A stretch of DNA of 64,000 nucleotides from Pseudomonadota bacterium (GTDB taxonomy: Bacteria; Pseudomonadota; Gammaproteobacteria; QQUJ01), in assembly GCA_008501635.1 (NCBI GenBank), contig QQUJ01000010.1:434001-498000 (forward strand). The letters are read 5' to 3'. The position numbers and the translations under genes were made by a program. The notes beneath the pieces are model-generated. The model saw only the letters and a program-made list of their open reading frames with translations, had not been told where the DNA came from and made no database searches. Positions 1 to 64,000 of this stretch are shown in pieces (the stretch's first letter is position 1; every line of letters begins with the position of its first letter).

Positions 1-801
1 TTCATTTCCATCATCCTATTGATACCGGCCGTCGCGATAGCGGCGCCAAAGGGCACTCAGCCAACCAACGAACAGAACCCAATATTTGATGGGAAAACGG
101 CCCTTGCTCGAAGCCAGGCGGCGATCGGTCGGACACTCGCTAATTACTCGTTCGTCAGTTCTGCCGGGGCCACCGTGCAGCTGGATGATTTGCGGGGAAA
201 ACCGTTGGTGATCAGCCTGGTCTATAGCAGCTGTTACCATACCTGTCCGATGACCACGCGCTATTTGGCTGAGGCGGTGCGTAAAGCCCGTGATGCTTTG
301 GGAAACGACGCCTTCAATGTCTTGACGATTGGTTTTGATACTCCCCAGGACAATCCTCTGACCATGGCCAGTTTTGCCAAGCATCAGGGTGTGGAGATGC
401 CAGGTTGGTATTTTGTGAGCGGTGAGCAGACCACGATCGACGGAATCCTGAGTGATGTCGGTTTCACTTATGCACCGTCCCCGAAGGGTTTCGATCACCT
501 GGTGCAAACCACCGTTGTCGATCAGGATGGAAAGATCTACGTTCATGTCTATGGGGAGATTTTCAGCACCCCGCTTCTGGTAGAGCCGCTCAAGCGGCTG
601 GTGCTCGGAGCACGCCCCGAAGACGGGTTTGCAACGACCTTCGTTAAGGGGGTGCGTCTATTCTGCACCACCTACGATCCCGCGAATGACGCCTACCGAT
701 TCGATATGTCCTATTTCATCGGACTGGTCATTGGCGGCAGCATTATCCTGGGGACAGCAGGGTATTTGGTCAGGGATTACTATCGTTCCCGGCGCTCTTG
801 A
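1..801 (+). CDS. SCO1/SenC family copper-binding protein (5' end outside window)
   Basis: The frame is open from base 1, and the first residues look like the end of a signal peptide or N-terminal anchor, so the true start lies upstream (an in-frame TTG at 19 is not convincing). The thioredoxin-fold domain carries the SCO copper motif C-x-x-x-C-P (SSCYHTCPM, about base 230) and the distal His in GFDHLVQTT. A C-terminal hydrophobic segment (YFIGLVIGGSIILGTAGYL) followed by basic residues suggests a second membrane anchor, which is less usual for the family. SCO proteins load copper into CuA or handle thiols in oxidase assembly. The next operon encodes a heme-copper-type subunit, so an assembly role is plausible, but that subunit appears to lack two CuB ligands. 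Confidence 0.88.
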   Translation, partial: FISIILLIPAVAIAAPKGTQPTNEQNPIFDGKTALARSQAAIGRTLANYSFVSSAGATVQLDDLRGKPLVISLVYSSCYHTCPMTTRYLAEAVRKARDALGNDAFNVLTIGFDTPQDNPLTMASFAKHQGVEMPGWYFVSGEQTTIDGILSDVGFTYAPSPKGFDHLVQTTVVDQDGKIYVHVYGEIFSTPLLVEPLKRLVLGARPEDGFATTFVKGVRLFCTTYDPANDAYRFDMSYFIGLVIGGSIILGTAGYLVRDYYRSRRS

Positions 802-811
802 TCTGTATCAA
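798..811. promoter_or_regulatory. DNR/FNR-type box before the cytochrome b/heme-copper operon
   Basis: The sequence TTGATCTGTATCAA matches the FNR/DNR consensus TTGAT-N4-ATCAA at all ten defined bases. It overlaps the stop codon of the SCO gene. Its centre is about 56 bp before the ATG at 861. With the usual -41.5 spacing, transcription would begin near 846, and a TAATCT-like -10 lies at 835-840. It implies anaerobic or NO-dependent expression of the genes from 861 to 4505. Confidence 0.75.
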
Positions 812-860
812 GGAGGGTGTTACGGCCCCGTTGTTAATCTTTGCGCGTTAGTCAGGTATT

Positions 861-2540
861 ATGGTGCCCGCGATATCTGATCGAGCCGAATCGGGCCGGA
901 GATTTACACCATTGCTTAAGTACATCCAGACACCCGCCCATGCGCTGCTGCATAGGGTGGAGGGCTTTTTTAACCTGCTGTTTGGCGAAAAAGCCAATCC
1001 TTTCCACTACCTGGGTGGTTTGACCATTTTCTTCTTCTGGGTGGTGCTGGTCAGCGGGATCTACGTCTTCATTTTCTTTGAAACCAACGTCTGGGGCGCA
1101 TACCAATCCGTCGAGCGGCTGACCCATGAGCAGTGGTACATCGGCGGTGTTATGCGCAGCTTGCATCGTTATGCCTCGGATGCCGCGATCATAACCCTGG
1201 CCCTGCACATCCTGGGTGAGTTTTCCAAGGATCGGCACCGGGGCTTCCGCTGGTTTTCCTGGTTTACCGGCATCCCCTTGCTGTGGATGGTCTTTCCCCT
1301 GGGTATTACCGGGTATTGGCTGGTGTGGGATCAATTGGGTCAGTACGTGGCTATCGCCAGTTCGGAGCTTATGGACTGGCTCCCAATATTTACTGATCCT
1401 ATGGCACGAAATTTCCTCACGGAAGATGCGCTGAGCGACCGGTTTTTCACGCTTATGGCATTTATCCATCTGATCGGATTACCGATATTTCTGATTTTTG
1501 GAGTGTGGTTTCACCTGCTGCGCATCAGTCGTCCCAAGATCAATCCACCGCGCAAACTGGCGCTGGGTAGTATGGCGGCTTTGCTGGTCCTTTCGTTTGT
1601 CGCGCCCGCCACGAGTCAAGGCCCCGCGGATCTGTCACGCGTAGCCACTAACCTGGAGTTTGATTGGTTTTATCTTCTGGCCTACCCGCTGTTGGATAGT
1701 GGGTCACCCGCCCTGCTGTGGGGTGTATTGTTTGGGGTCAGCGTCTTTTTCTCGGTATTGCCCTGGTTGCCCCCGCTGCGCCAGCTTCCGACGGCCAAGG
1801 TCGATCTGGATCACTGCAACGGCTGCGCACGCTGTTTTGCCGATTGCCCGTTCGGCGCTATTACCATGGTGCCGCGCAGCGATGGTCACGCCTCGCATAC
1901 CCAGGAGGCGACCGTCGATGCCTCTTTGTGTGCGAGTTGCGGCATCTGCGCTGGTGCCTGCCCCACGGCCATGCCTTTCCGCCGCGATGAGGCGCTGCCG
2001 ACCGGAATCGACATGCCTGGCTTTACGATTCATGACCTCAGAGAGGTCGGCAACACCGCGCTTGCCAACCTGGATAGTCCGGTCAAGCTGCTGGTGTACG
2101 GGTGCAATCACGCCATCGATGTGGCGAGTCTCGATCTGCCCAATGTGGTGGCGATTGGTCTTCCGTGTACCGGCAATGTGCCGCCATCGTTCGTTGACTA
2201 CGCCTTACACAAGGAGAGCGCGGACGGTGTACTGCTGACCGGATGCCGACCGGGAGACTGTCAGTACCGCCTGGGCAACACTTGGGTGGAAGAACGGTTT
2301 GCCGGCCGGCGGGAACCCCGTTTGCGCGAGCGCGTAGATACCCGACAGGTCAAGGTTTTCTGGGCCGGTCGCGGCGATCGCAAGGCGTTGGTGCGCGAAA
2401 TCGAGTCGTTTGTCGCGGATCTTAAGACGCTCAAGGCGCTGGACAGCGATCAAGATACCAGTGACGCGACCCCGTCGTCGCAAGCGCCTATCGGACTTAG
2501 TGCGGCGCGGGCGTCGATGCCGGAGTCCAGTCATGAATAA
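861..2540 (+). CDS. Cytochrome b / 2x[4Fe-4S] ferredoxin / MvhD-type iron-sulfur fusion protein
   Basis: 559 residues with three parts. Residues about 1-300 are a cytochrome b/b6-type membrane domain with helix pairs carrying bis-heme ligand spacing: H102/H116 and H203/H218. Residues 319-370 hold two [4Fe-4S] motifs (C319-x2-C-x2-C-x3-C-P and C357-x2-C-x2-C-x3-C-P). Residues about 408-520 resemble the MvhD/FrhD hydrogenase iron-sulfur subunit, with Cys at 415, 436, 462 and 467 (YGCNHA, LPCTG, TGCRPGDC). Such MvhD domains usually relay electrons to heterodisulfide-reductase-type flavoproteins. Here the domain is joined to a quinone-cytochrome-like membrane module, suggesting a membrane electron conduit for a cytoplasmic low-potential donor. 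It overlaps the next gene by 8 bp and is preceded by a perfect DNR/FNR box. Domain identities are clear; the physiological reaction is unknown. Confidence 0.85.
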   Translation: MVPAISDRAESGRRFTPLLKYIQTPAHALLHRVEGFFNLLFGEKANPFHYLGGLTIFFFWVVLVSGIYVFIFFETNVWGAYQSVERLTHEQWYIGGVMRSLHRYASDAAIITLALHILGEFSKDRHRGFRWFSWFTGIPLLWMVFPLGITGYWLVWDQLGQYVAIASSELMDWLPIFTDPMARNFLTEDALSDRFFTLMAFIHLIGLPIFLIFGVWFHLLRISRPKINPPRKLALGSMAALLVLSFVAPATSQGPADLSRVATNLEFDWFYLLAYPLLDSGSPALLWGVLFGVSVFFSVLPWLPPLRQLPTAKVDLDHCNGCARCFADCPFGAITMVPRSDGHASHTQEATVDASLCASCGICAGACPTAMPFRRDEALPTGIDMPGFTIHDLREVGNTALANLDSPVKLLVYGCNHAIDVASLDLPNVVAIGLPCTGNVPPSFVDYALHKESADGVLLTGCRPGDCQYRLGNTWVEERFAGRREPRLRERVDTRQVKVFWAGRGDRKALVREIESFVADLKTLKALDSDQDTSDATPSSQAPIGLSAARASMPESSHE

Positions 2541-3057
2541 GGTGCTGCGCTATCTCGGCCAGGCGCTCATGTACGCCCTGTTCATGGGGTTTGTCGGGTA
2601 CTTTGCGGTCTTGCCGACCTATTCGCCGCTGCAGGCCGATGAGGCGGCGGTGAGATACAGCATTGGCCACTACGGGCAACTCAAGGTCGAGTGCCGCCAG
2701 CGTACAGCGGAGGAACTGGCGAAGATGCCACCCAATATGCGGGCGGTCGACGACTGTGAGCGCGAAAGATCGCCGATCGATATCGAATTGCTGATCGACA
2801 ACAAGCTGATCTATAAAGAACATCTGCGCCCGACCGGTCTCTCCAGGGACGGCCGCTCCTACACCTATCACACGATCAAGATTCCACAGGGGACCCACCT
2901 TATCACGATACGGATGCGCGACAGCATTCATGAGCAGGGTTTCAACTACAACAAATCGGCCGAGGTGGAACTGCAGGCTGGTGAATTGTTGGCGATCGAC
3001 TTCAACAGCGAAGAGGGTTATTTTCGCTTCATCACACCCAAGAAACGTGACGGCTAG
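2533..3057 (+). CDS. Membrane-anchored extracytoplasmic protein of heme-copper operon
   Basis: 174 residues. The start is placed at the ATG at 2533, which overlaps the end of the upstream gene; the frame is open further upstream but would place the membrane helix internally. One N-terminal transmembrane helix (LMYALFMGFVGYFAVLP) is followed by a soluble domain of about 140 residues, probably periplasmic. Two cysteines (VECRQR and DDCERE) flank a conserved-looking PPNMRAVDD stretch and might form a disulfide or bind metal. The rest looks beta-rich. Size and topology recall FixH-like accessory subunits of cbb3 oxidases, but I do not recognise the family. Its position between the cytochrome b fusion and the heme-copper subunit suggests a structural or assembly subunit of the same complex. 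Confidence 0.75.
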   Translation: MNKVLRYLGQALMYALFMGFVGYFAVLPTYSPLQADEAAVRYSIGHYGQLKVECRQRTAEELAKMPPNMRAVDDCERERSPIDIELLIDNKLIYKEHLRPTGLSRDGRSYTYHTIKIPQGTHLITIRMRDSIHEQGFNYNKSAEVELQAGELLAIDFNSEEGYFRFITPKKRDG

Positions 3058-3125
3058 CGCAAGCGATTTCAGTTCGCTCTGCGGCACCCAATCGGGGTGG
3101 CGCCGACAACCAAAAGAATAGCCCG

Positions 3126-4505
3126 ATGACCCAGCAAGACTCCCACTACATTTTGCCTGTAAAAGGCGATATCACTTTGGCCCGAGGGTGGTTGTTTCTC
3201 GGTTTGCTGTCATTGGTGATCGCAGGATTGCTCACCGTCCTGGTGGTGTCGGCACGCGTCCCCGGACTCCAGGATCTGTTGCCCTTCGTTGGGCTTTTTC
3301 GTGCCGTGCTGGTGGTGCATGTCGACCTTACGGTGCTGGTGTGGTTTTCCGCCTTTGCGGGCCTTTTCTGGAGTCTTAACGTTCGTGGGTATTGCACTCT
3401 GTGCGGATGGGGTGCCTTGCTGCTGGCCCTGTTTGGCGCGCTATCGATGTCGGCGGCCCTGTTCGTCGGCAGCCCCGAACCGATAATGGCGAATTACATA
3501 CCGGTTCTCCGCAGTCCCATATTCATGGCCGGATTGTTGGCCTTTGCTGGCGGTTTCGCGATTCTGGTTCTGCGGGCGCTCTACTCCCTGGCGCGGGAGA
3601 GGGACTGGTCCGGCCGGGAGGGGGCGCTGCGGTTTGCGCTGTTTACCTCGGCCTTGTCCGGTCTGGCGGCATTGATTGTTTTCGCTCTGGCCTATGGCGA
3701 CCTGCCGGAATCGCTGGAGCCGAAAGCCTATTACGAACTGCTCTTTTGGGGCGGCGGTCATCTTATGCAGTTCGTCTACACCCAGTTGATGCTGGTTGCG
3801 TGGTTGTGGTTGGCCAGTGCCTCGGGTGCCTGGCCCGGCCTGGGTGCGCGAGCTGCCTGGTGGGTATTCGCGATCGGCGTGGCAGCCATTCTTCCAACAC
3901 CTTTTGTGCTGATTGGAAACGGCCCGGAAACGGCACTGTATCGGATCTTTTTCACTTATCAGATGCAGTACGGTGGGGGGATCGCAGCGCTCGTAATCGG
4001 TGCGGTGGTGCTGGCGGCGCTGTGGCGGGCGGATGCCCCCCATGAAAGCGCACGCGCCGAGCGCAGCACACTCTGGACGTCGTTACTGGTATTCGGTGCC
4101 GGGGGCGTGATCGGTTTCCTGATCTCGGGTAGCAATGTGACCATCCCTGCGCACTACCACGGCAGCATCGTGGGTGTGACGCTGGCTTTCATGGGCATGA
4201 CCTACCACTTGTTGCCCAAACTTGGCTATCGACCAGTTTCCCAAGGGCTTGCAGTATGGCAGTCGCGAATCTACTGCGGCGGCCAGTTGATGCATATCAC
4301 CGGACTGGCCTGGTCGGGTGGTTATGGGATTCAGCGCAAGACCGCTGGGGCTGCCCAGGGTCTCGATTCGCTGGAACGGATCGTCTCCATGGGCTTCATG
4401 GGACTCGGTGGATTCATTGCGATCATTGGCGGCATTCTTTTTCTGATCGTGGTCTTCAAATCCATTCTAGGGCGTCGAAGGAACGAGTTGGGCGTCGCAC
4501 CGTAA
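3126..4505 (+). CDS. Divergent heme-copper oxidase superfamily subunit I (NOR/cbb3-like)
   Basis: 459 residues with about twelve predicted transmembrane helices, the size of a NorB or short cbb3 catalytic subunit. Conserved heme ligands are visible: H65 in helix II (VVHVDLTVLVWF) for the low-spin heme and H343/H345 (PAHYHG) in helix X for the high- and low-spin hemes. H212 (WGGGHLMQF) occupies the helix VI position of the CuB/FeB ligand. The His-His pair expected in helix VII is absent: the region around residues 245-285 (ILPTPFVLIG, then FFTYQMQYGG) has no histidine. The enzyme therefore cannot have a standard His3 metal site. Anaerobic control and denitrification neighbours suggest NO or a related substrate. 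The true activity is unknown; a non-catalytic quinol or electron-transfer role is also possible. Confidence 0.85.
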   Translation: MTQQDSHYILPVKGDITLARGWLFLGLLSLVIAGLLTVLVVSARVPGLQDLLPFVGLFRAVLVVHVDLTVLVWFSAFAGLFWSLNVRGYCTLCGWGALLLALFGALSMSAALFVGSPEPIMANYIPVLRSPIFMAGLLAFAGGFAILVLRALYSLARERDWSGREGALRFALFTSALSGLAALIVFALAYGDLPESLEPKAYYELLFWGGGHLMQFVYTQLMLVAWLWLASASGAWPGLGARAAWWVFAIGVAAILPTPFVLIGNGPETALYRIFFTYQMQYGGGIAALVIGAVVLAALWRADAPHESARAERSTLWTSLLVFGAGGVIGFLISGSNVTIPAHYHGSIVGVTLAFMGMTYHLLPKLGYRPVSQGLAVWQSRIYCGGQLMHITGLAWSGGYGIQRKTAGAAQGLDSLERIVSMGFMGLGGFIAIIGGILFLIVVFKSILGRRRNELGVAP

Positions 4506-4542
4506 GCCTTCTGGAACCACAATGGCGCTGCGCACGAGCCCA

Positions 4543-4725
4543 TCAGCGGCCGAAGCGTTCAATTACCTCGAACAGGCCCAGCGCGAGAGCCAGCACGATT
4601 ACAAAATAGATTACCTGCCGGTATTGGAAGCGACTGCCGCGCCGTACCTCGATGGCATTGAGCAGGCGGTCGGCGGCAAAGTAGAGCACGATACCCGCGA
4701 GCGTAAAGATCAGTATCTCAACCAC
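4543..4725 (-). CDS. Small two-helix membrane protein, hypothetical
   Basis: 60 residues starting at a GTG (4725 reading down) with a strong purine run (GGGGGAC) seven bases upstream. Two hydrophobic segments (EILIFTLAGIVLYFAADRLL and VIYFVIVLALALGLFEVI) are separated by a basic loop (EVRRGSRFQYRQ), giving a hairpin inner-membrane protein. It converges on the heme-copper subunit gene. No function can be assigned. Good RBS and membrane pattern support a real gene despite its size. Confidence 0.6.
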   Translation of the reverse strand: MVEILIFTLAGIVLYFAADRLLNAIEVRRGSRFQYRQVIYFVIVLALALGLFEVIERFGR

Positions 4726-4995
4726 GATTGTCCCCCTGTCTTATTCCGTTAGTGTCGGACGGTTCACTCGTTTCTACGTCCGATTGCTTTGTGTGCGGAG
4801 TATCCTGCATCAATCACCGGTCACGCTCAAGTTGTGCCGCATGGTGCTGGTCTGACGACCGGGCGGATAGGGCGGGCCCAAGTTGGCGGCCTCGCTTGTG
4901 ACAGGCGCGGCATAACCTTCACATTTTCATCACTTTAGCGAAGCAGAACAAACCCGAAACTATACTCACCGTCGTAGACTCAACCGAGAGGAGCG

Positions 4996-5460
4996 ATGGC
5001 GATGAGTATGTTGACCCGCGCGGTATTCGGGATAAGTGGCTTGCTGTTGGTTCTGTTGTCGGGCGGAACCGCAGCTGCGGCAGAGGAGCCGGTCTTCTCG
5101 ACCCGTGCCGGGGCTATCCGCGGCTACGATCCGGTGGCCTACTTCGCGCAGGGCAAACCCGTCAAAGGCGACCCGCGCTTCTCGCTGGAGTATCAGGGTG
5201 CCACCTGGCGGTTCGCCAGTGCCGAGAACCGCGACCGGTTCGCAGCCGAGCCTGGCAGGTACGCCCCGCAATACGGCGGTTACTGCGCCTGGGCGGTCTC
5301 GCAGGGTTACACCGCATCGGTCGTTCCCGACGCCTGGCGGATCGTCAATAACAAGCTCTACCTCAACTACAGCACCGGAGTTCAAAGGCGCTGGAGCCAG
5401 GATGTGCCAGGCAACATCGCCAAGGCTGATGCCAATTGGCCGGCCGTACTGAGCAAATAG
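4996..5460 (+). CDS. YHS domain-containing secreted protein
   Basis: 154 residues. A signal peptide of about 30 residues (hydrophobic GISGLLLVLLSGGTAAAAEE) is followed by a YHS-type domain: GYDPVAYFAQGKPVKGD, then WRFASAENRDRFAAEPGRY and YGGYCAWAVSQGY. This is the usual arrangement of small periplasmic YHS proteins, which are often thought to bind metal but mostly lack a proven role. The start at 4996 is preceded by a GAGAGGAG-type RBS; an ATG at 5002 is an alternative. About 270 bases upstream contain no other gene. Confidence 0.85.
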   Translation: MAMSMLTRAVFGISGLLLVLLSGGTAAAAEEPVFSTRAGAIRGYDPVAYFAQGKPVKGDPRFSLEYQGATWRFASAENRDRFAAEPGRYAPQYGGYCAWAVSQGYTASVVPDAWRIVNNKLYLNYSTGVQRRWSQDVPGNIAKADANWPAVLSK

Positions 5461-5504
5461 GGTGAGTCGGCCACGCTGCGCGCCAGCGCGCCTGTTCCTG
5501 ATTA

Positions 5505-8429
5505 TCAGAGCTTGTGGTTCGTCAACGCCAGGCGCTCGATTTCCTCTTTGGCCGTTGGCGGGCAGATGACCGTGGTGTGCGCTTCCGTGTCCTTGAGATA
5601 GCGGCTGGCGACGCGGCGCAGATCGTCCAGCGTTACTTCCACGATACCGCCACGGAATTCACGTCGCTGCGCCGGTGTCCGGCCATGCAGGCTGCTGTGA
5701 AAGGCACTTTTGGCTTCACCGGCCGGCGAACCAGGCTGGTCGATGCGGGCGATGACGCCAAGAATGGCCTCTTCGAGGTAACGCGGTTCGTGCTGGTCGG
5801 TCAGCAACCACTCGATGGCGCTGTCAAAGTCGCGCAATGTGGCACCGAGGCGAGGGTCACGGTAGGAGTAAAAGCGGAACGATCCCGAATCGCTGTCGTA
5901 GCTTGCTCCGCCCCCGTAGGCACCCCCCTGCTCGCGAATAGCGCGATGCAGGAAATTGTTGCGCAGATAGCCGCCCAGCACGGTCAGCGGGGCGGCATCG
6001 GCATGGCCGGGGGGTACGGCAGGGTAGGCTCGTCCGCAAAAATTGACCGAAGTACTGGTGGTCCAGGCATCGCTTACACGTTTGGGAGTAAAGGCCGGTT
6101 GGAATGACCCCGGGGTAGTATCCTGGCTGCGCCCGGTCCACAGACTGCTGAGGTGTTCGTGCAGGACTTGATGCTGCTCCGCTTCTGCCACCAGCAGGAA
6201 TTGTCGTGGGGCGCTCTGCAGGCTTTGCCGAAGGGTCTCGAGAGAGGCGGCAAAATGCTGCAGTTCAGCGGGACTGTTTAGCGCATCGTCCAGCGCCTTG
6301 AGGCGGCGAATGCCCTCCAGTCCGCGCCACTGATGGGCGAGCGCAGCCACGGGGCTCATACCGCTGGAGGCGCCCGTCATGGCGAGCATGTGGCCGTTGT
6401 CGGTGACGCTTTGTTCGGCGTGGGCACGGGACTGGGCAACCAGCTCGCGCAGTCGTGACAGCTCATCGAAACGGGCGGTCTCGAATGTCTCCTGCAGCAG
6501 TTCGCCGAGCGCGCCCTGATTGCGATTGAGCGACTTGCCGCTGAGCACGAAAAACGCCCGTCCGGCCGCGATATCCTCGACACCTCCGTGCACGCTGAGA
6601 TTGGCGTGGATACCGCCGGTCACGGCGGCATGGCGCGCCTGGGTCGCGCGGTAATCGCGCCCGCCGCTGCCGACCTCCGAGAGATAGGCGGTGAACAGCG
6701 GTAGCATGGGCAGCAACGTCTCGTCGACTGGCGGCAGATCGACGATCAACTGCTCGTAAACCAGCCCATTGGTGCCGGCATTGAACCACGTGTTGATCAA
6801 GGGCGTCCGGGCAACGTGTATCGGCTCTGGAATCTTGAGTTCACGCGGGATATCTCCGAGCCCGACTTTCGGCAGCACGGCCGGGTCGTCTTTCGTGTTT
6901 TGTCGTGCTTCCAGCGCATGTGCCTGCTCGATGATCTGCTGGCGGGCATCGGCATCGAGTCCGGCCTTGATAGCGGCCAGACGCTCGGTTTCCGCCTGGG
7001 CCTGCTCGGCGCCGAGATTGGGGTCGGGACGAAAGGTGAGCGTGACACGGTGTGGATTGTCGAGCAGCCACGTGCGTACCAGTTCCTTGATGAAGCCGGG
7101 GTTCTGGATGCGCTGCCGCAGCGATTCCAGCACCGGATCGATATTGAGATAGGTGGCCGGATTACCGCGGTGGATGGCGGCAGGCAGTGCGTTGAGCATC
7201 ATCTGCAGCCCGTAGGGAAAACCGTCGCCGCCAATCTCACGCTGATGCAATTCCAACTGATGCAGCATCGACTCGATCAATTCCTGGGGAACACCCTGTT
7301 CGGCGACCTCCTTGAGGACGCCAAGCACAAGCTCTTCGACGGCCTGGCCATGCTCGGGCTCCGATCCCTCGACGCCGCACGTGAAGACCATCTCGCGATT
7401 GGAATCCTCAAGGCCGCAGAGCGGCGAGGGCGCAGTGCCCAGTTCGGAGGTTTCCAGTGCGTGGCGCAACGGCGAAGCACTGTTGTCGAGCAATACGTCG
7501 GCGAGCAGATGCGCGGTGAGCATGGTCTCCAGATCGGTGCTCTTGTCGAGCAGCCAACCCAGCACGATGTGGGTCTTGCGCCGTGTCTCTCCCTCGGGCT
7601 CCACGGCGTAGCGTCCTGCAACGGTTTGTGGCGCAGGCAGACGCTGTTCATCGGCTACGTGTATGTTGAGATCGGCTGCGGTGAAGCGGTGCAGTGCCTG
7701 CTCCTCGAATGCCGTCTGATGCTCGACCGCGGGTATGTCACCGTAGGTCATGAACACTGCGTTGGAGGGGTGGTAGTGGCTGCGATGAAAAGCGACCAAC
7801 TGATCGTGTGTCAGATCCGGGATTGCTGCCGGATCGCCACCGCTGTTGTAGTGGTAGGTGACCGTGGGAAAGAGGTGCGATGACAACGCGTCCCAGAGTG
7901 CGCGTACGGGGGAACTCATCGCCCCCTTCATCTCATTGAACACCACACCCTTGAAGACCAGCGGGGATTCGGTATTGTCGGTTTCGGCAAACTCGATGCG
8001 ATGCCCCTCCTGGGCGAAATCCAGGGCATCGAGACGCGGGAAGAACGCAGCGTCGAGGTAGACGGCCAGCAGATTCTCAAAGTCCTTGCGGTTTTGACTG
8101 GCAAACGGATAAGCAGTCCAGTCGCTGCTGGTGAAGGCGTTCATGAAGGTATTGAGCGAACGGCGCGTCATCATAAAAAACGGATCACGCACCGGAAAGC
8201 GTTCGCTGCCGCAGAGCGCTGTGTGTTCGAGAATATGTGCCACCCCGGTGGAGTCCATCGGTACTGTACGAAACGCCACCAGAAAGACATTGTTCGGGTC
8301 TTCCGATTCCAGGTGGTAGTGGGTTGCGCCCGTCGCCTTGTGGCGATAGGCATAGACTGTGGTACGCAATGAGGGGATGGTTTCGGTCTGGATCAGTTCG
8401 AAGGCAGGGTGGATCAAAACTTCGCTCAT
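5505..8429 (-). CDS. M16 family zinc peptidase, presequence protease (PreP)-like
   Basis: 974 residues, the full length of PreP/insulinase-C type peptidases. The inverted zinc motif H-x-x-E-H (HILEH, residues 65-69) lies in the N-terminal domain, and the third ligand is probably the Glu in FNEMKGAM. The C-terminal half contains the PreP substrate-binding signature (REQGGAYGGGASYDSDSG). These enzymes degrade short unstructured peptides in a closed chamber. No signal peptide is visible, so it is cytoplasmic. It stands alone and points away from the receiver protein gene at 8676. Confidence 0.92.
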   Translation of the reverse strand: MSEVLIHPAFELIQTETIPSLRTTVYAYRHKATGATHYHLESEDPNNVFLVAFRTVPMDSTGVAHILEHTALCGSERFPVRDPFFMMTRRSLNTFMNAFTSSDWTAYPFASQNRKDFENLLAVYLDAAFFPRLDALDFAQEGHRIEFAETDNTESPLVFKGVVFNEMKGAMSSPVRALWDALSSHLFPTVTYHYNSGGDPAAIPDLTHDQLVAFHRSHYHPSNAVFMTYGDIPAVEHQTAFEEQALHRFTAADLNIHVADEQRLPAPQTVAGRYAVEPEGETRRKTHIVLGWLLDKSTDLETMLTAHLLADVLLDNSASPLRHALETSELGTAPSPLCGLEDSNREMVFTCGVEGSEPEHGQAVEELVLGVLKEVAEQGVPQELIESMLHQLELHQREIGGDGFPYGLQMMLNALPAAIHRGNPATYLNIDPVLESLRQRIQNPGFIKELVRTWLLDNPHRVTLTFRPDPNLGAEQAQAETERLAAIKAGLDADARQQIIEQAHALEARQNTKDDPAVLPKVGLGDIPRELKIPEPIHVARTPLINTWFNAGTNGLVYEQLIVDLPPVDETLLPMLPLFTAYLSEVGSGGRDYRATQARHAAVTGGIHANLSVHGGVEDIAAGRAFFVLSGKSLNRNQGALGELLQETFETARFDELSRLRELVAQSRAHAEQSVTDNGHMLAMTGASSGMSPVAALAHQWRGLEGIRRLKALDDALNSPAELQHFAASLETLRQSLQSAPRQFLLVAEAEQHQVLHEHLSSLWTGRSQDTTPGSFQPAFTPKRVSDAWTTSTSVNFCGRAYPAVPPGHADAAPLTVLGGYLRNNFLHRAIREQGGAYGGGASYDSDSGSFRFYSYRDPRLGATLRDFDSAIEWLLTDQHEPRYLEEAILGVIARIDQPGSPAGEAKSAFHSSLHGRTPAQRREFRGGIVEVTLDDLRRVASRYLKDTEAHTTVICPPTAKEEIERLALTNHKL

Positions 8430-8675
8430 GGTAAGGGTATTCCGCCGTGGTCTGGGTTCTTGAATGGGACTGCGTGGCGTGTCAGAGGTTCGCCCGGCAA
8501 TGAAAGTGCTTCATTATAGCTTGGTGATCTCGCAGGACGGGGTTGAGTTTTGTTTCGGCGCACCCACCAGCATAAGATGGCCCTTGATAGCGGGGCTCCG
8601 CGCGGCAGGCGCGGTGATCTGCTGGCGCAATGCCGAAGGGCGCGCCCACAGGCCGGAAAGCGAGGAGGCGAACGG

Positions 8676-9983
8676 ATGCTCAAACAAGCCCTGATAGTGG
8701 ATGACTCCAGATCGGCGTGCCGGTTTCTCGCCAAGCTGCTGGCGGAACACGGTGTCGGATCCGAGTCGGTGAATTCGGCCGAAGACGCACTGGATCATCT
8801 GCGCACGAAGAAGCCCGACGTCATCTTCCTCGATCACAACATGCCCGGGATGGACGGCTTGGAAACCGTCAAGATCATCAAGAGCAACCCCGAAACGGCC
8901 ACCATCCCGGTGTTGATGTACACCACACAGGAGGGCGAGGTTTATCTGGGGCAGGCACGCGCATTGGGCGCGGTCGATGTGCTCCTCAAAGAGAGCGTGC
9001 ACGAGCGGTTGGAGGAGTCGCTCGCCAAACTGGGCATGGGCAATGGCCCGGACAGGGAGGCCCTGGAGAGGCGCAGACACGCCTCTGCGGAGACTCCCGA
9101 TTGGGAGTCCCTGCTCACCCGCATGCAATCGGAGCTGAGCCGTCAGATGTACCTGATCCTTGCGGAGGAGCAGATAGCGCAGAAGAGCCAGATGCGCTGG
9201 CTTGCGAGCAATATCAAAGGACATCTCGATTCGACCAGCGACGAGATGGTGCGGCGCCTCGAGGCGAAGCAGGATCTGCAATGGGAGGAGCAGCGCGCAC
9301 GCGGTAGCGGCAATTTGCGCCTGGTGGCCACGCTGCTGGTGCTGTTGGTTCTGGTGGTATGCGGTGGTGTGTGGTGGCAGCTCCAGAGTCTTGCGGATCT
9401 GGAGAGGCACTACACGGCAGGTGCGCAGGCCGGACAACGTCAGATCGAAGAGTTACGCGGGCAGCTGGCGGCATTGACCAGCAATCCCACGGTGGCAACA
9501 GCGACGGAACCGGTTATCGCTCCGGCGCGAATGCCAATCCCCGCCCCAGCGCCGTCAACCACGCAGGATAGCGCCGTTTTACAGGGCGAAGGTGGTGTGA
9601 CGGTGGGGCGTCTGCTGGGGATGGCGCCGGCGAACGGCGGGTATGAAGGATTGAGCGCGTCGGGGTACCTCTTCCGCGTCGGTGCCCGCGGCGAAATCGG
9701 CTTCGAGCTGCGGCGACGCTACTTTGCGTCGCCCAACTGTATTGGTGATCCGTTGGTCGATGTGCAACCCGGTCTCGTGTTTCGTGACGCCAACCGACAG
9801 CTCTGGTTTACAGATCTCGAGGGGCAGACGATCGAGTTACCGCCCTTGTCCATGATGGATGAGGATGGTGCGTGCCTGCCGGTGGAGGAGGAGGTGACGA
9901 CATTGCGTGCCTTGCTGGCGAACGAGGCAGCGCTGACCAGGCTCAGCGCCGAGTACGAGCCGGTCAAGCTGGCGCGCCCCTGA
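8676..9983 (+). CDS. Receiver (REC) protein tethered to membrane with C-terminal extracytoplasmic domain
   Basis: 435 residues from the ATG at 8676, which has GAGGAGG seven bases before it. The N-terminal receiver domain (residues 1-115) has the acid pair D9/D10, phosphoacceptor D53 (IFLDHNMPGMDG), T83/T84 and K105. Residues about 125-210 are charged and probably helical. One transmembrane segment (about 214-236, LRLVATLLVLLVLVVCGGVW) is followed by a coiled-coil-like stretch, a Pro/Ala linker (about 280-305) and a C-terminal domain of about 110 residues, predicted outside the cytoplasm. There is no DNA-binding or enzymatic output domain. Phosphorylation may be signalled across the membrane, or the receiver may recruit partners to the envelope. 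No sensor kinase is adjacent. Confidence 0.8.
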   Translation: MLKQALIVDDSRSACRFLAKLLAEHGVGSESVNSAEDALDHLRTKKPDVIFLDHNMPGMDGLETVKIIKSNPETATIPVLMYTTQEGEVYLGQARALGAVDVLLKESVHERLEESLAKLGMGNGPDREALERRRHASAETPDWESLLTRMQSELSRQMYLILAEEQIAQKSQMRWLASNIKGHLDSTSDEMVRRLEAKQDLQWEEQRARGSGNLRLVATLLVLLVLVVCGGVWWQLQSLADLERHYTAGAQAGQRQIEELRGQLAALTSNPTVATATEPVIAPARMPIPAPAPSTTQDSAVLQGEGGVTVGRLLGMAPANGGYEGLSASGYLFRVGARGEIGFELRRRYFASPNCIGDPLVDVQPGLVFRDANRQLWFTDLEGQTIELPPLSMMDEDGACLPVEEEVTTLRALLANEAALTRLSAEYEPVKLARP

Positions 9984-9990
9984 GCATGCC

Positions 9991-10284
9991 TCAGCGTGCG
10001 AAGCGGTAGTAGGTGAAATCCAGATAACCGACGATGTCTTCGATCTCGTCACTCCCCCACTGCTGATCAATCTCATCGGACCAACGCACTACTTGCAGCC
10101 TGAGCTCCTGGCGCGATTTCGCCCGTGGGCGATCGCGGATATGGACCAAACTTTCGTGGCATTCGTTGCAGTGATTGCGGTAGAGAGCCTCCCCCCGCAC
10201 CAGGTTGATCTCCTGCGCCTGGGCATTGGGGGCGAGCAACACGAGGGTGCAGAGCAGTGTGCGCCATCGGCGGTATATTGGCAT
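9991..10284 (-). CDS. Small monohaem c-type cytochrome
   Basis: 97 residues with a signal peptide (RRWRTLLCTLVLLAPNAQAQ) and one haem motif C-x-x-C-H (HCNECHES) soon after the cleavage site. A short region containing no obvious Met ligand follows (Trp/Tyr-rich C terminus IEDIVGYLDFTYYRF). The protein is short for a class I cytochrome c and ends just after the final helix. It lies head to head with nirS, separated by about 458 bp, but its own promoter is not evident. A periplasmic electron-transfer or haem-sensing role is likely; the exact family is not recognised. Confidence 0.78.
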   Translation of the reverse strand: MPIYRRWRTLLCTLVLLAPNAQAQEINLVRGEALYRNHCNECHESLVHIRDRPRAKSRQELRLQVVRWSDEIDQQWGSDEIEDIVGYLDFTYYRFAR

Positions 10285-10623
10285 TGCGATTCTCCACGCT
10301 TGCGATACGCTACAGCCTACTCAGCTTGACCGGTGGTGACCAGTCGGCGTGTCGGTTCGCTGAGGCGACGCTGCGGCGTCGGAAGCAGGGCAGGTGTGCC
10401 AGAAAGTTGCGGCGCGGCCGGACAGTGCGCCCGAACACCGCGGCAAATGTCCGATCAAACAGCGAATTCGATTGATAGGCGGCCAACCAGCAGCGGCACT
10501 GATTTGCCTATTCTTTACGGGGTTACTAGGTGATTTCCGGCTGTGCCAAGGTGTCTTACGGCAGATACCGGGCACCAACTAACCTACGGTATTGCAAGCA
10601 TTTATTATGTTGCTGGGGGCCGC

Positions 10624-10637
10624 TTGACGCAGATCAA
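10624..10637. promoter_or_regulatory. DNR/FNR-type box of nirS
   Basis: TTGACGCAGATCAA matches TTGAT-N4-ATCAA at nine of ten defined positions. Its centre is about 112 bp before the nirS ATG, leaving a leader of about 70 nt if activation occurs from -41.5. The rest of the 458-bp interval 10285-10742 shows no gene or clear repeat. Regulation by the Dnr encoded at 21558-22244 is the natural inference. Confidence 0.7.
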
Positions 10638-10742
10638 GGAATCAATGGCCCAACAGGTTCATTTTCTCGAATGCAAGGTTTCCATTGGTAGGGCCGCTCG
10701 CAGGCGGTCTGGTGGTTCACACACCCAATTTAGGGGGGAGCG

Positions 10743-12389
10743 ATGAAAAAAATGCAATTTGGTATCCCCGCCCTGACACTCGCGATGGGCATGGCAGTCG
10801 GCGCCGTTGGCACCAATGCCATGGCCGCGACGGCAGCGCAGCCGACCATGTCAGAGGCGGATTTCGAAGCGTCCAAACTGATTTACTTTCAGCAGTGTGC
10901 CGGCTGTCACGGCGTGCTGCGCAAGGGCGCGACCGGCAAGAACCTGGAGCCGAAAGAGACCCTGAAGCTGGGGCAGAAGCGTCTCGAGCGCATCATCTCC
11001 TTCGGCACCGAAGGCGGCATGAACAACTTCGACGGCATTCTGAGCAAGAAAGAGGTCGAGGATCTGGCGACCTATATCCAGATCGATCCGCCGATTCCGC
11101 CCGAGATGTCGCTGGCCGACATGAAGAAGCGCACCAAGGTTCACGTTGCTCTCAAGGACTATCCGACCAAGCCGCTGCATGGGCGCAATTGGGAAAACTT
11201 CTTCGTGGTCATCGAGCGTGATGTGGGCAAGGTGGCGGTCATCGATGGTGACAAGCATGAAGTCATTACCCACATTCCCACCGGGTATGCGGTCCACGTG
11301 CTGAAGGCGCTGGAACACAACAAGGTGGTCCATCCGGAGAACCCGAAGGACGTCGGTCGTTTCTGGTACACCATGGGACGTGACGGCAAGCTGACCAAGA
11401 TCGACCTCTGGCAGACCCCGGACAAGATGTTGGTAGCTGAAACCCAGATAGCCTATGACGCTCGCGACGTGGCGGTGTCGGGTGACGGCAAGTACGTGGT
11501 CGGTGGCGGTTATTGGCCGCCGCATTTCGTCATCGTCGACGCCAAGACCATGGACCCGCTGAAAGTGGTCTCGGCACGCGGCGTCAATATTGACGGCCAG
11601 TATGTGAACGAGTCCCGTGTGGCCGCCATCTACGACGCTCCGTTGACATCGAGCTGGCTGGTGAACATGAAGGAGCTGGGCCAGACCTGGCAGGTCGACT
11701 ACTCCGACATCGACAACCTGCGCATCGACAAGATCGACAACGCCAAGTTCCTGCATGACGGCTTCTTCGATCCGACCGGTCGCTACTTCCAGATCGCGGC
11801 CAATGCCTCGAACAAGATGGTGGTGATCGATTCCAAGACGCGCAAGCTGGAAGCCATGATCGATACCGACAAACGTCCGCACCCCGGTCCGGGCGCCAAC
11901 TGGAATGATCCCAATTGCGGTCCGGTGGGGGGGACGCCGCATCTTGGCGTAGGCAAACTCACGGTATGGGGCAACGATCCTGTCAACCACAAAGACAAGG
12001 CCTGGAAGATCTGCTACGAAACTCAGACCGATGGCCCTGGCCTGTTTGTCCGCACCCATCCGAAGAGCGACTACGTCTGGGTTGACCAGACACTGCATCC
12101 CGAGCCGGAAATCCAGCAGTCGGTCAAGGTTGTGGAAAAGAAGACCGGCAAGGTGGTCAAGACCATTCGTCTGACCACCACCGAGGGTTATGTCGCTGTT
12201 CACTTTGAATTCAATGCTGACGGCAGCGAGTTGTGGGCCTCGGTATGGAACCGCAAGGACAGCAAGACCGACAATGGTGAAATCGTGGTGTTCGACGCCA
12301 AGACCCTTGAGGAGAAGACGCGGATCAAGGGCCTGTTTGCACCCACCGGTAAGTTCAACGTGTACAACCGCAGTAATCACGTCACCTGA
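10743..12389 (+). CDS. nirS: Cytochrome cd1 nitrite reductase NirS
   Basis: 548 residues. NirS reduces nitrite to nitric oxide in the periplasm. A signal peptide (residues 1-29, ending TNAMAA) precedes a cytochrome c domain with C52-x-x-C55-H56. The rest is the eight-bladed d1-heme propeller: H185 (GYAVHVLK) fits the proximal d1 ligand, and H338 (KFLHDGF) and H400 (GGTPHLG) fit the catalytic histidine pair. The start follows GGGGGGAGCG. A DNR-type box lies upstream and a strong terminator directly downstream, so nirS appears to be a single-gene transcript. Confidence 0.98.
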   Translation: MKKMQFGIPALTLAMGMAVGAVGTNAMAATAAQPTMSEADFEASKLIYFQQCAGCHGVLRKGATGKNLEPKETLKLGQKRLERIISFGTEGGMNNFDGILSKKEVEDLATYIQIDPPIPPEMSLADMKKRTKVHVALKDYPTKPLHGRNWENFFVVIERDVGKVAVIDGDKHEVITHIPTGYAVHVLKALEHNKVVHPENPKDVGRFWYTMGRDGKLTKIDLWQTPDKMLVAETQIAYDARDVAVSGDGKYVVGGGYWPPHFVIVDAKTMDPLKVVSARGVNIDGQYVNESRVAAIYDAPLTSSWLVNMKELGQTWQVDYSDIDNLRIDKIDNAKFLHDGFFDPTGRYFQIAANASNKMVVIDSKTRKLEAMIDTDKRPHPGPGANWNDPNCGPVGGTPHLGVGKLTVWGNDPVNHKDKAWKICYETQTDGPGLFVRTHPKSDYVWVDQTLHPEPEIQQSVKVVEKKTGKVVKTIRLTTTEGYVAVHFEFNADGSELWASVWNRKDSKTDNGEIVVFDAKTLEEKTRIKGLFAPTGKFNVYNRSNHVT

Positions 12390-12421
12390 TCGGTAGTCAA
12401 CGTTCAGGATGTGTAAGTAGC

Positions 12422-12455
12422 AAGGGCGGGCATGGCATACCGTGCCCGCCTTTTT
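12422..12455 (+). terminator. Intrinsic terminator after nirS
   Basis: An 8-bp perfect stem GGCGGGCA (12425-12432) / TGCCCGCC (12443-12450) with a 10-nt loop is followed by five T residues; A-T pairs extend the stem. It lies about 35 bp after the nirS stop. Confidence 0.85.
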
Positions 12456-12490
12456 CTACTACAGCTGCGGCGACGCGGAATACAGAACCT

Positions 12491-12640
12491 AGGGAACCTC
12501 TGATTGAGTCTGGTTAGATGAGAGTGTTGTTCGAAAGCGGCGAGTGCAGGTAATGGCCCGCTATTGCCAAGCCTTCCAATACCGAAATCGTCACTTCCGG
12601 GCAACAGAATCACTGAACACGATTTAATCAGAGATTCCCT
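12491..12640. mobile_element. MITE-like element with 15-bp terminal inverted repeats
   Basis: AGGGAACCTCTGATT (12491-12505) and AATCAGAGATTCCCT (12626-12640) are inverted copies differing at one base, and similarity continues weakly inwards. The 150-bp interior has no reading frame. End sequence GGGAACCTCTG resembles the termini of IS5-group insertion sequences. The left flank reads CTAG and the right CTGG at the junction, a possible degraded 4-bp target duplication. It fills most of the interval between the nirS terminator and the next gene. Confidence 0.65.
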
Positions 12641-12700
12641 GGCACCTAACGGCAACTGATCATCCGCCTGACGGCAGGCGCAGGGAAACGAGAGCGAACA

Positions 12701-14407
12701 ATGGCAACGAATAGCGGCAAAGGGGGATTCTGGTCACGTAAGATGGTGATGGGCACCAGTGTTGGGGCCGCACTCGTCTTTATGGTTATTGGTGTGATCT
12801 TTTGGGGTGGTTTCAATACCGCGCTGGAGGTGACCAACACCATGGAATTCTGTATCTCCTGTCATGAGATGGAAGAAAACGTCTTCCAGGAGTACAAGGG
12901 AACGGTTCACTACACCAATCGCAGCGGTGTACAGGCCACCTGCCCCGATTGCCACGTACCGCGCCCGTGGGTGCATAAGGTGGTACGCAAGATCAAAGCC
13001 AGCAACGAACTGCTGCACAAGGTGCTCGGTACTATCGACACACCGGAGAAATTCGAGCAAAACCGCTTGAAACTGGCGAAGAATGTCTGGACCGCGATGA
13101 AGACCACCGATTCGCGTGAGTGCCGCAACTGCCACAATTTCGCGGGTATGAATCCCGCCAATCAGAAGCGACGCGCCGCCAAGCGCCATCTGTTCGCGAT
13201 GCAGGAGGGGCTCACCTGTATCGATTGCCACAAGGGTATCGCGCACAAAGACGTGCGCGATCAGCTGACGGATGCGGAAGTGGAGCTGTTTGAAGCCCCG
13301 GTGCCCGCTTATGTGCGCAAGGTGCCCGAGGAATGGCTCGCCTTTATGAACGGTGACGGCAACTCGGACCAGGCTGGGGCCAAGCCGATGAAGGTGGCAC
13401 AGGCCGCAGTTGCCGCGGCACCCGCTGCCAGTAGCGGCGGTAGCGACAGCTCCGGCGTGAACTGGGGTGCTGTCGAGCCGCGCGAGGTGGTGCTCTTCTA
13501 TCCCGGTCAGACCGGTATGGAGTGGATCTTGAACGGCAGCCAGCATGGCGGTGCCCGCCCCTTCATTAAGGCCGGCGATCGTTGCTTCGATTGCCACGAG
13601 GGTGAGCAGGAGATGATGGGCGGCAAGATGGTAGGGGGCGAGAAGGCTGAGGACACGCCTATCCCCGGCAAACGTCCTGGTATCCCGATGCAGGTCCAGG
13701 CCGCGCACAACGGCGAGTACCTCTACATGCGCTTCCAGTGGCCTGCGACCGACCATGTGCCGGTTCCCTTCGTCGAAGGTGGCAAGATGGATCCGGACAA
13801 TCCGACCAAGTTCGCCCTGATGCTCTCCAGCGATGAGGTGGAATTTGCCGATCGTTCGGGTTGCTGGCAGACCTGCCACCAGGATGCGCGCGGTATGACC
13901 GATGCCCCCGATGCGGCAGCCATCGCGGGCGGCAAGTCCGATCTGCTGGGCGATGTCAGCAAGGGCATTACCAAGTACCTGCAGGAGAGTCGAACCGAGA
14001 TCGAGATCAGAGGCCGTGAAGGCAAGCCGCGCGGTGGTTGGGACAAGCTGAAGAGCGCGGACGAGATCAAGGCCGAATTCGATGCCGGGAAGTTCATGGA
14101 TCTGCTGCGCTTCAGCGCCGGTACGAACAAGGTCGAGGATGGCTATATCCTGGCCAATCGGGTGATGGAGGGTGGTCAGGGCGCCGAGTTCAGCGCCAGC
14201 CAGGAAGGGGGCAACTGGGTGGTGGTGATGAAGCGCAAGCTGAAATCCGACCAACCGGGTGATGTCAGCATCGAAGCGGGTAACTACTACAATATCGGCT
14301 TTGCGGTGCACGATGATTTCACGGACGGCCGCTTCCACCATGTCTCGCTCGGCTACAAGTTGGCCCTTGACGCTGACGATGCGGAGATCAACGTCTTCAG
14401 GCAGTGA
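12701..14407 (+). CDS. NapC/NirT family tetrahaem cytochrome fused to ethylbenzene-dehydrogenase-like haem-binding domain
   Basis: 568 residues. An N-terminal membrane anchor (about 14-37) is followed by a NapC/NirT module with four C-x-x-C-H haem sites at 51 (CISCH), 81 (CPDCH), 141 (CRNCH) and 173 (CIDCH). An Ala/Ser linker (about 232-255) leads to a C-terminal domain of about 300 residues with another C-x-x-C-H at 295 (CFDCH) and an unusual C-x-x-x-C-H at 388-393 (CWQTCH). Its pattern ([11 protein letters not shown], then LLRFSAG) resembles the gamma-subunit-like haem-binding domain of ethylbenzene/DMSO dehydrogenases. NapC/NirT proteins pass electrons from membrane quinol to periplasmic reductases, so this is the likely donor to NirS. 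The long extension is absent from classical NirT. Confidence 0.87.
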
Positions 14408-14433
14408 TCAAAAGGGAGCGGGAGGGGGATATC

Positions 14434-14460
14434 GGGCGCGCCACTGGCGCGCCCGCGTCT
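14434..14460 (+). terminator. Possible terminator hairpin
   Basis: GGGCGCGCC (14434-14442) and GGCGCGCCC (14446-14454) form a perfect 9-bp stem with a 3-nt loop, 27 bp after the upstream stop. Only a weak T run follows (TCTTT), so termination may be partial. Confidence 0.45.
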
Positions 14461-14474
14461 TTGAGGATAATCAA
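14461..14474. promoter_or_regulatory. DNR/FNR-type box of the cupredoxin-nirC-nirF operon
   Basis: TTGAGGATAATCAA matches TTGAT-N4-ATCAA at nine of ten defined positions. Its centre is about 71 bp before the ATG at 14539. With -41.5 spacing, transcription would start near 14509, and TAGACT (14496-14501) is a reasonable -10. This suggests a second Dnr-controlled nir transcript. Confidence 0.65.
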
Positions 14475-14538
14475 GGATTGCGGTGAGGGTGCTGGTAGAC
14501 TGACGCCAATCGTTTCTATCTGTTGAAAGTCATGAATC

Positions 14539-14865
14539 ATGAGACTCGTCGCGGTGACAACCCTGATGATAATGATGTTTCTCACCACCTCAGTGCCTGC
14601 CGGTGAAGCGGTGGAGCAGGTGGAGATTCGCGACTTCACCTTCATCCCTGCCGAGATTACCGTCAAAATGGGAACTACCGTGCGCTGGATCAACCGTGAA
14701 AAAAGGCAGTTCCATAGCGTCTGGTTTGAGGCCGCGGGAGATCCGGAGCCAGCCTATATCTTCCCCGACGAAACGACCGAGCGCAGTTTCGATGAGCCGG
14801 GTACCTTCAGCTACCGTTGCGGTCCGCATCCGGAAATGCGCGGCAGTGTTACGGTGATCGAGTAG
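14539..14865 (+). CDS. Cupredoxin (plastocyanin/azurin-like type 1 copper protein)
   Basis: 108 residues with an N-terminal signal peptide ending near VPAGEA. Type 1 copper ligands are in the expected order: His in KRQFHSVWF, then Cys, His and Met in YRCGPHPEMRGSV. It is the first gene of the nir maturation operon and ends 4 bp before nirC. Type 1 copper proteins shuttle single electrons in the periplasm. No nirM cytochrome c551 gene is seen in the window, so this cupredoxin is a candidate donor to NirS. Confidence 0.88.
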   Translation: MRLVAVTTLMIMMFLTTSVPAGEAVEQVEIRDFTFIPAEITVKMGTTVRWINREKRQFHSVWFEAAGDPEPAYIFPDETTERSFDEPGTFSYRCGPHPEMRGSVTVIE

Positions 14866-14869
14866 ATCG

Positions 14870-15208
14870 ATGCGACTACAAGGGCTGATCGCTGTGTCGC
14901 TCGTTGCCCTGGGGATGGCGATGCCCTTGTGGAATGGCGCCAGGGCCGAGGTCGATGGCAGCCGACAAGCGGAATTGATACACATGCTGCGCCACGAGTG
15001 CGGCTCCTGTCACGGGATGACGCTTAAAGGCGGGCTCGGCCCCTCCCTGTTGCCCGAAGCGCTTCATGGCAAACCTGTCGAGTTTCTCGAGCACACCATT
15101 CTCAACGGTCGCCATGGGTCAGCGATGCCGCCATGGAATGGAATCGTCGATGTCGAAGAGGCGCGTTGGATAGTGCAGCAACTGCTCAACGGTGAGGTGG
15201 CCAAGTGA
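14870..15208 (+). CDS. nirC: Cytochrome c55X-type protein NirC
   Basis: 112 residues with a signal peptide (about 26 residues, ending GARAEV). One haem motif C-x-x-C-H (ECGSCHGM) is followed by LKGGLGPSLLPEALHGKP and a distal Met in GSAMPPWNG, the layout of NirC/c55X cytochromes. NirC is a periplasmic monohaem cytochrome thought to serve NirS reduction or d1 maturation. The reading frame overlaps the upstream in-frame extension of nirF but not its chosen ATG. Confidence 0.9.
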   Translation: MRLQGLIAVSLVALGMAMPLWNGARAEVDGSRQAELIHMLRHECGSCHGMTLKGGLGPSLLPEALHGKPVEFLEHTILNGRHGSAMPPWNGIVDVEEARWIVQQLLNGEVAK

Positions 15209-15218
15209 GGCATCGGGC

Positions 15219-16409
15219 ATGAACTTCGCGACCATTTCACGTTTCGCTTCAATCACGGTGCTGCTTGGCGGACTCGCTGCATCGAGCGGTTGTGCAGCAC
15301 CGCGAGGGACCGGTGATCTCGGCGTAGTAGTCGAGCGCGCCGTGGGTTCACTGGTGCTGGTGGAGACCACGGGTCGTTCACGACTGGCGCAGATCTCCGG
15401 GCTGGGTGACCTCTCCCACGCATCGGTGGTCTACTCGCGTGACGAACGCCACGCCTATGTCTTCGGACGCGATGGCGGTCTCACCAAGGTGGATCTGCTT
15501 GCGCGCCGGATCGTCAAGCGCGTGATCCAGTCGGGTAACAGCATCGGTGGCGCCATTTCGCAGGATGGACGCCTGGTAGCGGTCTCCAACTACACGCCGG
15601 GCGGCGTCAAGGTGTTCGATGCCGAGACATTGGCGCTGGTCGCCGACATACCGGCGACTTACGGCGACGGCTCCCAGCGTTCCAAGGTGGTCGGGTTGGT
15701 CGATGCACCGGGGCAGCGCTTTGTTTTCAGCCTCTTTGAAGGGGGCGAGATCTGGGTGCTCGACATGAGCAACCCGACCAATCCCGCATTGCAAAAATTC
15801 ACCGCTGTCGGCAAACAGCCCTACGATGCCTTGATCACACCCGATGGTCGGTATTATATGGCGGGGCTTTTCGGCGAGGACGGACTGGCACAGATCGATC
15901 TGTGGAACCTTGATCGCGGGGTACAGCGGATTCTTCCCGACTACGGCAAAGGCGAGCAGAAGCTGCCGGTCTACAAGATGCCGCACCTGGAGGGGTGGGC
16001 GATCGCGGGTGACTATGCGTTCGTGCCCGGCGTCGGACAGCATCAGGTTTTGGTGATCGACCGCAATACATGGCAAGAGGCTGCGCGCATACCGGTGCAT
16101 GGCCAGCCGGTTTTCGTCATGGGGCGGCCCGATGGGCGTCAGGTGTGGGTCAACTTTGCGTTCCCGCAGAACGACACCGTGCAGGTGATCGATACCCAGA
16201 CCCTGAAGCTGATCGAAACGCTCAAGCCCGGTAAGGGTGTGCTGCACATGGAGTTCACGCCGCGCGGGGAACATGTCTGGATGTCGGTACGTGATGAGGA
16301 TCGCATCGATGTTTACGACACGGCGACTTTTGAGCGCCTGACGACATTGCCGGCCAACAAGCCCAGTGGCATTTTCTTCACTGTGCGGGCTCACAAGATC
16401 GGGCTATAA
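15219..16409 (+). CDS. nirF: Heme d1 biosynthesis protein NirF
   Basis: 396 residues from the ATG at 15219; an in-frame GTG at 15192 lies inside nirC and is less likely. The N terminus is a secretion signal with a Cys (AASSGCAAP) that could be a lipoprotein site, as known for NirF in other species, although the residue at -3 is not typical. The rest is a NirS/NirN-related beta-propeller (VYSRDERHAYVFGRDG, GGAISQDGRLVAVSNY, HMEFTPRGEHVWMSV). NirF acts on the d1 precursor in the periplasm. Confidence 0.94.
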   Translation: MNFATISRFASITVLLGGLAASSGCAAPRGTGDLGVVVERAVGSLVLVETTGRSRLAQISGLGDLSHASVVYSRDERHAYVFGRDGGLTKVDLLARRIVKRVIQSGNSIGGAISQDGRLVAVSNYTPGGVKVFDAETLALVADIPATYGDGSQRSKVVGLVDAPGQRFVFSLFEGGEIWVLDMSNPTNPALQKFTAVGKQPYDALITPDGRYYMAGLFGEDGLAQIDLWNLDRGVQRILPDYGKGEQKLPVYKMPHLEGWAIAGDYAFVPGVGQHQVLVIDRNTWQEAARIPVHGQPVFVMGRPDGRQVWVNFAFPQNDTVQVIDTQTLKLIETLKPGKGVLHMEFTPRGEHVWMSVRDEDRIDVYDTATFERLTTLPANKPSGIFFTVRAHKIGL

Positions 16410-16412
16410 GTG

Positions 16413-16907
16413 ATGGCCGCCGTCCTCCAACCACAGCCCAAAGAGAGCGCGACCGTGGATTTCACCGCACTCGAGCGCCGCTTGCTGGATGAGTTTCAGC
16501 AGGAGTTTCCGCTCAGCCCACGCCCCTTCGCCGAGATGGCCGAGCGTTTGGGCGTATCGGAGGCCGAGGTGGTCGAGACGCTGAAATCGCTCAAGGAACG
16601 TGGCGCCTTGAGCCGGGTGGGTCCGGTATTCCGGCCCAAGCGTGTGGGCGCCAGCACGCTTGCGGCGATGGCAGTACCTCCCGAGTACCTGGAAGAGGTG
16701 GCCGGTCTGGTGAGCGCGCTGCCCGAGGTCAATCACAACTACGAGCGTGAACACCGCTTCAATCTCTGGTTTGTCGTGACGGCGGAAGATGCAGCGCATC
16801 TTGAAGCCGTGCTCGACGGTATCGCCGAGGAGACGGGTATTCCCGTGTTGCCGTTGCCAATGGAAGAGGATTTCCATATCGATCTGGGGTTCCGGCTGAA
16901 ATGGTGA
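16413..16907 (+). CDS. nirD: Siroheme decarboxylase subunit NirD (Lrp/AsnC-like)
   Basis: 164 residues from the ATG at 16413; a GTG immediately before it (16410) is the alternative. The N-terminal winged-helix (LLDEFQQEFPLSPRPFAEM) and the C-terminal AsnC-like ligand domain (LPEVNHNYEREHRFNLWFV) are typical of the NirDLGH family. The complex decarboxylates siroheme to didecarboxysiroheme, the first committed step to heme d1. It starts 3 bp after nirF and overlaps nirL. Confidence 0.93.
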   Translation: MAAVLQPQPKESATVDFTALERRLLDEFQQEFPLSPRPFAEMAERLGVSEAEVVETLKSLKERGALSRVGPVFRPKRVGASTLAAMAVPPEYLEEVAGLVSALPEVNHNYEREHRFNLWFVVTAEDAAHLEAVLDGIAEETGIPVLPLPMEEDFHIDLGFRLKW

Positions 16908-17401
16908 GCCACGTCGATTCCGCCCTGGATGCCACCGATCGCCGGCTGATCGCCGCCATTCAGGGTGGGTTACCCTTGGTGGCCGAGCCCTATCGCGAAA
17001 TCGGCGATGCCATCGGCATGCCGGAACAGGATGTCATTGCACGCATTTCCGCGCTCCGGGATCGCGGTGTCATCAAGCGCATGGGTGTGGTGGTGCGTCA
17101 TCACGAACTGGGTTATCACGCCAACGCGATGGTGGTGTGGGATGTGCCGGACGATAAAGTGCAGCCGTTGGGCGAGTGCATTGGTAACTACGAATTCGTT
17201 ACCCTCTGTTACCGGCGGCGCCGATATCTGCCGGAATGGCCCTACAATCTCTACTGCATGATCCATGGCAGCGACCGGAATGCGGTGCTCGATCATGTCG
17301 CGCAGCTGGTCGATGAGTGCCGGCTGGCCGCAACGCCCCACGAAGTGCTTTTCAGCCGCCGACGTTTCAAGCAAAACGGCGCGCGCTATCTACGGGGCTG
17401 A
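16901..17401 (+). CDS. nirL: Siroheme decarboxylase subunit NirL
   Basis: 166 residues. Its ATG overlaps the nirD stop by 7 bp. It has the NirL/NirH pattern: DATDRRLIAAIQGGLPLV, then RMGVVVRHHELGYHANAMVVW, LPEWPYNLYCMIHG and a C-terminal SRRRFKQNG. By order (D-L-G-H) and closer similarity to the fourth member it is called NirL. It works with NirD, G and H as siroheme decarboxylase in the cytoplasm. Confidence 0.9.
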   Translation: MVSHVDSALDATDRRLIAAIQGGLPLVAEPYREIGDAIGMPEQDVIARISALRDRGVIKRMGVVVRHHELGYHANAMVVWDVPDDKVQPLGECIGNYEFVTLCYRRRRYLPEWPYNLYCMIHGSDRNAVLDHVAQLVDECRLAATPHEVLFSRRRFKQNGARYLRG

Positions 17402-17402
17402 C

Positions 17403-17846
17403 GTGGATACGCTGGACCGCCAGATCCTCAACCGGCTGCAGGATGGCTTTCCGATCGTCGAACACCCTTTCGCCGCGGTAGCCGCGGAGCTCGGTGTGGA
17501 CGAATCAACCTTGATCGAGCGCGTCCGGCAACTGCGCGAGGATGGCACGCTGACGCGCTTCGGTCCGCTCTATCACGCCGAGCGTCTCGGCGGTGGATTG
17601 ACGCTGGCCGCCATGGAGATAGCGCCCGACGATTTCGAGCGCGTCAACGAGCAGGTCAACGCCTTCCCCGAGGTCGCCCACAACTACGCGCGCGATCACC
17701 GCCTGAATATGTGGTTTGTGCTGGCGACCGAGTCACCGCAGCGCATCGATGAAGTCATTTCCGACATCGAGCAGGTCACCGGTTATCGCGTCTACAACAT
17801 GCCCAAGCAACAGGAGTTCTTCGTGGGGCTGAAGTTTGAGGTTTGA
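17403..17846 (+). CDS. nirG: Siroheme decarboxylase subunit NirG
   Basis: 147 residues from a GTG at 17403, one base after the nirL stop; the frame is open upstream but runs inside nirL. The sequence resembles NirD (FPIVEHPFAAVAAELGVDES, AFPEVAHNYARDHRLNMWFV), as expected for NirG, and has the length of that subunit. It belongs to the siroheme decarboxylase set. A 156-bp inverted-repeat element separates it from nirH. Confidence 0.9.
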   Translation: MDTLDRQILNRLQDGFPIVEHPFAAVAAELGVDESTLIERVRQLREDGTLTRFGPLYHAERLGGGLTLAAMEIAPDDFERVNEQVNAFPEVAHNYARDHRLNMWFVLATESPQRIDEVISDIEQVTGYRVYNMPKQQEFFVGLKFEV

Positions 17847-17855
17847 TTTGAACTG

Positions 17856-18011
17856 GTCTCGCGCCAGGACGCAAAGATCGCCAAGAGGAATGAAATGAAG
17901 GGAACAGGCAGGCATGTGGACCAAATGCCACCAACCTTTGAAACATCCCGCAGATCTGTCAGCGGTCGGCCACATTGCGCCGCTTCGCGTCTTTGCGTCC
18001 TGGCGCGAGAC
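17856..18011. repeat. ACGCAAAG-family inverted-repeat element, copy A (nirG-nirH junction)
   Basis: The first and last 22 bp (17856-17877 and 17990-18011) are perfect inverted copies; the core of the left end reads CGCCAGGACGCAAAGA. The 156-bp unit has no useful reading frame. It begins 9 bp after the nirG stop and ends 29 bp before the nirH GTG. Related ends occur at 18518, 19823, 28313, 29332 and 33970. Confidence 0.8.
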
Positions 18012-18040
18012 GGTTTTTGAATCTGACGGGATGGCACACC

Positions 18041-18511
18041 GTGGACGCCACTGACCGCGCAATCATCCTCGCCACCCAGGAGGGTCTGCCCATCGATCCG
18101 CAGCCCTATCATCGGGTGGCCGAGGCGGTGGGCATCGCACCCGCCGAGGTAATGGCGCGCATGCAGCGCATGTTGGATGACGGTGTGATACGCCGCATCG
18201 GCGCCGTTCCCAACCACTATCGCCTCGGGTATCGCGGCAACGGGATGAGCGTGTGGAACGTGCCCGACGAGCGCGTCGTGGAGATCGGTCGACGTTTGGG
18301 CGCGCTCGATTTCGTTAGCCACTGCTACCAGCGACCGCGCCATCCGCCGGAGTGGCCCTACAATCTCTTTATCATGGTTCATGGGCCGGATCGTGCGACG
18401 GTAGAGGAAAAGATGGAGCGCATCGCGGCCATGTTGGGCGATGACGACCGTGGTCATGAGATTCTCTACAGCAGCCGCATCCTGAAGAAAACCGGATTGC
18501 GGCTGGTATAG
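18041..18511 (+). CDS. nirH: Siroheme decarboxylase subunit NirH
   Basis: 156 residues from a GTG at 18041, chosen because VDATDRAIILATQEGLPI aligns with the start of NirL; the longer frame from 17975 reads through the repeat element. Family signatures are RIGAVPNHYRLGYRGNGMSVW, PPEWPYNLFIMVHG and the C-terminal YSSRILKKTG. It completes the D-L-G-H set. The gene lies between two inverted-repeat elements (copies A and B), so its expression depends on read-through of copy A. Confidence 0.9.
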   Translation: MDATDRAIILATQEGLPIDPQPYHRVAEAVGIAPAEVMARMQRMLDDGVIRRIGAVPNHYRLGYRGNGMSVWNVPDERVVEIGRRLGALDFVSHCYQRPRHPPEWPYNLFIMVHGPDRATVEEKMERIAAMLGDDDRGHEILYSSRILKKTGLRLV

Positions 18512-18517
18512 AGCGAG

Positions 18518-18662
18518 GTCTCGCGCAAAGGCGCGAAGACCGCGAAGAGAAAAGATATGGGCGGCTTGAATTGCGCTCGAGGGAGCGCGTGTATGCACGT
18601 GGTCTCAACTGACAACAGATCGCTTGGCACTCCTTGGCGCCTTGGCGTCTTAGCGCGAGATT
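18518..18662. repeat. ACGCAAAG-family inverted-repeat element, copy B (nirH-nirJ junction)
   Basis: The left end reads GTCTCGCGCAAAGGCGCGAA (18518 onwards). The right end, seen on the opposite strand, reads AATCTCGCGCTAAGACGCCA (down from 18662). The unit is about 145 bp, begins 6 bp after the nirH stop and ends 7 bp before the nirJ ATG. The interior is unrelated to coding sequence. Confidence 0.72.
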
Positions 18663-18669
18663 AGGCTTA

Positions 18670-19857
18670 ATGTTCCGTATAACGCACTACATCAATACTC
18701 TGCTCGAACCCACGCCGCTGGGTCCACCACGTCAGCCACCCGGACCGGTGGTGATCTGGAATCTGGTGCGCCGCTGCAACCTCACCTGCAAGCACTGTTA
18801 CTCCATCTCGGCCGACAAGGATTTCCCCGGCGAACTGGACACCGATGAGGTCTATGCGGTGATGGACGACCTCAAGGGTTTTCGCGTTCCGGTGCTGATA
18901 CTCTCGGGCGGCGAACCCTTGCTGAGGCCCGATATTTTCGAGATCTCGCACCGCGCGAAAGCGATGGGTTTCTACACCGCGCTCTCCACCAACGGGACGC
19001 TGATCGACAAATCCAACATCAATGCCATCGCCGCGGTGGGGTATGACTATCTGGGTATCAGTATCGATGGCACGCGCGAAACTCATGATCGATTTCGCCG
19101 CAAGAAGGGCGCGTTTGACGCCGCGCTGAGCGGCTTGCGTCTTTGCCGCGAACACGGCATCAAGGTGGGGCTGCGTTTCACGCTCACCAGCGACAACGTC
19201 CATGACCTGCCGGCGCTGCTCGATCTGATGCAGCGCGAGAAGATCGACAAGTTCTATCTCTCGCACCTCAACTACGCCGGTCGCGGCAACACGAACCGCC
19301 GTGACGATGCCCACCATCGCATGACCCGCGATGCCATGGATCTGCTCTTCGATACCGCACTCGCCGCCCTGGAACGGGGTGAGCATCAGGAGTTCGTCAC
19401 CGGCAACAACGATGCCGACGGCGTCTATCTGTTGCAGTGGGCGGCGCGACGGTTTCCGCAACAGCTTGAAACGCTGCGCCGGCGGCTGGTGCAGTGGGGC
19501 GGCAACGCGACGGGCGTCAACGTCGCCAATATCGACAACGAAGGCAAGGTGCACCCCGATACCATGTGGTGGCACCACACCATCGGCAACGTGCGCGAGC
19601 GTCCGTTCTCGAAAATCTGGATGGATCTCAGCGATCCGCTGATGGCGGGACTCAAGCAGCGCCCGCGCCCGGTCACCGGACGCTGCGGCGCCTGTGCTGC
19701 ACTCGACATCTGCAACGGCAACACACGCACTCGCGCGCATCAGATGACCGGCGATTACTGGGCTGAGGATCCCGGCTGTTATCTCACGGACGAGGAGATC
19801 GGTTTGAATGAGGGCACTTTTGTGTCGCGCAAAGACACCAAGGTCGCAAAGGGGTGA
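18670..19857 (+). CDS. nirJ: Radical SAM heme d1 synthase NirJ
   Basis: 395 residues from the ATG at 18670. The radical SAM [4Fe-4S] motif is C36-x3-C40-x2-C43 (RCNLTCKHCYS), followed by the GGEPLLR glycine motif. The C-terminal SPASM-like region has further cysteines (GRCGACAALDICNGNTRTR, then GCYL) for a second cluster. NirJ replaces two propionate side chains during heme d1 formation. The last residues (SRKDTKVAKG) are encoded by the left end of the repeat element at 19823, so the native C terminus was probably altered by the insertion. Confidence 0.94.
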   Translation: MFRITHYINTLLEPTPLGPPRQPPGPVVIWNLVRRCNLTCKHCYSISADKDFPGELDTDEVYAVMDDLKGFRVPVLILSGGEPLLRPDIFEISHRAKAMGFYTALSTNGTLIDKSNINAIAAVGYDYLGISIDGTRETHDRFRRKKGAFDAALSGLRLCREHGIKVGLRFTLTSDNVHDLPALLDLMQREKIDKFYLSHLNYAGRGNTNRRDDAHHRMTRDAMDLLFDTALAALERGEHQEFVTGNNDADGVYLLQWAARRFPQQLETLRRRLVQWGGNATGVNVANIDNEGKVHPDTMWWHHTIGNVRERPFSKIWMDLSDPLMAGLKQRPRPVTGRCGACAALDICNGNTRTRAHQMTGDYWAEDPGCYLTDEEIGLNEGTFVSRKDTKVAKG

Positions 19858-19970
19858 ATCGGAATGTTTGAGGTACGGACACTACCGAGCACACGTATGA
19901 CTGTAAGGCTGGGTTTGATCCGTAAGATTCTCTTCGCGGTCTTTGCGTCTTTGCGTCTTTGCGCGAGATT
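19823..19970. repeat. ACGCAAAG-family inverted-repeat element, copy C (nirJ 3' end to nirN)
   Basis: The left end (TGTCGCGCAAAGACACCAAG, from 19823) lies inside the nirJ coding sequence and supplies its last codons and stop. The right end (19931-19970) contains tandem CTTTGCGT units and ends in GCGCGAGATT. Total length is about 148 bp. nirN starts 13 bp later. Confidence 0.72.
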
Positions 19971-19983
19971 GCAGAGGTTCTAA

Positions 19984-21546
19984 ATGCGTTTACAGTCACT
20001 ATTTGGAGTTGCCCTGGTCATCTTGAGCGGGTTGCCATCGCTTAGTGCCTTCGCTGCCACGGCAGATGGCGAATCGCTCTATCGCCAACACTGCGGCGAG
20101 TGCCACGGATTGGGGCGGCTGGGTGCCATGGGCCCGGCGCTGCTTCCGGAGAATATGGTACGACTGCGCAAACCCGAAGCGGCCAGGACGATCAGGAGCG
20201 GGCGCATCGCTACCCAGATGCCACCCTTTGCAGAGAAGCTCAACGACGCCGAGATCGACCAACTGGTGGCCTATATCTACACGCCGCTGTCAGAAACTCC
20301 GGTGTGGGGCGAGAGCGAGATCAGATCCAGCCGGCTCATCCATTTTCAGCAGGCGCAGCTCGGCGATACGCCGGTATTCAACGCCGATGTGATGAATCTC
20401 TTCATCGCCGTTGAGCTGGGCGATCATCACGCCACGATTCTCGACGGCGACAAGCTGGAACCGATTCACCGTTTCCAGACGCGTCTCAATCTGCACGGCG
20501 GCCCCAAGTACTCACCCGACGGGCGGTTTATCTATCTCGCCTCGCGCGACGGTTGGGTGAGCAAATTCGATCTCTACAACCTCAAGGTGGTCGCCGAGAT
20601 TCGTGCCGGCATCAATACCCGCAATCTCGCCGTATCCGCCGATGGCAGGACCATCATGGTGGCCAACTATCTGCCGCATACCCTGGTGGCGCTGGATACA
20701 GAGAATCTGGAGCTTCTCAAAGTGATTCCGGTGGTGGATGAGACGGGCAGGAGTTCGCGGGTCAGCGCGGTCTATACGGCGAAACCGCGCCACAGCTTCG
20801 TCGTCGCGCTCAAGGATCTCAAGGAGGTGTGGGAGATCAACTACGAGGCCACACGGCCGATGGGCTTCGGCAAATGGATGCACGATTACCGCGAAGATTC
20901 CGGCGAGGGCGATGCGCAGGGGCGGTTTCCGGTGCGCACCATCAAGGTCAACCACTACCTCGATGATTTCTTCTTCGACCAGGACTACATCCTGCTGATC
21001 GGAGCTTCACGGGAGGGGAAAAGCGAGGTGGTGGATCTCGATGCCAAACGCGTGATCGCGCAGCCCGAGCTGCCGGGCATGCCGCACCTGGCATCCGGGA
21101 TCACCTGGGAGCATCAGGGGCGCACCATCATGGCGACACCCAATCTGCGCGAAGCCTCCATCAGCATCATCGACATGAAGAGTTGGGAGCTGATCAAAAA
21201 GATCCCCACACACGGACCGGGTTTTTTCATGCGCAGCCACGAAAACACACCCTACGCCTGGGTTGATGTCTTTTTCGGCGAGCATCGCGACGAGGTCCAT
21301 GTGATCGACAAACGTACGCTCGAAATCGTCAAGACGCTGAAACCGGCGCCCGGCAAAACGGCGGCCCATGTGGAATTTACCAAAGATGGCCGCTACGCGC
21401 TGCTCAGCATCTGGGACAACGAGGGTGCGATTGTGGTTTATGACGCGGCTAGCTTCGAGGAGGTCAAACGTCTGCCCATGGTCAAACCCTCGGGCAAGTA
21501 CAACGTCTGGAACAAGACCAGGCTCTCCGCAGGCACTTCACATTAG
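19984..21546 (+). CDS. nirN: NirN, NirS-like d1-heme-binding cytochrome
   Basis: 520 residues. Signal peptide (about 24 residues, ending SAFAAT), cytochrome c domain with C37-x-x-C40-H41 (HCGECHGL) and distal Met in ATQMPPF, then a d1-type beta-propeller (LNLHGGPKYSPDGRFIYLAS, HVEFTKDGRYALLS). It is a NirS paralogue; NirN catalyses the last step of d1 formation and hands d1 to NirS. It is separated from nirJ by repeat copy C. Confidence 0.93.
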   Translation: MRLQSLFGVALVILSGLPSLSAFAATADGESLYRQHCGECHGLGRLGAMGPALLPENMVRLRKPEAARTIRSGRIATQMPPFAEKLNDAEIDQLVAYIYTPLSETPVWGESEIRSSRLIHFQQAQLGDTPVFNADVMNLFIAVELGDHHATILDGDKLEPIHRFQTRLNLHGGPKYSPDGRFIYLASRDGWVSKFDLYNLKVVAEIRAGINTRNLAVSADGRTIMVANYLPHTLVALDTENLELLKVIPVVDETGRSSRVSAVYTAKPRHSFVVALKDLKEVWEINYEATRPMGFGKWMHDYREDSGEGDAQGRFPVRTIKVNHYLDDFFFDQDYILLIGASREGKSEVVDLDAKRVIAQPELPGMPHLASGITWEHQGRTIMATPNLREASISIIDMKSWELIKKIPTHGPGFFMRSHENTPYAWVDVFFGEHRDEVHVIDKRTLEIVKTLKPAPGKTAAHVEFTKDGRYALLSIWDNEGAIVVYDAASFEEVKRLPMVKPSGKYNVWNKTRLSAGTSH

Positions 21547-21557
21547 CAGCGCCTCGT

Positions 21558-22244
21558 TCAGGCGCCAAAGCTGATCAGTTTGCAAACATCGGGGATGTGA
21601 ATGGTGCGGGCCCGTACGGTGACGAGACCCTCGTCCTGCAGGTGGTGCAGGACGCGTGAAAAGGTCTCGGGAGTCAGGTTGAGGCGCGAAGCGATCAGCG
21701 CCTTACTCGCCGACAATTCCAGGGTATAAGCGCCATGATCCTTGTCGCCGCCGATCTCATCGCGCAGCAGGTAACCGATCACGCGCTGCATGGAGGAGTG
21801 GAGAGTGATGTCCTCCACATCGTGCACGATGCGGTGCAGGCGCATCGCCAATCCCGAGAGCATAGCCAGGGCGAACTGCGGATCGGCCTCGACCTCGCGG
21901 AAAACCGCATCGCGGGGGATGAATATCAAGCGGCTCTCGCGCGTGGCTTGCGCATAGACCGGGGTGGGACGGCGCAGAAACATCACCGCCTCCGCGAAGC
22001 TCATGCCACTGGGGATGATTTCCAGAACCTTCTCGTTGCCGTCCTCGGTCAGGAAGGCGAGCTTGATCTGACCTTCAATCACGAAATAGAAGCCGTTGCT
22101 GGGGTCGCCTTTGTTGAACAGTATCGCGCCACGCTTGACGGTCAATTCACGGGATTCCGCAGCAATCACCGTAAGGTGACTGTCGGCGACTTCCTGGAAG
22201 AGGGGAACGGCGGCTAAGGCAGTTTTGACCGATTGGGTACTCAT
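21558..22244 (-). CDS. dnr: Crp/Fnr family regulator Dnr (NO-responsive)
   Basis: 228 residues: cyclic-nucleotide-binding-like sensor domain (about 1-140), dimer helix, and HTH (about 165-215). The N terminus lacks the cysteine cluster of Fnr, leaving only one Cys near the C terminus, so it is of the Dnr/NnrR class that senses NO through haem. The recognition helix contains LTPETFSRVL; the E-x-x-S-R pattern contacts TTGAT half sites, matching the boxes at 798, 10624, 14461 and 22314. It converges on nirN, and a perfect box lies 70 bp upstream of its own start, suggesting autoregulation. Confidence 0.9.
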   Translation of the reverse strand: MSTQSVKTALAAVPLFQEVADSHLTVIAAESRELTVKRGAILFNKGDPSNGFYFVIEGQIKLAFLTEDGNEKVLEIIPSGMSFAEAVMFLRRPTPVYAQATRESRLIFIPRDAVFREVEADPQFALAMLSGLAMRLHRIVHDVEDITLHSSMQRVIGYLLRDEIGGDKDHGAYTLELSASKALIASRLNLTPETFSRVLHHLQDEGLVTVRARTIHIPDVCKLISFGA

Positions 22245-22313
22245 GTTGGATAATCAGTGCCCCTAACTTGTATCTTAAATACTTCTTTGCGATGCCTGAT
22301 CAACAGTAGGGGG

Positions 22314-22327
22314 TTGATCCTGATCAA
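22314..22327. promoter_or_regulatory. DNR/FNR-type box between dnr and hemerythrin gene
   Basis: TTGATCCTGATCAA fits TTGAT-N4-ATCAA perfectly. Seen from dnr (start 22244) the centre is about 76 bp upstream; from the hemerythrin gene (start 22508) it is about 187 bp upstream. The symmetric site could serve both divergent genes. Another half-site-like TGATCAA lies just left (about 22297). Confidence 0.75.
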
Positions 22328-22507
22328 GGACGTTTCGGCGGCGCCACGCAATAGTACAAGGGCCGATTAATACTTGCCAATAAGGCGGCACCGTCCTGCG
22401 GGGATAAAAGGAGGGATACGACAGGCTGTATTGCCACCCGCATTGGGCGCCATGGTGTCGGTTATCGCAAGTATTAACATGCACTTACTCACTTGGAGGA
22501 TAGGTCG

Positions 22508-22936
22508 TTGAGTCAAATCAGTCAGTACATGACGCAGGATCACCGTGCCTGCGACGAGCGGTTCGCAAGCGCCGAAGAGGCCGTCAGCACTCAGGATTGG
22601 GAGAGTGCCGCGGTCCAGTTCGAGGGCTTCCAGCAGGCGATGGAGCGTCATCTGGGGATGGAGGAGGAGACCCTGTTTCCCGAGTTCGAACAGGCCACCG
22701 GAAACACCATGGGTCCGACGCAGATGATGCGCATGGAGCACGAGCAGATGCGCGATCTGATCCGCCAATTGGCAGCCGCGCTGCATGCGCAGGACGTCGA
22801 TACCTATCTGGGAGTTTCCGAAACGCTGCTGATCATGATGCAGCAGCACAACGTCAAAGAGGAGCAGATCCTCTATCCAATGACCGATCAGGCTCTGGGG
22901 GGAACCGATGTGCTGGATCGTATGCAGCAACGCTAG
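22508..22936 (+). CDS. Hemerythrin domain protein
   Basis: 142 residues from a TTG at 22508 placed eight bases after GGAGG. The di-iron ligand pattern of hemerythrins is present: DHRACDERF, then MERHLGMEEETLFPEFE, MEHEQMR, and QHNVKEEQILYPMTD. The protein is cytoplasmic. Such single-domain hemerythrins near denitrification regulators are thought to bind O2 or NO or to help repair NO-damaged iron centres; this role is inferred. It is followed at 12 bp by the DUF2249 gene. Confidence 0.87.
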   Translation: MSQISQYMTQDHRACDERFASAEEAVSTQDWESAAVQFEGFQQAMERHLGMEEETLFPEFEQATGNTMGPTQMMRMEHEQMRDLIRQLAAALHAQDVDTYLGVSETLLIMMQQHNVKEEQILYPMTDQALGGTDVLDRMQQR

Positions 22937-22948
22937 ATCGGTGCGGCC

Positions 22949-23233
22949 ATGGTAGATGCTGAACGAGAAGCCAGGGAGCGGTTTCTCGATGTCAGCGAGT
23001 TGGAGCCGTGCGAGCCGATGGAGCGCGCGCTTGAAGCGGTGCGCGATCTCCAGGCGGGCGAGTACATACGCATGATCCATCGCCAGGAGCCGCATCTGCT
23101 ATATCCCATGCTCGAGCGGCTGGGGATGGCTTGGTATACGCGGGAAGGTATGCCCATCGAAGTTCTGATCTATCGCGCAGACGACGAGATCGCCCGGCGG
23201 GCGGTGATGGCTATCGCTGCTCGCGATGGCTGA
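22949..23233 (+). CDS. DUF2249 domain protein
   Basis: 94 residues with the DUF2249 pattern: FLDVSELEPCEPMERALEAV, then HRQEPHLLYPMLERLGM and EVLIYRADD. The domain resembles TusA/SirA in fold and is commonly found beside hemerythrins in denitrifiers. The single Cys (EPCEP) sits near the TusA active-site position. It lies between the hemerythrin and NnrS-like genes, probably in one transcript. Confidence 0.82.
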   Translation: MVDAEREARERFLDVSELEPCEPMERALEAVRDLQAGEYIRMIHRQEPHLLYPMLERLGMAWYTREGMPIEVLIYRADDEIARRAVMAIAARDG

Positions 23234-23247
23234 AGCGATACTCGTCC

Positions 23248-24618
23248 ATGTACAACGCTGATCTGGCCTTTGACAAGGCGCCACCGCTCGATACCCCGTT
23301 TAGGTTTTTCCTGACGGCACCGCTGTTCGGCATGGCCGCTGCGCTGTTGCTGCTATGGGCAGGGCCGGATGCCCTGGCCACACGCTGGTCGCCGACGTTG
23401 TTGGCACTCACGCATCTCATCACGCTGGGGGTGTTGGTGATGGTGATGGTGGGTGCGGTAATCCAGATGGTGGCGGTGATAGCGGGGTCACCCGCTGCCC
23501 GGCCGCGGCTGCTGGGGGGGATCGTCCACGGTGCGTTGATTATCGGCGTCGCTGGTCTGGGAATTGGTCTGCTGGGTCTGGGCAGCGGCTGGATGCTGGT
23601 GGCCGTGATCTTTCTGGGTCTGGGAATCACCGGTTTCGTGGTTATCGCCCTGCAGACGCTGCTGCGCGCACCGCGCGCTCACGACACGGTGCTGGGTATG
23701 GAACTCGCCGTGATCGCCCTGGCACTGACGCTTGGCCTGGGGTTGGTCCTGGCTTTCGGGCACGCCCTTGAGGATGTGCCGCTGTATCGATTCCCGCTCA
23801 CCGATGCGCACCTGGGATGGGGTATCGCCGGTTGGATCGGCCTGCTGCTGGTCGGTGTCTCCTTCCAGGTGGTGCCCATGTTTCAGATCACACCCAATTA
23901 TCCTGACTGGATGCGCCGCTGGCTGATCAAGGTGATTTTTGCCGGGCTGCTGACCTGGAGTGTGGGTGATCTGCTGGCCTTCTGGTGGAACCCCGGCTGG
24001 GTGTGGGTGGGGCGAATCGGTGGTGTCGTACTGTTGGGTGCTTTCGCTGTCTTTGCCATCGTCACCTTGCGTCTGCAGTCACAACGCCGCCGGCGTCTGG
24101 CTGATGTCACTACCGATTTCTGGCGCGTGGGGATGGTGTGCGCGGTACTCTCCGGGCTGGTCTGGCTGGTGGCGCAACTGGTCCCGCAGTTTGCCCACTA
24201 CCGCGGCTATCCGTTGCTGCTGGGTAGTCTGCTGCTCGGCGGGTTTGCGCTCTCGGTGGTCAATGGGATGCTGTACAAGATCGTGCCGTTTCTGGTCTGG
24301 TTCCATCTGCAGAATGAGATGCTGAGCGCCACTAATGTCACCCTGGTGCGGGTACCGAATATGAAGCAGATCGTGCCCGATCTATGGGCACGGCGGCAGC
24401 TGCGGGTTCATCAGGTCGCGATGGTGCTGTTGCTGGGGGCGATCGTCTATCCGGTGTTTCTGACTCATCTGTCCGCCGTCGCTTTTTTCATCTCCTTCGC
24501 ACTGTTGCTCTGGAACATAGTGGGTGCCTCGTTTACCTACCGTAAACACCACCTTCGTATGACCAGACCAGCGGTGGCACCGCCTGTTGAAACCACCTCT
24601 CCTTCGGCACATCGCTGA
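23248..24618 (+). CDS. NnrS-like polytopic membrane protein
   Basis: 456 residues from the ATG at 23248; the frame is open upstream within the DUF2249 gene. About twelve hydrophobic helices are predicted. Conserved-looking polar points inside helices are LALTHLITLGVLVMVMVG, GWIGLLLVGVSFQVVPMFQ and GMLYKIVPFLVWFHLQNE, with several His and Gln that could bind haem or metal. NnrS is a haem-copper membrane protein linked to NO tolerance. Similarity here is by pattern and context only, so the label is tentative. Confidence 0.65.
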   Translation: MYNADLAFDKAPPLDTPFRFFLTAPLFGMAAALLLLWAGPDALATRWSPTLLALTHLITLGVLVMVMVGAVIQMVAVIAGSPAARPRLLGGIVHGALIIGVAGLGIGLLGLGSGWMLVAVIFLGLGITGFVVIALQTLLRAPRAHDTVLGMELAVIALALTLGLGLVLAFGHALEDVPLYRFPLTDAHLGWGIAGWIGLLLVGVSFQVVPMFQITPNYPDWMRRWLIKVIFAGLLTWSVGDLLAFWWNPGWVWVGRIGGVVLLGAFAVFAIVTLRLQSQRRRRLADVTTDFWRVGMVCAVLSGLVWLVAQLVPQFAHYRGYPLLLGSLLLGGFALSVVNGMLYKIVPFLVWFHLQNEMLSATNVTLVRVPNMKQIVPDLWARRQLRVHQVAMVLLLGAIVYPVFLTHLSAVAFFISFALLLWNIVGASFTYRKHHLRMTRPAVAPPVETTSPSAHR

Positions 24619-24687
24619 TCACCCTTCGTATACAATGGCGTGATTCTTGACGCGTTGCCGGCGGGTAACGCCTGCGCAGGGTTTGGC

Positions 24688-25473
24688 ATGGGCTGGTGGG
24701 GGAAACTGCTCGGAGGGGCATTCGGCTATCTGATCGGCGGGCCGTTGGGCGCGATACTGGGCGCTGCGCTCGGGCACGGCTTCGATAAAAGCCTGCGTGA
24801 TTTTCGCGGGAACGGCTGGCGCCTGGGTGATCAACAGCGTGTCCAGACCGCCTTCTTTACCGCCACCTTCTCGGTGATGGGACATATCTGCAAGGCTGAC
24901 GGCCGGGTGAGCGAAGACGAGATCATCGCCGCCCGCTCGGTGATGTCGAAGATGGAGTTGAACCCCGATCTCAAACTCACCGCCATGCGCCTTTTCACCG
25001 AGGGCAAGAAACCAGGTTTTCCACTGGATGCGGCCCTGGAGCAGTTCCGCCGCGAATGTCATCGTCGCCATACGCTGCTGCGCCTGTTTGTGGAGATCCA
25101 ACTCCAGGCGGCGCTCGCCGATGGCGAACTGGCTCACGAGGAGCGGGCTCTGCTCCTGCATATCTGTGACCGCCTGGGCATCTCCCGCGCCGAGTTCGCT
25201 CAATTGGAGGGGATGGCGGGTGCGGAACGCCACTACAATCGCAACGGCGACCGGCCGGCCAGCATTGCCGATGCCTACGCACTGCTGGGCGTCACGCCGC
25301 AGAACGGTGAGGCGGAGATCAAAAAGGCCTATCGTCGCCTGCTCAATCAGCACCACCCCGACAAGCTGGTGGCCAAGGGCTTGCCCGAGGAGATGATGAA
25401 GCTTGCGGCGCAGAAGACGCACGAGATCAAGAGTGCCTACGAACAGATAAAAGCGGCCCGCGGTTTCCGCTGA
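24688..25473 (+). CDS. djlA: Co-chaperone DjlA
   Basis: 261 residues from the ATG at 24688. An N-terminal glycine-rich membrane helix (GGAFGYLIGGPLGAILGAAL) is followed by a TerB-like domain (DGRVSEDEIIAARSVMSKM) and a C-terminal J domain (AYALLGVTPQNGEAEIKKAY) with the HPD motif (QHHPDKL). This order is that of DjlA, an inner-membrane DnaK co-chaperone. It stands alone. Confidence 0.93.
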   Translation: MGWWGKLLGGAFGYLIGGPLGAILGAALGHGFDKSLRDFRGNGWRLGDQQRVQTAFFTATFSVMGHICKADGRVSEDEIIAARSVMSKMELNPDLKLTAMRLFTEGKKPGFPLDAALEQFRRECHRRHTLLRLFVEIQLQAALADGELAHEERALLLHICDRLGISRAEFAQLEGMAGAERHYNRNGDRPASIADAYALLGVTPQNGEAEIKKAYRRLLNQHHPDKLVAKGLPEEMMKLAAQKTHEIKSAYEQIKAARGFR

Positions 25474-25734
25474 CTTTTGCAACACTTGCCGGATACTGCC
25501 GGGCGGGCGCCATACTCCAATCTGCAACCTTTTGTTATTCCAGGGTATTTACCGGGTTCCGGAGTGTGCAGTTTGCAGGGCAGTCTCCAACAACAAACAG
25601 GTAGTACGTCGCTTGGCTGAGATGGACAGTGGGGTTGCCTGATAGCAGCACCCGGCCGTCGAGAGTGACGTTTCGCGCTGGTCGATGGGCGCGCGGGGTA
25701 TTTATCGAGCTGATGCCCCGGAGTGGCCAGCAGC

Positions 25735-25926
25735 CCGCGCCGCCGCGTTCAGAGTACCACCCGGTCTTCCCTATCGAGCCCTGCCCAGGCAACGAAGAGG
25801 CGCTGGACTTTGGCCTCGCCTCCAATACCGAGCGTCGCCGGGCGCTGGCGGAGGCCCGCGACAGTGCCGATCTGACCGTCAGCGCAGCGCTGCGTCGGGT
25901 TCAGGGACAGGGAGCGGTTGTCGATT
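25735..25926 (+). pseudogene. CHASE-domain fragment (relic of a sensor protein)
   Basis: A translated stretch reads SEYHPVFPIEPCPGNEEALD, then FGLASNTERRRALAEARDSA and LTVSAALRRVQ, and stops soon after. This closely follows the C-terminal half of CHASE sensor domains (Y-x-P-V-x-x-I-E-P, G-N-x-x-A-L-x-F-D-L-A-S, R-x-A-L-x-x-A-R-D). No start, transmembrane helices or output domain remain. The rest of the 580-bp interval 25474-26053 shows nothing else recognisable. Confidence 0.55.
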
Positions 25927-26053
25927 GAGGGCAGGCGCGGGATCGGCAACCCGCTGCGCCAGGCGCGGCTTCATCACGCTACCTTTTTCCGTGCATCGCC
26001 AAGCACAGGGGCGTTCGCTATAATCGCGCGCCCACTTCACCGTCCCGTGCCTC

Positions 26054-28240
26054 ATGCACTCACCCCTGAATCTGTTTGCCGTCGCCCCCCGCGGCGTTGC
26101 CGATCTTCTGGTCGCCGAGCTGCAGAAGCTGGGCGCGACAGAATGCCGTGACGCGGGGGCCGGCGTCGTGTTTCGCGGTGACATCACGGTGGCCTACCGC
26201 GCCTGCCTGTGGTCGCGGTTTGCCTCGCGTATTCTTTTGCAGCTGGCGCAGTTCGAAGCGCAGGATGCCGATGCGCTCTATGCCGGCGCGCATGCCATCG
26301 CCTGGGAGTCGCACCTGAATTCGACGGCAACACTGGCGGTCCATGCGACCCAGCAACACGGCGCACTGACCCATACTCAGTTCATCGCGCAACGCATCAA
26401 GGACGCGGTTGTCGATCGCCTGCGCGAGCGCACGGGTGTGCGGCCCGATGTGCGCCTCGAGCGCCCTGATCTGTCGCTGCACGTGCATTTCAAGCGGTCG
26501 CAGGTCACCGTCAGTATCGATCTCGCCGGTGAGGGTCTGCATCGGCGCGGCTATCGCACGGAGGGCGGCGGCGCACCGCTGAAAGAGAATCTGGCGGCCG
26601 CCATCCTGGCCCGCGCCGGCTGGCCTGCGCTGGCGACGCAGGGCGGCGCGCTGGTCGATCCCCTGTGTGGGTCCGGGACGCTGCTCATCGAAGCGGCATT
26701 GATGGCAGGGGATCGCGCACCGGGTTTAGGGCGCGACTTTTTCGGTTTTCTCGGTTGGCTGCAGCACGACGATGCATTGTGGAAGGGGTTGCGCGCCGCG
26801 GCGCAGCAGCGTTGGGAGGCAGGCCGTCGGCGCATTCCCCGACTCTACGGTTTCGATAGTGACGGCGCTGCTGTGGCGATGGCGCAGGCCAATGCGCAGC
26901 GTGCCGGGGTGGGCGAATACATCGCTGTCACACGCCGGGATCTGGCCGAACTGACCCGGCCCGCGCAGATTACCGCTACCGGCTTGGTGGTCACCAACCC
27001 GCCCTACGGCGAAAGAATGGGTGAGCAGGAGACGTTGGGCGCGCTCTATCGCCAACTCGGTCAACGACTGCGCGATCAGTTCAGCGGTTGGCGCGCGGCC
27101 GTTTTCACCGGTAATCCCGAGCTGGGCAAACACATGGGGATCAAGGCGCGGCGTATCAATAAACTGTTCAATGGCGCGCTGGAGTGTCAGTTGCTGCATT
27201 TCGAGATCGAACCGCGCTGGTACGTCGATCGCCCACCGCCGGGGACCGTTCCGAGCGCAGCGGAGGGCAACCCGGATTCCCCCGGTGCGCGCATGTTCGC
27301 CAATCGCCTGACCAAGAACCGCAAGGCACTGTCGCGTTGGGCGCGCGATAACGGGGTGAACTGCTACCGGCTCTACGATGCCGATATGCCCGAGTACAAC
27401 CTGGCGGTCGATCTCTACCAGGGCGAACGGGGTCGCTGGGTGCACGTGCAGGAGTATGAGGCGCCGGAGTCGGTGCCGGAGCGCAAGGCGCAGGCACGCC
27501 TCGCCGAGGCGTTGTCCGTGTTGCCCGCTGTCCTGGAGGTGACCCCCGAAGCGGTACACCTCAAAGTGCGTCGTCGCCAGCGCGGCAAGGCGCAGTATGA
27601 GAAACAGGCCGCGCAACGGGAATTTCACACCGTCATCGAGGGCGGGCTGCGCTTCTCCGTCAACTTCACCGACTATCTCGATACCGGCCTGTTTCTCGAT
27701 CACCGTCCGACCCGCGCGCTGCTGCGCAAACTCGCCCAGGGGCGGCGTTTCCTCAATCTCTTCTGCTATACAGGCACCGCGACCGTCTACGCGGCGGCCG
27801 GAGGTGCCAGGAGCACCACCAGCGTGGACCTGTCACGCACCTATCTGGATTGGGCCAGGCGCAACCTCTCCCTCAACGGCATGACGGGGGACCAACACAG
27901 CCTGATCCAGGCCGACTGCCGGGAGTGGCTGATCGCGCAGGCGGGCGAATCCGGGCAGCGCTACGGGTTGATCTTTCTCGATCCTCCCACTTTCTCCACC
28001 TCCAAGCGCATGGAGGGGACGTTCGATACCCAGCGCGATCATGCGGAGCTGATCCGCAACGCCGTGAGCCTGTTGGAACCCGGCGGCGTGCTGCTCTTCT
28101 CCACCAACTTCCGGCGTTTCAAACTCGATGAGTCGGCGCTGGGTAATCTCAGCATCGAGGAGATCAGCCGCCAGACGCTGCCCAGGGATTTCGCTCGCAA
28201 TCCGCGCATTCACCGTTGCTGGAAGATGAGCCGCGCCTGA
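26054..28240 (+). CDS. rlmL: Bifunctional 23S rRNA methyltransferase RlmKL
   Basis: 728 residues, full length for RlmKL. An N-terminal THUMP domain (about 45-155) leads to the RlmL methyltransferase (m2G2445) with the catalytic NPPYGER motif (about residue 315). The C-terminal RlmK domain (m7G2069) has a SAM-binding loop (FLNLFCYTGTATVYAA) and LDPPTFSTSKRM. It acts on 23S rRNA in the cytoplasm and appears to be monocistronic. Confidence 0.96.
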   Translation: MHSPLNLFAVAPRGVADLLVAELQKLGATECRDAGAGVVFRGDITVAYRACLWSRFASRILLQLAQFEAQDADALYAGAHAIAWESHLNSTATLAVHATQQHGALTHTQFIAQRIKDAVVDRLRERTGVRPDVRLERPDLSLHVHFKRSQVTVSIDLAGEGLHRRGYRTEGGGAPLKENLAAAILARAGWPALATQGGALVDPLCGSGTLLIEAALMAGDRAPGLGRDFFGFLGWLQHDDALWKGLRAAAQQRWEAGRRRIPRLYGFDSDGAAVAMAQANAQRAGVGEYIAVTRRDLAELTRPAQITATGLVVTNPPYGERMGEQETLGALYRQLGQRLRDQFSGWRAAVFTGNPELGKHMGIKARRINKLFNGALECQLLHFEIEPRWYVDRPPPGTVPSAAEGNPDSPGARMFANRLTKNRKALSRWARDNGVNCYRLYDADMPEYNLAVDLYQGERGRWVHVQEYEAPESVPERKAQARLAEALSVLPAVLEVTPEAVHLKVRRRQRGKAQYEKQAAQREFHTVIEGGLRFSVNFTDYLDTGLFLDHRPTRALLRKLAQGRRFLNLFCYTGTATVYAAAGGARSTTSVDLSRTYLDWARRNLSLNGMTGDQHSLIQADCREWLIAQAGESGQRYGLIFLDPPTFSTSKRMEGTFDTQRDHAELIRNAVSLLEPGGVLLFSTNFRRFKLDESALGNLSIEEISRQTLPRDFARNPRIHRCWKMSRA

Positions 28241-28285
28241 TCCGCTCGAAAAGTTGCGTTAGAATGTCGCGCCCTTGTTGGAGCT

Positions 28286-28436
28286 GCGAAAGCCGCGAAT
28301 CTTGATTGAGTTGTTCTAACGCAAAGGCGCCAAGACGCATAGAACGCCAAGGAGAAACGAACTTTTTTAATCGAATGATCTGTTCTTCGCGACCTTGGCG
28401 TTGAAGAAATTCAATACACCCATTCGCGGCTTTCGC
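28286..28436. repeat. Nested inverted repeats upstream of ttcA, including ACGCAAAG-family copy D
   Basis: The outer pair is perfect: GCGAAAGCCGCGAAT (28286-28300) and ATTCGCGGCTTTCGC (28422-28436). Nested inside is a degenerate unit (about 28313-28407) whose ends read TTCTAACGCAAAGGCGCCAA and, on the other strand, TTCTTCAACGCCAAGGTCGC. Just after it (28450-28473) is GGGGATTCTGAGATAGGTTC, which resembles one end of the element at 50432. The 234-bp gap between rlmL and ttcA thus seems made entirely of repeats. Confidence 0.6.
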
Positions 28437-28474
28437 CGCTTCGCTCGCAGGGGATTCTGAGATAGGTTCTAGTT

Positions 28475-29320
28475 ATGTCCGTCGCCGCGTACAAAGAGAA
28501 ACTGGAGTTCAATAAACTGGCCAAACGTCTGCGCCGCAACGTCGGCAAGGCGATCCAGGAGTTCAATATGATCGAGGCCGGCGATCGGGTGATGGTGTGC
28601 CTCTCCGGTGGCAAGGACTCCTATGCAATGCTCGACATCCTGCTCGGCCTGCGCCGCAGCGCGCCGGTGGACTTCGAGCTGATAGCGGTCAATCTCGATC
28701 AGAAGCAACCCGGTTTTCCGGAACAGGTGCTGCCGCACTATCTGGAATCGATCGGTGTGCCCTACCACATCATCGAACAGGATACCTACAGTGTGGTGCA
28801 GGAGATCATCCCGGCGGGCAAGACCACCTGCAGCCTCTGCTCGCGTCTGCGCCGCGGCGTGCTCTACACCTTCGCCCGCGAGCACAATATGACCAAGATC
28901 GCGCTCGGTCATCACCGCGACGACATCGTCGAGACCCTGTTCCTCAACCTTTTCTTCGGCGGCAAGCTGAAGGCGATGCCGCCCAAGCTGCAAAGCGAGG
29001 GCGATGGCCACATCGTCATTCGACCGCTGGCCTATTGTCGCGAGACCGATATTGAAGCCTACGCCGAGGCGCAGGCGTTTCCGCTCATCCCCTGCAACCT
29101 GTGCGGATCGCAGGATAACCTGCAGCGTCAGGTGGTCAAGGAGATGCTGCGCGAATGGGAGAAACGCTTCCCCGGACGCGTGGAGACCATCTTCGCCGCG
29201 CTGCAGAACGTGGTGCCGTCACACCTGGCCGACACGTCGCTGTTCGATTTCGCCGGTCTCGGGCGGAAGGATCAGGCACTGGAGGGTATCGATTGGCTAA
29301 TGGGCGGACGGGGCGAGTAA
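28475..29320 (+). CDS. ttcA: tRNA 2-thiocytidine(32) synthetase TtcA
   Basis: 281 residues. The PP-loop ATP-binding motif SGGKDS is at 44-49. Cys pairs for the Fe-S cluster are in [12 protein letters not shown] and PCNLCGSQ. The [18 protein letters not shown] signature is typical. TtcA thiolates cytidine 32 of several tRNAs. Its upstream region is repeat sequence, so its promoter may be inside or beyond those repeats. Confidence 0.96.
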
Positions 29321-29331
29321 TTCAAAGACGG

Positions 29332-29390
29332 CCTCGCGCCAGGATGCGAATCAAAATTCCTGGCGCACTTGGCATCTTTGCGTGGGAATC
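29332..29390. repeat. ACGCAAAG-family short degenerate copy E
   Basis: CCTCGCGCCAGGATGCGAAT (from 29332) and CATCTTTGCGTGGGAATC (to 29390) resemble the two ends of copy A with very little between them. It sits between ttcA and the convergent copD-like gene. Confidence 0.5.
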
Positions 29391-29399
29391 TTTTCTCAG

Positions 29400-29858
29400 T
29401 TAACGCAGCCACCGCCCGCTGCCGGCCACCGCCACCGTAATCAGTCCCAGGATCAGATTGGTCAGCACCAGCTGGCGGATACGGTTCAGCGCCGCGGCGC
29501 CGTCGGGCCAGCGCTGGTCGCTCACCGCCCGGCGCAGTTCCGGGTAGGGCCCGAAGAAGAGAAACAGATAGATGGCGATCATCAGCAGGCCCGTGGCCTG
29601 CATGGTGTGGGTCGACCAACTCACGTTTTCCATACCGCCGAATCCGGCAAAGACCATCCAGTAGCCGGTGACGGGCAGCAGCACTACCGCCAGCCACACC
29701 CAGCGGAAGAACCGGGCAAAGACCTGACTCCAGAGCGTCAGGCGCAGCGGCGGTTCGAGCTGCGCGGCGGCCACCGGGCGCAGGCAGAGGTAGGCGAAGA
29801 ACATGCCGCCGACCCAGACGGTGGCGGCGAGCAGGTGCAGTGACAGGGCGATACCCAT
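29400..29858 (-). CDS. CopD-family membrane protein
   Basis: 152 residues from the ATG at 29858; the frame is open upstream, but the N-terminal helix MGIALSLHLLAATVWVGGMF marks the family start. Four hydrophobic helices are predicted, with His and Trp in the first helix and STHTMQATGLLMIAIYLFL in the third. CopD-like proteins are inner-membrane proteins, variously linked to copper uptake or haem. It is 19 bp downstream of the DUF3530 gene and probably co-transcribed. Confidence 0.8.
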   Translation of the reverse strand: MGIALSLHLLAATVWVGGMFFAYLCLRPVAAAQLEPPLRLTLWSQVFARFFRWVWLAVVLLPVTGYWMVFAGFGGMENVSWSTHTMQATGLLMIAIYLFLFFGPYPELRRAVSDQRWPDGAAALNRIRQLVLTNLILGLITVAVAGSGRWLR

Positions 29859-29877
29859 GGGGTGCGGGCTTTCTGCG

Positions 29878-30627
29878 TTAGCGAAGAGGTGAGTTGCGCA
29901 GGACTTGTACCTGCATCCAGCCGCGTACACGTTGCACCAGCGCGTGGTCGAGGCCGGTGAAATCGTGGTCGGCCCCCTCCACGGTCTGCTGGCGGTAAAC
30001 GCGGTTCGCATCACCTGCGGCGGCCAGGCGTTCAGCCGCTTGCCGGGTTGCCTTGTTCAGATCGCGGCTGCCGTATAGATCGTAGACCGGGGTTGTGAAG
30101 TTCGCCAGTGCGGTTGCCGCGCTGAGGTTGCCCTCCGCATCGTCGGGATCGTACCAGCCAAGGGCGACCAGGCCGGCGACGGGCGCCTGAGGTTGGGAGG
30201 CCAGATAGGCGGCGGCCAGCGTTGCGCCACGACCGTGCCCGATTACTACGATCCGCGTGGCTTTTTGCTGCTGCAGGTAGGCGAGGGCCGCCCCGATGCG
30301 GCGCAGATCCGCGTCGGTCTGACCATTCGGGGCCGCCGGGGAGAGCGTGATCGCCAGGGTCGTCCAGCCGAACTCGGGTAGGTTTGCGCGCAGTACGCCG
30401 GTGGCATCGCGGCGATCGGGATGGCTCTCCTGGTCCGGGATGAGCAGGATAGCGCCCGCCGCTTTGGCGCCGCGTTGCGGGGTGAGGATTGCAGCAAAGG
30501 GGCTGTCGGCGCCGGCTATTTCCACCCATTGCCCCTGCTCCAGCGCCAGTGGCGCTGTATCGGCGGCCGGTGCCGCCGGCGAGTTCAGGACCAGAATCAG
30601 CGTTAGCGGAGTCAATCGTTTCAGCAC
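29878..30627 (-). CDS. DUF3530-like alpha/beta-hydrolase fold secreted protein
   Basis: 249 residues with a signal peptide (residues about 1-22, ending APAAD). The alpha/beta-hydrolase fold is visible through strand-turn motifs (AGAILLIPDQESHPD, IVVIGHGRGATLAAAYLA, TTPVYDLYGSRD, EGADHDF). The nucleophile elbow reads G-H-G-R-G, with Gly where serine hydrolases have Ser, so classical hydrolase activity is doubtful. It pairs with the downstream copD-like gene. Confidence 0.78.
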   Translation of the reverse strand: MLKRLTPLTLILVLNSPAAPAADTAPLALEQGQWVEIAGADSPFAAILTPQRGAKAAGAILLIPDQESHPDRRDATGVLRANLPEFGWTTLAITLSPAAPNGQTDADLRRIGAALAYLQQQKATRIVVIGHGRGATLAAAYLASQPQAPVAGLVALGWYDPDDAEGNLSAATALANFTTPVYDLYGSRDLNKATRQAAERLAAAGDANRVYRQQTVEGADHDFTGLDHALVQRVRGWMQVQVLRNSPLR

Positions 30628-30737
30628 GGTGCCCCATGAAACCCTTTATGTTCAGATAAGAAATTATAAGCCAGCTTGGAACATCGAGACGCTACAATGC
30701 GGGTCAGACTGCCTGAACGCTGCCAAAGGTGTTAGCC

Positions 30738-31418
30738 ATGAACGATTTCTGGATCGCCCCTTCCATCCTGTCCGCGGACTTCGCGCGCCTGGGCGAAGAG
30801 GTCAACAACGTGCTGGCCGCTGGGGCGGATGTGGTCCACTTCGATGTGATGGACAACCACTACGTGCCCAATCTCACCATCGGACCGCTGGTCTGCAAGG
30901 CGCTGCGCAACCATGGTGTGACAGCGGATATCGACGTGCATCTGATGGTCAAGCCGGTTGATCGCATCATCCCCGATTTCGCCGACGCGGGTGCCAGCTG
31001 GATCACCTTCCACCCGGAGGGGAGCGAACACATCGATCGCAGTCTGCAACTGATTCACGACTGCGGCTGCAAAGCGGGCCTGGTGTTCAATCCCGCAACG
31101 CCGCTCGATTGCCTGCGCTGGGTGCTGGACAAGGTCGATATGGTGCTGCTGATGTCGGTCAATCCCGGCTTCGGTGGTCAGAAGTTCATTCCCGCCACCC
31201 TGGACAAGCTGCGTGAGGCGCGTCAGATCATCGATGCGAGCGGGCGTGATATTCGCCTGGAGATCGATGGTGGCGTGAAAGTGGACAATATCGCCGAGAT
31301 CGCCGCGGCAGGTGCCGACACCTTCGTCGCCGGCTCCGCCATCTTCAACACACCCGATTACAAGGCCACTGTGGATGCGATGCGCCGTGAATTGGCGGCG
31401 GTGCGCAACGCCGCCTGA
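30738..31418 (+). CDS. rpe: Ribulose-phosphate 3-epimerase
   Basis: 226 residues from the ATG at 30738 (a GTG at 30729 would add three residues). Family motifs are [44 protein letters not shown] and EIDGGV, which include the metal His/Asp residues. It interconverts ribulose-5-P and xylulose-5-P. It is followed by gph, as in many gammaproteobacterial rpe-gph-trpE loci. Confidence 0.97.
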
Positions 31419-31511
31419 GCGACGATCGGGTGGTCGTCCGTGCGGGTGGGTGATCACGGCATGTGATACCCTGCGCACCTTTCGTTGCCCTGCCAACCGG
31501 AGTCGGCGCTG

Positions 31512-32189
31512 ATGTTGCGCAATCCCCAAGCGATTCTTTTCGATCTCGATGGCACGCTGGTCGACAGCGCCCCGGATCTCGCCTACAGCGTCGATCGGAT
31601 GCTCACCGAGCTCGGCCGATCACCGGCGGGTGAGACGGCGGTGCGGCACTGGGTGGGCAACGGCGCCGAGCGTCTGGTCAAGCGCGCGCTGACCGGCGCC
31701 ATGCAGGATGAACCCGATGCCGAACTTTTCGACCGCGCTTATCCCCTGTTTCTCGAGATCTATGCCGGACACGTGATGGTCGACAGCCGGCTCTTTCCGG
31801 GTGTGGAGGAGGGCTTGAAGCAGTTGCATCACCTGGGCTACCCGATGGCGTGCATCACCAACAAGCCGGCGCGCTTTACCGCGCCGCTGCTGGAAGGATT
31901 GGGGATCGCTGCGCTGCTGGGATTGCAGGTCAGCGGCGATACGCTGCCGGTGAAAAAGCCTGATCCGCGACCCTTGCGGTATGCGGCCGAGTTCTTTAAA
32001 GTTCCTGCCGAATGCACGTTGATGGTGGGCGATTCCCGCAACGACGTGCAGGCGGCGCGAGCCGCCGGCGCTCAGATCGTCTGCGTGCCCTACGGGTACA
32101 ATCACGGCGAGGATATCAACGAGGCTGGCCCCGACGCCGTCATCGACAACCTGACCCAACTGGTCGAACTGCTCCGACAAGCCGCATGA
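31512..32189 (+). CDS. gph: Phosphoglycolate phosphatase
   Basis: 225 residues from the ATG at 31512. HAD superfamily motifs: LFDLDGTLVDSAPDL (nucleophile Asp), CITNKP, and MVGDSRNDVQAARAAGA. The cap pattern fits Gph, which dephosphorylates 2-phosphoglycolate. It lies between rpe and the trp leader. A leader-peptide ATG begins 3 bp after its stop. Confidence 0.95.
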   Translation: MLRNPQAILFDLDGTLVDSAPDLAYSVDRMLTELGRSPAGETAVRHWVGNGAERLVKRALTGAMQDEPDAELFDRAYPLFLEIYAGHVMVDSRLFPGVEEGLKQLHHLGYPMACITNKPARFTAPLLEGLGIAALLGLQVSGDTLPVKKPDPRPLRYAAEFFKVPAECTLMVGDSRNDVQAARAAGAQIVCVPYGYNHGEDINEAGPDAVIDNLTQLVELLRQAA

Positions 32190-32192
32190 GCC

Positions 32193-32249
32193 ATGAACGC
32201 CATTGATCGGACCCAACTGCCGGACGCCATGCTGCGATGGCGATGGTGA
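32193..32249 (+). CDS. trp operon leader peptide (TrpL-like)
   Basis: An 18-codon open frame reads MNAIDRTQLPDAMLRWRW and then stops. Two of its last three codons are Trp, which is very unlikely by chance directly upstream of trpE. An internal ATG at 32229 would give the minimal peptide MLRWRW. It probably senses charged tRNA-Trp through ribosome stalling. The start follows gph by 3 bp, so gph read-through could contribute. Confidence 0.65.
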   Translation: MNAIDRTQLPDAMLRWRW

Positions 32250-32416
32250 CAGCAGCCTGACAGACTCAGGCGTGATCGGCTGCGCCGGTTGGAGAGCGGC
32301 CCCTTCTCCCGATTCCTCTCGTCGACTAGTGACAACTATTTTCCACGAACAATCGGAACAATGGCTCCGCTCTCCCTCTCTGTTCGTCACGATCCCCTAA
32401 GCCTGTCAGGCTGCTG
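32250..32416 (+). promoter_or_regulatory. Candidate trp attenuator region
   Basis: Starting one base after the TrpL-like stop, CAGCAGCCTGACAG (32250-32263) is perfectly complementary to CTGTCAGGCTGCTG (32403-32416). Nested inside, GGAGAGCGG (32291-32299) pairs with CCGCTCTCC (32367-32375). Such overlapping pairings fit a leader switch, but I see no stem followed by a clear T run, so the terminator step is not resolved. Confidence 0.5.
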
Positions 32417-32472
32417 ACCCATCGTAGTTACACTGTGCTGTTCCGACCGTTTCGTTCCGTCAGGTGGTGAAG

Positions 32473-33960
32473 ATGACGCCCGAATTCTTTCAAGCGCTCG
32501 TCGCGCAAGATTACAACCGCATACCCGTCGCCCGTACGATTCTGGCGGACCTCGATACCCCGCTGAGTGCTTATCTGAAGCTCTGCGATGGCGCCTACAG
32601 TTACCTGCTGGAGTCGGTTCAGGGCGGTGAAAAATGGGGGCGTTACTCCATTATCGGCCTGCCGGCCCGCACGATTGTGGAGGTGCGCGGCCACGCGGTC
32701 CAGGTGACCCGTGGCGGCACGGTGATCGAGTCCGCCGAATGCCGCGATCCGCTGGCCTGGATCGAGACGTTTCAGTCGCGCTATCGCGTCCCACACCTGC
32801 CGGGACTCCCGAAGTTCACCGGTGGTCTGGTGGGCTACTTCGGCTACGACACGGTGCGCTACGTGGAGCCAAAACTGGGGGAATGCCCCTTGCCCGATCC
32901 TCTGCACAACCCCGATATCCTGCTCATGGTGTCGGACGAGGTGGTGGTGTTCGACAATCTGAGCGGCAAATTGCACGTCATCGTCCACGCCGATCCCGCA
33001 ACCACCGATCCCCTGGCCCATGCGCACTATCGCATCGATGAGTTGGAGGCGCGCCTGCGGCGCGCGACGCCGCAAGCCGTGGGCGCAGGCTCTGCGCGTA
33101 AAGTCGTGGAGGGGGATTTTGTCTCGGGATTCACGCAGCAGGGATTTGAAACCGCCGTCGAGCGTGTAAAGGAGTACATCGTGGCCGGCGACTGCATGCA
33201 GGTGGTGTTGTCGCAGCGCCTCTCGATTCCCTTCGCGGCTGCGCCACTGGACCTTTACCGTGCGCTACGCACTCTCAACCCCTCACCCTATATGTTCTTT
33301 CTGGATCTGGAGGATTTTCAGGTGGTGGGTTCGTCGCCGGAGATTCTCACCCGCGTCGAAGACGGCGTGATCACCGTGCGTCCCATCGCCGGCACGCGGC
33401 CGCGCGGTGCGACGCAGGAGGAGGATGAGGCACTGGAGGAGAATCTGCTTGCCGATCCCAAGGAGCGTGCCGAGCATCTGATGCTGATCGATCTGGGGCG
33501 CAATGATGTGGGACGGGTCTCCGAGATCGGCAGCGTAGAGCTTACCGAGCAGATGTTGATCGAACGTTACTCGCATGTGATGCATATCGTCTCCAATGTG
33601 CAGGGGCGGTTGCATGCCGGGATGTCGGCCATCGATGCCTTGCGCGCCACTTTTCCCGCGGGCACCGTGAGCGGCGCGCCCAAGATCCGCGCCATGGAGA
33701 TCATCGACGAGTTGGAACCGGTCAAGCGCGGGATCTACGCTGGCGCGGTGGGTTATATCGGTTGGAACGACAATCTCGACACCGCCATCGCCATCCGTAC
33801 GGCGGTGATCAAGGAGGGTCTGCTCCATATCCAGGCCGGTGCCGGTATCGTGGCCGATTCCGTACCGCGCAACGAGTGGGATGAGACCATGAATAAGGCC
33901 CGCGCGATTTTCCGTGCCGTGACGATGGCGCAGGCGGGGTTGGATCAAGCAGAGAAATGA
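32473..33960 (+). CDS. trpE: Anthranilate synthase component I
   Basis: 495 residues from the ATG at 32473 (a GTG at 32464 is possible). The feedback-site motif [18 protein letters not shown] lies near residue 45. The C-terminal chorismate-binding domain has [21 protein letters not shown] and [17 protein letters not shown]. With TrpG it makes anthranilate from chorismate. A GxxExxY element begins about 10 bp after its stop and separates it from trpG. Confidence 0.97.
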
Positions 33961-33969
33961 TCTAAAGAA

Positions 33970-34443
33970 TCAACGCAAAGACGCAAAGACGCAAAGACGC
34001 AAAGACGCAAAGGACGCAATGGTGAAGCCATTGAAGAGAACAGGATCGCGAGAGAAGTAGTCGATGCAGCGCTTGAGGTACACCGGACGCTGGGGCCGGG
34101 GCTCCTGGAATCGGTATATAGGCGAAGCCTTGCACTTGAACTAGGGTTGCGGGATCTGAAGTGCGCTGAGGAAGTGCCACTGAATGCGTCCTACAAAGGT
34201 TTGAAGTTCGGTACTGCCTATCGATTGGATTTGGAGGTTTCAGGATTGATTATTGTGGAAGTTAAGTCGGTGGATACACTCTTGCCCGTGCATGCAGCAC
34301 AACTGCTATCGTATCTGCGGCTGGCAAATCGGCGACTGGGACTTTTGATCAACTTTCATGTTCCGTTGCTGAAGGATGGCATAAAGCGGGTGGTTAATAA
34401 ATTGTAGCTCTTGCGTCCTTTGCGTCTTAGCGCCTTTGCGTTG
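33970..34443. mobile_element. ACGCAAAG-family element carrying a GxxExxY gene, copy F (trpE-trpG junction)
   Basis: The left end is TCAACG leading into five exact tandem copies of ACGCAAAG (33973-34012) and then GACGCAA. The right end (34411-34443) reads TTGCGTCCTTTGCGTCTTAG and ends CCTTTGCGTTGA, the inverted form of the left end. Length is about 474 bp, almost filled by the GxxExxY frame. End sequences match those of the non-coding copies A-E. trpG begins 10 bp after the right end. Confidence 0.75.
34030..34407 (+). CDS. GxxExxY protein (PD-(D/E)XK-like), start unresolved
   Basis: The frame encodes about 125 residues that follow the GxxExxY family: AREVVDAALEVHRTLGPGLL, ESVY, then YRLDLEVSGLIIVEVKSVD, PVHAAQLLSYLRLANRRLG and INFHVPLLKDGIKRVVN. 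The D...E-x-K pattern (YRLDL, VEVK) suggests a PD-(D/E)XK nuclease-like core. No in-frame ATG, GTG or TTG precedes the GPGLLESVY motif: the frame runs back through the ACGCAAAG repeats to the trpE stop. An ATG at 34019 is in another frame and stops early, so a frameshift may have detached it. An ATT at 34030 is listed as the nominal start. It is either a non-canonical start or a recently broken gene. Confidence 0.7.
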   Translation: MEENRIAREVVDAALEVHRTLGPGLLESVYRRSLALELGLRDLKCAEEVPLNASYKGLKFGTAYRLDLEVSGLIIVEVKSVDTLLPVHAAQLLSYLRLANRRLGLLINFHVPLLKDGIKRVVNKL

Positions 34444-34453
34444 AAAGAACTCA

Positions 34454-35032
34454 ATGCTGTTAATGCTCGACAATTACGACTCCTTTACCTACAACCTGGT
34501 CCAGTATCTGGGCGAATTGGGTGCGGATGTACGCGTCTACCGCAACGATCAGATTTCGATCGCAGAGATCGAGGCGTTGCAGCCCGAGCGCATCGTGGTA
34601 TCGCCGGGTCCCTGTACGCCGAACGAGGCGGGTATCTCGGTGCCGCTGATTCAACACTTCGCCGGCAAGGTCCCCATCCTTGGCGTCTGCCTCGGGCATC
34701 AATGCATAGGCCAGGCGTTTGGGGGTCGAATCGTGCGCGCGGGTCACGTGATGCACGGCAAACTCTCGGATGTGCATCATCATGGCAGTGGTGTCTTCGC
34801 GAAGCTGCCGACGCCCTTTGCCGCGACCCGCTATCATTCGCTGGTCATCGACCAGGGTCGCTTGCCGCAGTGCCTGGAGATCACGGCGTGGACAGAGCGC
34901 GCCGACGGCACTCTGGAGGAGATCATGGGTGTTCGGCACAGGTCCCTCGACGTGGAGGGGGTGCAGTTTCACCCGGAATCGATCCTCTCCGAACACGGTC
35001 ACCAATTGTTGGAAAACTTCATCAAGAGTTAG
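34454..35032 (+). CDS. trpG: Anthranilate synthase component II (glutamine amidotransferase)
   Basis: 192 residues. Class I amidotransferase triad: Cys in [11 protein letters not shown], His and Glu in [10 protein letters not shown]-terminal [19 protein letters not shown] is typical of TrpG/PabA. It supplies ammonia to TrpE and may also serve PabB. It starts 10 bp after the mobile element and is followed closely by trpD. Confidence 0.96.
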
Positions 35033-35047
35033 CTACGGGAGCATTCC

Positions 35048-36076
35048 ATGGATCTGCAAGCAGCGATACGCGCGGTCACGGAGCGCCGGAATCTCAGCGG
35101 TGATGAGATGGCCGGCGTCATGCGTACCATTATGACCGGCGAGGCAACGCCGGCCCAGATCGGCGGGTTTCTGATCGGTCTGCGCATGAAGGGAGAGACG
35201 GTCGACGAGATCGCCGCTGCGGCAACCGTCATGCGCGAGTTGGCCACCAGGGTGGCGGTCGGCAGCGAGCATGTGGTCGACATCGTGGGTACCGGCGGCG
35301 ATGGCGTTGCCACTTTCAATATCTCCACCGCCTGCTGTTTCATTGTCGCGGCGGCAGGTGGACGGGTGGCCAAACACGGTAACCGCTCGGTGTCCTCGAA
35401 ATCAGGCAGTGCCGACCTGCTCGAAGCAGCGGGTGTCAATCTCGATCTGGATCCGGCTCAGGTGGCGCGCTGTATCGACGAGGTGGGTGTCGGTTTCATG
35501 TTCGCACCGCGTCATCACGGTGCGATGAAGTACGCCGTGGGGCCGCGGCGCGAGATGGCGGTGCGCACGGTGTTCAATCTCCTTGGTCCCTTGACCAATC
35601 CGGCGGGTGCGCCCAACCAGTTGTTGGGTGTCTTCAGCAAGGAATGGGTGCAGCCGTTGGCTGAGGTGTTGCACAAGCTGGGCAGCCATCATGTGATGAT
35701 CGTGCACGCCGATGATGGTATGGATGAAATCAGTATCGGCGCGAACACGCAGGTGGCCGAACTGCGCGATGGCGTCATTCGCAATTACGAGATCACACCC
35801 GAGCAGGTGGGGCTCACGCGCGCCGATATCTCTTCGCTGAAGGTTGGCGATGCCGATGAAAGCCTGGGCATCATCCGCCAGGTTTTTGCCGGGGAAAAGG
35901 GCGCCGCGCGCGATATCGTCGCGATGAACGCCGGTGCCGCACTCTATGTGGCGGGTCTGGCAGCCTCTTTTGAGACAGGCGTGCGCAAGGCTGAGCAGAT
36001 TCTGGATTCGGGCACTGCCACCGGACGATTGGATCAACTGGCCGCGGTCAGTCAGCGCCTGGCCAAGGGGGCATGA
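35048..36076 (+). CDS. trpD: Anthranilate phosphoribosyltransferase
   Basis: 342 residues. PRPP-binding signature [17 protein letters not shown], then [19 protein letters not shown] and the [10 protein letters not shown] motif. It transfers the phosphoribosyl group to anthranilate. It ends in a 4-bp ATGA overlap with trpC, showing translational coupling. Confidence 0.97.
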
Positions 36077-36873
36077 TGGCTGCAACGCCCGACATCCTGA
36101 AGCGAATCCTGCAACGCAAGAAAGAGGAGGTTGCCAAACGTTGTGAGCGCGTGACGCTCCGCGATCTCAAACAGCGTCTGGCTCAGGCATCACCGCCACG
36201 TGGCTTTGCCGAGGCTTTGGCGCGATACATCGCCAGGGGTGAAGCCGCGGTGGTTGCCGAGATCAAAAAGGCATCGCCCAGTAAAGGCGTGTTGCGAGAA
36301 GATTTCCATCCGGCCGAGATTGCCACCAGTTACGCACGCGGCGGCGCGGCGTGCTTGTCGGTACTTACCGACATCGATTTTTTCCAGGGCGCCGATGCTT
36401 CCCTTCAAGAGGCGCGCAACGCCTGCACGTTACCGGTGATCCGTAAGGATTTCGTAGTCGATCCCTATCAGATCTACGAGGCGCGCACGCTCGGGGCTGA
36501 TTGCATTCTCTTGATCGTTGCCGCGCTCGATGATGCACAACTGTCGGAGTTTACCGGGTTGGCGCACCATTTGGGGATGGATGTGCTTGTCGAGGTGCAC
36601 GATGCGCAGGAACTCGAGCGTGCACTCCTGCTGGGTACCCGGCTTGTCGGCATCAATAACCGTGATCTGCGCACCTTCGAGACGCGTCTCTCCACCACGC
36701 TGGATCTGCTGGCGATGATCCCGAACGATCGTATCGTGGTGACCGAGAGCGGTATTCTGAGTCGAGACGATGTGAATCTGATGCGTGCCAACAATGTCCA
36801 CGCCTTTCTGGTGGGCGAGGCGTTTATGCGAGCCGAGGATCCAGGCGAACAGCTAAAGACGTTGTTTGGATGA
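36073..36873 (+). CDS. trpC: Indole-3-glycerol-phosphate synthase
   Basis: 266 residues, monofunctional. TIM-barrel motifs: [17 protein letters not shown] (catalytic Lys and substrate site), [27 protein letters not shown] and VTESGI. It closes the indole ring. It overlaps trpD by 4 bp and ends the cluster; no trpF/B/A follows. Confidence 0.97.
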
Positions 36874-36964
36874 GGTTCGGGGTGTCCGATTGAGCGTTAA
36901 GCTGCCTGTACGGCAAAGATAGGTGAAGCGAGCGCGATAGTGGGCGCGCAATGGGGGTTTCTGC

Positions 36965-37594
36965 CTACCGGGTGCCGAAAACCACGATGGTTTTCCCCTT
37001 GACATAGATCAGGCCCTGCTCCTCCATATTCTTCAGTACCCGCCCGGCCATTTCACGCGAGCAGCCGACGATGCGCCCGATCTCCTGCCGCGTGATGCGG
37101 ATCTGCATACCATCCGGATGGGTCATGGCGTCGGGTTCCTTGCAGAGATCGAGCAGCGTACGTGCGATGCGGCCGGTGACGTCCATAAAGGCGAGGTGCC
37201 CGACTTTCTGGCTGGTCTTGCGCAGACGAAATGCCATTTGCGAGGCGAGCAGCAGGAGGATATCGGGATCTTCCTTGGCCAACTGGCGAAAGCGCGAGAA
37301 ACTGATTTCAGCGATTTCGCACTCGGAACGCGTACGCACCCAGGCGCTTCGACCCTCTTCCTTGTCGAACAGTCCCATCTCGCCGAAAAACTCGCCGGGA
37401 TTGAGATAGGCGAGTACGATTTCGCGTCCGTCCTCATCCTCGATCAATACAGTGACCGAGCCTTCGAGCAGGTAGTAGAGCACATCCGGCGCATCGCCCT
37501 CGTAAATGATGACGCTTTTGCCTGGATAACGGCGGCGATGACAGTGGGCCAGCAGGCGTTCGGTGACGCTTTTGTCTTTTGGTGTTTCCTGCAT
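36965..37594 (-). CDS. crp: cAMP receptor protein (CRP/Vfr)
   Basis: 209 residues, the same length as E. coli CRP. cAMP contacts are conserved in place: [10 protein letters not shown] (68-77), R82/S83 and T127/S128. The C-terminal HTH has [20 protein letters not shown], with the R-E-x-x-x-R of CRP. It is a global transcription activator. The neighbour on the other strand is a yhfA-like OsmC gene, as in E. coli. Confidence 0.95.
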
Positions 37595-37743
37595 GGTGTC
37601 TCTGAGCCTTGAGTCGATGTTGATCCCAACTCACTCTATCATGACCCTAAATCCGGGTTAAGGTCCAGTCTCATCGCTAAGTGCCTGCGGGTATTCCGTG
37701 GTAATCTGCGGCGGGCTTTTTAGCAGAGCGGAGCGCTGTGGCC

Positions 37744-38166
37744 ATGAAAGCACGTATCAAGTGGATCGAGCATGTCGCGTTTGCTGGAGAGACCGGCAGC
37801 GGGCATGCGCTGGTGATGGATGGCGCGCCCGAAAGCGGGGGCCGCAACCTGGGGCCGCGACCGATGGAGATGGTGTTGTTGGGCCTGGGTGGTTGTACGG
37901 CATTCGATGTCGTGTCGATTCTGCGTAAGGCGCGGCAAAAGATAGAAGACTGCGTCATCGAGATCGAGGCGCAGCGAGCGGATACTGTGCCCAAGGTCTT
38001 TACGGCGATACATCTGCACTACATCGTGGCGGGGCGCGATCTGGAGGAGAAGCAGGTCGCCCGCGCCGTCGACTTGTCGGCAAACAAATATTGCTCCGTA
38101 TCGCACATGCTGGCCGCGTCCGCTCAGTTAACCCACGATTATGAAATCCGCCCCGTTTCGGGTTGA
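37744..38166 (+). CDS. OsmC family protein (YhfA-like)
   Basis: 140 residues from the ATG at 37744. The pattern GPRPMEMVLLGLGGCTAFDV contains the first redox Cys, and SANKYCSVSHML the second, as in OsmC/Ohr peroxidase-fold proteins. Divergent placement next to crp matches E. coli yhfA. It may act in organic peroxide reduction, but substrates of YhfA are unknown. Confidence 0.88.
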   Translation: MKARIKWIEHVAFAGETGSGHALVMDGAPESGGRNLGPRPMEMVLLGLGGCTAFDVVSILRKARQKIEDCVIEIEAQRADTVPKVFTAIHLHYIVAGRDLEEKQVARAVDLSANKYCSVSHMLAASAQLTHDYEIRPVSG

Positions 38167-38183
38167 TCGCGAAGGTATGCCCG

Positions 38184-39851
38184 GTGAGCGATAGCACTCA
38201 GTCGCAGTTCGATCAGCTGGTCGGCAATTACTACCAGGCGTGGTTTCGGTTTCATCCCGAAGCTGCCGTGGACGCGGGTGTCCCAGGATACGGACATCTG
38301 CTGCGCCCGTACGATGACGACGATGTTGGCGCACTGATTGTTCTCAATGAGAAGTTGTTGGCGGGTCTGGAGGAGATCGATCCACGATTCCTCGATGCCG
38401 ATCGGGCCCTAGACTACCGCGTGCTGCGCGGCGCAGCGTTGATAGAACATCATGACCTGTTGGAGCGCGATTGGCGGCGCCGCGATCCCGTCGCCTTCCT
38501 GCCGGTCAACGCGCTGTACCAGCTCACGGTACGACCCATGGCAGATTTGGCCACTGTGTTGCGAGCACGTTTGGAAAAGGTGCCCGCGCATCTGCGGGGG
38601 GCACGTGCGCAGTTGAAGACACTGCCTGAGTTGGTACCCGTGCCGTGGTTGAATTCGGCGGTAGCCGAGGCGCGCGCGGGCGCGGATTTCGTGCTGCGCC
38701 TCGACAGCCATCCGCAGATTGTCGGCAGCGGTGTGCGGAGCCAGTTGCAGATGCTGCAGGAGCAGGCATCGCAGGCACTCACTGACTATGCACGTTTCCT
38801 CGAGTCGGAGATCGCACCCTCGGCCGCTGGAGATTTCGCCGTTGGCGAGGTGCATTTCGAGCGCCTCCTTCGCGAACGCCATTTTGTCGATATGGAGGCA
38901 AGCGAGCTGCAGCGCTTTGGCGAGCGCATGGTGAAGGAGGTCGGCGCGCAGTTGCGCGCGGTGACACGTGAGTTGCGCGGCGATGACGACGTGGTGTCGC
39001 TCACACGCCAGATCACCGCAGACCATCCCCCCGCGCGGGAGCTGCTCGACGTCTACCGGCGTGAGATGCGCGCCGCGCATCAATTTTTATTGAGCCATGA
39101 CATTGTCTCCCTGCCAGCACGGGAACGGCTCAACGTGGTTGAGACTCCCGGTTTTCTGCGGCATCAGATCCCCTTTGCCGCTTATCTCGATCCGGCGCCG
39201 AACGATCCCGATCAGCGCGGTCAATACTACGTCACTCCCGCCAGCGATGATGAAACCCTGCGGGAGCACAATCGGCTGGGGATTCAACACACCTGCGTCC
39301 ACGAGGCATGGCCTGGACATCATCTGCAGTTCGTGACCGCCAATCGCAATCCTGCCGCCAGATCATTGCCGCGCTTGCTCAATCCCTCGGCAACGCTTTA
39401 CGAAGGTTGGGCGTTGTACTGCGAGCAGTTGATGCTCGAGCAAGGCTTCCTGGCTCAGCCCGAGCAACGCTTTCTCCTGCTGCGGGACCGCTTGTGGCGG
39501 GCATTGCGGGTGGTGATCGACGTCGAGATCCAGGTGCGGGGCACGACGCTGGAACAGGCTGCCGACCGCATGGTGGAGCTGCTGGGATTTCCTCGCTCTC
39601 AAGCGATGGCCGATCTGGCCTGGTACAGTCGCGCGCCGGCGGTTCCCATGGGTTACGCCCTGGGCTGGTCGATGATCAATGCCCTGCGAGGCTATGTTCA
39701 GACGGCGGACGAGGGGTTCGATCTGCGCGCCTTTCACGATCGGCTGCTTGGAGCGGGTTCTATCGCGTTGCCGCTGGTGATTTGCCGCCAGTTTGGTGAG
39801 CGCGACTGGGAGCACGTCAGGGGTGCGATGCGGGACCAAAATAGCGCATAA
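38184..39851 (+). CDS. DUF885 family protein (predicted zinc peptidase)
   Basis: 555 residues from a GTG at 38184 with GAAGG eight bases upstream; an in-frame TTG at 38163 overlaps the OsmC stop. The metal motif H-E-x-x-x-x-H-H ([13 protein letters not shown], about residue 375) is typical of DUF885. Family residues [18 protein letters not shown] follow. No signal peptide is visible, unlike many secreted DUF885 lipoproteins. Likely a cytoplasmic metallopeptidase. Confidence 0.88.
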
Positions 39852-39918
39852 TACGCGCCCCTTTGGTGCTTGGGAGGCCGGAAGGGGTGCCGAGAATCCT
39901 AATGGGGGAGCCTGCGCG

Positions 39919-40734
39919 TTGGTACGACCAATCTCAAGATTGAAGCTGCACGGCTTCAACAATCTGACCAAGACTCTGAGCTTCAACATCTACGATATCT
40001 GCTACGCGCAGAGTCAGGCACAGCATCAGGAGTACATCGAGTATATCGATGAGGTCTACAATGCCGAGCGTTTGACTCAGATTCTTACGGATGTCTCGGA
40101 CATCATCGGTGCCAATATTCTCAATATCGCACGCCAGGACTACGATCCGCAGGGCGCCAGCGTCACCATGCTGATTTCCGAGGAGCCAATCCTTTCAGAG
40201 CAGCTTTCCAATACCGAAGCACCGGGTCCGCTGCCCGATGCCGTGGTCTGCCATCTCGATAAAAGCCACCTTACGGTGCACACCTACCCGGAGAATCACC
40301 CTGAGGAGGGTGTCAGCACCTTTCGCGCCGATATCGATGTTGCAACGTGCGGGCGCATCTCACCGCTCAAGGCGTTGAACTATCTGATTCACAGCCTGGA
40401 GTCCGATATCGTCATCATGGACTACCGGGTGCGTGGTTTTACCCGCGATGTGCGCGGCAAGAAGCTCTTCATCGATCACAAGATCAACTCCATCCAGAAC
40501 TATCTGGATCGCAAGACACGGGAGCGCTATCAAACCATCGACGTCAATGTCTACCAGGAGAATATTTTCCACACCAAGATGATTCTCAAAGAGTTTGATC
40601 TCAACAACTACCTGTTCGGCGTCGAGCGTGACGATCTCTCGCCTCGGGAGCAGATCAGAATCCGCACTCAGCTGCAGCGCGAGATGATGGAGATCTTCTA
40701 CGGAAGGAACCTGCGTCGTGGCGTTGAGGTATAG
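39919..40734 (+). CDS. speD: S-adenosylmethionine decarboxylase proenzyme (E. coli type)
   Basis: 271 residues from a TTG at 39919 placed eight bases after GGGAG; no nearby ATG fits the known N terminus. The start [20 protein letters not shown] matches E. coli-type SpeD. Self-cleavage is expected at the Ser in [14 protein letters not shown], which becomes the pyruvoyl group. It makes decarboxylated SAM for spermidine. No speE is adjacent. Confidence 0.95.
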
Positions 40735-40743
40735 CTCAGTAGA

Positions 40744-40795
40744 AGCGGCGGAAGCCGCGAATGTTATGCCTTTGTTCTTCACGGCTTCCGCCGCT
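40744..40795. repeat. REP-like palindrome after speD
   Basis: AGCGGCGGAAGCCG (40744-40757) and CGGCTTCCGCCGCT (40782-40795) are perfect inverted copies with a 24-nt loop, and GTAG/CTAC extend the arms with one mismatch. It resembles the GTAGGAGCGGC-type REP sequences common in Gammaproteobacteria. It may also act as a weak transcriptional stop. Confidence 0.7.
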
Positions 40796-40845
40796 CCTAC
40801 CGCCCCTGCGATATAGATAGCGTCCAGGGCCATTGGAAATCCGAT

Positions 40846-41154
40846 ATGTCCTATTACCGTCACCACGTCTTCTTCTGCGTCAATGAGCGCCAGGACGGCG
40901 AGCAGTGTTGCAGCCAAATGAACAGCCTGGCGTTGCGCAATTACGCCAAGAGGCGTTGCAAGGAGCTGAATATCTATGGTCAGGGGCAGGCACGAATCAA
41001 CACTGCCGGGTGCATGAATCGCTGTGCTGAGGGACCGGTGATGGTTATCTACCCCGAAGGGATCTGGTACACCTTCATCGACGAGAGCGACGTCGAAGAG
41101 ATCATTCAGGAGCACCTGATCCACGGGCGTATCGTCGATCGACTCAGGATCTGA
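40846..41154 (+). CDS. Thioredoxin-like [2Fe-2S] ferredoxin
   Basis: 102 residues. Cysteines are in the thin-ferredoxin arrangement: HVFFCVNERQDGEQCC near the N terminus and INTAGCMNRCAEGP further on. VMVIYPEGIWYTFIDESDV is typical. It is a small cytoplasmic electron carrier. The start at 40846 follows the REP element by 50 bp. Confidence 0.9.
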   Translation: MSYYRHHVFFCVNERQDGEQCCSQMNSLALRNYAKRRCKELNIYGQGQARINTAGCMNRCAEGPVMVIYPEGIWYTFIDESDVEEIIQEHLIHGRIVDRLRI

Positions 41155-41176
41155 ACCGATTATGGGAAAAAGCGGC

Positions 41177-41205
41177 TTGACAGATCATTGGAATATTAGT
41201 ATATT
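41177..41205 (+). promoter_or_regulatory. Strong sigma-70 promoter of the candidate sRNA
   Basis: TTGACA (41177-41182), a 17-bp spacer and TATATT (41200-41205) form a near-consensus promoter. Transcription would start near 41212, in a region with no gene. Confidence 0.75.
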
Positions 41206-41211
41206 CTTATC

Positions 41212-41337
41212 AACTGAACGCCTTCACGGGTTCGCAGGATGGATTTTCGATATTCGTATGATTGAGAGTCGGTCCCACCCAATCCCTCATCCTCCCTGGA
41301 TGATTTAGCGCGGCCCTCACTTGCCGCGCTTTTTTTT
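41212..41337 (+). ncRNA. Candidate small RNA between the ferredoxin gene and rplM
   Basis: About 125 nt between a near-consensus promoter and a strong intrinsic terminator, with no plausible coding frame. The 3' half holds a small hairpin TCATCC-TCCCT-GGATGA (41287-41303) directly before the terminator stem. The exposed UCCUCCC segment is complementary to Shine-Dalgarno sequences. It could be a trans-acting sRNA or a terminated leader of rplM-rpsI. No known RNA family is recognised. Confidence 0.55.
41307..41337 (+). terminator. Intrinsic terminator of the candidate sRNA
   Basis: Perfect stem AGCGCGGC (41307-41314) / GCCGCGCT (41323-41330) with an 8-nt loop, followed by seven more T residues. 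It lies 167 bp before the rplM start. Confidence 0.9.
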
Positions 41338-41504
41338 GCCCGAAAATCAGGGTCATAAAGTTGTAACACTACGGTTGAATATTCCCGGGACCGGGCATCG
41401 TGCGGCGCTGGCTGCACACCGAATCAAACTTGTAACTTCCTGGTGACTTCTGTATATTTCCCGCTCTTTCGATTCTGGCAATGCAAGTTGGAGCCCGGCT
41501 CAAG

Positions 41505-41933
41505 ATGACTACGCTTAGTGCGAAACCGGCTGAAGTGAAGCGCGACTGGTTCGTGGTGGATGCCTCGGACAAGGTGCTGGGACGGCTGGCAACCGAGATT
41601 GCGCTGCGCCTGCGCGGCAAGCACAAGGCCGAGTTTACCCCTCATGTGGACACCGGCGATTATATTGTTGTGGTCAACGCGGAGAAGGTGCGTGTGACCG
41701 GCAACAAATTGAAGGACAAGATCTACCATCGCCACACCGGATATATAGGCAATCTCAAATCGGTCAGCCTCGAAAAGCTGCTGGCCAGCCATCCGGAACG
41801 GGCGATCGAGACTGCCGTCAAGGGCATGCTGCCCAAGAACTCACTGGGGCGTGCGATGTACCGTAAACTGAAGGTTTACGCCGGTCCCAATCACAATCAT
41901 CAGTCCCAGCAGCCGCAGCCGCTGGATATCTGA
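41505..41933 (+). CDS. rplM: 50S ribosomal protein L13
   Basis: 142 residues from the ATG at 41505 (the frame is open further upstream but exceeds the E. coli protein). It matches L13 throughout: [38 protein letters not shown] and [20 protein letters not shown]. rpsI follows after 34 bp as in other bacteria. Confidence 0.98.
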
Positions 41934-41967
41934 GCCAACGGCATACCGCGACAAGAGAACGCACAAG

Positions 41968-42360
41968 ATGGCAGAACAACAGCACTACGGGACCGGACGC
42001 CGCAAGAGCTCTACAGCCCGTGTCTTCATCAAGCCTGGCAAGGGTGCGATCGTCGTCAACGGCCGCCCGCTGGATGAGTATTTCGGCCGCGAAACCGCGC
42101 GCATGGTAGTGCGCCAGCCGTTGGAGACCGCTCAGGCGACCGACCGGTTCGATATCAAGGTGACGGTTGTGGGTGGCGGCAACACCGGTCAGGCGGGCGC
42201 CATTCGTCACGGCATCACCCGTGCATTGATGGCCTATGATGAGACGCTGCGTCCGTCGCTGCGCAAAGCTGGTTTCGTTACCCGCGATGCCCGCGAAGTG
42301 GAGCGCAAGAAGGTCGGTCTGCACAAGGCCCGTCGCGCCACTCAGTTCTCCAAGCGTTAA
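41968..42360 (+). CDS. rpsI: 30S ribosomal protein S9
   Basis: 130 residues. Typical S9: [20 protein letters not shown] at the start, [15 protein letters not shown] in the middle, and the basic C terminus [11 protein letters not shown] that reaches the ribosomal P site. Co-transcribed with rplM. Confidence 0.98.
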
Positions 42361-42375
42361 TCGGATCCTCGTTCC

Positions 42376-42449
42376 TGGGGGATCGTCTAACGGCAGGACA
42401 GCGGACTCTGACTCCGCTAATCTAGGTTCGAATCCTAGTCCCCCAGCCA
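42376..42449 (+). tRNA. tRNA-Gln (CTG anticodon)
   Basis: A 74-nt cloverleaf with encoded CCA. The acceptor stem TGGGGGA pairs with TCCCCCA; the anticodon stem GCGGA/TCCGC encloses loop CTCTGAC, giving anticodon CTG; the T arm is TAGGTTCGAATCCTA. It resembles E. coli tRNA-Gln. A perfect terminator overlaps its last three bases. Confidence 0.95.
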
Positions 42450-42486
42450 TTAAAAAACCCGCCCGTAGTGGCGGGTTTTTTAATGG
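42447..42486. terminator. Bidirectional intrinsic terminator after tRNA-Gln
   Basis: A perfect 17-bp stem (42447-42463 and 42470-42486) with a 6-nt loop, flanked by A and T runs on either side of a CCCGCC/GGCGGG core. The stem begins in the tRNA 3' CCA. The identical hairpin occurs again at 42619-42658. Confidence 0.9.
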
Positions 42487-42602
42487 CTTGTGGGTCGAGG
42501 GGTGAGCACCTAGTCAGGTTCGACCAGCCGAGCCGCAGGCTCGGCGCAGAACGTCGGAGCGCAGCGACGGCGGCCCGAAGGGTGAGGCGCGCAGCGCCGA
42601 AT

Positions 42603-42690
42603 AATCCTAGTCCCCCAGCCATTAAAAAACCCGCCCGTAGTGGCGGGTTTTTTAATGGCTTGCGGTCGAGGGGTGAGCACCTGGTCAGGT
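42603..42690. repeat. Second copy of tRNA-Gln 3' end plus terminator (direct repeat)
   Basis: This 88-bp stretch repeats 42431-42519 with two or three differences. It contains the last 19 nt of tRNA-Gln (AATCCTAGTCCCCCAGCCA, 42603-42621), the whole terminator hairpin and about 30 bp more. The spacing is 172 bp. The acceptor, D and anticodon arms are missing, so it is not a second tRNA. A shorter related block (GAACCGCAGGCTCGGCGCAG, about 42774) echoes sequence after the first copy. Confidence 0.85.
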
Positions 42691-42813
42691 GATACTGCCC
42701 GCCATCCTGGCCGGCACCCCTCGGGTTCGTTGCATGAAGTACTATCTGCTCCCGGCAGATATACCGACCAGCTGAACCGCAGGCTCGGCGCAGAGCGCAG
42801 GGGCCATCCGTAG

Positions 42814-42839
42814 GTCGGGTTAGCGCAGCGTAACCCGAC
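42814..42839. repeat. REP-like palindrome
   Basis: GTCGGGTTA (42814-42822) and TAACCCGAC (42831-42839) form a perfect 9-bp stem with loop GCGCAGCG. This GTAGGTCGGGTTAGC-type palindrome is a common intergenic repeat in proteobacteria. The remaining bases up to 43090 show no gene. Confidence 0.6.
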
Positions 42840-43090
42840 ATCTGTCGATGAATCGACGCGTGACACAGGGGTCATTTCCGTCTATGGGTGTTGCAATAAC
42901 CATAAGTATATTGCAGTATTTATCCGTCGCCAGTGAGGGCAGTCAGGACGACACGGCCATGCAGGGAAGATCCAGGGAGGGTGCCTGCGCCGCGCGACAA
43001 CCGGCCCCGGTGGGTGAGAATCCATCGGGGCCTTCTGTTGCCAAATCGTTGGACCAACGTAAAAAGTAGCTGACCCGATTCACCAAACTC

Positions 43091-43555
43091 TCAAGCAGCG
43101 AACGGGTGCACCCGTTTTTCCACCTCCGCGCCAACAAGCCACCGTGCCATATGGGCTGATATTCCCCGTTTGCCGTTGACGATCCCGCTGATCCGTCCGG
43201 GAGGCACCACGATATCCCAGGCCAGCCGATTGATGCTTATTCCCAGGGGTTCCAGTGGCTTTGATAGAGTGTCCTCAGCGGTAGCCCGTGCTCTCGGCGT
43301 CCAGGGCAGCACCGACGTCCCATCCGAAACAGAGTCGGAACTGATCATTGATGCGTATGCTGAATTGGTCCCGCCTGTCTCCTTGATCAGGGCTTCAGGC
43401 CGGTTGCCCGGCGGAGTCTCCAAATCACGGGGACTTCTTGCACTGTTCAGGTGGAGCGGTTTGCGCCGCGCGGTTCTGTCGATATTCCTGAACCTGGGTT
43501 CTCTCCGATCATTGCAGAGCCCTTTTGTGTCCTTGCAGAGGAAAGCCCTTGCCAT
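43091..43555 (-). pseudogene. Decayed higBA toxin-antitoxin locus
   Basis: On the reverse strand the frame starting at 43555 gives a HigB-like toxin N terminus (FLCKDTKGLCNDRREPRFRN, then PPGNRPEALIKE). The HigB sequence then continues in another frame (RDQFSIRINDQFRLCFGWD), so a frameshift near 43370 breaks it. After a deletion, the first frame enters the C-terminal part of a HigA antitoxin (KPLEPLGISINRLAWDIVVP, then RISGIVNGKRGISAHMARWL). The HigA start and the HigB C terminus are lost. The residual single frame would encode a non-functional chimera. Confidence 0.72.
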
Positions 43556-43567
43556 GCGTGAACGCCA

Positions 43568-43582
43568 TTACGCGATACGTAA
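43568..43582. promoter_or_regulatory. Palindrome upstream of decayed higB (putative operator)
   Basis: TTACGCGATACGTAA has perfect 5-bp arms (TTACG/CGTAA) and lies 13 bp before the higB ATG, where an autoregulatory HigA operator would be expected. Confidence 0.4.
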
Positions 43583-43719
43583 CAGGCAAAAATATTCCTT
43601 GAACGGCGTGTTTGCGTCAGTGGCGCCATGGTGGTCATTCAACCGTGCCGCGCCGGATGAGACGATGCGGCTTCAAGATATTCGCTGATTCCATCAGAAA
43701 AATTTGATCTGGCGCACCC

Positions 43720-43749
43720 GTTTTGTTGTGTTGTTGCAACAAAACAACA
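43720..43749. promoter_or_regulatory. Palindromic TTGTTG/CAACAA-rich site upstream of porin gene
   Basis: GTTTTGTTG (43720-43728) pairs with CAACAAAAC (43737-43745), and TGTTGTT (43729-43735) with AACAACA (43743-43749), giving alternative overlapping dyads. It is about 125-150 bp before the porin ATG. It may be an operator or an mRNA hairpin; no known regulator is recognised. The rest of the 43583-43872 interval holds no gene. Confidence 0.4.
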
Positions 43750-43872
43750 GAACCGGCAAATTTGTTGTAAAAATAGCGAAAAGCATGTTGCATTTCCGCA
43801 TTCTGTTCCCTATAGTCTCTCCGTCTGGTTTCGCAGTAGACACCATAAACTACTTTCCTTTGGGAGGAACGA

Positions 43873-44817
43873 ATGAACAAGAAGCTTCTTGCTATCGCTG
43901 TAGCCGGTGCCCTGGCAGCTCCGCTGTCCGCTCAGGCGCTGGACGTCACCACCTACGGTGTGGTCGGTTGGAAACTGGTCGATGCCGATAACGCGTCCTG
44001 GGAAATGAAGAACACCAAGGCCCGTGTGGGTTGGAGAGCGTCCGAAGATACCTCCGCCGGCAAGTTCATCGCCGAGATCGAGATCGACCTTGACAGTGCT
44101 GCCAACGGTGGTAATACCGGTAACGGTGAAGGCGATGGTAACGTTAACGTGCGCCGTAGCCGCGTCATTCTGGCCACCAAGGGTGCCGGTACCTTCGTCA
44201 TGGCCGGTCGTACCCCCAGCGGCCAGTACGCCGACATGTACTCCATGGTCGACATCTTCGAGCACGGCGGTTACCACTACTTCGCGCAGACCGATCACAC
44301 CGGTAAGCTGATCGCGTGGAAATCCCCGGTCACGGGTGGTTTCTATGTCGTGCCCGCCCTGATTGCCAACGACCCCGCCAGCGCCACGGACGATATCGAC
44401 GTCACCGGTCTGCGTTTCGTGTGGAATGGCGGCCCCTGGCACGCCGGTTTTGGTCTGGTCGAGGCCAACAACTCCCCAGCTAGCGATTCCACCCGCGAGT
44501 CACTGGGTGTCTCCTGGACCTCCGGTCCGCTGATGGTCGGCTTTACCTGGGAAGATGGGTTTGGCTCCGGTGCGGTCGATGGTGACACGGTAATGGGTCT
44601 GGCGGCTGCTTACACCGCCGGCAACAACACCTTCAAGCTGGGTCTCTACAATCGTGATTCCGACATCACACCTGCCAACGACGGTGACTCTGCGACGACG
44701 TTGGAGCTTGCCCACGCGTTCAGCAAGAACGTGACCGGCTTCGTCACCTTTGACTCCGTTGAAGTTGGCGGCGTCGATGCCGATTCCACTGCGATCGGTA
44801 TCAACATGAGCTTCTAA
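43873..44817 (+). CDS. Gram-negative porin
   Basis: 314 residues with a signal peptide (residues 1-22, MNKKLLAIAVAGALAAPLSA). Alternating beta-strand pattern throughout (VTTYGVVGWKLV, GTFVMAGRTPSGQYADMYSM, TFKLGLYNRDSD) and a C-terminal Phe (IGINMSF), the outer-membrane insertion signal. GGGAGGAACG precedes the ATG. It is likely a trimeric general-diffusion porin; specificity is unknown. A terminator follows at 27 bp. Confidence 0.9.
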   Translation: MNKKLLAIAVAGALAAPLSAQALDVTTYGVVGWKLVDADNASWEMKNTKARVGWRASEDTSAGKFIAEIEIDLDSAANGGNTGNGEGDGNVNVRRSRVILATKGAGTFVMAGRTPSGQYADMYSMVDIFEHGGYHYFAQTDHTGKLIAWKSPVTGGFYVVPALIANDPASATDDIDVTGLRFVWNGGPWHAGFGLVEANNSPASDSTRESLGVSWTSGPLMVGFTWEDGFGSGAVDGDTVMGLAAAYTAGNNTFKLGLYNRDSDITPANDGDSATTLELAHAFSKNVTGFVTFDSVEVGGVDADSTAIGINMSF

Positions 44818-44844
44818 AACCGATCTTCTCGGTTTGGATGCAAG

Positions 44845-44871
44845 CGGGCGCCTTCGGGCGCCCGTTTTTTT
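44845..44871 (+). terminator. Intrinsic terminator after porin gene
   Basis: Stem CGGGCGCC / GGCGCCCG with a TTCG tetraloop followed by seven T residues. Confidence 0.95.
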
Positions 44872-45029
44872 GTGGTGATAAGGGGGTGCCTCGGTCCGGG
44901 CACTTGCGGGGGTATTGATCGAAATCGGCTTCTCGGGTAACTTTCGGACTGGCGCTGGATCTGCGTCAAAGGAGCCGGCCATCGCGGTGGCCGGAAAAGG
45001 AAATGGAAACCCTTTAGGGAGGATTCGCC

Positions 45030-45299
45030 ATGCGGCGATTGTTGCGTTGTTTCATCTTTACCCTTTCTCTGTTCGCTGTCGTGCCGGCGTTTGCCGAGCC
45101 GGTCGATATCAATACCGCTGATGTCGCGGTTCTCGCTCAAGCCATCAAGGGCGTGGGCGAGAAGAAAGCGGCCGCCATCGTTGCCTTTCGTAACCAGCAT
45201 GGACCGTTCAAAAGTGTGGACGATCTTACGCAAGTGCCCGGTATCGGACGCGCAACGGTTGAGGCGAACCGTGCGGAGTTGACCGTTGGGTCACAATAA
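45030..45299 (+). CDS. ComEA-like helix-hairpin-helix DNA-binding protein
   Basis: 89 residues: signal peptide (ending VPAFAEPVD) and a ComEA-type HhH pair (DINTADVAVLAQAIKGVGEK, KAAAIVAFRNQHGPF, then LTQVPGIGRATVEANRAEL). It is secreted and should bind double-stranded DNA in the periplasm, as in competence systems. No other competence genes are nearby. It has its own terminator. Confidence 0.9.
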   Translation: MRRLLRCFIFTLSLFAVVPAFAEPVDINTADVAVLAQAIKGVGEKKAAAIVAFRNQHGPFKSVDDLTQVPGIGRATVEANRAELTVGSQ

Positions 45300-45320
45300 T
45301 CCGCTGGATTGCCAAACAAC

Positions 45321-45348
45321 AGGGGCGCTACGGCGCCCCTTCTATTTT
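45321..45348 (+). terminator. Intrinsic terminator after comEA-like gene
   Basis: AGGGGCGC (45321-45328) and GCGCCCCT (45333-45340) form an 8-bp stem with loop TACG; TTCTATTTTT follows. Confidence 0.8.
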
Positions 45349-45384
45349 TGAACCAGGGATCTGCGATCCCCTACGGCCGATATA

Positions 45385-45810
45385 GTGGAAGCTTCGAGTT
45401 TGTTGTGGGTTTTGTTCGTCAACGCCTTTCTCTCTTCCACCTTGCTTCCAGGTGGTTCGGAGATTGCGCTGGGTGCGTTGATACTGGAAGGTCGCCACTC
45501 GCCACTCAGTCTGATCGCCACTGCAACCGCGGGTAATGCAATGGGGGGTATGACCACCTATCTGCTCGGCTATCTGCTGGCGTCGGGTTACTCGTCCGAG
45601 CGCATTGCAAAGCCGCGTCACCAAAGGGTTCTGCGTTGGTTGCAACGGTGGGGTAGCCCTGCGTTATTGCTCTCCTGGCTGCCGGTGGTCGGCGATCCGC
45701 TGTGCTTTGTCGCCGGATGGCTGCGAATCCCGGCAGGGATTTCAGCGCTTTTCATTGTGTTGGGTAAATTGGCGCGCTACCTGGTCGTGGCGATCCTCGT
45801 GCAGGCCTGA
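45385..45810 (+). CDS. YqaA-like (DedA/SNARE-associated) membrane protein
   Basis: 141 residues from a GTG at 45385. The pattern LSSTLLPGGSEIALGALILE and LLSWLPVVGDPLCFVAGWLR is typical of YqaA, a short DedA relative with about four helices or re-entrant loops. DedA proteins are linked to lipid or ion transport; YqaA function is unknown. Confidence 0.85.
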   Translation: MEASSLLWVLFVNAFLSSTLLPGGSEIALGALILEGRHSPLSLIATATAGNAMGGMTTYLLGYLLASGYSSERIAKPRHQRVLRWLQRWGSPALLLSWLPVVGDPLCFVAGWLRIPAGISALFIVLGKLARYLVVAILVQA

Positions 45811-45864
45811 CTCCCTTTCTGTTGCCGTGCAAATAAGAGTACGAAAATTGGTTAGAATGCGTCG

Positions 45865-48800
45865 ATGAAACAGAGTACGCCCACCGCTCGCATTCGCGAA
45901 ATTCCCTACAACTACACCTCGTTCTCCGACCGAGAGATCGTGCTGCGTTATCTGGGTGCGGAAATCTGGGACGTGATCGAGCAGTTGCGCACCGAGCGGC
46001 GCACCGGTCGCTCGGCGCGCATGCTGTTCGAGGTATTGGGGGATATGTGGGCGGTGGAGCGAAATCCCTTCCTGCAGGACGATTTGCTGGAGAATGCCAA
46101 TCGTCGCGCTTCGTTGATCCATGCCCTGCATCATCGTCTCGATCAGATGCTCGCCCGTGCCAACCAGAACGCGAGAGCGTTGGATCTCATCGAGTCGGCG
46201 CGTCATGCGATCGCCAGATTTGAGATGTGGTTTTCCACCCAGCTCAGTTTGCGGCGCAAAGCGTTGAAGCGATTGGCCAGAACCACGCGCAAGGACAACA
46301 TTCGCTTCGATGGATTCGCCCGGGTGTCGCATGTCACCGATGCCACCGACTGGCGCGTGGAGCTACCGTTTGTGGTGATCAATCCCGATGCTGAAGCCGA
46401 ATTGGGCGCCATTGTCGCCGCCTGCATCGAACTCGGGCTGACCATTATCCCGCGTGGCGGCGGCACCGGGTACACTGGCGGTGCTGTACCGCTGTACGCC
46501 AATACCGCGGTGATCAATCTCGAGAAGCTGGATGGGATTGGTTCCATCGAAGAGCGTCGACTACCGGGGCTGGATCAGGAAGTGGCGACCGTTCGCGTTG
46601 AGGCCGGTGTAGTAACGCGGCGCGTAACCGAGCTGGCCGAGACGCATGCGCTGATCTTTGCGGTAGATCCTACTTCCCAGGATGCTTCCACTATCGGTGG
46701 CAATATCGCCATGAACGCCGGCGGCAAGAAGGCGGTGCGCTGGGGCACGACGTTGGACAACCTCGCCTCGTGGCGCATGGTGATGCCTGATGCACGCTGG
46801 CTCGAGGTGGAACGGGTGGGCCACAATCTCGGCAAAATCCACGAGCAGGCGACCGTCAGGTTCCGACTCAAACGCTTCGAAGCGGATGGCACGACACCGA
46901 TCGCTGAGCCGGAGGAGATCGCGTTGCCCGGTAGCACCTTCCGCAAGCCGGGTCTGGGCAAGGATGTCACCGACAAGTTTCTCGGCGGTTTGCCCGGGGT
47001 GCAGAAAGAGGGCTGCGACGGCCTCATCACTTCGGCGGTTTTTGTGCTGCATCGGGCGCCACTGCACATACGTACCGTTTGCCTCGAATTCTTTGGTTCC
47101 GATCTGCGTGATGCGGTACCTGCCATTGTCGAAACCAAGGCCTATCTGGATGCGGCTGCCGGAATCGAGCTCATCGGGCTGGAACACCTCGATGAGCGTT
47201 ACGTGCGCGCCGTGAAATACACCACCAAGGCACCGCGTGGTGAACTGCCCAAAATGGTTTTGATCGGCGATATAGGCGGTGATAGCGAAGATGCCGTGGC
47301 AGCAGCGGCGGCAGAGATGGTCCGCAAGGCAAACATCCGGGGCGCCGAGGGCTTTGTGGCGGTCAGTCCGGAAGCACGTAAACGTTTCTGGGCCGATCGC
47401 GCCCGTACCGCCGCCATCGCCCGTCACACCAATGCGTTCAAGATCAACGAGGATGTGGTCATTCCGCTCGAGCGGTTGGCGGAGTACAGCGAAGGCATCG
47501 AACGCATCAATATCGAGTGCTCGACTGCCAACAAGTTGCGTATGGTCGATGCCGTGCTGGATTACCTGGAGCAGGAGCTGCCGACGCAGCTACGCCAGTT
47601 GCTCGCCTATGCCGATGAGACCGAAGAGGACGGCATTCTCGAAGCCAAGCGTACCGCGGCACGCGATCATCTCACCGCGGTGCGTGAACGGTGGAACGGT
47701 TACCTGCGGCATTTCGATGATGGTGTGGCCGCTTACTCCGGGCTGTTGACCGATGAGGCGCGAGCTCGCGTTCGTGAAGGCGACACCTTTGCGCAGCTGA
47801 TGCTGCGGCGGGATCTGCGCATCTCCTACCGGTATGAGGTTGAGTGTCCGTTGAAGCAGATCTTTGGTGGCCAGGATCTGGAGACGATACGACAGCGGCT
47901 CGATGCCATCCACAGCGAGATCCGCTCAAGTCGCCTGTTCGTTGCCACTCACATGCACGCCGGCGATGGCAATGTGCACACCAATATCCCGGTCTTTTCC
48001 AACGACTACCGCATGTTGCACGAGGCGGAGCAGATCGTCGATCGCATTATGCAATTGGCGGTGAATCTCGGTGGCGTGATCTCCGGTGAACACGGTATCG
48101 GCATCACCAAGTTCCATTACCTGGAAGAGGGAAAGGTGCGGGCCTTTGCTGATTACAAACACCGCGTGGATCCCGAGGGGAGATTCAACAAAGGCAAGCT
48201 GCTCGAGGATGTGACCATCGACCGCGCCTATACGCCTTCGTTGCGTCTGGTGCAGCAGGAGGCGCTGATACTCGAGGCAAGCGAACTGGGCGCGCTCAAC
48301 GACGATATCAAGAACTGCCTGCGCTGCGGCAAGTGCAAGCCGGTCTGCTCGACTCACGTACCGCGCGCCAACCTGCTCTACTCGCCGCGCAACAAGATTC
48401 TCGCCGCCGGCATCATCATCGAAGCCTTCCTTTACGAGGAGCAGACCCGGCGCGGTATCTCGATACGCCATTTCGACGAAATGAACGATGTCGCCGACCA
48501 CTGCACGATCTGCCATCGCTGCGTGACCCCCTGTCCGGTCGACATCGATTTTGGTGATGTGACGATCCGCATGCGCGAGATCCTGCGCGCCCACGGGCGC
48601 AAGTGGAACAACTTCGGAACCAAACTCTCCATGGCGTTTCTCAATATCACCGATCCCCGTGCGGTGAGGGCGATGCGCAAGGGGGTGATCCAGTGGGGCT
48701 ACGCGGTCCAGCGCAAAGCTACCGGTTTGTTGCGTGTTTTTCCGCTCTACGGAAAGCGCCAGCAGCCACGGGCCACGACCGGGAAGATGGCGCTGAAAGA

Positions 48801-49725
48801 GCAGGTGATTCATCTGGTCAAAAAACCGCTGCCCGACAGACTTCCGGCCAAACCGATGCGCAGCATGCTGGGAATCGAGGACGCAAAGGCGGTGCCCATC
48901 CTGCGCGATCCCAAAAGGGCGGGCGAGGGTGCAGAGGCGGTCTTCTATTTTCCCGGTTGTGGCTCAGAGCGGCTCTTTAGCGAGATCGGATTGGCGACAC
49001 TGGCGATGCTCTATGCGCAGGGTGTGCAGACGGTCGTACCGCCGGGTTATCTGTGTTGCGGGTATCCGCAAACGGCGGGTGGTGATACCGAGAAGGGGCG
49101 CCAGATCAGCATCGATAACCGCGTGCTGTTTCACCGCGTGGCGAACACGCTCAACTACCTCGATATCAAAACCGTCATCGTCTCCTGCGGGACGTGTATG
49201 GACCAGTTGCTGAAGTACGAATTCGAACGCATCTTCCCTGGTTGCCGATTGCTCGATATCCACGAGTACCTGATGGAGAAAGGCGTGAAGTTGGAGGTCG
49301 TGGAGGGAGTGCAGTACCTCTATCACGATCCCTGTCATACGCCGATGAAGACCCACAATCCACTACGCGTGGCGAGCAATCTGATGGGTCAGGAAGTGGC
49401 GTTGTCGGACCGCTGTTGCGGCGAGGCGGGCACGCTGGCCGTTTCGCGCCCTGACATCGCCACGCAGGTCCGTTTTCGCAAGCAGGAGGAGTTGCACCAG
49501 GGAATCACCCGACTGAGCGGAGCGCCGCGCGCAGAAGCAGGGAACGTCAAGATGCTGACATCCTGCCCTGCCTGCCAGCAGGGATTGATGCGCTATCGCG
49601 ACGAGACGAACATGAAGACGGACTACATCGTTGTCGAGATGGCCCATCGGATACTGGGTGAGGGTTGGCAGAAGGCCTTCGTTGCCGCCACCCGCAATGG
49701 CGGCATCGAGCGCGTGCTGTTGTAG
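45865..49725 (+). CDS. Giant FAD/FMN-linked oxidoreductase with Fe-S and CCG domains (DUF3683-type)
   Basis: 1286 residues in one chain. An N-terminal DUF3683-like region (about 1-170) is followed by a FAD-binding type 4 domain ([38 protein letters not shown]) and a FAD-oxidase C-terminal domain ([23 protein letters not shown]). Two Fe-S cysteine motifs come next ([11 protein letters not shown] near 817; [12 protein letters not shown] near 880). Two CCG domains end the protein ([10 protein letters not shown] near 1063; CCGEAGTLA near 1186), as in GlcF/HdrB-type subunits. It resembles D-lactate/glycolate dehydrogenase and its Fe-S partner fused together. It probably oxidises a 2-hydroxy acid and passes electrons to the membrane; substrate unknown. 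Confidence 0.9.
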
Positions 49726-49743
49726 TTGGTCAGGTGTTCGAAA

Positions 49744-50403
49744 TCAGGGCCGTATGGTGCGCACACCGTCCGCCGTACCCAAGAGCAGTACGTCCGCCGG
49801 ACGCAGGGCAAACAGACCGTTGGTTACCACGCCGGCGATGTTATTGATCTCGGCTTCCAGTTTGGCGGGTTCCATGATCTCGAGGTTGTGAACATCGAGT
49901 ATCAGGTTGCCGTTGTCCGTCACCACGTTCTCGCGCCACACCGGATCGCCCCCCAACCTTCGTAACTGTCGCGCCACGTAGCTGCGTGCCATGGGTATCA
50001 CCTCCACGGGCAGCGGAAATTTCCCCAGCACATCGACCAGCTTCGAGCTGTCGGCGATGCAGACAAACGTCCGACTTGCCGCGGCAACGATCTTTTCGCG
50101 TGTCAATGCTCCGCCACCGCCCTTGATGAGATGCAGGTGGCGATTGGATTCGTCAGCCCCGTCTACGTAGACGGCAAGTTCGGTGACACTGTTGAGTTCG
50201 ACCACAGGGATGCCATGGGATTTGAGGCGTGCCGTACTCGCTTCGGAGCTCGAAACCGCTCCTTCGATACGGCCCTTGATTTCTGCCAGTGCATCGATGA
50301 AGTGATTGACGGTGGAACCGGTTCCAACACCGATGACCTCACCGCTGGTGACGTAGTCCAGAGCGGTACGGGCGGCAAGGCGTTTCATCTCATCTGGATT
50401 CAT
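49744..50403 (-). CDS. rpiA: Ribose-5-phosphate isomerase A
   Basis: 219 residues (identical length to E. coli RpiA) from the ATG at 50403, preceded by GGAGA; an upstream ATG at 50418 is less well placed. Motifs: [43 protein letters not shown] and [15 protein letters not shown]. It interconverts ribose-5-P and ribulose-5-P. Confidence 0.97.
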
Positions 50404-50431
50404 GAACAGTCTCCGCATGTGAAGCTAGAAG

Positions 50432-50571
50432 CTATCTCAAAATCCCCCGCGAGCTGTGCCGTGCGCTGGCGGTGTTCTCGACTTGCCAATAGCGTTGCTA
50501 TTGGCTGTGCCTTCGGGCCTACCCAGCGCACCTCTGGGGCTCAACACAGCACGCGGGGGATTTTGAGATAG
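50432..50571. mobile_element. MITE-like long hairpin between rpiA and EVE gene
   Basis: The outermost 20 bp (50432-50451 and 50552-50571) are perfect inverted copies beginning CTATCTCAAAATCCCCCGCG. Inner pairs are GTGCGCTGG / CCAGCGCAC and GCCAATAGC / GCTATTGGC, so nearly the whole 140 bp folds on itself. A similar end (GATTCTGAGATAGGTTC) occurs near 28456. There is no coding frame. Confidence 0.7.
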
Positions 50572-50649
50572 GTTCCAGGCATCTTAACGGCAGCCGGCGT
50601 GTCGGCACAATCGCGGCTCCTTATCTCCGCATAAGAAGCGCGTAAGGAT

Positions 50650-51108
50650 TTATTCCCGGGTGAGAATAAAACGCCACTGGGCGGCGCTGACCGGCATGAT
50701 CGAAAGACGGTTGCCGCGGCGTACCAGCGGAAACCCCTCCAGTTCCGGGCATGCTTTGAGTTCCTGCAACGTTATGGGGTGCTTTAACCGGCGTACCAGT
50801 TTCACATCGACCAGAAACCAGCGTGGGTTCTCCGGTGTGGCCTTCGGGTCATAGTACCTGGAGTGAGGGTCGAGAGCGCTCGCATCGGGGTAGGCTGCAC
50901 GCACAATCCTGACGATGCCGACGATGGCCGGTATCTCACAGCTGGAATGATAGAAAAAAGCCTGATCACCGACCTTCATCGCATCGCGCATGAAATTGCG
51001 CGCCTGGTAGTTCCGTATCCCGTCCCATGGTTCGGTCTGGTCGGGACACTTTGCAAGATCGTCGATGCTGAAAGTGCCGGGTTCGGATTTCATCAGCCAG
51101 TAGTTCAT
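50650..51108 (-). CDS. EVE domain protein
   Basis: 152 residues. Signature MNYWLMKSEPGTFSIDDL, WDGIRNYQARNFMRDAMKVG and FFYHSSCEIPAIVGIVRI. EVE domains belong to the PUA-like fold and bind modified bases or RNA. In Proteobacteria this stand-alone form is usually found near zapA/fau, as here. Cytoplasmic. Confidence 0.94.
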   Translation of the reverse strand: MNYWLMKSEPGTFSIDDLAKCPDQTEPWDGIRNYQARNFMRDAMKVGDQAFFYHSSCEIPAIVGIVRIVRAAYPDASALDPHSRYYDPKATPENPRWFLVDVKLVRRLKHPITLQELKACPELEGFPLVRRGNRLSIMPVSAAQWRFILTRE

Positions 51109-51118
51109 GTCCGGATCC

Positions 51119-51748
51119 TCAACGAACGAGCAGCGTCCGGGTTTCCGTGATGACGCCGTTCAGCGGAATATCCCACGGGCGCACCGGCAGGGTGTCGACG
51201 CGCTGGCATTCAAAGGCGATGCCCAACAGACGTGGACGATGCCAATGGGTGCGTCGCCGCCGGAAGGCCAGCGTGCGGTCGTAGTAACCACCACCCATGC
51301 CCAGACGATTGGCATCGTCATCGAAGGCGACCAGGGGCACGAGGATGAGGTCCAGGTGCCAGGCGGCAACATACTCCCGCGCCGCCAGGGCGGGCTCCGG
51401 GATGCCGTAGCGGTTGTCGATGAGGCGATCACCGCAGTCGTAGGGTGCAAACCACAAGCGCCGCGGGCGCAGGGTATCCAACACCGGGAGAAAACACTGT
51501 TTTCCCCAACCGTTGAGCTGGCGAATCAAAGGCGTGAGATTCGCCTCGCCATCGTTGGGCAGGTAACAGGCAATGCGCGTCGCGCAGCGGAACAGACGCG
51601 AACGCTTGAGATTGCCGATAATCGCTCGTGATCGATGGCGGCGGTCTGTATCCGATAGTAGGCGGCGACGTGCGCGCATGTCACGGCGCAGCTCACGCAG
51701 CGCCTGATCGTCCAGTGGGGATTGATATTCGCTGTCGGCGTCGATCAC
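51119..51748 (-). CDS. 5-formyltetrahydrofolate cyclo-ligase
   Basis: 209 residues from a GTG at 51748; the frame continues upstream but runs into the 6S RNA gene, so a longer start is unlikely. Motifs: RRDMRARRRLLSDTDRRHRS (ATP/folate basic region), ACYLPNDGEANLTPL, LILVPLVAFDDDANRLGMGG and GYYDRTLA. It recycles 5-formyl-THF. The order zapA-6S RNA-this gene is conserved in Gammaproteobacteria (E. coli ygfA/fau). Confidence 0.92.
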   Translation of the reverse strand: MIDADSEYQSPLDDQALRELRRDMRARRRLLSDTDRRHRSRAIIGNLKRSRLFRCATRIACYLPNDGEANLTPLIRQLNGWGKQCFLPVLDTLRPRRLWFAPYDCGDRLIDNRYGIPEPALAAREYVAAWHLDLILVPLVAFDDDANRLGMGGGYYDRTLAFRRRRTHWHRPRLLGIAFECQRVDTLPVRPWDIPLNGVITETRTLLVR

Positions 51749-51770
51749 AGGCAATTGGTGCGAGATAGGC

Positions 51771-51960
51771 GACACCCCCCGCCTGTGCCGTAACGGGCTA
51801 CCGCCCTCGAACCAACGGTTCAAGTGGGAGCGCTCGGGACTGCTTCAGGCTTTCCACCGTAGTGGACATGCACACCAGCGTCGCCATATCGCGCACCCAG
51901 GCGACAAATTTAAGGCTCAAAGGGATTTCCGAGCCCGTTTCGAACACCGCAGGGGATGTC
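51771..51960 (-). ncRNA. ssrS: 6S RNA
   Basis: About 190 nt on the reverse strand between zapA and the formyl-THF ligase gene, the conserved ssrS position. The RNA ends pair (GACATCCCC near 51960 with GGGGGGTGTC near 51771). The conserved segments GAGCCTTAAA and CTTGAACCGTTGGTTCGAGG correspond to E. coli 6S RNA. A large open central bubble would mimic an open promoter and bind sigma-70 RNA polymerase. Ends are estimated. Confidence 0.82.
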
Positions 51961-52024
51961 GGAACCAAACAACTTAAAGGTGAATGGCCCACTGATTGTA
52001 GCGCAGTACGGCCGAAGAGGTAGC

Positions 52025-52342
52025 CTAAAGTTCGAGTTGCTTGCCGTCGTTCAGCGCCGATTCGATCTTGTGCTGGAGGGCACGGATACGGGACCGTGCC
52101 GGATGCTCGTCGGAGCTTGGCGTACCCTTGTGCAGTACCAACTCGTGGGCGATATTCAGCGCCGCCATGACACCGATGCGCTCGGCACCGATCACCTTGC
52201 CGGATTCGCGGATTTCGCGCAGGCGCTCGTTGAGCAGTGTGGCCGATGCCAGCAATGCATCACGCTCGTCGGGCGGACATGCGACCCGGTACTCCTTGTC
52301 CATGATGGTCACCGTGACAGGTACGGGTGGCTGGCTGTTCAC
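52025..52342 (-). CDS. zapA: Cell division protein ZapA
   Basis: 105 residues. VTVTIMDKEYRVACPPDERD and the C-terminal coiled coil (ERIGVMAALNIAHELVLHK) are typical. ZapA bundles FtsZ filaments. It overlaps the upstream zapB-like gene by 4 bp and is followed by 6S RNA. Confidence 0.95.
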   Translation of the reverse strand: MNSQPPVPVTVTIMDKEYRVACPPDERDALLASATLLNERLREIRESGKVIGAERIGVMAALNIAHELVLHKGTPSSDEHPARSRIRALQHKIESALNDGKQLEL

Positions 52343-52572
52343 GCGCCGTGTTCCATCGATTTCAGTTGGGCGATCATGGCTTCAATGCGATTGCGTGCCA
52401 GTTCGTTCTTCTGAATCAGGCCGGAGCGCTCGGCGGCGAGGGTCTGCTGCTGTTGGCGCAACGACCTGTTCTCGTCCTTGAGGCGCTCCGTGGTGCGGAT
52501 CAGCTCATCGAGCCAACGTTCCAGGCTGATCAGATCCACTTCCAGCATCGATTTTCCGCTACCGTTTTCCAT
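52339..52572 (-). CDS. ZapB-like coiled-coil protein (TIGR02449-type)
   Basis: 77 residues from the ATG at 52572 (an in-frame start at 52608 is also possible). Almost entirely coiled coil: SLERWLDELIRTTERLKDEN and RSLRQQQQTLAAERSGLIQK. Its 4-bp overlap with zapA and its form suggest a cell-division partner of ZapA. Confidence 0.85.
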   Translation of the reverse strand: MENGSGKSMLEVDLISLERWLDELIRTTERLKDENRSLRQQQQTLAAERSGLIQKNELARNRIEAMIAQLKSMEHGA

Positions 52573-52785
52573 GCGCGTCAATATAGAGTGCTGGGGGTAG
52601 CGGGTCAACGGCTCCTGTCACAAGAAATGCGCTTGTTGATGAGTGTGTTAGCGCCTGTTTTGGATGTTGGGCCTGCACTTTGACAACGGCGGCCTGGCGA
52701 AGGTTTGGTGACCTGATAGGCTAAAAGGGTAGAATGCCGCGCTTGTAAAGCACCGTTCGAGGCCCTTCCCGCGCAGGGAATAGAC

Positions 52786-53349
52786 ATGTCGACACCATCA
52801 CAACTCACCATTTACCAGACCTTCGACGATCTGCTGGATCGCATCGGATCGGCGATCGGTGCCGCGGAAGCCCATGGCCTGCTGTGCGGCCTGCTGTGCG
52901 CGGCGCGCGAGGCTGTGCACGATGTGTGGTTGACCCAGCTGGTCAGTGAGGGGTCGTTGGTCGAGGAAGACGAGGGTCGACTGCGTGCCGTGGTCGATGA
53001 GACTGCCCGGCAATTGGGGGATGTCGCTTTCGGATTCGATCTGGTGCTGCCGGGGGACGATGAGACACTGGCGGAGCGTGCCACGGCCCTTGGCGAATGG
53101 TGCCACGGGTTTATTGTGGGGTCCGGGTTGGGCAAACTCGAAACCGACAGCGAGGCGGTTCAGGAGGTGCTGGAGGATCTCACCGAGATCTCGCAGATCA
53201 GCGCACAACCTGAAGATTGCGAAACGGACGAGGATGAGGATTCTTACGCCGAGCTGGTCGAGTACGTGCGGGTTGCGGTGCTGTTGGTAACCGAGCAGGC
53301 GCTGAATCCCCCACCAGCACCGCCGCGCGACACGCCGTTTCTGCATTGA
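52786..53349 (+). CDS. UPF0149 family protein YgfB
   Basis: 187 residues of the YgfB/YecA-like fold: AEAHGLLCGLLCAA, LGEWCHGFIVGSGLG and an acidic C-terminal part (ETDEDEDSYAELVEYVRVAV). Divergent from zapA and followed by pepP, as in E. coli. Function is not established. Confidence 0.93.
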   Translation: MSTPSQLTIYQTFDDLLDRIGSAIGAAEAHGLLCGLLCAAREAVHDVWLTQLVSEGSLVEEDEGRLRAVVDETARQLGDVAFGFDLVLPGDDETLAERATALGEWCHGFIVGSGLGKLETDSEAVQEVLEDLTEISQISAQPEDCETDEDEDSYAELVEYVRVAVLLVTEQALNPPPAPPRDTPFLH

Positions 53350-53364
53350 GGGTTACGATTCGCA

Positions 53365-54672
53365 ATGAGCACCAATGAATTCGCACGCCGCCGCCGGCAA
53401 CTGATGCGCATGATGGACAGCGACGCCATGGCGATTCTGCCCGCCGCACCGGTTCGGTCACGTAACCGTGATGTCGATTATCCGTACCGCCCCGACAGTG
53501 ATTTTTTCTACCTGACCGGGTTTGCCGAGCCCGATGCGGTAGCGGTGCTGGTACCGGGCCGTGCCCATGGCGAGTACATCCTTTTCTGCCGCGAGCGCGA
53601 TCCCGAGATGGAAATCTGGCACGGCCGGCGGGCCGGCCTGGAGGGGGCCTGCGAGCACTACGGCGCCGACGATGCGTTTCCCATCGGCGATATCGACGAC
53701 ATCCTGCCCGGGTTGCTGGAGAACCGCGAACGGGTGTTCTGCACCATGGGTTGCAATGCCGCCTTCGACAAGCAGCTGATGGATTGGCTGAATCAGATTC
53801 GTGCACGCTCCCGCACCGGCGTCAATCCGCCCGGCGAGTTCGTCTCGCTCGATCACCTGCTGCACGATCTGCGGCTCTTCAAGAGCCGGGCTGAGATAGG
53901 TCACATTCGCAAGGCGGTCAAAGCGACTGTGGCGGCGCATAAACAGGCGATGCGGATCTGCCGCCCCGGGCTGATGGAATATCAACTGGAGGCGGAATTG
54001 CTGCACCAGTTTGCGATTCACGGTGCGCGCACGCCGGCCTACCCGCCCATCGTCGGCGGCGGGGCCAATGGCTGCATACTTCACTACACCGAGAATAGCG
54101 ACGCACTGCGCGACGGTGATCTGGTCTTGATCGATGCCGGGGGCGAATACGAATGCTACGCGGCGGACGTTACCCGCACCTTCCCGGTCAATGGACGCTA
54201 CTCGCCGGCGCAAAAAGCACTCTACGATCTCGTGCTGGAGGCGCAGCTTGCCGCCATCGACAAGATGCAACCCGGCAATCACTGGAACGATCCCCACGAA
54301 GCAGCGGTGCGGGTGCTGACCAGGGGATTGGTGAAGCTGGGGCTGCTCAAGGGCAGTGTGCCTCGCCTTATCAAGGATGAGGCTTACAAACGATTCTATA
54401 TGCACCGCACCGGACACTGGCTGGGCATGGACGTTCACGATGTGGGCGATTACAAGGTCGATGGTAAATGGCGCACGCTGGAGCCCGGTATGGTGATGAC
54501 GGTCGAGCCGGGGCTCTACATACCGGCGGGCTCGAAGGGCATCGCCCGCAAATGGTGGGATATCGGTATTCGCATTGAAGACGATGTGTTGATCACCAAA
54601 CAGGGCAACGAGGTGTTGTCGCGTGACCTGCCGAAAACCACGGAAGCGATCGAAGCCTTGATGGCAGCCTGA
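53365..54672 (+). CDS. pepP: Xaa-Pro aminopeptidase
   Basis: 435 residues, the usual PepP length. N-terminal domain: RRRQLMRMMDSDAMAILPAA, RPDSDFFYLTGF. The C-terminal pita-bread metallopeptidase has GDLVLIDAGGEYECYAADVT (Asp ligands), HRTGHWLGMDVHDVG (His) and VEPGLY...GIRIEDD (Glu ligands) for two Mn ions. It removes N-terminal residues before proline. In E. coli ubiH follows; here an antiporter gene does. Confidence 0.96.
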   Translation: MSTNEFARRRRQLMRMMDSDAMAILPAAPVRSRNRDVDYPYRPDSDFFYLTGFAEPDAVAVLVPGRAHGEYILFCRERDPEMEIWHGRRAGLEGACEHYGADDAFPIGDIDDILPGLLENRERVFCTMGCNAAFDKQLMDWLNQIRARSRTGVNPPGEFVSLDHLLHDLRLFKSRAEIGHIRKAVKATVAAHKQAMRICRPGLMEYQLEAELLHQFAIHGARTPAYPPIVGGGANGCILHYTENSDALRDGDLVLIDAGGEYECYAADVTRTFPVNGRYSPAQKALYDLVLEAQLAAIDKMQPGNHWNDPHEAAVRVLTRGLVKLGLLKGSVPRLIKDEAYKRFYMHRTGHWLGMDVHDVGDYKVDGKWRTLEPGMVMTVEPGLYIPAGSKGIARKWWDIGIRIEDDVLITKQGNEVLSRDLPKTTEAIEALMAA

Positions 54673-54702
54673 GCGGGGCGTTCTGGCAGGGGGGGAGGGG
54701 GC

Positions 54703-55932
54703 GTGACGCTATTCGACGTAATCGCTGTGCTGCTGACGCTCTCGGCGCTGTTCAGTTACATCAATCATTGCTATATCCGTCTGCCCGCCTCGATCGGGGT
54801 GATGCTGCTCGCGCTGCTGCTGTCACTCGGCCTGGTACTGGCCGGTCATTTCGGGTTGCCGCTGGATACCCATGCGGCGCGCTTGTTGAGCAGCATCGAT
54901 TTCAATCAGGCCTTGCTCCATGGCATGTTGAGTTTTCTGCTCTTTGCCGGGGCGCTGCACGTCAATCTCAACGATCTTGCCAGTCAGAAATGGGTCATCA
55001 CCCTGTTGGCCACCATCGGTCTTCTGGTGTCGACCTTTCTGGTCGGCACCCTGGCGTGGGTGCTCTTCGACGCCCTGGGGCTGACGCTGCCTCTCCTCTA
55101 CTGCCTGCTGTTCGGCGCGCTGATTTCACCCACCGATCCGATCGCCGTGCTCGGCATCCTGAAAAAAGCGGGGGTGAGCAAGAGCCTTGAAACCAAGATT
55201 ACCGGTGAGTCGCTCTTCAATGACGGAGTGGCGGTGGTGGTCTTTCTGGTGTTATTGGGCATCGTGCAGGGTGGAGACGAGATCGGGCCGACAGACGTGC
55301 TGCGCCTCTTTTTTCAGGAGGCGGTCGGCGGCGCGCTTTTGGGACTGGTGCTCGGCTGGCTGGTCTATCATCTGTTTGCCCGCGTCGATCAATACCAGGT
55401 GGAGGTTCTGCTCACCCTGTCTCTCGTTACCGGGGGCTATGCGTTGGCGAGTGCGCTGCACCTCTCGGGGCCCATTGCCATCGTCGTCGCGGGCCTGCTG
55501 ATCGGCAATCAGGGACGGCGGTTCGCCATGTCGGCCACCACCGTGCAGCATCTCGATACCTTTTGGGAGCTGGTGGATGAGGTGCTCAACGCGGTGCTGT
55601 TTCTGCTGATCGGACTTGAACTCCTGGTGCTCACCTTCACCGGCGATTACCTGATCGCCGGCCTGGTGATGATTCCCCTGGTGCTCGCGGCGCGTCTGAT
55701 CAGTGTGGCACTGCCGGTGATGCTGTTACGGCGAGTGCGGGCCTTCAGTCCGGGAGTGATACGGCTACTCACCTGGGGCGGGCTGCGCGGGGGTATCTCG
55801 GTGGCCTTGGCACTCTCACTACCGGCGGGCGAACCCCGCCAGCAGATTCTGGCGGTTACTTATGTGGTGGTGGTCTTCTCCATCGTCGTGCAGGGGTTGA
55901 CCATCGGGCGCCTGGTGAAGCGAAGTAGTTGA
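54703..55932 (+). CDS. CPA1 family Na+/H+ antiporter
   Basis: 409 residues from a GTG at 54703 with a GGGGGGAGGGGG run upstream. About twelve helices. CPA1 ion-site motifs: FGALISPTDPIAVLGILKKA and GESLFNDGVAVVVFL (acidic residues in TM5), and the conserved WGGLRGGISVALALSLP with its Arg. It exchanges cytoplasmic Na+ or K+ for protons. It is short, without the long cytoplasmic tail of NhaP2-type proteins. Confidence 0.93.
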   Translation: MTLFDVIAVLLTLSALFSYINHCYIRLPASIGVMLLALLLSLGLVLAGHFGLPLDTHAARLLSSIDFNQALLHGMLSFLLFAGALHVNLNDLASQKWVITLLATIGLLVSTFLVGTLAWVLFDALGLTLPLLYCLLFGALISPTDPIAVLGILKKAGVSKSLETKITGESLFNDGVAVVVFLVLLGIVQGGDEIGPTDVLRLFFQEAVGGALLGLVLGWLVYHLFARVDQYQVEVLLTLSLVTGGYALASALHLSGPIAIVVAGLLIGNQGRRFAMSATTVQHLDTFWELVDEVLNAVLFLLIGLELLVLTFTGDYLIAGLVMIPLVLAARLISVALPVMLLRRVRAFSPGVIRLLTWGGLRGGISVALALSLPAGEPRQQILAVTYVVVVFSIVVQGLTIGRLVKRSS

Positions 55933-55950
55933 GCAGCTTACTCAACAAAT

Positions 55951-55970
55951 GATAATGATAATAATTCCTA
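55951..55970. promoter_or_regulatory. Fur box upstream of iron uptake genes
   Basis: GATAATGATAATAATTCCT (from 55951) matches the 19-bp Fur consensus GATAATGATAATCATTATC at fifteen positions, including the first twelve. It is about 75 bp before the start of the iron-binding protein gene, which supports iron repression. Confidence 0.75.
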
Positions 55971-56044
55971 TTTACAAATAGTTTCAGGAACGTTATGCTC
56001 CTCACCACTGAAGCTCGTGCTGTCATGTGAAGGAGATCGTTCCC

Positions 56045-57067
56045 ATGGGAACCCGCTTAGTTGGTCTTATTCTTGTTGCCGTCGCCCTGGCTGGCACCGT
56101 GGTCGTGCAGGCGGCTGAGGTCAACGTCTATTCGGCGCGCAAAGAGGCGCTCATCAAGCCGTTGCTCGACAGGTTCACCGAGCGGACCGGCGTGACGGTC
56201 AATCTGGTGACGGGCAACGCCGATGCCCTGCTCAAGCGCCTGGAGACCGAAGGCCGCAACAGCCCGGCCGATGTGCTGTTGACCGTGGACGCAGGCCGTC
56301 TGCACCGTGCCCGGGAGGCGGGTGTGCTGCAGGCCGTGAAAAGCGCCGAGTTGGAACGGTCGATTCCAGCGGCCTATCGCGATCCGAACGGCTACTGGTT
56401 TGGCTTATCGCTGCGCGCCCGCACCATCCTCTATGCAAAAGACAGGGTCGACCCCGCGGAACTCAAGAGTTACGAAGATCTCAGTGACCCGCGCTGGAAG
56501 AACCGCATCTGCATCCGCTCCTCCGACAACATCTACAACCAGTCGCTGGTAGCGGCGTTGATCGATATCCACGGTGAAGCCAAGGCGGAGCAGTGGGCTC
56601 GGGGGCTGGTGGCCAATATGGCCCGGCCACCCAAGGGGGGCGACCGCGATCAGATCAAGGCCGCGGCGGCAGGACAGTGCGATATCGCCATCGCCAACAC
56701 CTACTATCTTGCCGGCATGCTGCGGGACGAGAAAGATGCTGATCAACGGAGAGCCGCGCAGAAAATGGGTGTCTTCTGGCCCAATCAGGCGGGCCGGGGT
56801 GTGCACGTCAATGTCAGTGGCGCCGGAATTACCGCTGCCGCGAAGAATCGCGATCAAGCCGTCAAACTGCTGGAGTTTCTCGCCAATGAGGATTCCCAGG
56901 CCTGGTATGCCCAGGTCAACAACGAGTACCCGGTGCGCCCGGGAATAGCAGTTAGCGAACTCCTTGCCTCCTGGGGCAGTTTCAAAGCCGATGATCTCAA
57001 TCTCGCCGTGCTGGGCAAAAACAACGCCGCAGCGTTGCGCCTCATGGATCGTGCCGGCTGGAAATGA
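56045..57067 (+). CDS. Fe(3+) ABC transporter substrate-binding protein (FbpA/FutA-like)
   Basis: 340 residues from the ATG at 56045, ten bases after AAGGAG. Signal peptide ends near VVQAAEV. Class III-like ferric-binding signatures: EVNVYSARKEALIKPLL, ADVLLTVDAGRLHRA and the paired tyrosines in ANTYYLAGM that bind Fe(III). The Fur box upstream supports an iron role. A permease gene follows; the ATPase gene is not in the window. Confidence 0.93.
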   Translation: MGTRLVGLILVAVALAGTVVVQAAEVNVYSARKEALIKPLLDRFTERTGVTVNLVTGNADALLKRLETEGRNSPADVLLTVDAGRLHRAREAGVLQAVKSAELERSIPAAYRDPNGYWFGLSLRARTILYAKDRVDPAELKSYEDLSDPRWKNRICIRSSDNIYNQSLVAALIDIHGEAKAEQWARGLVANMARPPKGGDRDQIKAAAAGQCDIAIANTYYLAGMLRDEKDADQRRAAQKMGVFWPNQAGRGVHVNVSGAGITAAAKNRDQAVKLLEFLANEDSQAWYAQVNNEYPVRPGIAVSELLASWGSFKADDLNLAVLGKNNAAALRLMDRAGWK

Positions 57068-57146
57068 GGTCGGCTGCCGGAAGCGTTTTCTCGTCAAGCT
57101 TCCGCTTTGACGGGGGTGGCGGTCGCCGCCTCCGTCTTTTCCCGGC

Positions 57147-58835
57147 ATGAATCGTATCGCCCTATCCGATCTTCACGGCGCATCGCGCAGCGCAGGTGCG
57201 CCGTATCTTCGCGACGGCTGGACACTGGCCACTGTCGCCATCGCTGCCGTGCTGGCATTGCCCATCGCGACGATCATCGCTTTTCTCTTTGTTCCGGCCG
57301 GCGATGTGTGGGATCACCTGCTGCATACCGTGCTTCAGGACTACGTCGTCAACTCCGTGGCGCTGATGCTGGGAGTGGCAATCGGTACCGGCGTCATTGG
57401 CGTCACCGGCGCCTGGCTGGTGACGATGTGCCGGTTCCCGGGCCGCCACGTTTTTGAGTGGGCGTTGCTCCTGCCATTGGCGATGCCCGCCTACATCATT
57501 GCCTACACCTATACCGGACTGTTCGATTTTGCCGGCCCGGTGCAGCAGACACTGCGTGTTTGGACGGGTTGGGGCTACGGCGACTACTGGTTTCCGGAGA
57601 TCCGTACCCTCGGCGGTGCGATGGCGATGCTGACGCTGGTGCTCTATCCCTACGTCTATCTGCTGGCGCGCGCCGCCTTTCTCGAGCAGTCGGTACACGC
57701 GCTGGATGCGGCGCGCATGCTGGGCTGCGGACCCTGGCGCAGCTTTTTTCTGGTCGCGCTGCCGGCAGCGCGACCGGCGGTGATCGCCGGAATGACCCTG
57801 GCGCAGATGGAGACTCTGGCCGACTACGGCACGGTCCAGTATTTCGGTGTCAGCACGTTCACCACCGGTATCTTTCGTACCTGGTTTGGTCTCGGCAACA
57901 GCGCCGCAGCGGCACAGCTCTCGGCCCTGCTGATGTTCTTCGTCTTTGCGCTTATTCTGCTCGAACTGTGGGCGCGCCGTCGCCAGCGCTACCACCATAC
58001 CGGCAGTCGCTCCCATCCACTGCCGAGGTATCACCTGGCGCCGGGGCGCGCGGCGCTGGCATTCGCGGCCTGTGCATTGCCGCTCGGACTTGGTTTCGTG
58101 CTGCCGTTCGGCCAGCTTCTGGTATGGACAATCAGAACGGCTGAGACCACCGTTGATCAGCAGTTCGTGGGGCTGGTGATCAACACGGTCTTGCTGGCCG
58201 CAACCGCTGCATTACTCGCCTTGGCAATCGCCCTGGTGATGGCCTACGGCAAGCGTTTGCGGGGCGGATTGGCGATTGCCAGCGCGGTGCGCCTGGCGGG
58301 CATGGGCTACGCCATTCCCGGCACGGTGATCGCGGTCGGTGTCCTGCTGCCCTTTGGATGGTTCGACAATACGCTCGACGGCTGGCTCCGCGCGCAGTTC
58401 GGGTTCTCCAGCGGGCTGCTGTTGAGCGGAACGCTGTTTGCGCTGCTCTTTGCCTACGTGGTGCGCTTCCTGTCCGTAGCGCTGCAGACGGTGGATTCCG
58501 GACTGGGCAAGGTGCGCCGCACCATGGACGAGACGGCGCGCACGCTGGGTTATCGCCCCGGCGAGGTGCTGCGCTTCGTGCACATGCCGATGATCCGCGG
58601 CAGTCTGCTCACGGCGGTGTTGCTGGTTTTCGTCGATGTCATGAAGGAGTTGCCTGCGACGCTGATTCTGCGTCCGTTCAATTTCAATACCCTGGCGGTG
58701 CGTGCCTTCGAGCTGGCCTCGGATGAGCGGTTGATGGAGTCATCCTCCGCGGCAGTGGCCATCGTGGCGGCCGGCATCGTACCCGTTATTCTGTTGAGTC
58801 ATTCCATCGCCCGTTCGCGAAAACACGCTAGCTGA
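57147..58835 (+). CDS. Iron ABC transporter permease (FbpB-like)
   Basis: 562 residues with two fused permease halves and about twelve helices. Each half has an EAA-like loop: LDAARMLGCGPWRSFFLVAL in the first and MDETARTLGYRPGEVLRFVH in the second. This is the FbpB/SfuB architecture for Fe(3+). The ATP-binding subunit expected next is missing; the glycine riboswitch and gcvT come instead. Confidence 0.93.
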   Translation: MNRIALSDLHGASRSAGAPYLRDGWTLATVAIAAVLALPIATIIAFLFVPAGDVWDHLLHTVLQDYVVNSVALMLGVAIGTGVIGVTGAWLVTMCRFPGRHVFEWALLLPLAMPAYIIAYTYTGLFDFAGPVQQTLRVWTGWGYGDYWFPEIRTLGGAMAMLTLVLYPYVYLLARAAFLEQSVHALDAARMLGCGPWRSFFLVALPAARPAVIAGMTLAQMETLADYGTVQYFGVSTFTTGIFRTWFGLGNSAAAAQLSALLMFFVFALILLELWARRRQRYHHTGSRSHPLPRYHLAPGRAALAFAACALPLGLGFVLPFGQLLVWTIRTAETTVDQQFVGLVINTVLLAATAALLALAIALVMAYGKRLRGGLAIASAVRLAGMGYAIPGTVIAVGVLLPFGWFDNTLDGWLRAQFGFSSGLLLSGTLFALLFAYVVRFLSVALQTVDSGLGKVRRTMDETARTLGYRPGEVLRFVHMPMIRGSLLTAVLLVFVDVMKELPATLILRPFNFNTLAVRAFELASDERLMESSSAAVAIVAAGIVPVILLSHSIARSRKHAS

Positions 58836-58909
58836 GCAAGTGGTCGCGGGCGATGATTGTGCTATAGTCCTGCCCTCAACCGGGGAGCTCAAAACAGCTC
58901 CTCGACCCT

Positions 58910-59095
58910 TGCGGGAGAGGGCCGGTCTCTGCACCGGCCGCCGAAGGCGCAACACGCCCGGAAACGCTCAGGCAAAAGGACCGTAAAGGCTCAGGTTGAC
59001 TCTGGAGAGTGGCCGTCCCAAGGGCGACCCACCGACGGGGCTGGAAGCGATCGATGATCGGTTTCCTGAATCTCTCAGGTTTCTAGGACAGAGGG
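58910..59095 (+). promoter_or_regulatory. Glycine riboswitch (tandem aptamers)
   Basis: Two adjacent aptamers precede gcvT. The first has GCGGGAGAGG, CCGCCGAAGGCGCAA and CGCTCAGGCAAAAGGACCG. The second starts at about 59000 with CTCTGGAGAG, has a variant core CACCGACGGGGCTGGAAG, and ends CTCTCAGG...GGACAGAGGGG. A small hairpin (GGAGCT/AGCTCC, 58883-58900) and a TATAGT -10 (58862-58867) lie upstream. Glycine binding should turn on the gcv genes by preventing the terminator at 59093. Confidence 0.9.
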
Positions 59096-59134
59096 GCGGC
59101 GGTCTGCGGGGCAGGCCGCCGCCCTTTTGTTTTT
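59093..59134 (+). terminator. Expression-platform terminator of the glycine riboswitch
   Basis: GGGCGGCGG (59093-59101) and CCGCCGCCC (59115-59123) form a perfect 9-bp stem followed by TTTTGTTTTTT. The 5' arm overlaps the closing GAGGGG of aptamer 2, which lets glycine binding compete with termination. Confidence 0.88.
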
Positions 59135-59184
59135 TCCGATACCCGCTAGGGTTATCGAATAACTGATTTGAAGAGAGCTTCACG

Positions 59185-60288
59185 ATGGGCAACCATACGC
59201 CGCTTTATCCCAATCATCTTGCAGCGGGCGGCAAGATCGTCGATTTCGCCGGTTGGGAGATGCCACTGCACTACGGGTCGCAGTTGGAGGAGCATCACCA
59301 GGTGCGTCGTGCAGCGGGCATGTTCGACGTCTCCCATATGACGGTGATCGATCTCAGCGGGGCGCGCACCCAGGCGTTCCTGCAGTACCTGCTGGCCAAC
59401 GATGTGGCCAAGCTCAAAGATTCCGGTAAGGCGATCTACAGCTGCATGCTGCTCGAGTCGGGCGGCGTGATCGACGATCTGATCGTTTATTACTTTGATC
59501 CCGAAACCTACCGCATGGTCGTCAACGCCGCCACGCGCGACAAGGATCTGGCGTGGATCACTCGCCATGCCGCCGCGTTTGGCGTTACGGTGCAAGAACG
59601 CGATGACCTGGCGATGATCGCCGTGCAGGGTCCCCAGGCGCGCGATAAGGTGGGTCAGGTGATCGCCGCGGGGTTGCGCGATCCGATCGCCGCCCTGAAA
59701 CCCTTCTTCGCCGAGGGCTCCGGAGATTGGCTGGTGGCGCGCACCGGCTACACGGGTGAAGATGGCTACGAGGTGATGGTGCCGGCGGCGGAGGCCGGCG
59801 GGTTTTGGGAATCGCTACGCCAAGCGGGCGTTGCGCCCTGCGGCCTGGGTGCACGCGATACCCTGCGCCTCGAAGCAGGTATGAACCTCTACGGCACCGA
59901 TATGGATGAGAGCGTCAGCCCGTTGGAGTCGGGCCTGGGCTGGACCGTGGCCTGGGAGCCGACGAACCGTGATTTCATCGGTCGCCAGGCATTGGCACAG
60001 CAGAAAACGGCCGGTGGCCTGCGCCGGTTGGTCGGCCTGCTGCTGGAAGATCGCGGCGTGTTGCGCAATCACCTCAAGGTGCGGTTGGCGGACGGCAGCG
60101 CGGGCGAAATCACCAGCGGCGGCTTCTCGCCCAGCCTGGGGCGCGCCATCGCGCTGGCCCGTGTGCCGGCCACGATCGGTAGCGAATGCGAGGTCGAGGT
60201 GCGTGGCAAATGGTTGCGGGCACGGGTGGTAAAAGCGCCTTTCGTGCGCGGTGGCCAATCCTGCATCGACGGCCTGATGGTCACCTGA
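59185..60288 (+). CDS. gcvT: Glycine cleavage system T protein (aminomethyltransferase)
   Basis: 367 residues. Motifs: HTPLYPNHLAAGGKIVDFAG, FDVSHMTVIDLSG, RTGYTGEDGYEVMVPA and LGARDTLRLEAGMNLYGTDM. It transfers the methylene group from lipoyl-GcvH to tetrahydrofolate. First gene after the glycine riboswitch, 50 bp past the terminator. Confidence 0.97.
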   Translation: MGNHTPLYPNHLAAGGKIVDFAGWEMPLHYGSQLEEHHQVRRAAGMFDVSHMTVIDLSGARTQAFLQYLLANDVAKLKDSGKAIYSCMLLESGGVIDDLIVYYFDPETYRMVVNAATRDKDLAWITRHAAAFGVTVQERDDLAMIAVQGPQARDKVGQVIAAGLRDPIAALKPFFAEGSGDWLVARTGYTGEDGYEVMVPAAEAGGFWESLRQAGVAPCGLGARDTLRLEAGMNLYGTDMDESVSPLESGLGWTVAWEPTNRDFIGRQALAQQKTAGGLRRLVGLLLEDRGVLRNHLKVRLADGSAGEITSGGFSPSLGRAIALARVPATIGSECEVEVRGKWLRARVVKAPFVRGGQSCIDGLMVT

Positions 60289-60364
60289 ACCGCGACTCGA
60301 GGTTCCAACAGTTCGCTTAATCCGGCGGTGCTTACCGCCACCATAACGAAAGGGGAAACCTTCC

Positions 60365-60757
60365 ATGAGTAATGTGCCAGCCGAGTTGAAGTACGCCAAG
60401 AGCCACGAATGGGTGCGTGACAATGGCGATGGAACCGTCACGGTGGGAATCAGCGATCACGCTCAGGAACAGCTCGGCGATCTGGTCTTCGTCGAGCTGC
60501 CGGAGATCGGTCGTGCGGTGAAGGCAGGCGAGGAGTGTGTGGTGATCGAGTCGGTCAAGGCCGCGGCGGATGTCTACAGCCCGCTGGCGGGCGAGGTGTG
60601 CGAGGTCAACGCCAATCTGGAGGGTGCCCCCGAACTGATCAATGGTGACGCGTATGGCGACGGCTGGATCTTTCGACTCACCGGAGTGGCCGCGGGTGAT
60701 CTGGCCGGGCTGATGGATGCCGATGCGTATAGCGCTCAACTGGCCGCTGAAGAGTAA
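60365..60757 (+). CDS. gcvH: Glycine cleavage system H protein
   Basis: 130 residues. The lipoyl-lysine site is in [20 protein letters not shown]. It shuttles the aminomethyl group between P, T and L proteins. GAAAGGGGAAAC precedes the ATG. gcvPA follows after 23 bp. Confidence 0.97.
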
Positions 60758-60780
60758 TCCGCTTTAGGTGCGACGAGACC

Positions 60781-62142
60781 ATGCCTTTCATCCCCCACAC
60801 TGAAGACGACATCCGGCAGATGCTGGCGACCATCGGGGTCGATGACATCGCCGCACTGTTCGACGAGATTCCCGCCAATCTGCGTTGCCCACCCATCGAT
60901 CGGGTGCCCCTGCGCCGCAGCGAATACGAAGTGGGCCGGTTGATGAGCGCGCGCGCTGCAAGTGACGGTCAACCACTCTGCTTCATCGGCGCCGGTGCCT
61001 ACGATCACCACATTCCGGCGGCGGTGTGGGAGATCGTTATCCGTGGCGAGTTTTACTCGGCCTACACACCCTACCAGGCGGAGGCGAGTCAGGGCACGCT
61101 GCAGCTGCTCTACGAGTACCAGTCGATGATGACGGCGCTCACCGCCATGGATGCCTCCAACGCCTCGCTCTACGACGGCGCCTCGGCATTGGCGGAGGCG
61201 GTGCTGATGGCGGTGCGGGCCAACCGTAAATCGAAATCGAAGCGCATTCTGATACCGGGTACGGTCCACCCCGCGTACCGCGCCACGGTACGGGCAATCG
61301 TGGGTGCCCAGGGCATCGAACTGGTGGAGTTGCCGTTCGACGGTGCGACGGGGCGGACCGACGCTGCGGCCCTCGCCGCGCATGCGGGCGAGGACATCGC
61401 CGCAGTGGTGGTACCGCAGCCCAACTTCTTCGGCGTGTTGGAGGATGTGCACGGCCTGACGGGCTGGGCGCACGAACAGGGCGCCCTGGTCATCGCAGTG
61501 GTCAATCCCGTCTCCCTTGCGCTGCTGGCGCCGCCCGGGGAGTGGCAAGGCGGTGGCGCCGATATCGTCTGTGGCGAGGGACAGCCGCTGGGTATCCCGC
61601 TGGCTGGCGGCGGGCCCTACTTCGGGTTTCTGTGCTGCAAGCAGGAGCTGGTTCGGCAGATGCCAGGGCGCATCATCGGGCGTACGGTGGATGTTACCGG
61701 TAAACCCGGCTATACGCTGACGCTGCAGGCGCGCGAACAGCACATCAGGCGCTCGAAGGCGACATCGAACATCTGTACCAATCAAGGGTTGATGGTGACG
61801 GCGGCCACCATCCATATGGCGCTGCTCGGCCCACAGGGCCTGGAGGGTGTCGCTGCCGCCTGCCACGACACGACCCGGCGCTTGGTCGAGCGCCTGGTAA
61901 CCATCCAGGGTGTCGAGCCGATCTTTTCCGGGGCCCGGTTCCATGAAGCCGCTTTGCGTCTGCCGAAACCGGCGGCTGGTGTTATCGAGGCGCTGGCGGA
62001 TGCAGGAATCGCGGGTGGCTACGATCTTTCCCGCGACTACCCCGAGCTGGGTGATGCGCTGCTGGTGTGCGCCACCGAGCTGCGCACCGAGCAGGATATC
62101 GAGCGCTTTGCACACGAGCTCACAGCGGTGTTGTCGGCATGA
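60781..62142 (+). CDS. gcvPA: Glycine dehydrogenase (decarboxylating) subunit 1
   Basis: 453 residues, the N-terminal half of two-subunit P protein. Motifs: [54 protein letters not shown] and [14 protein letters not shown]. Forms the P protein with GcvPB, whose gene follows after tpx. Confidence 0.96.
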
Positions 62143-62258
62143 GCGGGTGCTGTGTGGATCGGTGGCAACGACGCTGGATACCGGTAACCAAGCGATTGGT
62201 TTCACAGCGATCCCGAGGCTCGGAAGCTGCCTCCGGATCATTGGATGGGGTGTAAATC

Positions 62259-62762
62259 ATGGCCACAGTGACCCGCCGGGGAGTACCCGTCAACACCAAT
62301 GGCGAACTGCCGGCCGTCGGTACTACAGCGCCCGATTTTGTTCTGACGCGCGGCGATCTCAGCGACGTGTCGCTGGCTGATTTCGCCGGCAAAAAGAAGG
62401 TGCTCAGTATCGTGCCCAGCCTGGACACGCCGACGTGCATCGCCTCGACACACAGATTCAACGAGAAAGCGGCGGGTCTCGACAACGCCGTGGTGCTGGT
62501 GATCGCGGCTGATCTGCCCTTTGCCCAGACCCGCTTCTGCAGCGCCGAGGGAATCAATAACGTAGTGCCCCTGTCGCTGATGCGCTCGCGCAAATTTGCC
62601 AAGGATTATGGTGTGCTGATGGTCGATGGACCGCTGCAGGGCATCACGGCGCGTGCCGTGGTGGTGCTCGATGAGAACAATAAGATCGTCTACACCGAAT
62701 TGGTCCCTGAAATCACCCAGGAACCCGACTACGATGCAGTGCTGGCCGCTCTCGCTAATTGA
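62259..62762 (+). CDS. tpx: Thiol peroxidase Tpx
   Basis: 167 residues. Peroxidatic Cys in [15 protein letters not shown] and resolving Cys in QTRFCSAEG, the two conserved Cys of atypical 2-Cys Tpx. It reduces peroxides using thioredoxin. It lies between gcvPA and gcvPB; the 116-bp gap before it holds no gene or clear promoter, so it may be read with the gcv genes. Confidence 0.94.
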
Positions 62763-62776
62763 CGGAACAAGGACCT

Positions 62777-64000
62777 ATGCTGATCTACGAACAGTCGCAA
62801 CCCGGTCGGAGCAGTCCGGCGCATACACCCCAAGGTGATTTCGATCTCTCCGCCATTCCGGCGGAACTGCGACGCACGCAGCGCGCAGCGCTGCCCGAGG
62901 TCTCGGAGATGGATGCGGTCCGCCACTACACGCGGCTATCGCAGAAGAACTTCTCCATCGATACCCATTTCTATCCGCTGGGTTCGTGCACCATGAAGTA
63001 CAACCCCCGTGCCTCCAACAGCTTCGCCATGCTACCGGGATTTCTTGCGCGCCACCCGTTGGCGGCCGAGTCGTTGGGCCAGGGTTTGATGGCGTGCCTC
63101 CATGACCTGCAGGAGATACTCAAAGAGGTCACGGGCATGCGCGGCGTATCGCTCACCCCTGCGGCCGGTGCTCAGGGCGAATTTGCCGGTGTCGCGATGA
63201 TCCGCGCCTACCACCACTCGCGGGGCGACACCCGGCGTACCGAGATGCTGGTGCCCGACGCCGCCCACGGGACCAACCCGGCCACCGCCGTGATGTGCGG
63301 TTATACGGTGCGCGAGATCCCTACCGACACCGAGGGTGATGTGGATATCGAGGCGCTGAAGGCGGCGGTTGGACCGCAAACCGCGGGAATCATGCTCACC
63401 AATCCGTCGACCCTGGGCGTGTTCGAGCGGCGCATCGAGCAGATCGCCAAGATCGTCCACGGGGCGGGTGGCCTGTTGTACTACGACGGCGCCAACCTCA
63501 ACGCCATCCTCGGCAAGGTCCGCCCCGGCGATATGGGCTTCGATGTCATTCACCTGAATCTGCACAAGACCTTCTCCACGCCCCACGGCGGCGGTGGACC
63601 GGGCGCGGGCCCGGTGGGTGTGAGCGAGCGGCTGCTGCCGTATCTGCCGATCCCGATCGTCGCCAGAGAGGGTGATCGCTACCGCTGGTTGAGCAATGCG
63701 GACCGCCCGCAGAGCATTGGCCGCCTGTCGGCGTTCATGGGAAATGTGGGCGTGCAGATGCGCGCCTATATCTACGCCCTGCTGGTGGGTCGCGAGGGCA
63801 TGGAACGGGTGGCCGATTTCTCGACACTCAATGCCAACTACCTGATGGCGCGGTTGCGTGCGGCGGGATTTGATCTGGGCTTTCCGCGTCGCCGGGCGGC
63901 TCATGAGTTCATCGTCACCCTGAAAAGACCGGCCAAGGAGCTGGGCGCGACAGCCATGGATTTTGCCAAGCGCCTCCTCGACTACGGTCAGCATGCCCCG
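62777..64000 (+). CDS. gcvPB: Glycine dehydrogenase (decarboxylating) subunit 2 (3' end outside window)
   Basis: The ATG at 62777 opens a frame that stays open to the last base (408 codons, no stop). Typical GcvPB motifs: [49 protein letters not shown] and the PLP-lysine in [18 protein letters not shown]. It pairs with GcvPA to decarboxylate glycine. The start follows tpx by 14 bp. Confidence 0.96.

Follow-up and report, generated by a model that had tools for sequence, protein, structure and literature searches.

A heme-copper oxidase subunit I homologue with conserved haem ligands and no copper site, found beside genes for haem synthesis and oxidase assembly

At positions 3126-4505 (+) of the window, by which the whole stretch of 64,000 nucleotides that was analysed is meant, lies an intact open reading frame of 459 codons. 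Its product, here called P0001, is a homologue of heme-copper oxidase (HCO) subunit I without a copper site and with approximately 12 membrane helices. The gene is preceded in its operon, in this order, by genes for a CuA subunit, an sNOR-like HCO, haem O synthase, SCO, a cytochrome b-ferredoxin-FlpD fusion and a 174-aa protein, the first three of which are located just upstream of the window start. The SCO1/SenC gene (1-801, +; assigned by Pfam) also starts before the window, at L049:15851. An exact FNR/ANR/DNR-type box, TTGATCTGTATCAA, was located by motif matching between the SCO and cytochrome b genes (798-811, +). The fusion gene (861-2540, +) specifies 559 aa in which domain matches revealed a cytochrome b with His102, His116, His203 and His218, a two-cluster [4Fe-4S] ferredoxin and an FlpD/MvhD domain. 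It is related to ExtP and to parts of HdrA2 and represents an unusual route linking cytoplasmic electron carriers to the membrane. The 174-aa protein (2533-3057, +) is a conserved partner in sNOR-type operons that belongs to no Pfam family. It is modelled as one N-terminal membrane helix followed by a confident beta-sandwich (pLDDT 93), which has no PDB fold match at E ≤ 0.001 and thus gives no sign of a copper chaperone.

The sNOR-like neighbour, a label that is derived from gene order and sequence similarity, keeps all three metal histidines: helix VI reads GHSSQQ and helix VII contains HH. All 31 relatives bearing the motif have Gln where Tyr would be expected. A published table of active-site residues covers eNOR, sNOR, gNOR and CuANor and gives Asn for sNOR (PMC8756737). 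A norSY-senC-orf1 gene cluster occurs in ammonia oxidisers. Two genes of the CtaA family (361.9 and 127.9 bits) are located upstream of the operon on the opposite strand.

The preliminary description had placed the gene under anaerobic control and next to a denitrification region, and both statements are borne out. Apart from the exact box within the operon, 19 of 30 related operons have an FNR-like box with at most one mismatch ahead of their CuA gene, where 0.5 would be expected, and nirS genes and a cNOR were found. Two distinct cd1 nitrite reductase-like genes lie about 20 kb apart (window 10743-12389 and L049:5373-7175), the former accompanied by the FNR-like box TTGACGCAGATCAA at 10624-10637. 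A further exact FNR-type box (22314-22327) is present near the gene of a putative Crp/Fnr-family regulator (21558-22244, -). The source genome specifies six PF00115 proteins, namely an aa3-type and a cbb3 enzyme, a cNOR, the sNOR-like HCO, an unusual HCO of 523 aa, and P0001. The 523-aa protein (G000:C6:50015-51349; L005:1408-2979, -) has an HH pair and, at the fourth position past the His of helix VI, a Glu. Its helix X reads SGHTMTV, with Met in the column of the second His. Its PDB matches are weak (best E 6e-7), its gene adjoins one resembling a P-type metal ATPase, and it is possibly an unusual NO reductase.

P0001 barely exceeds the cut-off of the Pfam COX1 model (PF00115; 35.9 versus 34.8 bits), which is the sole Pfam family on the protein at E 0.001; no NnrS, SURF1 or signalling domain was detected and NCBIfam contains no model matching it. 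An AlphaFold model built from 37 sequences (pLDDT 83.3, pTM 0.89) was matched over its full length by subunits I of ba3, aa3, bo3, cbb3 and NOR enzymes in Foldseek (best match 3s8f_A, E 3e-7), while PDB sequence searches with P0001 and with a family profile gave no match. Pfam, model and fold search agree on a 12-helix HCO fold.

In a joint alignment of 43 members of the P0001 family with sNOR-like, A-type, cbb3 and cNOR sequences and the sixth HCO, taken from the source and related genomes, His65, His212, His343 and His345 fall in the ligand columns of helices II, VI and X, as had been proposed from the sequence. The low-spin haem is thus provided with a His pair (His65 in helix II, codon 3318-3320, +, and His345 in helix X) and the high-spin haem with His343 (His343-Tyr344-His345, codons 4152-4160, +). 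The helix VII HH column is filled in all 16 sNOR-like and all six A-type sequences, in cbb3, cNOR and the sixth HCO, and in none of the 43 family members. Val261-Leu262 (codons 3906-3911, +) occupy this site in P0001, which confirms the reported absence of the pair. The only ligand that the alignment leaves for a CuB or FeB is His212 of helix VI (codon 3759-3761, +), within the motif W-x-x-G-H-x-x-Q-F. The notion of an abnormal B site combined with intact haem ligands is therefore supported, and the loss of two of the three B-site ligands with retention of all haem ligands speaks for a protein that binds haem and carries out no HCO catalysis.

A family alignment of 104 relatives, 91 of type I and 13 of type II, extends these observations. 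His212, Gln215, His343, Tyr344, His345, Arg404 and Lys405 are invariant in all 104, and His65 is present in all 102 aligned rows. Arg404-Lys405 (codons 4335-4340, +) correspond to the Arg-Arg pair that in HCOs interacts with the haem propionates. None of the 104 sequences has the first helix VII His, and hence none has the pair as such. At the second position His occurs 26 times, Tyr 43 times and Phe 16 times, and all 26 members with His belong to the class-distant genome set. The earlier statement that residues 245-285 hold no histidine at all is thus true of P0001 itself and not of all its relatives. One relative (L055) carries HHH around residue 272, past the position of the pair. In helix VI, the residue at His +4, where catalytic enzymes have Glu or Tyr, is Phe in 95 of the 104 members (Phe216 in P0001).

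An initial genome scan yielded 42 relatives of P0001 among named records of beta- and gammaproteobacteria and Magnetococcales, and a second draw of 399 Pseudomonadota genomes, 58 of which have a relative, added further ones including the second subfamily (type II). Plasmid records contained no relative. The family is monophyletic (SH-like 0.91 in FastTree, UFBoot 93 in IQ-TREE) and shares a larger group with the ba3 and sNOR-like sequences (FastTree 1.0, UFBoot 92), apart from cNOR, A-type and cbb3. It is placed inside neither the sNOR nor the ba3 clade but forms a separate one beside both (UFBoot 93). As ba3 and sNOR-like sequences form no clade of their own in the IQ-TREE analysis, more than one candidate is left for the exact sister of the family. 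A separate clade that shares the loss of the pair and a conserved operon, envisaged as a sign of a new subfamily, is hence what the trees and loci reveal. The sequences make its descent from the heme-copper superfamily clear, and alignment, tree and model together establish the fold and show that the haem ligands are conserved and those of the metal missing. The literature consulted, a partial coverage with few subscription papers and no preprints, gives no account of a CtaA-linked HCO family without the helix VII pair, and as far as was found the family has apparently not been described before.

The gene neighbourhoods of the relatives differ between lineages. In the stretches fetched around 83 type I loci, CtaA is present in 48, CtaB in 41, SCO in 47 and DUF420 in 5. 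CtaA is adjacent (<400 bp) to the P0001 gene in 23 of these loci; 35 have no CtaA in the stretch fetched, some of the contigs being short. Tandems in which both genes overlap or abut were seen in four loci (L085, L086, L088 and L104), and family f91, a lineage outside the class of the window, has the P0001-CtaA tandem. In Magnetococcales (L038, L040), CtaA adjoins in the opposite orientation. Gammaproteobacteria (L012, L014) have a divergent sNOR cluster followed by hemerythrin-CtaA-171 aa-SCO-P0001. The hemerythrin-like gene opening this cluster (L012:4709-5188 and relatives) could specify an O2 or NO sensor or scavenger. A DUF420/CtaM gene lies beside P0001 in two loci (L090, L117). Two genomes (G252, G278) have two copies of P0001 each, one in a CtaA tandem; the second copy in G252 is part of an sNOR operon.

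These distributions bear on two explanations. P0001 might be an atypical NO reductase or NO-converting enzyme with a haem-only or two-ligand metal site, as was suggested in the preliminary description. The HCO fold, the conserved helix VI His, the denitrification surroundings, the FNR-type boxes and the 26 relatives that have the second helix VII His are in line with such a role. However, the first helix VII His is absent from every member, Phe mostly takes the place of the catalytic Tyr/Glu, and many carriers have P0001 beside haem A synthase without an sNOR-like match, while type II is found in a cytochrome c maturation context. As an intact HCO of that very kind is already specified by the operon and the family also occurs without it, the proposal is weak, and a new NO reductase is unlikely. 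Slightly less probable still is that P0001 senses NO/O2 by means of its haem or has a structural part in the sNOR-like complex. The FNR-type box and the sNOR linkage in beta- and some gammaproteobacteria would agree with this, but the f91 genomes carry P0001 without an sNOR-like match, no signalling domain was found by Pfam, and a structural role would not require both haem sites to be fully conserved.

In betaproteobacteria the order is CuA-sNOR-CtaB-SCO-cytb/FlpD-p174-P0001-cytb/2Fe-2S/FAD-NAD reductase, with a CtaA-like gene upstream and divergent from the sNOR operon. The cytochrome b/2Fe-2S/FAD/NAD(P)H-binding fusion directly 3' of P0001 (L020:9383-11299 and other betaproteobacterial loci) recalls a membrane-bound ferredoxin/ferredoxin reductase. 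Type II genes have ResB/CcsA as neighbours in 12 of 13 loci and, where captured, an 11-haem cytochrome c gene next to these. The order is undecahaem cytochrome-ResB-CcsA-P0001 relative, the latter with C-terminal TPR repeats in L091. This conserved operon, with a cytochrome c carrying 11 CXXCH motifs, was observed at L091:5310-11880 and in 11 other type II loci, all outside the class of the window.

P0001 may be an electron-transfer module, that is, a putative di-haem quinol- or cytochrome b-linked subunit which together with the cytochrome b fusions would feed electrons to the sNOR-like enzyme in the source operon and, in other lineages, to CtaA or the undecahaem cytochrome. The tight coupling of P0001 with two cytochrome b reductase fusions in betaproteobacteria, with overlaps of a few bases, the operon that type II shares with the 11-haem cytochrome c gene, and the two conserved haem sites speak for this possibility. 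It is a close rival, ranking close behind the interpretation favoured below, but the CtaA-tandem and Magnetococcales loci have no cytochrome b fusions near P0001, and the sNOR-like enzyme already has its own CuA subunit. Of the non-catalytic quinol module considered earlier, the non-catalytic part is upheld; the recurrent neighbours point more to haem synthesis and insertion than to the oxidation of quinol.

The location of type II beside ResB/CcsA and the 11-haem cytochrome c makes haem, not copper, the theme common to the various contexts. The neighbours suggest that the family does not itself consume gases but assists other enzymes by making, loading or reducing their haem. As the neighbours shared by these contexts are genes for haem synthesis, haem attachment and oxidase assembly, we favour, tentatively and with less than even confidence, the interpretation that P0001 is a copper-free di-haem paralogue acting as a haem-handling or haem-reducing partner in oxidase maturation. 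In this view, a paralogue of B-type/sNOR subunit I was stripped of its CuB/FeB site while two haem sites were kept, and the conserved ligands of P0001 predict that it binds two haems. The haem of the former active site would probably be bis-His ligated, by His343 with His212 as a possible sixth ligand, or otherwise inert, and O2 or NO would not be reduced for that reason. P0001 could take up, hold or reduce the specialised haem made by CtaB/CtaA and serve the maturation of a particular HCO, which in the source operon would be the sNOR-like enzyme a few genes upstream and in lineages without SURF1 an aa3-type oxidase. Cytoplasmic electrons might be supplied by the linked cytochrome b fusions, with ferredoxin/FlpD or, in betaproteobacteria, with the 2Fe-2S/FAD/NAD(P)H reductase. 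The role would be either haem loading or electron supply to haem A synthase. Against this stands that FNR control of the sNOR-type operon fits poorly with the need of haem A synthesis for O2, unless conditions are microaerobic.

The distribution of SURF1 was compared in the 399 Pseudomonadota genomes, 277 of which have CtaA and 219 SURF1. Among the CtaA-positive genomes, 51 have P0001 only, 216 SURF1 only, 3 both and 7 neither, a near-exclusion with a Fisher value of 4e-44 that ignores shared ancestry and is not readable as a probability. The P0001-positive genomes belong mostly to a few deep lineages, by which the exclusion is confounded. The COX11 control gave nearly the same split against P0001, so that the exclusion does not relate to haem insertion in particular. 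What it singles out are lineages that have another oxidase-assembly set, rather than a replacement in haem insertion as such; the source genome has both SURF1 and COX11. A more far-reaching proposal is doubtful, namely that a copper-free HCO branch became a factor that delivers or reduces haem. Type I would then serve haem A/O oxidases and stand in for SURF1 in at least one lineage besides Magnetococcia, and type II would serve a multihaem cytochrome c whose maturation depends on ResB/CcsA.

The reactions that define the heme-copper superfamily depend on its B-site metal. A clade with both haem sites and no such metal would, if this reading is true, constitute a natural split of haem binding from catalysis. 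The insertion of haem A into subunit I is a stated open question (PMC9145763), for which the CtaA links and the near-exclusion of SURF1 make P0001 a concrete candidate, also in bacteria without SURF1. When terminal oxidases or NO reductases are surveyed, COX1-family genes of the P0001 type should be left out of the count.

Among known systems, P0001 resembles the sNOR/B-type (ba3) subunits in its full-length homology (hhalign probability 99.85 against the sNOR-like family of the operon; 25% identity), in the histidines of helices II, VI and X, and in the helix VI Gln three residues after the His, as in GHSSQQ of the sNOR-like enzyme. It differs from these in lacking the HH pair, in having Phe instead of Gln or Tyr at the next position of helix VI, in being about 110 residues shorter than its sNOR-like neighbour and in having no evident CuA subunit of its own. 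With cNOR (NorB) it shares the HCO fold and the haem ligand columns but neither the HH pair nor the helix VI Glu, and it is separate from the NorB of its own genome in the tree. Assignment to cNOR/qNOR, which requires both this Glu (His +4) and HH, was rejected, the residues in P0001 being Phe216 and Val-Leu.

Likeness to SURF1 is confined to distribution, i.e., the oxidase biogenesis context and the near-exclusion in CtaA genomes; SURF1 itself is an unrelated protein that crosses the membrane twice and has a large domain outside the cytoplasm (PMC9145763). The occurrence of two P0001 copies in some genomes, one per system, echoes the oxidase-specific Surf1c/Surf1q pair of Paracoccus (PMC9145763). 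CtaM (DUF420) is, like P0001, a membrane protein linked to haem A oxidase genes, and the two are neighbours in the two loci mentioned above, although CtaM has four to five membrane segments and belongs to a different Pfam family. CtaM is needed for oxidase activity and is dispensable for the formation of haems a and a3 (PMC9145763).

Follow-up and report, generated by a model that had tools for sequence, protein, structure and literature searches.

The window analysed here is a 64,000-nucleotide stretch of a gammaproteobacterial contig (QQUJ01000010.1, positions 434,001 to 498,000). Within it, a predicted small RNA (sRNA) gene lies between a gene that we take to be ferredoxin-like and the rplM-rpsI genes, with the ATG of rplM near 41505 (Table 1). 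Both reading and a promoter scan bore out the promoter proposed in a first-pass annotation of this DNA, TTGACA-N17-TATATT: its −35 (41177-41182) and −10 (41200-41205) elements, separated by a 17-nt spacer, match 11 of 12 consensus positions. The scan, which covered 1.8 kb, returned three promoter-like sites including this one (shuffle mean, 1.0). With a start expected at ~41212-41213 and a T-run ending at 41337, the RNA would be about 125 nt long. The annotation had described this length as free of a coding frame; a 48-aa forward frame (41162-41308) does span the region, yet it opens with an ATG located 15 nt before the −35 element, which means that the sRNA cannot encode it. The hairpin said to present UCCUCCC was found as well (TCATCC-TCCCT-GGATGA, 41287-41303, containing TCCTCCC), as was the strong terminator that sets the RNA apart from rplM-rpsI, beyond which a further promoter-like site precedes rplM. 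The predicted RNA folds at −45.4 kcal/mol (z = −3.96; 1 of 200 shuffles equally good), its 5’ segment alone reaching z −1.63 (P 0.064). Elsewhere in the window we noted a 6S RNA (51772-51958, minus strand; 91.6 bits, above the Rfam cut-off), a glycine riboswitch aptamer (58902-58993, plus strand; 67.7 bits) and, at 42376-42621 on the plus strand, tRNA-Gln(CTG) and, after it, a borderline match to RtT RNA (45.6 versus 45 bits).

Table 1 Features at and around the predicted sRNA gene (window coordinates).
Feature	Position	Strand	Basis or remark
(2Fe-2S) ferredoxin-like gene (assumed), upstream neighbour	40846-41154	+	also upstream in several relatives
Sigma-70-type promoter, TTGACA-N17-TATATT	41177-41205	+	sequence read and promoter scan
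Candidate operator ATATTAGTATATTCTTATCA over −10 and start site	41193-41212	+	3 mismatches to ATATTAG-N6-CTAATAT
Predicted sRNA, ~125 nt	41213-41337	+	start from promoter, end from terminator (both inferred)
5’ hairpin of sRNA, sequence poorly conserved	41237-41275	+	folding
Anti-SD site 1, AAUCCCUCA (family consensus ACUCCUCC)	41281-41289	+	alignment, model R1
Hairpin 2 with anti-SD site 2, UCCUCCC (41290-41296)	41287-41303	+	folding, covariation, R1
Intrinsic terminator, stem AGCGCGGC/GCCGCGCT (41307-41330), T-run to 41337	41307-41337	+	
Promoter-like site of rplM, TTGTAA-N17-TATATT	41430-41458	+	scan; 3’ of sRNA terminator
rplM (L13) frame	41481-41933	+	likely true start near 41505

A covariance search in relatives had been proposed, and we carried it out with a model, R1, built from 43 relatives with the window left out. 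Twenty-two of these sequences had been picked by their anti-Shine-Dalgarno (anti-SD) motif and the other 21 via position, DNA similarity or the Rfam family RF02278. Run against the window, R1 recovered the sRNA with a score of 55.4 bits (E 7.3e-14); against the whole genome, E was 4.5e-12. A second match in the window (44823-44871, 18.9 bits) was taken as a terminator. The genome also holds a second, weaker copy on the minus strand (C5:18523-18589; 33.3 bits), which contains CTCCTCCTCCTTTGGTGG and precedes a gene for a SUF-system Rrf2 regulator (TIGR02944); inspection by eye revealed no operator of the kind described below. Across a class set of 143 genomes, one per family, R1 matched 69 at E ≤ 0.01 and 52 at ≥40 bits, while a phylum-wide draw of 200 genomes returned E ≤ 1e-5 in six, five of them from the same class. 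The RNA is therefore not ubiquitous. A DNA similarity search of 56 genomes gave partial matches, four of the better ones (G033, G010, G047 and G009) just upstream of rplM.

Scanning a named genome collection with the motif CTCCAYCCTCCTTTGGTGG returned at least 118 stretches. The record titles of the 80 motif loci listed are almost all gammaproteobacterial, joined by one Comamonadaceae and one Gallionellaceae metagenome-assembled genome. Among these loci are Thiocapsa, Chromatium, Halochromatium, Thiohalocapsa, Thioalkalivibrio, Sedimenticola, Thiothrix, Thiodiazotropha, Beggiatoa and Thiomargarita, genera that we take to be sulfur oxidisers. One locus, from Thiotrichaceae bacterium STC_44 (L138, 5785-6024, plus strand), carries three tandem core motifs ~100-120 nt apart, and several Chromatiaceae loci (L084, L104, L150 and others) have the sRNA without rplM nearby, behind the promoter block TATTTAAGAAACT or TATATTAGAAACT. 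The exact 19-nt motif had no match in a collection of viral contigs, on which ground phage-borne copies were dropped from consideration. No description of this RNA turned up in the open-licence literature searched; the main text of a paper surveying new RNAs, Thioalkalivibrio included, mentions neither rplM nor L13 (PMC11109978). The family thus appears to be widespread in sulfur-oxidising bacteria and, apparently, undescribed.

Most family members share one layout: promoter, variable 5’ hairpin, ACUCCUCC, a hairpin with CCAUCCUCCUUUGGUGG, a short linker and the terminator. Equivalents of the −35 and −10 elements were seen in 62 of 82 relatives among the motif matches listed. In the 43-sequence alignment, 97.5% of cells in the two 3’ helices are paired, with a covariation score that none of 500 shuffles matched; all eight pairs of the terminator stem show changes on both sides, and hairpin 2 shows none. 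Both anti-SD sites form nearly invariant columns, in an alignment that was in part (22 of 43 sequences) selected by motif. Folded sequence by sequence, 45 of 48 relatives give a 5’ hairpin with six or more base pairs, the mean z being −3.45. A guessed fixed-column version of this helix in alignment A2 paired in 35.3% of cells, no better than shuffles, probably because the helix varies in length and register. These data leave little doubt that the locus is a real, conserved, stand-alone sRNA gene.

The 3’ tail of 16S rRNA reads CCUCCUU, and the loop CCUCCUUU resembles this 3’ end; sites 1 and 2, by the same resemblance, should pair with Shine-Dalgarno sequences. Conservation extends over the promoter, the two anti-SD sites and the terminator together, with the sites frozen while the terminator stem covaries, and the nearest known relatives act on ribosome-binding sites. 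This supports a trans-acting RNA aimed at ribosome-binding sites, one of two readings offered by the first-pass annotation. That the RNA acts on ribosome-binding sites is, on this comparative evidence, a prediction we make with good confidence.

Many relatives share TATATTAG immediately before the −10 element. Anchoring a half-site test on this block in 37 of 60 non-redundant promoters, we found its mirror half-site at a single spacing, 6 nt (z 11.6; the runner-up, 14 nt, had z 6.8). The inverted repeat ATATTAG-N6-CTAATAT over the −10 of the sRNA promoters is a new observation; neither an operator-like repeat nor a link to sulfur metabolism featured in the first-pass annotation. Exact copies number 63 in 41 of the 143 genomes, as compared to four for a reversed control pattern. 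Allowing up to three mismatches, the repeat occurs in 43 of 84 non-redundant sRNA promoters, the window’s included, against ~0.9 in dinucleotide shuffles, three for the reversed pattern and none in the region 200 nt further up; the other 41 promoters have no site at this level. Perfect copies lie in the sRNA promoter regions of loci L252 (genome G100) and L136. The window’s own copy is equalled by 1.7% of dinucleotide shuffles of the region, and at the three-mismatch level its genome shows no enrichment (41 sites versus 39 for the reversed control). An exact site in the same genome, before an RND adaptor gene (ATATTAGAAAATACTAATAT), resembles the family promoter consensus ATATTAGAAAAT-N-CTTACAT. 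The pattern was derived from sRNA promoters, so that its enrichment there is partly circular, which is not the case for the result at ArsR genes that follows.

A link to ArsR-type repressors came from the neighbours of exact operator sites. Among these neighbours are the gene of a BigR-like ArsR protein (L244, with two tandem sites) and soxX (L237, the protein scoring above its profile cut-off). Two exact tandem sites are found in the ArsR gene promoters of genomes G066 and G008. Exact sites (L250, L253, L237, L239, L242, L249 and others) also adjoin, besides soxX, genes for several RND adaptors, an OsmC protein and a PCMT-type methyltransferase, and some neighbours, such as pyrophosphatase and DUF1326 genes, have no evident sulfur link. 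Taken together, the exact sites suggest a wide regulon that a dithiol ArsR repressor would govern.

Using the L244 protein as query, we retrieved 16 matches in the 143 genomes (E ≤ 1e-20) and two in the window’s own genome (E ≤ 1e-5). At 16 of these 18 ArsR loci, the repeat occurs with 0-3 mismatches in the 250 nt upstream, and those 16 proteins carry Cys30 and Cys96; shuffles average 4.2-6.4 mismatches and coding regions give 4-8. Of the other two, L265 (G106) has the cysteine pair and no repeat in its 250 nt upstream, and L277 has neither. The closest ArsR protein of the window’s genome (L276) is 39% identical to the query, has the cysteine pair and is preceded by its own three-mismatch site. 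The best equivalog profile for L244 is BigR (NF040642), at 109.8 bits, against which L276 scores 77.4; with the cut-off at 155, both are BigR-like only and fall short of the BigR equivalog. At the level of the family, then, one operator is common to the sRNA promoters and the ArsR genes’ own promoters. Fur, IscR, SlyA, OxyR and other regulators were weighed, on general grounds, as owners of this operator.

The aligned cysteines at positions 30 and 96 are 66 residues apart, a distance reported likewise for Cys50 and Cys116 of the persulfide-sensing SoxR/sHdrR relatives (PMC12423496, PMC10451225). Persulfide sensing has been ascribed to SqrR, BigR and HlyU; for SqrR and HlyU, treatment with persulfide is reported to cause release from DNA (PMC10509353, PMC9995734). 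From these elements combined, we consider it probable that the sRNA family is under a dithiol ArsR repressor; for the window’s own copy, the balance tips only slightly in favour of such control. In the open-licence literature searched, we found no sRNA under BigR/SqrR-type control.

The sRNA also tracks a sulfur lifestyle. The gene soxB is present in 60 of the 143 class genomes, the window’s own included. Among the 52 genomes with the sRNA, 44 have it; among the remaining 91, 16 do (odds ratio 25.8; Fisher P 3e-15, kinship ignored). Given that related genomes are not independent, we treat this association as a lead. The exact operator, in turn, is found in 22 of the 52 sRNA genomes and 19 of the 91 others (P 0.008).

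The same features might instead reflect a stand-alone anti-SD sRNA under growth-rate or constitutive control, with ATATTAG as a mere promoter element and the sulfur link as a product of shared ancestry. Only about half of the promoters have a site at up to three mismatches, the copy in the window is weak, the rplM neighbourhood hints at a translation theme, and the soxB association takes genomes as independent of phylogeny, all of which would fit. A promoter element, however, would hardly explain why the right arm is found at one spacing only, why the block keeps its form where the −35 is ~6 nt further away (L105, L112 and L114), why the repeat lies over the −35 instead in some genomes (L136 and L100), or why an identical repeat precedes dithiol ArsR genes. 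We therefore regard this alternative as unlikely, while still taking it seriously.

The first-pass annotation had also offered an attenuated L13 leader, that is, a cis-acting leader or attenuator of rplM-rpsI responding to L13 or translation. Position speaks for it: in 38 of the 52 carrier genomes (R1 ≥40 bits), rplM follows the RNA in the same orientation at a distance of 96-484 nt. RF02278 matches are so placed, at 101-484 nt, in 30 of 49 genomes, of which 46 had a located rplM. When loci were retrieved with rplM as the sole criterion, the RNA was present in 18 of 30, some of them in genomes that also contributed to R1. Against it stand the conservation of the terminator, the variable distance to rplM, a separate promoter-like site for rplM after the terminator, and the many copies away from rplM, one weaker copy in the window’s own genome among them. 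The gene rplM was located in 131 of the 143 class genomes. In 14 of the 52 carriers the RNA is found away from it, contradicting the idea that the structure is conserved only together with rplM. Among the motif loci listed, 33 of the 82 motif matches are followed by rplM within 700 nt and three by a more distant rplM; 12 are no more than 1 kb from the end of their locus, and 34 have enough sequence around them but no rplM. An rplM leader, with its structure tied to rplM and to read-through, was consequently rejected as very improbable. Slightly more improbable still is a by-product transcript or a merely conserved terminator region that regulates nothing: terminator-like places alone do score ~19-28 bits with R1, but the near-invariant anti-SD sites lie outside the terminator, and promoter and 5’ hairpin are conserved along with them.

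We thus favour, with a probability of roughly 0.6, a stand-alone, trans-acting sRNA that would block Shine-Dalgarno sequences and be derepressed by reactive sulfur. The RNA, its promoter and terminator, the operator and the recurrence of the operator at repressor genes are computed features, from which we infer transcription, repressor binding, the sulfur response, the targets and the direction of the effect. The operator, which across the family covers the promoter, would be occupied by a dithiol ArsR protein akin to BigR, SqrR and YgaV, so that the sRNA would be made only once sulfide or persulfide has displaced this repressor. Site 1, which is unpaired, and site 2, in a hairpin loop, would then base-pair with the Shine-Dalgarno sequences of mRNAs and keep the 30S subunit from binding, so that translation of the target mRNAs led by such sequences would fall. 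Hfq, which is encoded in the window’s genome, probably takes part, as with the betaproteobacterial S17/bdhR1 RNAs. The fuller picture, in which a persulfide-sensing ArsR protein of sulfur-oxidising gammaproteobacteria silences an anti-SD-mimic sRNA whose derepression slows translation initiation, either broadly or selectively, is tentative, its chances falling just short of even.

If true, ribosome use would be tied either to sulfide stress or to the changeover to sulfur oxidation. The searchable literature yielded little on regulatory RNAs of sulfur oxidisers—purple sulfur bacteria, Thioalkalivibrio, Beggiatoa-type bacteria and animal symbionts—for which this would be a common sRNA with a candidate regulator.

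At the sRNA locus, an Rfam scan gave no match at family cut-offs. The best weak match, to RF02278 (Betaproteobacteria toxic sRNA), reached 34.1 bits (E 2.8e-5), and membership was rejected against a gathering cut-off of 50 bits; over the 143 class genomes, RF02278 matched 49 at E ≤ 0.01, only one of them above the cut-off. The members considered were Burkholderia ncS03, ncS05, ncS27 (presumably identical with bdhR1) and ncS62, Bordetella S17, Herbaspirillum Hsnc59 and others. The present RNA shares with them the CU-rich site 1, a second CU-rich site in the loop of a hairpin and the terminator hairpin. It differs in its hosts, which are mostly gammaproteobacterial (almost all of the motif loci listed) rather than betaproteobacterial, in a 5’ hairpin right at its start, in its synteny with rplM and in its ArsR-type operator. 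In the sole member inspected for the latter, the over-cut-off match L031, visual examination of 160 nt of upstream sequence revealed no operator of this type.

In the Burkholderia double-hairpin RNAs, the CU-rich sites are reported to target ribosome-binding sites; growth is slower when ncS27 is in excess and faster with an antisense against it (PMC5688073). Bordetella S17 is reported to be cut to a short form with sites matching ribosome-binding regions, and this form directly represses one tested target (PMC11722255). Slowed growth upon overexpression and RNase E processing to a short form are on record for RF02278 relatives (PMC5688073, PMC11722255). By analogy, the present RNA may work like these toxic or double-hairpin sRNAs of Burkholderia and Bordetella, which would then be set inside a much larger family.

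L13 leader RNAs share the location upstream of rplM, whereas the RNA described here has its own promoter and terminator and is also found away from that gene. To SorX, the sRNA gives a weak Rfam match (26.8 bits versus a cut-off of 46.6). The SorX/CcsR/cuckoo-type anti-SD sRNAs, which we presume to have CCUCCC-type sites and a terminator hairpin likewise, belong to alphaproteobacteria, a lineage other than that of the present RNA.

As for the candidate regulator, its likeness to BigR, SqrR, YgaV and HlyU lies in the cysteine pair 66 residues apart and in an operator near the −10 and −35 elements, the footprint of YgaV covering both elements of its own promoter (PMC9774250). The sulfur-oxidation gene soxX among the operator’s neighbours adds a further BigR/SqrR-type trait. 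The site itself differs, the published SqrR site reading ATTC-N8-GAAT and the present one ATATTAG-N6-CTAATAT. Beside the published transcriptional targets of BigR and SqrR, the sRNA would offer a candidate path by which reactive sulfur could act on translation.
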